Assembly: GCA_016280695.1 (NCBI GenBank)
Contig: JAEEHG010000185.1
Coordinates: forward strand, 1 to 19,988
Source: Solobacterium sp.
GTDB taxonomy: Bacteria > Bacillota_I > Bacilli_A > Erysipelotrichales > Erysipelotrichaceae
Direction of reading: 5' to 3'
DNA length: 19,988 nt
Part shown: positions 1-19,988 of the stretch, in pieces
Layout of the letters: each line of letters begins with the position of its first letter
Position numbering within the stretch: the stretch's first letter is position 1
Notes under the pieces: model-generated
Seen by the model: only the letters and a program-made list of their open reading frames with translations
Database searches by the model: none
What the model was told of the DNA's origin: nothing
Program-made: the position numbers and the translations under genes

Positions 1-828
1 AATGTCATTAACCCGGGCATAGATCTCATTGACCTGCTCGATCTTCGGGGCCCTGATCATGTAGAGGGCTTCGGCTTCGGCCTGGACCACGTTGGCGGAG
101 AAGCCGCCCGTATCGGTAACGGCGTAATGAATGCGGGCTTCCTGGATGATGTGCTCGCGCAGGAACTGCACCCCGGTGTTCATCAGGGTGACGGCGTCGA
201 GGGCGCTGCGGCCAAGATGCGGTGAGGCGGCCGCGTGGGCGGGCTTGCCGGTGAAATGGTAACGGACAACGATGTTGGCCAGGGAGGATGACACGACCGT
301 GCAGTTCATGTCCCCCGGATGCCAGGAAACAGCACAGTCAAGTTCATTAAAAACCCCGTCCCGGGCCATGAAACCCTTGCCGGAGCCGCCTTCCTCAGCC
401 GGACAGCCGAAGTAGATGATCGTTCCGGCAAGCTTGTTTTCTTCCAGGTACGTCCGGACAGCCTGCGTTGCCGCAATGCCGGCGCTGCCGAGCAGGTTAT
501 GCCCGCAGCCATGACCGTTTCCGCCGCTGACCAGCGGCTTCGGCTTGCTGTTTCCGGCTTCCTGGCTCAGTCCTGAGAGGGCATCGAATTCCCCGAGGAT
601 ACCGATCACCGGGTGCCCCTGGCCCCAGCGTCCGGAAAACGCTGTCGGGATGCCGGCGAGCTTTTCCTCCACCGTGAATCCAAGCTGCCGCAGGACATCG
701 ATCTGCCGGGCGGCTGCCGTCACTTCCGTATAGGCGGTTTCCGGCTGGTCAAAGATCGCGTCGCTGAGCGCGGTGATCGTGCCGGCAATCCGGTCGACGG
801 TATCCAATGCATGTTTCTTTCTGTCCAT
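1..828 (-). CDS. M20-family amidohydrolase / metallopeptidase (AbgB-like), partial at left edge
   Basis: Only the first 276 residues are in the window; the C-terminus lies beyond the left edge. The frame is open from the ATG at 828 down to base 1. The protein is a zinc-dependent hydrolase of the M20 family, most like p-aminobenzoyl-glutamate hydrolase subunit B and related amidohydrolases that cleave N-acyl amino acid amides. Visible motifs are GEFDAL (about 79-84), the metal-site signature GHGCGHN (Cys108, His110), the catalytic/metal Glu pair in PAEEGG (Glu145-Glu146) and WHPGD (His170). The dimerisation (lid) domain begins near residue 180. An AAGGAAGG ribosome site lies about 12 bases upstream of the ATG, and a candidate promoter lies at 864-892. 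No signal peptide is seen, so it is cytoplasmic. The exact substrate cannot be read from sequence; the family call is firm. Confidence 0.9.
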   Translation of the reverse strand, partial: MDRKKHALDTVDRIAGTITALSDAIFDQPETAYTEVTAAARQIDVLRQLGFTVEEKLAGIPTAFSGRWGQGHPVIGILGEFDALSGLSQEAGNSKPKPLVSGGNGHGCGHNLLGSAGIAATQAVRTYLEENKLAGTIIYFGCPAEEGGSGKGFMARDGVFNELDCAVSWHPGDMNCTVVSSSLANIVVRYHFTGKPAHAAASPHLGRSALDAVTLMNTGVQFLREHIIQEARIHYAVTDTGGFSANVVQAEAEALYMIRAPKIEQVNEIYARVNDI

Positions 829-863
829 ATTCACGAATTCCTTCCTTGATGATATTTTACAAA

Positions 864-892
864 ATCATAGCATTCATAAACCATCCGGTACA
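864..892 (-). promoter_or_regulatory. candidate promoter of the amidohydrolase gene (extended -10)
   Basis: Read on the minus strand, TGCTATGAT (872 to 864) is an extended -10 element. A weak -35-like TGTACC (892 to 887) lies 17 bases upstream. The implied 5' leader of about 30 bases fits the ATG at 828. The -35 match is poor, so the call rests on the -10 and its position. Confidence 0.4.
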
Positions 893-989
893 GAATAATC
901 CAGTACATAAGAGGGCATCCATGTAATACAATGGAGACAGAAATCCGGCAGGCGGATCAGTGCCGGCTGCCGGCAGGAGGAATAGTCAG

Positions 990-2684
990 ATGAACAGACG
1001 TATTTTGGTTATTGGCGGTGTTGCCGGCGGTGCTTCGGCAGCGGCCAGAATCCGGCGGCTTGACGAAATGGCCGACATAACCATCTTTGAAAGAGGCCCG
1101 CATGTATCGTTCTCAAACTGCTGCCTTCCGTATTATCTGAGCCGGACTGTTGCGGAAGCACAGCGGCTGATCATGATGACCCCGGAACGGTTTAAGAAGC
1201 AGTACAACATTGATGTCCGCACCCAGAGCGAAGTGACTGCGGTCAATCCGCAGAAGAAGACGGTTACCGTCCGGAAAACAGATACAGGTGAAGAATATGA
1301 GGAAGCATATGACAAGCTGGTGCTTTCACCGGGCGGTGCCCCGATTCTGCCAAAAATAGAAGGAATTGACCGGGAGAATGTCTTTACCGTCCGCAATGTG
1401 GTCGATATCCAGAAACTCGATGAGTACCTGCAGACCCATGAAGTGCAGGATGTGGCGGTTATCGGCGGCGGCTTTATCGGCTGTGAAGTGGCGGAAAACC
1501 TGATCCATGCCGGCCGGAAGACAGCCCTGATTGAAGCGGCCGACCAGATCATGGCCCCGTTTGACTATGATATGGTGCAGACCCTTCACAAGGAAATGAT
1601 GGACCATGGGGTGGAACTGATTCTCAATGACGGCATTGCGGCGATCCGTGAGGGCGAGGTTGAAACTGCCTCCGGCAGACGGGTTCCGGCGCAGGCTGTT
1701 GTGATGGCCATCGGTGTCCGTCCGGAAACAGCCCTGGCCCGGGCAGCCGGCCTGGAGATCGGGGAAACCGGCGGCATCAAGGTAAACGGCAACTACCAGA
1801 CCAGTGATCCGGATATCTACGCAGTCGGTGACGCAGTGGAAGTCCGCAACGAACAGACCGGAAAAGCCATGCGTCTGGCGCTTGCCTGGCCGGCCCAGAT
1901 GGAAGCCCGGGCAGCGGCGGATCATATCTGCGGCGTAGACAGCCGGGAACTTGGCTTTATCGGTTCTTCGGTCGTCCGGATCTTTGATCTGTACGCGGCC
2001 AGCACCGGTCTGAATGAAAAGAGCGCAAAGGCGGCCGGCATTGCCTATGATTTCGTCTATCTGCTGGCCAACGACCGGGTTGCTCTGATGCCCGGCAACA
2101 GTGTCATGTTCTTCAAGCTGCTGTTTGAAGTGCCTTCCGGGAAGATTCTCGGGGCCCAGGCCATCGGCAAGGGCGCGGCTGACCGGCGGGTGGATATCAT
2201 CGCAGCCCTGATCAAGATGCACGGCACGCTGGAAGACCTGAAGGATCTGGAACTCTGCTATGCGCCGGTTGTCAGTACCGCCAAGGATGTCACCAACATG
2301 GCTGCCCTGGTCGGCCTGAATATCCTGCATGGCCGCTTCCGCCAGGTCAAGGTGTCCGAAGTCCGCTCCCTGGTGGAATCTGATGCCTGCATCATTGACG
2401 TCCGTGAACCGAACGAATTCGCTGCCGGCCATCTGAAGAACGCGGTTAATATCCCGCTCAGCCAGCTGCGACAGAGAACCGATGAAATCCCGCACGATGT
2501 CCCGGTTTACCTGCACTGCCGCAGCAGCCAGCGCAGCTACAACGCGATCATGGCCCTGCAGCAGCGCGGTTTCGACAATCTGTATAACATTTCCGGTTCC
2601 TTCCTGGGCATTTCCCTGTACGAGTATCCGCAGGATACCCTGCAGGGCCGGGAACCCATTGTGACAGCCTATAACTTCAAATAA
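990..2684 (+). CDS. CoA-disulfide reductase with C-terminal rhodanese domain (CoADR-Rhd type)
   Basis: FAD/NAD(P)H pyridine-nucleotide-disulfide oxidoreductase of 564 residues. Family members reduce CoA disulfide, CoA-persulfide or polysulfide and help keep CoA or low-molecular-weight thiols reduced. The N-terminal FAD-binding GGVAGGASAAAR is followed by the single-cysteine active-site region SNCCLPYY (Cys44, with an extra Cys45). A second Rossmann motif VIGGGFIGCEVAE binds NAD(P)H, and YAVGDAVEV is the usual FAD-site motif. The dimerisation domain runs to about 460. A rhodanese domain follows (IDVREPNEFAAGHL, then HCRSSQRS with active Cys510). The frame is open from a GTG at 960, but the ATG at 990 has CAGGAGG nine bases upstream and directly precedes the FAD motif, so it was chosen. 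A TACAAT at 927-932 could be the -10. A strong terminator follows, so it is probably monocistronic. Close alternatives are NADH oxidase and NAD(P)H polysulfide reductase. Confidence 0.92.
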   Translation: MNRRILVIGGVAGGASAAARIRRLDEMADITIFERGPHVSFSNCCLPYYLSRTVAEAQRLIMMTPERFKKQYNIDVRTQSEVTAVNPQKKTVTVRKTDTGEEYEEAYDKLVLSPGGAPILPKIEGIDRENVFTVRNVVDIQKLDEYLQTHEVQDVAVIGGGFIGCEVAENLIHAGRKTALIEAADQIMAPFDYDMVQTLHKEMMDHGVELILNDGIAAIREGEVETASGRRVPAQAVVMAIGVRPETALARAAGLEIGETGGIKVNGNYQTSDPDIYAVGDAVEVRNEQTGKAMRLALAWPAQMEARAAADHICGVDSRELGFIGSSVVRIFDLYAASTGLNEKSAKAAGIAYDFVYLLANDRVALMPGNSVMFFKLLFEVPSGKILGAQAIGKGAADRRVDIIAALIKMHGTLEDLKDLELCYAPVVSTAKDVTNMAALVGLNILHGRFRQVKVSEVRSLVESDACIIDVREPNEFAAGHLKNAVNIPLSQLRQRTDEIPHDVPVYLHCRSSQRSYNAIMALQQRGFDNLYNISGSFLGISLYEYPQDTLQGREPIVTAYNFK

Positions 2685-2694
2685 ACAATCAGTT

Positions 2695-2723
2695 AGTCTG
2701 CATGAAAAATGCAGACTTTTTTT
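2695..2723 (+). terminator. intrinsic terminator after the CoA-disulfide reductase gene
   Basis: A perfect nine-base-pair stem (AGTCTGCAT at 2695-2703, ATGCAGACT at 2709-2717) with a GAAAA loop is followed by seven T's ending at 2723. It starts ten bases after the stop codon. Confidence 0.93.
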
Positions 2724-2797
2724 CTGCCGTTTGTGCGACAATGAAACTGTGATGAAATACCGCAGGTTCATGAACCGATAAGAAGGGAGAAATAGAA

Positions 2798-3880
2798 ATG
2801 CTGAAACAAGACAGAGTAGAACGCGTATTGCAGAAGCTCCGGGAGATGAATGTCGACCAGATGGTGATCACGGACCCGATGGCGATTTTCTATCTGACCG
2901 GGAGGATGGTCTGGGCCGGTGAACGGTTTTTGGCCATGATGATCGGTCAGGACACCAGACCGGTGATTTTCCTGAACGAACTGTTCAATGTGACTGAGGA
3001 TCTCGGGCTCGAGCAGGTTTATTACACGGACACGGATCCGGTTATGCCGCTGTTTGACGGCCGGATCGGCGAAGGCGCCGTGCTGGGCGTGGACAAGGCT
3101 ATGGAAGCCAGATTTCTGCTGCCGCTGATCAACAGCGGCAAAGCCTCCAGGGTCGTCAATTCCTCCATTGCCGTTGACCGGACCAGGGCCATCAAGGACG
3201 CGGCTGAAATCGCCAGTATGAAGAAGGCTTCAAAAGCCAATGACCTGGCGCTGACCGAATTCAAGAAACTCCTGCACGAAGGCGTTACAGAAAAGGAAGT
3301 CGCCGCGCAGACCATGGCAATTTACAAGTCCTTCGGAGCCACGGGATATTCCTTCCCGCCGATTGTCTCGTTCGGTATCAACTCAACCGATCCCCACCAT
3401 ATGCCGGATGACACGCCGCTGAAGGAAGGTGACCTGGTGCTGTTTGACGTCGGCTGCGTGGTTGAGGATTACTGCTCGGATATGACCAGGACGTATTTCT
3501 ACAAAAAGGAACCGAACGCGGACCAGAGAAGGGTATATGAACTGGTTCTCAGGGCCAACATGGAAGCTGAGGCCATGCTGAAACCGGGCATTGTCATTGC
3601 CGACATTGACAAGAAAGCCCGTGACATCATTACGGAAGGCGGCTTCGGAAAGTTCTTCACCCATCGTCTGGGTCATTTCATCGGCCTGCAGGATCATGAA
3701 TTCGGTGATGTTTCCCAGGCCAACCACAGTCTCACGGAAGCGGGCAATATTTTCTCCATTGAACCGGGTATCTATGATCCGGCCACTGCCGGCGTCAGAA
3801 TCGAAGACCTGGTTCTGATTACAGAAGACGGTTATGAGAACCTGAATGCACTGCCAAAAGAACTGGAGGTCATAGAGTAA
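2798..3880 (+). CDS. M24-family aminopeptidase P (Xaa-Pro aminopeptidase / dipeptidase)
   Basis: Cytoplasmic dinuclear-metal peptidase of 360 residues, the normal length for short bacterial Xaa-Pro peptidases, which remove residues N-terminal to proline and recycle proline-containing peptides. The N-terminal creatinase-like domain (1-130) is followed by the pita-bread domain. All five metal ligands are visible: Asp217 (LFDVG), Asp228 (CSDMTR), His293 (HRLGHFIG), Glu322 (SIEPGIY) and Glu336 (RIEDLV). The ATG at 2798 has AAGGGAG just upstream. A weak promoter (TTGTGC at 2731, TGAAAT at 2753) is possible between the preceding terminator and this start. The stop codon directly abuts the ribokinase-like gene, so the two are co-transcribed. 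Aminopeptidase P and prolidase are not separable by eye. Confidence 0.92.
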   Translation: MLKQDRVERVLQKLREMNVDQMVITDPMAIFYLTGRMVWAGERFLAMMIGQDTRPVIFLNELFNVTEDLGLEQVYYTDTDPVMPLFDGRIGEGAVLGVDKAMEARFLLPLINSGKASRVVNSSIAVDRTRAIKDAAEIASMKKASKANDLALTEFKKLLHEGVTEKEVAAQTMAIYKSFGATGYSFPPIVSFGINSTDPHHMPDDTPLKEGDLVLFDVGCVVEDYCSDMTRTYFYKKEPNADQRRVYELVLRANMEAEAMLKPGIVIADIDKKARDIITEGGFGKFFTHRLGHFIGLQDHEFGDVSQANHSLTEAGNIFSIEPGIYDPATAGVRIEDLVLITEDGYENLNALPKELEVIE

Positions 3881-4789
3881 ATGAGTATCCTTGTTGTCGG
3901 AAGCCTGAATATGGACATCAACTTCCGGGTTCCTGAATTTGTCAGGCCCGGTCAGACAATTGCGGCCAGAGGGATGTTCTTCAGTGACGGCGGCAAGGGG
4001 TCAAACCAGGCCACGGCAGCCGGACGGCTTGGCGGACATGTAACAATGCTGGGCTGTGTCGGCAATGATGACAGCGGCCGGGCCCTGACCGGACATCTTG
4101 CCGCTGACGGCATTGATGTGTCTGCTGTCAAAGTGACAGATGATGCCCCGACGGGAACTGCCATGATCGAAGTGGAAGACAGCGGGCAGAACCGGATTAT
4201 TGTCAGCCGCGGCTCCAATGAACTCTGCACGCCGGACTATATCCGCAGCTACACGGATCTGATTAAAAACGCGGATTTCATTGTCCTGCAGCAGGAGATT
4301 CCGCTGGAAACCATTTATACCGTACTGGAAACAGCCCATGCATACGGCACGAAAGTCATTCTGAACCCGGCCCCGTTCAATCCGGCATTCGATCCGGCTT
4401 ATTACCGCTATGTTGATTATCTGACCCCGAATGAGACAGAACTGGACGGGCTTGTCCCGCAGGACCTGCCCCGGGAGGAGAAGATGCGGTATATGGCGGA
4501 TCTCGGGGTTGCCAATGTTGTCGTGACCGTTGGTGAAGAGGGATGCCTGGTCCTGAGTGACGGGGTGTTCACCCGTCTGCCGGCCTTCCGGGTCCAGGCC
4601 AGGGACACCGTCGGGGCAGGTGACTGCTTCAACGGGGCCATGGCAGTGAAACTGGATGAAGGGGCATCGCTGATTGAAGCCTGCACCTTTGCCGGCGCCG
4701 CCAGCGCGCTCAGCGTCACAAGACCCTCGGCCCGCGACTCGATGCCGCACCGGGCTGAAACAGACGAATTTCTGAAACAGCATGCATAG
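3881..4789 (+). CDS. PfkB-family carbohydrate kinase, ribokinase-like
   Basis: ATP-dependent sugar kinase of 302 residues, the usual ribokinase length. Ribokinases phosphorylate D-ribose at O5 and feed the pentose phosphate pathway. The N-terminal SLNMDINFRV and the sugar-binding GGKGSNQA (37-44) are typical of ribokinase. The PfkB signature DTVGAGDCFNGA contains the catalytic base Asp248. The ATG follows the aminopeptidase TAA with no gap; the ribosome site (GGAGGT) lies inside the end of the upstream gene, which implies translational coupling. No ribose transporter, RbsD or repressor is nearby, so the true substrate could be another pentose or a nucleoside. A bidirectional terminator follows. 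Confidence 0.85.
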   Translation: MSILVVGSLNMDINFRVPEFVRPGQTIAARGMFFSDGGKGSNQATAAGRLGGHVTMLGCVGNDDSGRALTGHLAADGIDVSAVKVTDDAPTGTAMIEVEDSGQNRIIVSRGSNELCTPDYIRSYTDLIKNADFIVLQQEIPLETIYTVLETAHAYGTKVILNPAPFNPAFDPAYYRYVDYLTPNETELDGLVPQDLPREEKMRYMADLGVANVVVTVGEEGCLVLSDGVFTRLPAFRVQARDTVGAGDCFNGAMAVKLDEGASLIEACTFAGAASALSVTRPSARDSMPHRAETDEFLKQHA

Positions 4790-4826
4790 AAAAAGCGGTT
4801 CACAGCGTATGTGAACCGCCTTTTTT
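4790..4826. terminator. bidirectional intrinsic terminator between convergent genes
   Basis: A ten-base-pair perfect stem (GCGGTTCACA at 4795-4804, TGTGAACCGC at 4810-4819) encloses the loop GCGTA. A T run (4821-4826) serves the plus strand. An A run (4790-4794) gives T's on the minus strand, so the same hairpin ends both the kinase operon and the phosphodiesterase gene. Confidence 0.93.
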
Positions 4827-4828
4827 CT

Positions 4829-5371
4829 TCAGAACTGGATGGTCTCGCAGACCTTGTGGTCCAGAGTGAAGACCGTGAAGCCGGTTTCATCCAGAATGCC
4901 GTAGGAGCGGGGATGGCTGCCCTTCGGCAGGGCACAGGATCCGGGGTTCAGCAGATAGATGCCCTCACAGATCTCACAGGTCGGGATGTGCGTGTGGCCG
5001 GAGAGGAAGACATCACCGGCCTGCAGGTGGGGCAGGTGCTCCGGACTGTAGATGTGGCCATGGCTCAGGAAGACTTTCCGCGCCCCCAGATACAGGATGT
5101 TGTAGTCTGCGGTCACCGGGAAATCAAGGACCATCTGGTCCACTTCGGCATCGCAGTTGCCGCGCACGGCGGTGATTTTCTCGTGCAGCGGGTTCAGCAG
5201 GGCAATGACCTCTTTCGGGGCATAGTCTTCCGGCAGGTCGTTGCGCGGGCCGTGATACAGCACATCACCCAGGCAGAGCACGGCATCGCAGCCATGATAT
5301 GAGATCGCATCCAGGGCCTTGCGGGCACCGTCCGCAGCCCCGTGGATATCAGAGATAACCAGATATTTCAT
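4829..5371 (-). CDS. YfcE/MJ0936-family metallophosphoesterase
   Basis: Small cytoplasmic calcineurin-like phosphodiesterase of 180 residues, matching YfcE (about 184). Biochemically studied members hydrolyse phosphodiesters such as bis-pNPP with Mn2+; the physiological substrate is generally unknown. All metal motifs are present in order: SDIHG (Asp8, His10), LGDVLYHG (Asp36), RGNCD (Asn72), LSHGH (His104, His106) and SGHTH (His126, His128). The start was set at ATG 5371, which has GGAAGGAG about 12 bases upstream and begins exactly at the conserved MKYLVISDIHG. A longer in-frame extension would run into the divergent coaX gene and adds no homologous sequence. It has its own promoter (5397-5402) and ends on the shared terminator. 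Confidence 0.92.
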   Translation of the reverse strand: MKYLVISDIHGAADGARKALDAISYHGCDAVLCLGDVLYHGPRNDLPEDYAPKEVIALLNPLHEKITAVRGNCDAEVDQMVLDFPVTADYNILYLGARKVFLSHGHIYSPEHLPHLQAGDVFLSGHTHIPTCEICEGIYLLNPGSCALPKGSHPRSYGILDETGFTVFTLDHKVCETIQF

Positions 5372-5396
5372 AATAATAAACGACTCCTTCCCGAGA

Positions 5397-5431
5397 ATTA
5401 TAGCCGAATCACCGGCAATCCGCATTATAAT
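5397..5431. promoter_or_regulatory. divergent promoter pair for the phosphodiesterase gene and coaX
   Basis: There is a perfect TATAAT on each strand: minus strand at 5402-5397, plus strand at 5426-5431. They are separated by 23 bases, so each -10 overlaps or flanks the place where the other's -35 must be. Neither -35 matches TTGACA well. The two units probably cannot initiate independently at full rate (inference). Confidence 0.6.
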
Positions 5432-5463
5432 CAAAACAGAGATCCTGAAAGGAGAATTTGCAG

Positions 5464-6246
5464 ATGCTTCTGACGATTGATACCGGCAATACCAATATTG
5501 CCATTGGGCTGATGGATGGGGACCGGATTGTGGACAGCTTCCGGCTGATGACAAAAACACCCCGCACCAGCGATGAATTCATGACATTTCTCTATTCCTT
5601 CCTGGCAACGGCAGGTGTCCGTCCGGAGGAAATTGAAGATATCGTTCTGTCCAGTGTTGTGCCGAAACTGAACTATACCCTCAGTGCCGCCGTATACAAG
5701 ACGTTTGGCAGAAAACCGCTGATCATCGACCATGAGACCGAGACCGGCATTACCGTGGCGATCGACAATCCCCGCGAGGTCGGTGCTGACCTGCTGGTGG
5801 ATATGGCTGCCGCATACAGCCGGGTCCAGGATTCCTGCCTGGTGCTGGATTTCGGCACGGCCACTACCCTGACCTATGTCTCCAAAGACGCATACTTCCG
5901 CTACGCGGTCATCTGCCCGGGGCTGGGGATCAGCGCCAATGTGCTGACTGACAATACCGCCAAGCTGCCGGAGATTGAAATCCGGGTTCCGGAAAGTTCA
6001 CTGGCTTCCAACACGGTGGACGCCATGCAGGTCGGCGTGGTCATCGGCTATATCGGCATGATTGAAACGATTATCCGCCGGATGAAAGAAGAACTGCACG
6101 ATCCGGACTGCCGGGTCATCGCAACCGGCGGCCTGGGCAGGGTGGTGTCTTCGGCCACCGATCTGATCGACGAGTATGATCCGGACCTGGCATACCATGG
6201 CATGCGGGTCATCTATGACCTGATGAAAAAAGCCGGCAGAGTATAA
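5464..6246 (+). CDS. coaX: type III pantothenate kinase
   Basis: Catalyses ATP-dependent phosphorylation of pantothenate, the first step of coenzyme A synthesis. The type III enzyme needs a monovalent cation and is not feedback-inhibited by CoA. The length of 260 residues is standard. Motifs of the ASKHA fold are clear: phosphate loop DTGNTNIAIG (6-15), GADLLVDMAAAYS (107-119, holding the catalytic Asp109), LDFGTATTLTYV (128-139) and ATGGLG (220-225). An in-frame TTG exists at 5458, but the ATG at 5464 has correctly spaced AAAGGAG (5448-5454). It is single-gene, with a promoter at 5426 and a terminator at 6261. Its presence fits with the nearby CoA-disulfide reductase but they are not in one operon. 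Confidence 0.95.
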   Translation: MLLTIDTGNTNIAIGLMDGDRIVDSFRLMTKTPRTSDEFMTFLYSFLATAGVRPEEIEDIVLSSVVPKLNYTLSAAVYKTFGRKPLIIDHETETGITVAIDNPREVGADLLVDMAAAYSRVQDSCLVLDFGTATTLTYVSKDAYFRYAVICPGLGISANVLTDNTAKLPEIEIRVPESSLASNTVDAMQVGVVIGYIGMIETIIRRMKEELHDPDCRVIATGGLGRVVSSATDLIDEYDPDLAYHGMRVIYDLMKKAGRV

Positions 6247-6260
6247 CCGGCAGAAAACAA

Positions 6261-6290
6261 AAGGTGCGGCTGCCCGCACCTTATTTTTTT
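6261..6290. terminator. bidirectional intrinsic terminator between coaX and the nucleotidyltransferase gene
   Basis: The nine-base-pair stem AAGGTGCGG (6261-6269) / CCGCACCTT (6274-6282) with loop CTGC is followed by a seven-T run (6284-6290). That run overlaps the stop codon of the convergent gene. An A-rich stretch before the stem supplies T's for minus-strand termination. Confidence 0.9.
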
Positions 6291-7197
6291 ATTCCCAGAC
6301 GATGTCGGGGTAGACCCCGGCATCCTTCAGTTCCTGAATCCGCCTGATGACTTCCGGCTTGTCTTCCTGGTAGGTGACGCCGAACCAGTCATCCGCGCTG
6401 GAGAGCACCTTCACAGAGCATTTCCCGCTTTCCACCAGGTCACCGACCGCGGTCGGAATCACGTGCTCGCACTTCTCCGGGTTGACCGGGATGTTGTTCT
6501 TCAGGTAATCAGCCATGATCGGCTCGACTTCCGCGAAGATCTTCGGAGTGAAACCCCAGAAGTTCATTGATACCAGCGTATCGTCCGGCAGTTCCTCCGG
6601 CTTGCCGTTCCGGATCGCGATGCACTTCCCATCTTTCTTGGCAATCTCCTTGATTTCCACGATATCGGTCAGATAGCCTTCCGGATTTGTCTGGCAGACG
6701 CCGCGGGTTACGGTGCCGTGGTCGGTCAGCGTGTTTCTGCACTGCCAGCCCACCATCGCGTATTTGTCATCTTCGATCTCATTGCAGAGATAGTCATAAA
6801 TTGTCTTATAGGCGTTGCGGCCATAGAAGTCATCCGCGTTGATGATCGCAAACGGTCCGTCCACGATATCCCGGCAGGCCCACAGGGCATGGGTTGTGCC
6901 CCACGGCTTGGTTCTGCCTTCCGGCACTTCCAGGCCGTCCGGCAGGTCATGCATATCCTGATAGGCGAAGCCGACCTCCATGTGCCGTTCTACCCGGTCA
7001 GTCAGGCAGGAACGGAAGACAGCCTCGTGTTCCTTCTTGATGATCAGTATTACTTTTTCAAAGCCGGCCCGGTATGCGTCATAGATGGAAAACTCGATAA
7101 TCGGTTCACCGTGATTGCCCACGCCGTCAATCTGTTTCATTCCTCCATAGCGGCTGCCGATGCCCGCTGCTAAAATTACCAGTACCGGTTTTTTCAT
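6289..7197 (-). CDS. NTP-transferase-fold sugar nucleotidyltransferase-like protein
   Basis: Protein of 302 residues with the N-terminal nucleotide-binding signature LAAGIGSRYGGMKQ (9-22), PWGTTHAL (98-105) and the metal-binding NADDFYG (120-126). These are hallmarks of nucleoside-diphosphate-sugar pyrophosphorylases, which join a sugar-1-phosphate to an NTP. It lacks an obvious C-terminal left-handed beta-helix, so it is a short, single-domain type. The neighbouring galT suggests hexose-1-phosphate metabolism, for example a UTP-glucose-1-phosphate uridylyltransferase role, but the sequence does not identify the sugar or nucleotide. The GGAG ribosome site is about 15 bases from the ATG, which is long. 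It is transcribed divergently from maf. Confidence 0.8.
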   Translation of the reverse strand: MKKPVLVILAAGIGSRYGGMKQIDGVGNHGEPIIEFSIYDAYRAGFEKVILIIKKEHEAVFRSCLTDRVERHMEVGFAYQDMHDLPDGLEVPEGRTKPWGTTHALWACRDIVDGPFAIINADDFYGRNAYKTIYDYLCNEIEDDKYAMVGWQCRNTLTDHGTVTRGVCQTNPEGYLTDIVEIKEIAKKDGKCIAIRNGKPEELPDDTLVSMNFWGFTPKIFAEVEPIMADYLKNNIPVNPEKCEHVIPTAVGDLVESGKCSVKVLSSADDWFGVTYQEDKPEVIRRIQELKDAGVYPDIVWE

Positions 7198-7236
7198 GAT
7201 CGATTTATGAAACTCCTTTCGAAATTGTTCAAATTG

Positions 7237-7277
7237 ATTATAGCATTACACTTTCGGAAAAGCGAACAGGGTATAAT
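7237..7277. promoter_or_regulatory. divergent promoters for the nucleotidyltransferase gene and maf-galT
   Basis: On the minus strand, TGCTATAAT (7245-7237) is an extended -10 for the nucleotidyltransferase gene. On the plus strand, TATAAT (7272-7277) sits 24 bases before the maf start codon. The -35 regions are weak; TTACAC/CACTTT near 7246-7254 is the best plus-strand candidate. Confidence 0.55.
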
Positions 7278-7301
7278 ATGCACATAAAGGAATAATGTCA
7301 C

Positions 7302-7862
7302 ATGAAAGAACTGATACTGGCCAGTCAGTCACCCCGGCGGCGGGAACTGCTGGCAAAATGCACGGAACGGTTTACCGTGGAAGCAGCGGATATTGAGGAA
7401 ATGATGAATCCGCAGAAGCCGCTGAGTGAGGAAATACAGAAACTGGCCAAAGCCAAGGCGGCGGCTGTCTATGCGAAACACCCCGAAGCGCTGGTGCTGG
7501 GATCGGACACGATTGTCGTGCTGGACGGGGAAGTACTGGGCAAACCGGTGGACGCGGACGATGCCGTCCGGATGCTGAAGGAACTCTCGGGCAAGACGCA
7601 CCAGGTGCTGACCGGTGTCTGCCTGCTGGGCCCGGGGTTCTGTCAGACGGATGTCTCCGTCAGTCATGTGACCTTTGCGGCCATGAGCGAGGCGGAGATC
7701 AGGGAATATGCGGCCTCCGGTGATCCGCTGGACAAAGCCGGGGCATACGGCATCCAGAGCATGGCAGCCAGGTATATCACCGGCATTGAAGGGGATTACT
7801 ATGCGATTATGGGTCTGCCGGTGCACCTGGTATATGAACTGCTGAAACAGGCCGGCTTCTGA
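7302..7862 (+). CDS. maf: Maf-family nucleotide pyrophosphatase (dTTP/UTP type)
   Basis: House-cleaning nucleoside triphosphate pyrophosphatase of 186 residues; Maf proteins hydrolyse dTTP, UTP and modified pyrimidine NTPs to the monophosphates and are tied to septum formation and cell division. Motifs are ASQSPRRRELL (7-17), LGSDTIVV (67-73), LGKPVDADDAVRML (79-92), SGKTHQVLTGV (97-107) and DKAGAYGIQ (144-152). These place it with the YhdE (dTTP/UTP) branch. AAAGGA lies ten bases before the ATG. The next gene, galT, begins 33 bases downstream without a terminator, so they share a transcript. Confidence 0.93.
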   Translation: MKELILASQSPRRRELLAKCTERFTVEAADIEEMMNPQKPLSEEIQKLAKAKAAAVYAKHPEALVLGSDTIVVLDGEVLGKPVDADDAVRMLKELSGKTHQVLTGVCLLGPGFCQTDVSVSHVTFAAMSEAEIREYAASGDPLDKAGAYGIQSMAARYITGIEGDYYAIMGLPVHLVYELLKQAGF

Positions 7863-7895
7863 AACAGTGCGGAACCGGCAGAAAGGGAAGGAAAT

Positions 7896-9509
7896 ATGGA
7901 AGACATGATGAAGATTGAAAACACGGTCAGGGATCTGATTGCCTATGGACTGGAACGGAGCCTGATCGGTGCGGATGATGTGTACTATGCGGCCAACGGG
8001 ATTTTTGATGCGCTGCAGCTGGAACCGGAAGGGGACTTTGACCCGCACGGCGGCACGGCTGAACGGCCGCTGGAGGATATGCTGGCCGAGCTGCTGGCGG
8101 ATGCCGTAAACCGGGGAGTCATCGCCGGCGGGATCGCTTCCCGGGACCTGCTCGATACCCGGATCATGGGCGTGCTGACCCCAAGGCCTTCGGAAGTGAC
8201 AGCGGCGTTTGCGGCGCGGGAGAAGGAATCCCCGGCAGCGGCGACAGATTATTTCTACCGGCTGGCCCGGGATACGGATTACATCCGCACTTACAGGGTC
8301 AGGAAAGACCGCAAATGGCAGGCTGAAACCCCGTATGGGGCGCTGGATATCACCATCAACCTGTCCAAACCGGAAAAGGATCCGGCAGCCATTGCCGCGG
8401 CCCTGACCAAGAAGCAGGATGCTTATCCGAAATGTCTTCTCTGTGTGCAGAATGAAGGATATCACGGCCGGCTTGATCATCCGGCCAGACAGAATCTGCG
8501 GCTGATTCCCATGACCCTTGCCGGGGAAAACTGGTTCATGCAGTATTCACCGTATGTCTATTACAACGAGCACTGCATCGTGCTGTCGGCCCGGCATACC
8601 CCGATGGTCATTGACCATAACACGTTTGTGCGGCTGCTGCAGTTCGTGACCCGGTTCCCGCATTATATCCTCGGTTCCAACGCGGACCTGCCGATTGTCG
8701 GCGGTTCGATCCTGACCCATGAGCACTACCAGGGCGGCCGATATGAATTCCCGATGGCCCGGGCCGGCATCCGGCAGGAAGTGCAGTTCAGCGGCTTTGA
8801 AGATATCAGGGCAGGCATTGTGAACTGGCCGATGTCCGTGCTCCGTCTGCAGGGTAATGATACCAGCCGGCTGGTCGAACTGGCCGACCGCATCCTCTGT
8901 GCCTGGCGCAATTACAAGGACGAAGCGGCGGATATCCTGGCTTTCACCGATCCGGAGGGAAGGATCTGCCAGGCGGATTACGCGCATCTGCCGGAGGGCG
9001 TTGCCCCGCACAACACAATCACCCCGATTGCCCGCTGCCGGGACGGGCTGTTTGAACTGGACCTGGTGCTGCGCAACAACCGCACGACAGAGGAACATCC
9101 GCTGGGCATCTTCCACCCGCATGCCGAGCTGCATCATATCAAGAAAGAAAACATCGGCCTGATCGAGGTGATGGGGCTGGCGGTCCTGCCGGCCAGGCTG
9201 CTGGGTGAAATGGAACAGCTCCGGCAGGCCATGCTGGACGGGCTAGATATCCATGCGATTCCCGAACTGGCAGCGCATGCGGACTGGGCCGACGGGATCC
9301 GTTCTGCTTATCCGGCATACCGCCGGGATGCGGCGGCGGAAACGATCCGGACCGCGGGCCGCGCGAAGGCAGAGGAAGAACTTGCCGGCATCATTGAAAA
9401 GGAGATCGGCGTGGTCTTCTCACAGGTGCTGGAACATGCCGGGGTCTTCAAGAATACACCTGCCGGCAACGACGGCTTCCTGCGCTTTGTCAGCACCCTG
9501 AACAGGTAA
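7896..9509 (+). CDS. galT: UDP-glucose--hexose-1-phosphate uridylyltransferase, class II (Firmicutes type)
   Basis: Leloir-pathway enzyme that swaps UMP between UDP-glucose and galactose-1-phosphate. The 537-residue length and sequence fit the class II GalT of Gram-positive bacteria rather than the shorter E. coli type. Conserved stretches are GYHGRLDHPARQN (about 190-200), ENWFMQYSPYVYYNEHCI, GSNADLPIVGGS and the active-site HEHYQGG (His275, His277, Gln279). No galK, galE or galM lies in the window. Three candidate ATGs (7896, 7905, 7908) follow an AAGGGAAGGA ribosome site; the first was kept, but the second is equally plausible on spacing. A strong terminator follows. Downstream of maf in one operon. 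Confidence 0.94.
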   Translation: MEDMMKIENTVRDLIAYGLERSLIGADDVYYAANGIFDALQLEPEGDFDPHGGTAERPLEDMLAELLADAVNRGVIAGGIASRDLLDTRIMGVLTPRPSEVTAAFAAREKESPAAATDYFYRLARDTDYIRTYRVRKDRKWQAETPYGALDITINLSKPEKDPAAIAAALTKKQDAYPKCLLCVQNEGYHGRLDHPARQNLRLIPMTLAGENWFMQYSPYVYYNEHCIVLSARHTPMVIDHNTFVRLLQFVTRFPHYILGSNADLPIVGGSILTHEHYQGGRYEFPMARAGIRQEVQFSGFEDIRAGIVNWPMSVLRLQGNDTSRLVELADRILCAWRNYKDEAADILAFTDPEGRICQADYAHLPEGVAPHNTITPIARCRDGLFELDLVLRNNRTTEEHPLGIFHPHAELHHIKKENIGLIEVMGLAVLPARLLGEMEQLRQAMLDGLDIHAIPELAAHADWADGIRSAYPAYRRDAAAETIRTAGRAKAEEELAGIIEKEIGVVFSQVLEHAGVFKNTPAGNDGFLRFVSTLNR

Positions 9510-9527
9510 ACGCGTACTTTCCGGAAC

Positions 9528-9561
9528 AGGCTTCTGCCTTTGACAGGCAGAAGCCTTTTTT
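9528..9561 (+). terminator. intrinsic terminator after galT
   Basis: A twelve-base-pair stem (AGGCTTCTGCCT at 9528-9539, AGGCAGAAGCCT at 9545-9556) with loop TTGAC is followed by six T's to 9561. Confidence 0.93.
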
Positions 9562-9565
9562 CTGT

Positions 9566-9596
9566 TTTACATATTGGGGCGGGAATGGGTTATCAT
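9566..9596 (+). promoter_or_regulatory. candidate promoter of the HAD/partner-switch cluster
   Basis: A -10-like TATCAT (9591-9596) lies 18-19 bases after overlapping -35-like hexamers TTTACA/TTACAT (9566-9572). It sits between the galT terminator and the first gene of a cluster with no later clear terminator until 18691. The spacer is slightly long, so confidence is moderate. Confidence 0.45.
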
Positions 9597-9623
9597 GTAC
9601 ATAGAGTGAATAGACGTGCACAT

Positions 9624-9640
9624 GTTTTCATTATGAAAAC
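9624..9640. promoter_or_regulatory. 17-base palindrome in the leader, possible operator
   Basis: GTTTTCAT (9624-9631) and ATGAAAAC (9633-9640) form a perfect inverted repeat around one central base. It lies just downstream of the candidate promoter and ten bases before the ribosome site. The symmetry and AT-rich arms are typical of a dimeric repressor site. It has no T tract and a one-base centre, so it is not a terminator. The cognate regulator is not identifiable here. Confidence 0.5.
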
Positions 9641-9661
9641 GAAGCGCCCGGAGGAATCATG

Positions 9662-10804
9662 ATGCAAGAACAGAACAAGGCCCTGAAGGCCTGGCGGCTG
9701 ACGGCGATCATCGCCATCTGCCTGCTGGTAATTACCAATCTGATGCATTTTGCGGGAACCGGAAGCCGCGGGGAAGAACCGGCGGAACCGGAACCGGCTG
9801 AGACAGAAACAGCGGAGAAATCCGCGGCGGAAGTCCTGTCGCTGTGGCAGGAAGACGCGCCGGCCCGCAAAGAACTCATTTCGTTTATGGAAGCCGTCAC
9901 GGACCCGGACAGCCCGGATTATATTCCGGTGGAAAACCGGATTGCCGTGTTTGATCTGGACGGGACCCTGTTCTGCGAAACTGATCCGAATTACTTTGAC
10001 TATACCCTGCTGGTGCACCGGGTTCTGGAAGATCCGGATTATATTGACAAAGCCAGCGATTTCGAAAAGGAGATTGCCGGCAAAATCGTGGAGCAGAACG
10101 AGACCGGCGCGTCATTTGCCGGGCTTGAAGTTGATCATGGTCAGGCGATCGCTTCCTCCTTTGCCGGCATGACCCTGGCGGAATTCAATGCGTATATCCA
10201 GGAGTTCAAGCAGCTGCCGATGCCGGGTTATGAAGGCATGAAGCGCGGCGAGGGCTGGTATCAGCCGATGCTGGAAGTCGTGAATTACCTGCAGGAAAAT
10301 GATTTTACCGTCTATGTGGTCAGCGGCACGGACCGCTTCATCGTCCGGGGCATTGTCGACCAGTCCCCGCTGCATGTGCCGATGGGACAGATCATCGGAT
10401 CTGACGAGACGGTCGTGACCCGCAAGCAGGGCGGCACGGACGGGCTTGGCTATGTGTTTGACGACCAGGACGAACTGGTGCTGGGCGGCGAATTCATCAT
10501 CAAGAACCTGAAGATGAACAAGGTCGCGGTGATTGTCCAGGAGATCGGTGTGCAGCCGGTGCTCTCCTTCGGCAACAGCACCGGTGATTCCAGCATGGCT
10601 GAATATGTCACGACCGGCAATCCGTACCGCAGTCTGGCCTTCATGCTGTGCTGCGACGATACCGAACGGGAAAACGGCAACACGGCAAAGGCTGACAAGA
10701 TGTATGAACTCTGCCGGCAGTATGACTGGATCCCGGTATCCATGAAGAATGACTGGACAACTATTTACGGAGACGGGGTTGTCAGGAAAAAGACAACGGA
10801 ATAA
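9662..10804 (+). CDS. membrane-anchored extracytoplasmic HAD-family phosphatase
   Basis: Protein of 380 residues. A basic N-terminus (KALKAWR) precedes one hydrophobic helix (about 13-31) without a lipobox, then an acidic Glu/Pro-rich linker (about 38-58). This predicts a signal anchor with the catalytic domain outside the membrane. HAD motifs are present: nucleophile motif VFDLDGTLFCE (Asp98, Asp100), VVSGTDRF (motif II) and GNSTGDSSM (acidic motif). The large insert between motifs I and II is a helical cap. Haloacid-dehalogenase phosphatases hydrolyse phosphomonoesters; the substrate is unknown. Two adjacent ATGs exist; the second (9662) is seven bases from GGAGG and was chosen over 9659. 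The following STAS gene begins 15 bases later, so it heads the cluster. Being outside the cell, it cannot directly dephosphorylate the cytoplasmic STAS proteins. Confidence 0.8.
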   Translation: MQEQNKALKAWRLTAIIAICLLVITNLMHFAGTGSRGEEPAEPEPAETETAEKSAAEVLSLWQEDAPARKELISFMEAVTDPDSPDYIPVENRIAVFDLDGTLFCETDPNYFDYTLLVHRVLEDPDYIDKASDFEKEIAGKIVEQNETGASFAGLEVDHGQAIASSFAGMTLAEFNAYIQEFKQLPMPGYEGMKRGEGWYQPMLEVVNYLQENDFTVYVVSGTDRFIVRGIVDQSPLHVPMGQIIGSDETVVTRKQGGTDGLGYVFDDQDELVLGGEFIIKNLKMNKVAVIVQEIGVQPVLSFGNSTGDSSMAEYVTTGNPYRSLAFMLCCDDTERENGNTAKADKMYELCRQYDWIPVSMKNDWTTIYGDGVVRKKTTE

Positions 10805-10819
10805 ACAGGAGAAACAATA

Positions 10820-11122
10820 ATGCTGAAGATCAATAAGACAACTGATGCCGGCAAGGTCAACATCAGTCTGGAGGGCAGACTGGATACCGTAACCTCGCCG
10901 GAACTGGAAGCCGAACTGAAGGAAACCATGGACGGGATCAGCGAACTGACACTGGATTTTGCTGCCCTTGACTACGTCTCATCCGCCGGCCTGCGGGTGC
11001 TGCTGGCGGCCCAGAAAACCATGATGAATCAGGGCACGATGAAAATCGTGAACGTTAATGAGGTCGTTATGGAAATCTTTGAAGTTACCGGATTCACTGA
11101 CATTCTGAAAATCGAGCCGTAA
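10820..11122 (+). CDS. STAS-domain protein, anti-sigma factor antagonist-like (SpoIIAA/RsbV type)
   Basis: A single STAS domain of 100 residues, the classic size of SpoIIAA/RsbV. Such proteins bind an RsbW/SpoIIAB-type kinase when unphosphorylated and release it when phosphorylated on a conserved serine. The key loop YVSSAGLRVLL holds Ser54-Ser55, the equivalent of the phosphorylated position. ISLEGRLDTVTSPEL near the N-terminus and the C-terminal FEVTGFTDILKI are typical of the family. ACAGGAG lies well placed before the ATG. The neighbours are a STAS-kinase fusion (30 bases on) and an RsbW-like ATPase, so it is very probably one partner in a local switch. No PP2C phosphatase is encoded nearby to reactivate it. 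Confidence 0.92.
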   Translation: MLKINKTTDAGKVNISLEGRLDTVTSPELEAELKETMDGISELTLDFAALDYVSSAGLRVLLAAQKTMMNQGTMKIVNVNEVVMEIFEVTGFTDILKIEP

Positions 11123-11152
11123 GGCTGAACAGGCATAGACAGGAGAAACAGT

Positions 11153-12349
11153 ATGACGCAGATGGACAACACAGTAATGATCAGGCTGAGCGGCCGGATC
11201 GATTCGGCCAATTCCGCCGAAATTGAAAACGATATTCTGAAACAGCTGGAAGGAAAAACGGATACCGCTGTCACCCTGGATGTTGAAGAACTGGAATATA
11301 TATCCAGTGCCGGCCTGCGGGTGATTCTGCGGGTGAAGAAAACATGGCCGGATGTCAGGATCATCAACGCCTCACCGGAAGTCTATGAAATTCTTGAAAC
11401 GACCGGATTTACGGAGATGATGACGGTAGAGAAAGCGTATAAAGTCATTTCTGTGGAGGGATGTGAAGTCATCGGTGAAGGCTTCAACGGAAAGGTATAC
11501 CGGGTTGACAAGGACAATGTTGTCAAAGTCTATAAAAACGCGGACGCACTGGCGGATATCCAGCATGAGCGGGAAGTGGCCCGGCTGGCGCTGATCCTGG
11601 GCGTGCCGACTGCCATTTCCTACGACGTCGTGAAGGTCGGTGACAGTTACGGCTCGGTTTTTGAACTGCTCAATGCCCGTTCCTTTGCCAAGATCCTGGC
11701 TGATGAGCCGGAGCGGATGGACTGGTGTGTCAGTGAGTATATCAATCTGCTGAAGAAAGTTCACGGCATCACGGTGCCGGAAGGCAAACTGCCTTCGTCC
11801 AAAGAGAAAATCGTCAAGTGGGAGAATGAAATCAGGGCGGATCTGCCGGAAGCCGAAAGCAGGAAGCTGGAGCAGCTGATTGCGGGCCTGCCGGATTCCG
11901 ACCATATGATCCACGGGGATTACCATACAAAGAATATCGTGCTGGCCGGTGATGAAGTCCTGCTGATTGACATGGATACACTCTGTGCCGGGTATCCGAT
12001 CTATGAACTGGCCCAGATGTACAACTCCTACATCGGCTTCTCTGAATATAATCCGGAAATTGTCAGGGACTTCCAGGGCTTCAGTCCGGAAACAGCCCGG
12101 ACATTCTGGCATAAGTGCCTGCAGGCCTATTTTGAGACGGAAGACGAGGAAAAACTGAAAAAACTGGAAGACAAGATCCGCTGCGTATCCTATACCCGGC
12201 TGATCAGCTGGAAGTACCGGCATCCTTCCAATAACTCGGAGGAGGACAAGGTGACTGCCGAGCTCTGGAAGAGCCATCTTTCGGAGCTGCTCGAACGGGT
12301 TGACTCGCTGTCCTTTGAGGACGGGGATACAGATGCCCAGGGTGGCTGA
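11153..12349 (+). CDS. STAS domain fused to aminoglycoside-phosphotransferase-like kinase
   Basis: Two-domain protein of 398 residues. Residues 1-95 are a STAS domain resembling the preceding gene product, with the phospho-acceptor loop YISSAGLRVIL (Ser51-Ser52) and ILETTGFTEMM at its end. From about 105 there is an APH/choline-kinase-like fold: glycine loop GEGFNGKVY (108-116), Lys125 in VVKVYK, catalytic HGDYHTKN (Asp256, Asn261) and metal-binding LIDMDT (Asp273). The kinase part resembles the TIGR02172 group of putative phosphotransferases (recalled family, not searched). Its substrate is unknown; options are a small molecule, a STAS serine or another protein. AGGAG precedes the ATG. There is no membrane segment. 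It lies between the free STAS gene and the RsbW-like ATPase gene, consistent with one signalling complex. Confidence 0.88.
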   Translation: MTQMDNTVMIRLSGRIDSANSAEIENDILKQLEGKTDTAVTLDVEELEYISSAGLRVILRVKKTWPDVRIINASPEVYEILETTGFTEMMTVEKAYKVISVEGCEVIGEGFNGKVYRVDKDNVVKVYKNADALADIQHEREVARLALILGVPTAISYDVVKVGDSYGSVFELLNARSFAKILADEPERMDWCVSEYINLLKKVHGITVPEGKLPSSKEKIVKWENEIRADLPEAESRKLEQLIAGLPDSDHMIHGDYHTKNIVLAGDEVLLIDMDTLCAGYPIYELAQMYNSYIGFSEYNPEIVRDFQGFSPETARTFWHKCLQAYFETEDEEKLKKLEDKIRCVSYTRLISWKYRHPSNNSEEDKVTAELWKSHLSELLERVDSLSFEDGDTDAQGG

Positions 12350-12373
12350 CTGCACCGGCCGGGTAATAATTCT

Positions 12374-12784
12374 ATGAAAGAACTGACAATTGCGGCCCGG
12401 ATTGAAAGCATTCCGACCGTGACAGCTTTTGTGGAGGAGCAGCTTGAAAAGCTGGACTGCAGCCGGAAAGCGCAGATCCAGATCGCGGTGGCCGTCGATG
12501 AGATTTTCAGCAACATTGCCAGGTATGCCTACGGCCCCGAAGGCGGCGAGGCGACAGTCCGGGTGGAGACGGAGAAGGACCCGGCTGCGGTGGTGATTGC
12601 CTTTATCGATCATGGCCGGCCGTTTGACCCGCTGGCGAAGCCGGATCCGGACCTGATGCTGGGACCGGAGGAAAGAAATATCGGCGGGCTGGGTATTTAT
12701 CTGGTGAAAAAAACCATGGATGATGTGCACTACGAATACAGCGGCGGTCAGAATATTCTGACGATCAGGAAGCAGGTCAGCTGA
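12374..12784 (+). CDS. SpoIIAB/RsbW-like ATP-binding protein (HATPase_c_2)
   Basis: Stand-alone GHKL ATPase domain of 136 residues, the size of RsbW and SpoIIAB. These act as serine kinases for STAS antagonists and as anti-sigma factors. The N box VDEIFSN (Asp42-Asn47, Asn47 binding Mg2+), G1 box IDHGRPFDP (Asp79) and G2 box NIGGLGIYLVKK (Gly104-Gly107) are all intact, so ATP binding is expected. No transmembrane segment. The start at 12374 has only a poor ribosome site (GGGTAA), perhaps because translation re-initiates after the upstream stop 24 bases away. Likely partners are the two STAS domains encoded just upstream. Whether it binds any sigma factor is not shown by the context; the only sigma gene nearby has its own membrane regulator candidate. 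Confidence 0.9.
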   Translation: MKELTIAARIESIPTVTAFVEEQLEKLDCSRKAQIQIAVAVDEIFSNIARYAYGPEGGEATVRVETEKDPAAVVIAFIDHGRPFDPLAKPDPDLMLGPEERNIGGLGIYLVKKTMDDVHYEYSGGQNILTIRKQVS

Positions 12785-12812
12785 ATACGGCAGCCGGATA
12801 CGGGAGGAAACC

Positions 12813-13592
12813 ATGACGGATATCAAAGCGATCTTTTTCGATGTGGACGGTACGCTGATGTCGCATAAGCAGAATGATGTGCCGGCCAGTACCCGGCGGG
12901 CGCTGCATGAGCTCCGGCTCAGGGGCATCAAAACAGTGGTTGCGACCGGGCGGCATATGATCGAACTGTCCAAACTGCCGGTCAGTGATATTCCGTTTGA
13001 CGGCTACCTCACACTGAACGGGAACCTGATGCTGGATGCCAGCCGGAAAGTATATGCCGGAACCCCGATTGACAAGGGGGAAATGGAAGTCCTGTCACGG
13101 ATCTTCACAGCCAAGCGCATTCCGTTTGTCATGATCGGCGAAAACGACCGGTACATCAACTACATCAATGAAACCGTGATCAAAACCCAGCATGATACCA
13201 AGGGAACCGTACCGGAAGTCGGCGGTTATACAGGGGAAAACGTCTATCAGATCCTGGCTTTTGTCCCGCAGCATCAGAAACAGCTGCTGGATGATCTTCT
13301 GGATGAGTGCTCGGTTACCAGCTGGAACGATACCGGCATTGATATTATCCCGAAGGGCGGCGGAAAGTCCGCGGGGATTCAGAAATTCCTGGATGAAGAA
13401 GGACTGGACCGTTCCCAGATCATGGCTTTCGGGGACGGCGAGAATGATATCGAGATGCTGAAGTTTGCCGGAATCGGCGTAGCCATGGGCAATGCCAGTG
13501 ATACTGTCAAGGCGGCGGCTGATTATGTTACGGATTCAGTGGATAACCGCGGTATTGAGAAGGCTCTGAGACACTTCGGATTGATTGAGTAA
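12813..13592 (+). CDS. Cof-type HAD-IIB family hydrolase
   Basis: Cytoplasmic HAD phosphatase of 259 residues, close to the normal Cof/YidA length; these dephosphorylate sugar phosphates, FMN, PLP and similar small metabolites. Motif I is FFDVDGTLMS (Asp10, Asp12), motif II VVATGR, motif III Lys185 in KGGGKSAGI and motif IV FGDGENDIEM (Asp208, Asp212). The C2B cap lies between about 80 and 180. GGGAGGAAA precedes the ATG. It lies between the RsbW-like gene and the MATE-fusion gene on one strand with gaps of 28 and 10 bases, so it is co-transcribed; whether it takes part in signalling is unknown. Confidence 0.93.
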   Translation: MTDIKAIFFDVDGTLMSHKQNDVPASTRRALHELRLRGIKTVVATGRHMIELSKLPVSDIPFDGYLTLNGNLMLDASRKVYAGTPIDKGEMEVLSRIFTAKRIPFVMIGENDRYINYINETVIKTQHDTKGTVPEVGGYTGENVYQILAFVPQHQKQLLDDLLDECSVTSWNDTGIDIIPKGGGKSAGIQKFLDEEGLDRSQIMAFGDGENDIEMLKFAGIGVAMGNASDTVKAAADYVTDSVDNRGIEKALRHFGLIE

Positions 13593-13602
13593 AAGGGGAT
13601 AT

Positions 13603-15381
13603 ATGTCTTTTAAAGCGGAAACGGGAAACAGCGCGATTGTCAGGAAGACACTCTTCAGGCTTCTGCCGGCGCAGATCATGCTGGCATCCTCGAGTGCTTT
13701 AACCGTTATCATTTCAAGCCTGTTTGCCGGCAATGTCATCGGGCCTGAAGCGATGACGGCAGTGGGCCTGTACAGTCCTGTAAATATGCTGATCGGTGCG
13801 CTTACCCTGATGATGGTTTCCGGTTCACAGATACTTTGCGGCCGGTATATGGGAAAGAACCAGCTGGAACAGACAGGCGCTGTTTTCACGCTGGATCTTG
13901 TAACAACCCTGACTGCCGCGGCTGTAATCATACTGATTCTTCTGCTTGGGGCCGGACTTAATCTGACCGTGTGGATCTGTGCAGATGCCGCCGCGAGAGC
14001 CTATCTGAATCTGTACATTATCGGTCAGGCGGCCGGAGTGATCCCGCTGATGATGACGCAGCAGCTGGCAGCGTTTCTTTCCCTGGAGAACCAGAACCGG
14101 CGGACAACTGCCGGGGTCGCGGTACTGCTTGCCGCAACGCTGCTGTTCAATTACCTGTTCGTTGTCAGAATGCACGCCGGTACCCTGGGGCTGGCGCTGG
14201 CGGCCTCGCTGTCGCAATGGGCGCTTCTGTCTGTTCAGGCCGGGTATTTCCTTTCCGGAAAGTCCAAGGTGAAATTCAAACGCAGCAGTATGCGGCGGCA
14301 TGACGCTGTGGAAATAATCCTGCTCGGGGCGGCCGGTTCCATCAGTTACTGCTGGCAGGCGCTGCGCGGACTGGTTCTCAATAACCTGATCCTGCAGTAT
14401 GTCGGCAGTGCCGGGGTTTCCGCGCTGGCTACGGCCAATACGCTGCTGAGTGTATTCTGGGCTGTCCCGGCCGGCATGATTGCGGTTTCGCGCATGCTGA
14501 TGAGTGTGGCGGTCGGGGAAGAAGACCGTCAGACACTGATTGATGTCATGAAAAACATGATACGGCGATTTGTCCCGCTGACGGCGGTCATGGCTGTTTG
14601 CCTGGCCGCATGCGCAGTGACGTTTACCCGGCTGTATTACCGTGATGCTGCCGCGCCGGTGTACCAGATGACGGTGCAGGGATTCAGGCTGCTGCCGTTA
14701 TGCATGCCGCTGTCTGTGATCTGCATGCATTTTGTCGGGCTGAACCAGGTTTTCGGAAAACAGCTTCCGGTAAATCTTCTGTCGCTGCTGGACGGGGTTG
14801 TATTCGTTGCCGGATTCTCTGCTCTGCTGACCCCGGCGTGGGGACTGCGGGGTGTTTACATTGCGAATATTCTGAACGGGCTGTGCCTGCTGCCGGTCAT
14901 ATTCTGCTATGCCTGTCTGCACCGCCGCAGGCTGCCGGAAACTCCGGAAGCCGTGCTTGCCCTGCCGGATACCTTCGGGGCAGAGGACGGTGACCGGATG
15001 GATATGACAATGGCAAGCATGGAAGAAGTGGTTAATGTCGCACAGCAGGTGGGGGCTTTCTGCCGGACGAAAGGTTTTGATGAAAGGAAATCCGAACTGG
15101 CCGGGCTGGCAATGGAGGAGATGGCCGGCAATGTCGTGGCCCATGGTTTCCGGAAAGACAGCAAAAAACACGCGGTGGATATCCGGGTAGTCTGCAAGGC
15201 GGATGATCTGATTCTCAGGATCAGGGATGACTGTGTACCGTTTGATCCGGAGGAGCGGAGCCGGATCGTTGACCCGGAAGATATTACAAAGAATATCGGC
15301 ATCCGGATGATCTACGGACTTGCCGAACAGGTCCGGTATCAGAACATGCTGGGCCTGAATGTACTGACGATCCGGATGTAG
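13603..15381 (+). CDS. MATE-family transporter fused to C-terminal RsbW-like ATPase domain
   Basis: Fusion of 592 residues. Residues 1 to about 445 are a MATE (multidrug and toxic compound extrusion) transporter of twelve expected helices, with the N-terminal LLPAQIMLASSSALTVI and repeated MATE-type segments such as AGNVIGPEAMTAVGLYSPV. After a basic loop (CLHRRRLPE) and a linker, residues 465-592 form a cytoplasmic GHKL domain related to the free ATPase of the cluster. It has N box LAMEEMAGN (Glu505, Asn510), G1 box RIRDDCVPFDPEE (Asp542-Asp543) and G2 box NIGIRMIYGL (Asn564, Gly566), ending in NVLTIRM. The G2 box lacks one glycine of the free protein. A TTG-initiated extension to 13585 exists, but ATG 13603 has AAAAGGGGA just upstream. 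Transport substrate unknown. Confidence 0.88.
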   Translation: MSFKAETGNSAIVRKTLFRLLPAQIMLASSSALTVIISSLFAGNVIGPEAMTAVGLYSPVNMLIGALTLMMVSGSQILCGRYMGKNQLEQTGAVFTLDLVTTLTAAAVIILILLLGAGLNLTVWICADAAARAYLNLYIIGQAAGVIPLMMTQQLAAFLSLENQNRRTTAGVAVLLAATLLFNYLFVVRMHAGTLGLALAASLSQWALLSVQAGYFLSGKSKVKFKRSSMRRHDAVEIILLGAAGSISYCWQALRGLVLNNLILQYVGSAGVSALATANTLLSVFWAVPAGMIAVSRMLMSVAVGEEDRQTLIDVMKNMIRRFVPLTAVMAVCLAACAVTFTRLYYRDAAAPVYQMTVQGFRLLPLCMPLSVICMHFVGLNQVFGKQLPVNLLSLLDGVVFVAGFSALLTPAWGLRGVYIANILNGLCLLPVIFCYACLHRRRLPETPEAVLALPDTFGAEDGDRMDMTMASMEEVVNVAQQVGAFCRTKGFDERKSELAGLAMEEMAGNVVAHGFRKDSKKHAVDIRVVCKADDLILRIRDDCVPFDPEERSRIVDPEDITKNIGIRMIYGLAEQVRYQNMLGLNVLTIRM

Positions 15382-15415
15382 GCCCGCACCGGATACTTGC
15401 TTAGGGGAGAACAGA

Positions 15416-16453
15416 GTGAATCAGATTGTTATTACAGGACTTATCTCAGTGGCTGCATTCGGGTTGTTTGCCTACTCGTTTCATAAGGACAGAAGCAGAT
15501 ACCGCAACTGCAATCTTCTTTTTCTGGCACTGCTTTCGCTGATTCCTTTTACTGTGGCGCTATCCGGGGAAAACAGCGGCAGGGTTCTGTTTGTCATCGG
15601 CATGACGGTTTTTATTTCATTGATGATCGTTCCGTTCTTCCTGATTCATAACGGCATCGTGATGATCCGGCGTGAAGGCCATCAGATTGCGCATATGCTG
15701 TCACTGGTGCTGGGGCTCCTTATCCTGATCGGGGAAATCGCGACCATTGCCGCTGTGCTTATCTATTACACAGGGGACCCGGACCTGATCCCGGAAACAT
15801 CCCGGCTGTTTGTACGCGGGATCATGGTCTTTATCAGTGTTTCAGTCATATACGGATCCATGGCGTTTCTGATCTTCATGATCTACTCTGTTTTCCTGAT
15901 GATCATTCCGATAAAAAGGGACTTTGATTATGTCATTATCCTGGGGGCCGGACTGATTGACGGCAGCCGGATTTCCCGGCTGCTCAGAGACCGGCTGGAC
16001 AAAGCCATCGCGGTTTACCGACGTGATCCGACACCGCCTGTCCTGATTGCTTCCGGCGGGCAGGGCGGCGATGAAACCATTTCGGAAGCTGCCGCCATGA
16101 AGCACTATCTCGTGAACCGGGGCATCCCGGAAATGGATGTCCTCGTGGAAGACCAGTCGAAAAACACCTTGGAAAACCTGAAGAATTCCAAGGCAATTCT
16201 CGATGAGTTTGACGGGCGGAAATACACGGCGCTGGTCACCGGCAATTATCATGTGTACCGGGCTCTTCGGAATTGCCGGAAAATCGGCCTTGCGTGTACA
16301 GGAATCGGCAGCCGGGTTGCCTTCTATTTCTGGCCGAGTGCCCTGATCCGTGAATTCATCGCGGTTCATACCGAACCGAAACATGCCGTGTTATACGGAT
16401 CCGGCTGGCTGTTCTGGCTGCTGGTCGGGTTCAGGATTTTCGGCATAATATAA
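15416..16453 (+). CDS. membrane protein with DUF218 (YdcF/SanA/ElyC-like) domain
   Basis: Protein of 345 residues that starts at GTG (AGGGGAG seven bases upstream). The N-terminal half has about five hydrophobic helices (near 4-20, 33-49, 57-80, 92-117 and 132-165). The DUF218 Rossmann-like domain follows (about 173-330) with IILGAGLIDG, ASGGQGGDE, an SxNTxEN motif (DQSKNTLENL) and TGNYHVYRA. A last hydrophobic helix is at the C-terminus. Gram-negative ElyC and SanA, the characterised relatives, act in envelope polysaccharide metabolism and vancomycin tolerance; most Gram-positive members are uncharacterised. It follows the MATE fusion by 34 bases and is followed by a 113-base gap before the sigma gene, without a visible terminator. 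Confidence 0.85.
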   Translation: MNQIVITGLISVAAFGLFAYSFHKDRSRYRNCNLLFLALLSLIPFTVALSGENSGRVLFVIGMTVFISLMIVPFFLIHNGIVMIRREGHQIAHMLSLVLGLLILIGEIATIAAVLIYYTGDPDLIPETSRLFVRGIMVFISVSVIYGSMAFLIFMIYSVFLMIIPIKRDFDYVIILGAGLIDGSRISRLLRDRLDKAIAVYRRDPTPPVLIASGGQGGDETISEAAAMKHYLVNRGIPEMDVLVEDQSKNTLENLKNSKAILDEFDGRKYTALVTGNYHVYRALRNCRKIGLACTGIGSRVAFYFWPSALIREFIAVHTEPKHAVLYGSGWLFWLLVGFRIFGII

Positions 16454-16566
16454 TGTCAATTCCGGCCGGTAAGACAGAAAGCCGCATGACATGAACCAGT
16501 CAACGAAAAGTATTTTCACAGTAAAATCAACTGCAAGGAACGGCATATGACGAAGGAGAGAGGCAG

Positions 16567-17127
16567 ATGTCTGATGACCTGCTGTATCAAAAATATCTGA
16601 ACGGCGATCAAGCGGCCGGGGATGAACTTATGCTTCGCTACGGTGATTCCCTCACGGCCTATCTGGACGCTTTTCTTCATAATATACAGGATGCCGAAGA
16701 TCTGATGATCGATTGTTTTACCGTTATCCTTGTCAATAAACCCAGGATTGCGGAAGGCTGTTTCCGGGCATACCTTTTCAAGATGGCACGGAACATGGCA
16801 AACCGCCTCTGGAGGGTCCGGCTCAGAAGGAAGGAATTCAGCCTCGATGAGAATCTGATTGAGACACTGCCGGCTTATGATGAAACATCGCCGGAAGCCA
16901 TTTTTCACAGGAATGAGCGCAGCGCTGTTCTGCAGAAATGCCTGAACCGCATTGCCCCGCAGTACCGTGAAGCTCTTTGGCTGGTATATATGATGGATCT
17001 GCGTTACGCAGATGCCGCAATGGTCCTGGGATGCGGGACAAAGCGGGTGGAAAACTTATTGAGCAACGGGAAGGCAAGGCTTCGCCTGGAACTGGAAAAG
17101 GAGGGCATCACACATGCGGACATCTGA
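16567..17127 (+). CDS. ECF-like RNA polymerase sigma-70 family factor
   Basis: Protein of 186 residues with only regions 2 and 4, the ECF layout. Region 2 covers about 20-85, with DAEDLMIDCFTVIL for core binding and FRAYLFKMARNMANRLWR for -10 recognition. A short linker leads to region 4 (about 118-175: LNRIAPQYREALWLVY, then the helix-turn-helix DAAMVLGCGTKRVENLLSNG). AAGGAGAG lies six bases before the ATG. The stop overlaps the next gene by 14 bases, so the sigma factor and the small membrane protein are co-translated, the usual arrangement for a sigma/anti-sigma pair. The 113 bases upstream contain AACC and CAAC motifs and a TAAAAT (16522-16527), but no promoter can be fixed with confidence. 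The target regulon is unknown; the downstream surface-protein operon is a natural candidate. Confidence 0.9.
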   Translation: MSDDLLYQKYLNGDQAAGDELMLRYGDSLTAYLDAFLHNIQDAEDLMIDCFTVILVNKPRIAEGCFRAYLFKMARNMANRLWRVRLRRKEFSLDENLIETLPAYDETSPEAIFHRNERSAVLQKCLNRIAPQYREALWLVYMMDLRYADAAMVLGCGTKRVENLLSNGKARLRLELEKEGITHADI

Positions 17128-17437
17128 AGAACGTATACTGGAACTGCACGAGCGTATGAGTTTGATGCAGAGCCGGAAGCGGCACAATAAATACATCATG
17201 CAGTGCGCGGCCGCCGGGACTGCCTGTCTTGCCATCATGGTGCTGCTGGGGTTCGTTATTGCCGGGGCGCCGGTTCACAGCATGCCGGTCCGCCCGGACG
17301 GTATCTCTGCCAGCATCTTTGCGGATCATGCAGTACTGGGATATATCATCATTGCCCTGCTGGCATTCTGCCTGGGCGTATCGTTTACGATATTCTGTTA
17401 CCGGCTGCGGAAACACACGGAGGAACGCAATGATTGA
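17114..17437 (+). CDS. small two-helix membrane protein, candidate anti-sigma factor
   Basis: Protein of 107 residues. A charged N-terminal segment (1-27, EERILELHERM motif) would be cytoplasmic. It is followed by a helix (about 29-51), a short outer loop of roughly 20 residues, a second helix (about 73-96) and a basic tail. It is not a zinc-finger anti-sigma factor: no HxxxCxxC is present. AAGGAGG is nine bases before the ATG. It overlaps the sigma gene by 14 bases and the next gene by 8. Position and topology suggest that it holds the ECF sigma factor at the membrane and is the substrate of the PrsW protease encoded two genes on (inference). A clear paralogue is encoded at 18818-19153, sharing EER, LHxRM and the two-helix layout. 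Confidence 0.8.
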   Translation: MRTSEERILELHERMSLMQSRKRHNKYIMQCAAAGTACLAIMVLLGFVIAGAPVHSMPVRPDGISASIFADHAVLGYIIIALLAFCLGVSFTIFCYRLRKHTEERND

Positions 17438-18047
17438 AAGCATTGAAAATGCACTGCAAATCATCGTCCTGCTGATCTGTTCCGGAATCGCATTGTATCG
17501 GGCAATTGCCAATCACAGCCAGACATGGGTTTTGGCATTCCTGTTCTTCGGCAGCTGGCTTCTGGGGGATATTTACTGGCTGGTATGCCTGCTGTTTTAC
17601 GGCCAGACCCCGCAGATTTCCATCGTATCTGATCTGAGCTGGTATGGTTCCTATATTTTTCTGTATCTTCTGCTGTACCACAGCTCCGCCCCTGACAAAG
17701 ACAACAGAAAACACCGGCTTCCGTGGCTTGGCCCGGTCTTTGCGGCCGGAATGGCAGTCTTCTTCATAACGCAGGGCGAGCTTCTGAGTAATCTGATCTA
17801 TGCATCACTGATGGGGCTTCTTCTGTTTGCTGCCCTCAACCGGCAGATTGACCGGAAACGCTATCAGAACCAGCAATTATTGTCCAGTATGATCCTGCTG
17901 TTCTGCCTGCTTGAATACGGACTCTGGACCGCATCCTGTTTCTGGAAAACGGATACATTGTCCAATCCATATTACTGGTTTGACTTTCTTCTGACTGTCA
18001 GTTTTGTTTTCTTCCTCCCGGCAATCAAAAAGGCGGTGACAGAATGA
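17430..18047 (+). CDS. conserved-looking seven-helix membrane protein of unknown function
   Basis: I do not recognise a characterised family. The protein of 205 residues is almost entirely hydrophobic with about seven helices (near 8-25, 32-56, 66-84, 98-114, 118-136, 150-168, 178-199). Distinctive segments are FGSWLLGDIYWLVCLLFYG and SDLSWYGSYIFLYLLLY, with an aromatic-rich helix pair that could form a binding pocket. A basic loop (NRQIDRKRYQNQ) should face the cytoplasm. The frame is open further upstream, but the ATG at 17430 has GGAGG at the right distance, and the longer version would overlap the preceding gene extensively. It overlaps the preceding gene by eight bases and PrsW by four. 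The tight packing suggests a sensor or accessory role in the sigma pathway (inference). Confidence 0.75.
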   Translation: MIESIENALQIIVLLICSGIALYRAIANHSQTWVLAFLFFGSWLLGDIYWLVCLLFYGQTPQISIVSDLSWYGSYIFLYLLLYHSSAPDKDNRKHRLPWLGPVFAAGMAVFFITQGELLSNLIYASLMGLLLFAALNRQIDRKRYQNQQLLSSMILLFCLLEYGLWTASCFWKTDTLSNPYYWFDFLLTVSFVFFLPAIKKAVTE

Positions 18048-18673
18048 ATTATATTGAAAATTCCTATATCTGCCTGGCGGCGCCGGTCCTGCTGGCAATT
18101 CTGTGCCTGCGGGGCCCCGGGCGCAGAAGCCTTGCGTTCGTATTGTCGGGTATGACAGTCTGCCTGCTCTCGGCATATATCAGTACGTTTCTTGCCGGTT
18201 CGGCAGGTGTAGACCTGACAACCGCCTCTTATGAGATATCCCCGGCAGTTGAGGAGATCATGAAATCCCTGCCGCTGCTGTTTTACGTTCTGGTATTTGA
18301 ACCGGACAGGGGAACCGTTATTGCCGGGGCCCTGCTTGTGGCAGTCGGTTTTGCCACATTTGAGAACGTCTGTTTCCTGACATCCTACGGCACGTCAGAT
18401 CTGCTGCATCTGATGATCCGCGGCTTCGGTACGGGGGCCATGCACGTTGTATGCGGCATGATCATAGCTGTCAGCCTGCTTTATCTCTGGGACCGGCTGC
18501 GCCTGAGGATTGCCGGTACGTTCGCAGTCCTGTGTCTTGTTGTTACTTTTCATGCAGTCTTCAATATCTTCGTCAATCAGGCCGGTATCGTATTCTGGAT
18601 CGGCAGTCTAATACCGCTGATAGTGATTCTTGTATATCTGATATTCATCCGGAACAGAGTCGGCACAAGCTGA
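18044..18673 (+). CDS. PrsW-family glutamic intramembrane protease
   Basis: Polytopic membrane protein of 209 residues. It carries the PrsW signature series: SPAVEEIMKSLP (Glu70-Glu71, Lys74), GFATFENV (Glu107), Arg126, GTGAMHVVCG (His134) and TFHAVFN (His170, Asn174), all within predicted helices. In B. subtilis, PrsW makes the first cut in the anti-sigma factor RsiW and so releases SigW; the paired glutamates are essential. Here it closes a four-gene overlapping unit begun by an ECF-like sigma factor and a two-helix membrane protein, which strongly suggests the same job. The ATG overlaps the previous stop as ATGA. The upstream site (AAGGCGG) is weak, consistent with translational coupling. 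A terminator follows. The wider CPBP/CAAX protease superfamily is the alternative name. Confidence 0.88.
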   Translation: MNYIENSYICLAAPVLLAILCLRGPGRRSLAFVLSGMTVCLLSAYISTFLAGSAGVDLTTASYEISPAVEEIMKSLPLLFYVLVFEPDRGTVIAGALLVAVGFATFENVCFLTSYGTSDLLHLMIRGFGTGAMHVVCGMIIAVSLLYLWDRLRLRIAGTFAVLCLVVTFHAVFNIFVNQAGIVFWIGSLIPLIVILVYLIFIRNRVGTS

Positions 18674-18690
18674 TCTTTACTTCCGGTCCG

Positions 18691-18717
18691 CATCCCGGCA
18701 ACGGGATGTTTTTTTTT
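18691..18717 (+). terminator. intrinsic terminator after the sigma/PrsW operon
   Basis: The seven-base-pair stem CATCCCG (18691-18697) / CGGGATG (18702-18708) with a GCAA tetraloop is followed by nine T's (18709-18717). It is 18 bases downstream of the PrsW stop. Confidence 0.93.
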
Positions 18718-18737
18718 GCGCGTTTTTGAAAAAAATT

Positions 18738-18781
18738 CAGAAACAGGTTAGTGATTTCTGCTGTTTCCGGACACGTATTAT
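18738..18781 (+). promoter_or_regulatory. leader region with inverted repeat and candidate -10
   Basis: GAAACAG (18740-18746) and CTGTTTC (18761-18767) are inverted copies 14 bases apart. An overlapping alternative pairs CAGAAA (18738-18743) with TTTCTG (18755-18760). A TATTAT at 18776-18781 is a possible -10, but no standard -35 is visible. The region probably drives the surface-protein operon and may be read by an alternative sigma factor (inference). Confidence 0.35.
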
Positions 18782-18817
18782 GTGGAGGAGCATTTCAGAA
18801 AGGAGGGGTGTTCTGTG

Positions 18818-19153
18818 ATGACAGCAGAAGAAAGGGTTTCTTCCCTGCACAAACGGATGGATACCATGCGTAAAGTGCAGGAGCGCAGAAAAACAGGCGC
18901 TGCAGGAATACTCAGCATCGGCTTTGCTTCGTGCCTGCTCTTTCTGCTCCTGGCAGAAGGAACAGCCCATTCCAGCGGTGCAGGGATGTACAGCGGATCA
19001 TCATTGCTGTTTGAAGGGGCAGGAGGTTATGTCCTGGTCGCTGTCATTGCCTTTACAGCAGCCGTAATCACGACAGTACTGTGCATGCGCTATAAGAACA
19101 AGAATAAAGATACTCACGATAAATATAACCAGCAAGGGAGGAAATCATCATGA
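18818..19153 (+). CDS. small two-helix membrane protein, paralogue of the 17114-17437 product
   Basis: Protein of 111 residues. The N-terminal cytoplasmic segment carries EERVSSLHKRMDTM, matching EERILELHERMSLM of the earlier gene product. It is followed by a helix (about 26-46), a Gly/Ser-rich outer loop of about 22 residues, a second helix (about 69-91) and a long basic, Asn/Lys-rich tail. The start is ATG 18818 or the adjoining GTG 18815; both follow AAAGGAGGGG. A longer frame from GTG 18782 would place the ribosome site inside the gene, so it was not used. Its stop overlaps the ATG of the surface-protein gene (ATGA), so they are translationally coupled. It may control, help export or sense the surface protein. 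Function is inferred only from its paralogue and context. Confidence 0.8.
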   Translation: MTAEERVSSLHKRMDTMRKVQERRKTGAAGILSIGFASCLLFLLLAEGTAHSSGAGMYSGSSLLFEGAGGYVLVAVIAFTAAVITTVLCMRYKNKNKDTHDKYNQQGRKSS

Positions 19154-19988
19154 ATAAAACCCGTCTATTGAAAAGGATAATAAGCCTGTTGACAGTTTTG
19201 GTGCTGACCCTGGCGCTGATGCCCATCAACATTCTGACCCTGAAAGCAGGAGGAGCGGATGAGATTGAAGAGCCGGAAATGACTGAAACAATCACAGATG
19301 ATACACCGGTCGCGGCCGATGACACCGGTAACTCGTATGATGTAAGTTACGATTCCGGTGATTATTCCGTGCCGGCAGAACAAAGTGTAAATGATGTTCC
19401 ATATATTGAAGCTGTTGCTCAGGCTGCCGAACCGGTCACAGTACCGACGGTTGAACCGGCGGCAGAACCGATTGCAGAGAGAGTGACAGCGCCGGCTGTG
19501 GAGAGTGTAACAGAATCAGGCACTGAGACTGACAAAGCAGTGACGGTCACTCCGGAAAAGACCACGGATGAGCCGGGTGTTGATCCTGCCGCGGAAGCGT
19601 TGACAGATTCAGATGGAGATATGGCTGCAGAGGAAGCAGCAGAAATGACGGATGAGTCTTCTGCAGAAGAAATGGCAGAGCTGGCAGAAACAGTCACATA
19701 TACGGTAACCTTTGACGCAAACGGACATGGTACCGCGCCGGCAGATGTCACGGCAGAACAGGATGCCACCATCAGCGAACCGGATGCACTTTCAGAGGAC
19801 GGTTATACATTTACCGGTTGGTACAAGGAAGCTGCTGCAGATGAATTGTGGGATTTCGCAGAAGACAAAGTGACGGAAGATATCACCCTCTATGCAGGCT
19901 GGATAGAAGATGAACTGGCAGTAACTGAAGAGGCTGCTGTCACCTTTACTGTCTCCTTTGACGCAAATGGACATGGTACTGCACCGGA
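19150..19988 (+). CDS. secreted surface protein with InlB-type B repeats, partial at right edge
   Basis: The first 279 residues are visible; the frame is open to the edge. A Sec signal peptide (basic MNKTRLLKR, then a hydrophobic core to about residue 32) leads into a long Glu/Ala/Thr/Pro/Val-rich acidic low-complexity region (about 35-175), as in wall-spanning stalks. A complete InlB B-repeat (Listeria-Bacteroides repeat, Flg_new) follows: from YTVTFDANGHGTAP through DGYTFTGWYKE to ITLYAGW. A second repeat starts 82 residues later (FTVSFDANGHGTAP). Proteins of this kind are wall-anchored or secreted and often large adhesins; the C-terminal anchor lies outside the window. GGGAGGAAA precedes the ATG. 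Codon use is visibly richer in A-ending codons (gca, gaa, aca) than in the metabolic genes. Confidence 0.88.
   Translation, partial: MNKTRLLKRIISLLTVLVLTLALMPINILTLKAGGADEIEEPEMTETITDDTPVAADDTGNSYDVSYDSGDYSVPAEQSVNDVPYIEAVAQAAEPVTVPTVEPAAEPIAERVTAPAVESVTESGTETDKAVTVTPEKTTDEPGVDPAAEALTDSDGDMAAEEAAEMTDESSAEEMAELAETVTYTVTFDANGHGTAPADVTAEQDATISEPDALSEDGYTFTGWYKEAAADELWDFAEDKVTEDITLYAGWIEDELAVTEEAAVTFTVSFDANGHGTAP
19711..19986 (+). repeat. direct repeat of the InlB B-repeat coding unit
   Basis: The 30 bases from 19711 (beginning TTTGACGCAA) recur at 19957 with only synonymous changes at four positions, 246 bases (82 codons) apart. The spacing is a whole number of codons, so the unit encodes tandem protein repeats. 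More copies probably lie beyond the edge. Confidence 0.8.

Follow-up and report, generated by a model that had tools for sequence, protein, structure and literature searches.

A probable partner-switching gene cluster from Solobacterium with an APH-fold kinase and a MATE transporter as candidate outputs

Partner switching is best known for the release of sigma factors: in the Rsb and SpoIIA systems, docking of a STAS protein on its RsbW-type partner frees a sigma factor. Partner switches with non-sigma outputs are also known, including SiaABCD (Pseudomonas) and SypA/SypE (Vibrio), with a diguanylate cyclase and biofilm control as outputs. We analyzed a window of 19,988 nucleotides, which is one entire contig of a Solobacterium sp. 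MAG (291 contigs, 77% complete), so that a gene missing from this single contig of a fragmented and incomplete assembly carries little weight.

Like SpoIIAA/SpoIIAB/SpoIIE and RsbV/RsbW/RsbU of Bacillus, the locus combines an SSxGL-type STAS serine and an HATPase_c_2 kinase with a SpoIIE-type PP2C phosphatase in the genome, and the solved-structure sequence matches were SpoIIAA-type chains for STAS and RsbW (6m36) for the kinase. It differs from the Bacillus systems in that no SigB/F gene is linked, the PP2C lies on another contig, one STAS domain shares a chain with an APH-fold kinase, and the MATE transporter carries a fused RsbW-like domain. The window proteins scored below the equivalog cut-offs for SpoIIAA (TIGR02886; 48.2 versus 114.75), SpoIIAB (TIGR01925; 21.5 versus 135) and RsbW (TIGR01924; 28.8 versus 155.05). 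The candidate outputs, an APH kinase paired with a MATE transporter, also set the locus apart from SiaABCD and SypA/SypE, and this pair looks new relative to these non-sigma systems.

Layout of the gene cluster

The first-pass annotation had described a free STAS protein, a STAS-kinase fusion, a GHKL ATPase and a MATE-GHKL fusion clustered on one strand, and Pfam matches above cut-off confirmed this arrangement. Based on the ORF list and Pfam, five genes run on the + strand: a free STAS protein of the anti-sigma-factor-antagonist type (10820..11122; PF01740, 54.7 bits; TIGR00377, 67.6 bits, over cut-off); a fusion of STAS (residues 1-96; 59.1 bits) to an APH-fold kinase (about residues 97-388) at 11153..12349; a free RsbW-like HATPase_c_2 protein (12374..12784; PF13581, 88.2 bits); a Cof-type HAD small-molecule phosphatase (12813..13592; Hydrolase_3, 178.7 bits; TIGR00099, 177.1 bits versus a cut-off of 137); and a MATE protein (residues 1-450; PF01554, 42.7 bits versus a cut-off of 24.9) with a C-terminal RsbW-like HATPase domain (about residues 477-597; PF13581, 50.0 bits) at 13585..15381. 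Intergenic gaps of 30, 24 and 28 bases are followed by an 8-base overlap, and an in-frame ATG at 13603 provides an alternative start for the MATE-HATPase gene.

The unit possibly begins with a + strand gene for a phosphatase-like member of the HAD family whose N-terminal part includes a hydrophobic stretch (9659..10804; PF12710, 30.0 bits versus a cut-off of 27), 15 bases before the STAS start, and a strong terminator-like hairpin (9528-9556) lies upstream of the gene run. The probable distal gene, also on the + strand, encodes a DUF218 (ElyC/SanA-like) membrane protein (15416..16453; PF02698, 106.2 bits) and starts 34 bases past the MATE-HATPase gene; a same-strand DUF218 gene was found within 4 kb in 21 of the 80 STAS-APH loci examined. 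An ECF sigma gene (16567-17127), absent from the first-pass account, is located 1.2 kb downstream of the cluster.

The 4.6-kb cluster contains two of the four STAS matches and two of the three RsbW-like HATPase matches of the 1.74-Mb MAG, which argues that the clustering is not chance. The MAG's fourth HATPase match, on contig C183, reads as a sensor kinase judging by its sequence. Conservation of the gene order held in part: the complete order was narrow, being present at 2/80 loci (L013 and L014) with L015 the same minus the free STAS gene, whereas co-occurrence of the parts extended to both families sampled. A Cof gene lay within 4 kb of STAS-APH only at L013-L015 among the 80 loci; it is a lineage-specific cluster member and may be a bystander. 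The HMM of the upstream HAD gene also matched L013, L014, L050 and, weakly, L021, but not L015.

Probable switch components and their neighbors in related loci

The APH domain meets PF01636 (61.8 bits versus a cut-off of 23.2) and its motif residues were kept in 81/81 sequences, while the STAS-APH protein scored below the curated cut-off of TIGR02172 (105.4 versus 228.2 bits). It shares the fold and motif residues of TIGR02172 and APH (PF01636) kinases and differs from them in an N-terminal STAS domain and, often, a C-terminal RsbW domain; the resulting STAS-APH-RsbW fusion was present in 65 of the 80 loci. Two of the 80 (L068 and L077) represent one MAG. Fold matches included many APH enzymes, with choline and other kinases at close Z, and most of the matches listed were small-molecule kinases (acting on aminoglycosides, choline, tryptamine and aminopropanol).

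RsbW was tied to STAS-APH in three ways: in one chain, through an adjoining gene, or as a fusion to a nearby PP2C (within 4 kb at L113, L114, L117, L118, L091 and L092; three Pfam-checked). No RsbW was found within 4 kb at 9 of the 15 unfused loci, several of them at contig ends, and at one locus (L120, genome G058) STAS-APH stood without any other module part. The N, G1 and G2 boxes are intact in the window RsbW-like protein, which is 70% identical to a paralogue on contig C121 (a contig that also encodes a STAS protein), and were kept in nearly all of the 65 APH-fused copies. In the free STAS protein, which is 66% identical to a second STAS protein on contig C281, phosphorylation is predicted at residue 55, the second Ser of SSAGLR, which we take to correspond to SpoIIAA Ser58; the candidate residue in the fused STAS is Ser 52. 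Both SSxGLR motif serines were present in 68/68 rows classed as free STAS, one of which (L090) is a fragment of a disrupted fusion, and in 80/80 fused rows reaching the motif.

The first-pass claim that the system has no PP2C phosphatase applies to the window only and does not extend to the genome. Contig C281 of the same MAG encodes a membrane sensor PP2C (dCache, weak HAMP and SpoIIE domains) adjoining STAS and PHP genes, with 49% identity over 726 aa and the same dCache-SpoIIE architecture as the PP2C that neighbors a STAS-APH-RsbW gene at L043. A SpoIIE-type PP2C was found in the genomes of 80/80 STAS-APH loci (44 within 4 kb, 36 elsewhere) and is a frequent neighbor in relatives, and a strong PP2C match (over 160 bits) was found in 8/8 STAS-APH carriers of the window's family versus 2/87 other genomes (p = 4e-10).

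A same-strand phosphohydrolase gene was present within 4 kb at 62 of 87 loci (PHP, 53; HD_4, 6; Cof, 3), and none of the three was nearby at the other 25/87. These are three unrelated folds, never two kinds at one locus, and the families closest to them have small-molecule or nucleotide substrates. The Solobacterium MAG also has a PHP gene, at C281. A newly seen divergent family, X200, has a SpoIIAB-like predicted fold (the scanned member matched no Pfam family) and in one case is fused to an MscS channel.

Co-inheritance of the kinase and transporter fusions

The MATE part, whose best solved-structure sequence match is BH2163 (5c6n; along residues 14-441), differs from other MATE (MOP) transporters in its extra C-terminal domain, which aligned to the RsbW set with an hhalign probability of 96.8 of 100 (E = 2e-10). 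Among the MATE-fused HATPase domains, the N-box Glu (15/15), N-box Asn (14/15) and G1 Asp (15/15) were kept, whereas the G1 Gly and the G2 Gly-Gly pair were substituted in 15/15, so this domain may not bind ATP; it is a putative STAS-binding surface.

Co-occurrence was assessed across 95 genomes of the window's family and 146 genomes of a second family, in which full-length STAS-APH was found in 8 and 29 genomes, respectively. Where a genome had many MATE-like candidates, the best 13 (window's family) or best 9 (second family) were scored. In either family, every genome with a MATE-HATPase match at the thresholds used also had STAS-APH, as a co-occurrence check of the first-pass reading would have it. 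The counts were 7/8 carriers versus 0/87 others in the window's family (p = 7e-10; six intact and one broken copy, the intact copies alone giving p = 3e-8) and 10/29 versus 0/117 in the second (p = 2e-8), with Fisher p values that overstate independence because the sampled genomes are kin, and with MAG mis-binning able to produce or mask co-occurrence. The two genes were on separate contigs in the six other MATE-HATPase carriers of the window's family and in 4/10 of those in the second family, and a single shared island is therefore not the simple cause, although on short MAG contigs genes so separated may still be close. In genera g1, g3 and g24, carriers had both genes and a species without STAS-APH was also without MATE-HATPase; the counter-case is genus g2, where G058 has STAS-APH without MATE-HATPase among the best 13 of its 27 MATE-like candidates. 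The pattern suggests joint inheritance of kinase, transporter and switch parts as a single functional unit. As no MATE-HATPase was detected at the thresholds used in 19/29 (second family) and 1/8 (window's family) STAS-APH genomes, the transporter appears to be an optional output.

Proposed mechanism and competing explanations

We interpret the cluster as the output half of a partner-switching module, with the kinase and the transporter as outputs and the phosphatase gene at another place in the genome (probability roughly 0.55). The earlier proposal of a switch gating transport or phosphotransfer is supported as far as the likely outputs are concerned, by the conserved co-occurrence and by the ties of RsbW to STAS-APH. 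In the proposed mechanism, the C281 sensor PP2C would dephosphorylate the STAS serines, the window (12374) and C121 RsbW-like kinases would phosphorylate them, and STAS in its unphosphorylated form would dock onto RsbW-type surfaces. Such docking surfaces would be built into the effectors themselves, STAS on the APH kinase and the RsbW-like domain on the MATE transporter, and for this reason the most likely targets of control are the activity of a small-molecule-type kinase and transport at the membrane. A nearby phosphohydrolase (Cof in this cluster, PHP or HD_4 at related loci) might reverse the kinase's product.

The foremost alternative, which we consider unlikely, is an ordinary Rsb-type transcriptional switch acting on the ECF sigma at 16567, on a second RpoD-like sigma of the MAG (contig C130, as read from its sequence) or on SigF in spore formers, with the APH and MATE fusions as accessory inputs or decoys. 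The proximity of the ECF gene, the existence of the C130 sigma and the intact boxes of the window RsbW-like protein are consistent with it, as is SigB/F/G in second-family carriers (17/29 over cut-off, 22/29 at E 1e-55). However, those carriers lack SigB/F/G more often than other genomes of that family (12/29 versus 20/117 at cut-off, p = 0.010; 7/29 versus 7/117 at E 1e-55, p = 0.008). No SigB/F/G exceeded the TIGR02980 cut-off in the 77% complete MAG or in the other seven carriers of the window's family (0/8; not significant alone, p = 0.19), so that the first-pass statement that sigma-B/F is absent holds for these eight genomes and fails for 17 of the 29 second-family carriers. Matches to the ECF HMM were confined to the window, another record excerpted from its contig, and L014; no ECF gene lay beside the cluster at L015, and the L013 contig ends too early to judge. 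A short C130-like sigma occurred in 3/8 carriers among the matches listed, and a sigma target would leave the RsbW-like domain on the transporter unexplained.

An APH domain acting as a protein kinase on a module protein, the output being a second layer of protein phosphorylation in place of a metabolite, is improbable given the small-molecule kinases that dominate the listed fold matches and the frequent neighboring phosphohydrolase, with its small-molecule or nucleotide relatives. Chance or loose neighbors in a busy genome region, with fusions devoid of regulatory meaning, would fit the narrow exact gene order, the general commonness of Cof and HAD genes and the location of MATE-HATPase on other contigs in the window family's other carriers, but such an explanation is very improbable against fusions that recur across loci and a MATE-HATPase gene whose presence or absence tracks STAS-APH in two families and, G058 excepted, within genera.

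For the partner switch with kinase and transporter outputs, we tentatively consider a wider role, in which STAS, RsbW and PP2C might form a signaling family, widespread in gut Clostridia and Erysipelotrichaceae, that controls membrane flux and a metabolite kinase-phosphatase pair at the post-translational level, with X200 as a further docking partner. Because PHP is nearest to a 3',5'-nucleoside bisphosphate phosphatase and HD_4 to the RelA/SpoT hydrolase domain, a 3'-phosphorylated nucleotide is a possible metabolite. If the interpretation is true, partner-switch docking parts would have been reused to control metabolism and membrane traffic quickly and without transcription; STAS-APH, MATE-HATPase and X200, gut-bacterial proteins of unknown role, would gain testable partners, and the co-inheritance pattern would serve as a guide to which proteins pair for testing.

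Gene layout of the cluster and a phosphatase elsewhere in the genome

The window is one complete contig (C242, 19,988 bases) of a metagenome-assembled genome (MAG; 1.74 Mb, 291 contigs, 77% complete). Profile and ORF scans placed on its forward strand a HAD gene (9659-10804), a free STAS gene (10820-11122), a STAS domain fused to an APH-fold kinase (STAS-APH; 11153-12349), an RsbW-like HATPase (12374-12784), a Cof HAD (12813-13592), a MATE transporter with a C-terminal RsbW-like HATPase (MATE-HATPase; 13585-15381) and DUF218 (15416-16453), with intergenic gaps of at most 34 bases along the run. The first-pass annotation of 10820-15381 was correct as to genes, single strand and short gaps. A strong terminator-like hairpin (9528-9556; 12 pairs and a T-rich tail) lies 5' of the run, between it and an upstream gene ending at 9509; the forward-strand hairpin matches inside the run have 5-7 pairs each and are all in coding sequence. 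The closest public locus, L013, matches the window at 99% over STAS-APH. The complete gene order recurs there and in locus L014, and in L015 minus the free STAS gene. Elsewhere in the window, 960-2684 encodes a protein resembling CoA-disulfide reductase (score under the equivalog cut-off), whose C-terminus is extended by about 120 residues of rhodanese-like appearance.

The same annotation had concluded that the switch has no phosphatase, which fails at the level of the genome: a profile search of the whole MAG gave one SpoIIE-type PP2C match, on contig C281, to a 738-aa protein of dCache-SpoIIE architecture (HAMP match below cut-off). The gene order on C281 is STAS, PHP phosphoesterase, PP2C, and on contig C121 a further STAS gene lies immediately 5' of an RsbW-like gene. 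The ends of the two contigs overlap by 367 bases at 95.6% identity (L010:1-367 versus L011:10443-10809) within a gene whose sequence looks dihydroorotate/dihydropyrimidine dehydrogenase-like, and from this overlap the two partner-switch loci may be adjacent in the genome. Over 726 aa, the C281 protein shares 49% identity with the PP2C adjoining a STAS-APH-RsbW gene in locus L043; a phosphatase encoded outside the window is therefore very probably part of the window's module.

Relatives of STAS-APH and their neighbours

STAS-APH relatives were confirmed at 108 loci in genome contigs, and the best 80 of these were analysed. STAS-APH-RsbW is a single chain in 65 of the 80; within 4 kb on the same strand, free STAS was found in 57, PP2C in 44, PHP in 53, DUF218 in 21 and MATE-HATPase in 14. 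For the 43 loci whose flanks each extend 4 kb or more (37 fused), these counts were 32, 27, 30, 18 and 10, respectively. Another RsbW lies within 4 kb in 6 of the 15 unfused loci and none within that distance in 9, several of them at contig ends. The 36 genomes without PP2C at the locus were searched whole, and all gave a SpoIIE match over cut-off (35/36 at E < 1e-45). Among the seven other STAS-APH loci of the window's family, four (L113, L114, L117, L118) have the order STAS, PP2C-RsbW fusion, STAS-APH; L115 has a free RsbW adjoining STAS-APH, L119 has unfused RsbW and STAS genes together with a PP2C fragment, and at L120 no other module part was found. RsbW is thus linked to STAS-APH in three ways: in the same chain, as the next gene, or in a PP2C-RsbW fusion nearby.

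Phosphohydrolase genes were counted within 4 kb on the same strand in 87 loci (the 80 and the 7 from the window's family). PHP was present in 53, HD_4 in 6, Cof in 3 and none of these in 25, and no locus had two kinds (0/87); the 48 loci with full flanks gave 30, 3, 3 and 12. The small HD_4 proteins, each a RelA/SpoT-like hydrolase domain alone, are encoded at L114:4937-5515, L117:7175-7741 and L119:5787-6353, and also beside STAS-APH in L033, L091 and L092 (six loci by HMM, three Pfam-checked). In profile scans of two HD_4 proteins the best match was the RelA/SpoT family, at a score under its cut-off; for two PHP proteins the best matches were RNase RNM and 3',5'-nucleoside bisphosphate phosphatase, both scoring far under the respective cut-offs. 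This pattern suggests that a phosphohydrolase of exchangeable kind may be useful next to the STAS-APH kinase, and that a phosphorylated small molecule may be involved.

Beside STAS-APH in 14 of the 80 loci is the family X200 (for example L042:7302-7916, L062:3128-3715 and L113:3394-4002), for which an SpoIIAB/RsbW-like fold was predicted; the one member scanned had no Pfam match. Near a STAS-APH-RsbW cluster, L045:11736-13166 encodes an MscS-type channel with a C-terminal X200 (SpoIIAB-fold-like) domain.

Co-inheritance of the module and its independence of SigB/F/G

Full-length STAS-APH (E < 1e-90) was found in 8 of 95 genomes sampled from the window's family (G000, G002, G015, G018, G058, G067, G071, G092), leaving out of the count 5 with single-domain matches alone. 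PP2C above 160 bits occurred in 10 of the 95, namely all 8 carriers, G013 (68% complete) and G022 (85%). Counting only matches that extend beyond the MATE part, MATE-HATPase was intact in 6 genomes and apparently broken in G002 (L126, G002:C18:9032-9809; two pieces in different frames); all 7 are among the 8 carriers, and the 87 genomes without full-length STAS-APH had none. The exception is G058, with STAS-APH and no MATE-HATPase (best 13 of 27 candidates scored). Two species congeneric with the window's genome had no match to STAS-APH, PP2C or MATE-HATPase, and in each of genera g3 and g24 a STAS-APH-less species likewise had no MATE-HATPase. In a second family (146 genomes, centred on G105; both proteins at E 1e-60 or better), all 10 genomes with MATE-HATPase were within the 29 with STAS-APH. 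Fisher p-values for co-occurrence were 7e-10 (window's family) and 2e-8 (second family), both too small because the genomes are related. Besides the window's own genome, each of the 6 remaining MATE-HATPase carriers of its family has the two genes on separate contigs, as do 4 of the 10 of the second family, which is compatible with nearby genes given short MAG contigs.

The SigB/F/G profile TIGR02980 was over cut-off in 23 of the 95 genomes and in none of the 8 carriers (p 0.19). For the second family, the corresponding counts were 114/146 genomes and 17/29 carriers, rising to 132/146 and 22/29 at E 1e-55; absence of a match was commoner in carriers than in the rest (p 0.010 and 0.008, respectively). 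A SigB/F/G-type sigma factor is therefore dispensable for the module, and there may be cross-talk in genomes having one. Sigma-70 family matches over cut-off in the MAG, named by our reading of the sequences, were RpoD (partial, C184), a second RpoD-like protein (C130) and ECFs on C155, C154 and C242, with weaker matches on C163, C101 and C96. After the C242 ECF gene come, in series, a small ORF (17114-17437) that encodes a hydrophobic segment and a gene (18044-18673) for a PrsW-like intramembrane protease; this region (16567-18673) looks like a separate ECF/anti-sigma/protease unit, the anti-sigma role being a guess.

Fusion and co-inheritance lend strong, indirect support to the proposal that the cluster would be a partner switch gating transport or phosphotransfer. 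The kind of switch, partner switching, is itself known, and partner switches with other non-sigma outputs exist. As far as these analyses show, an APH kinase and a MATE transporter as joint outputs are a new combination.
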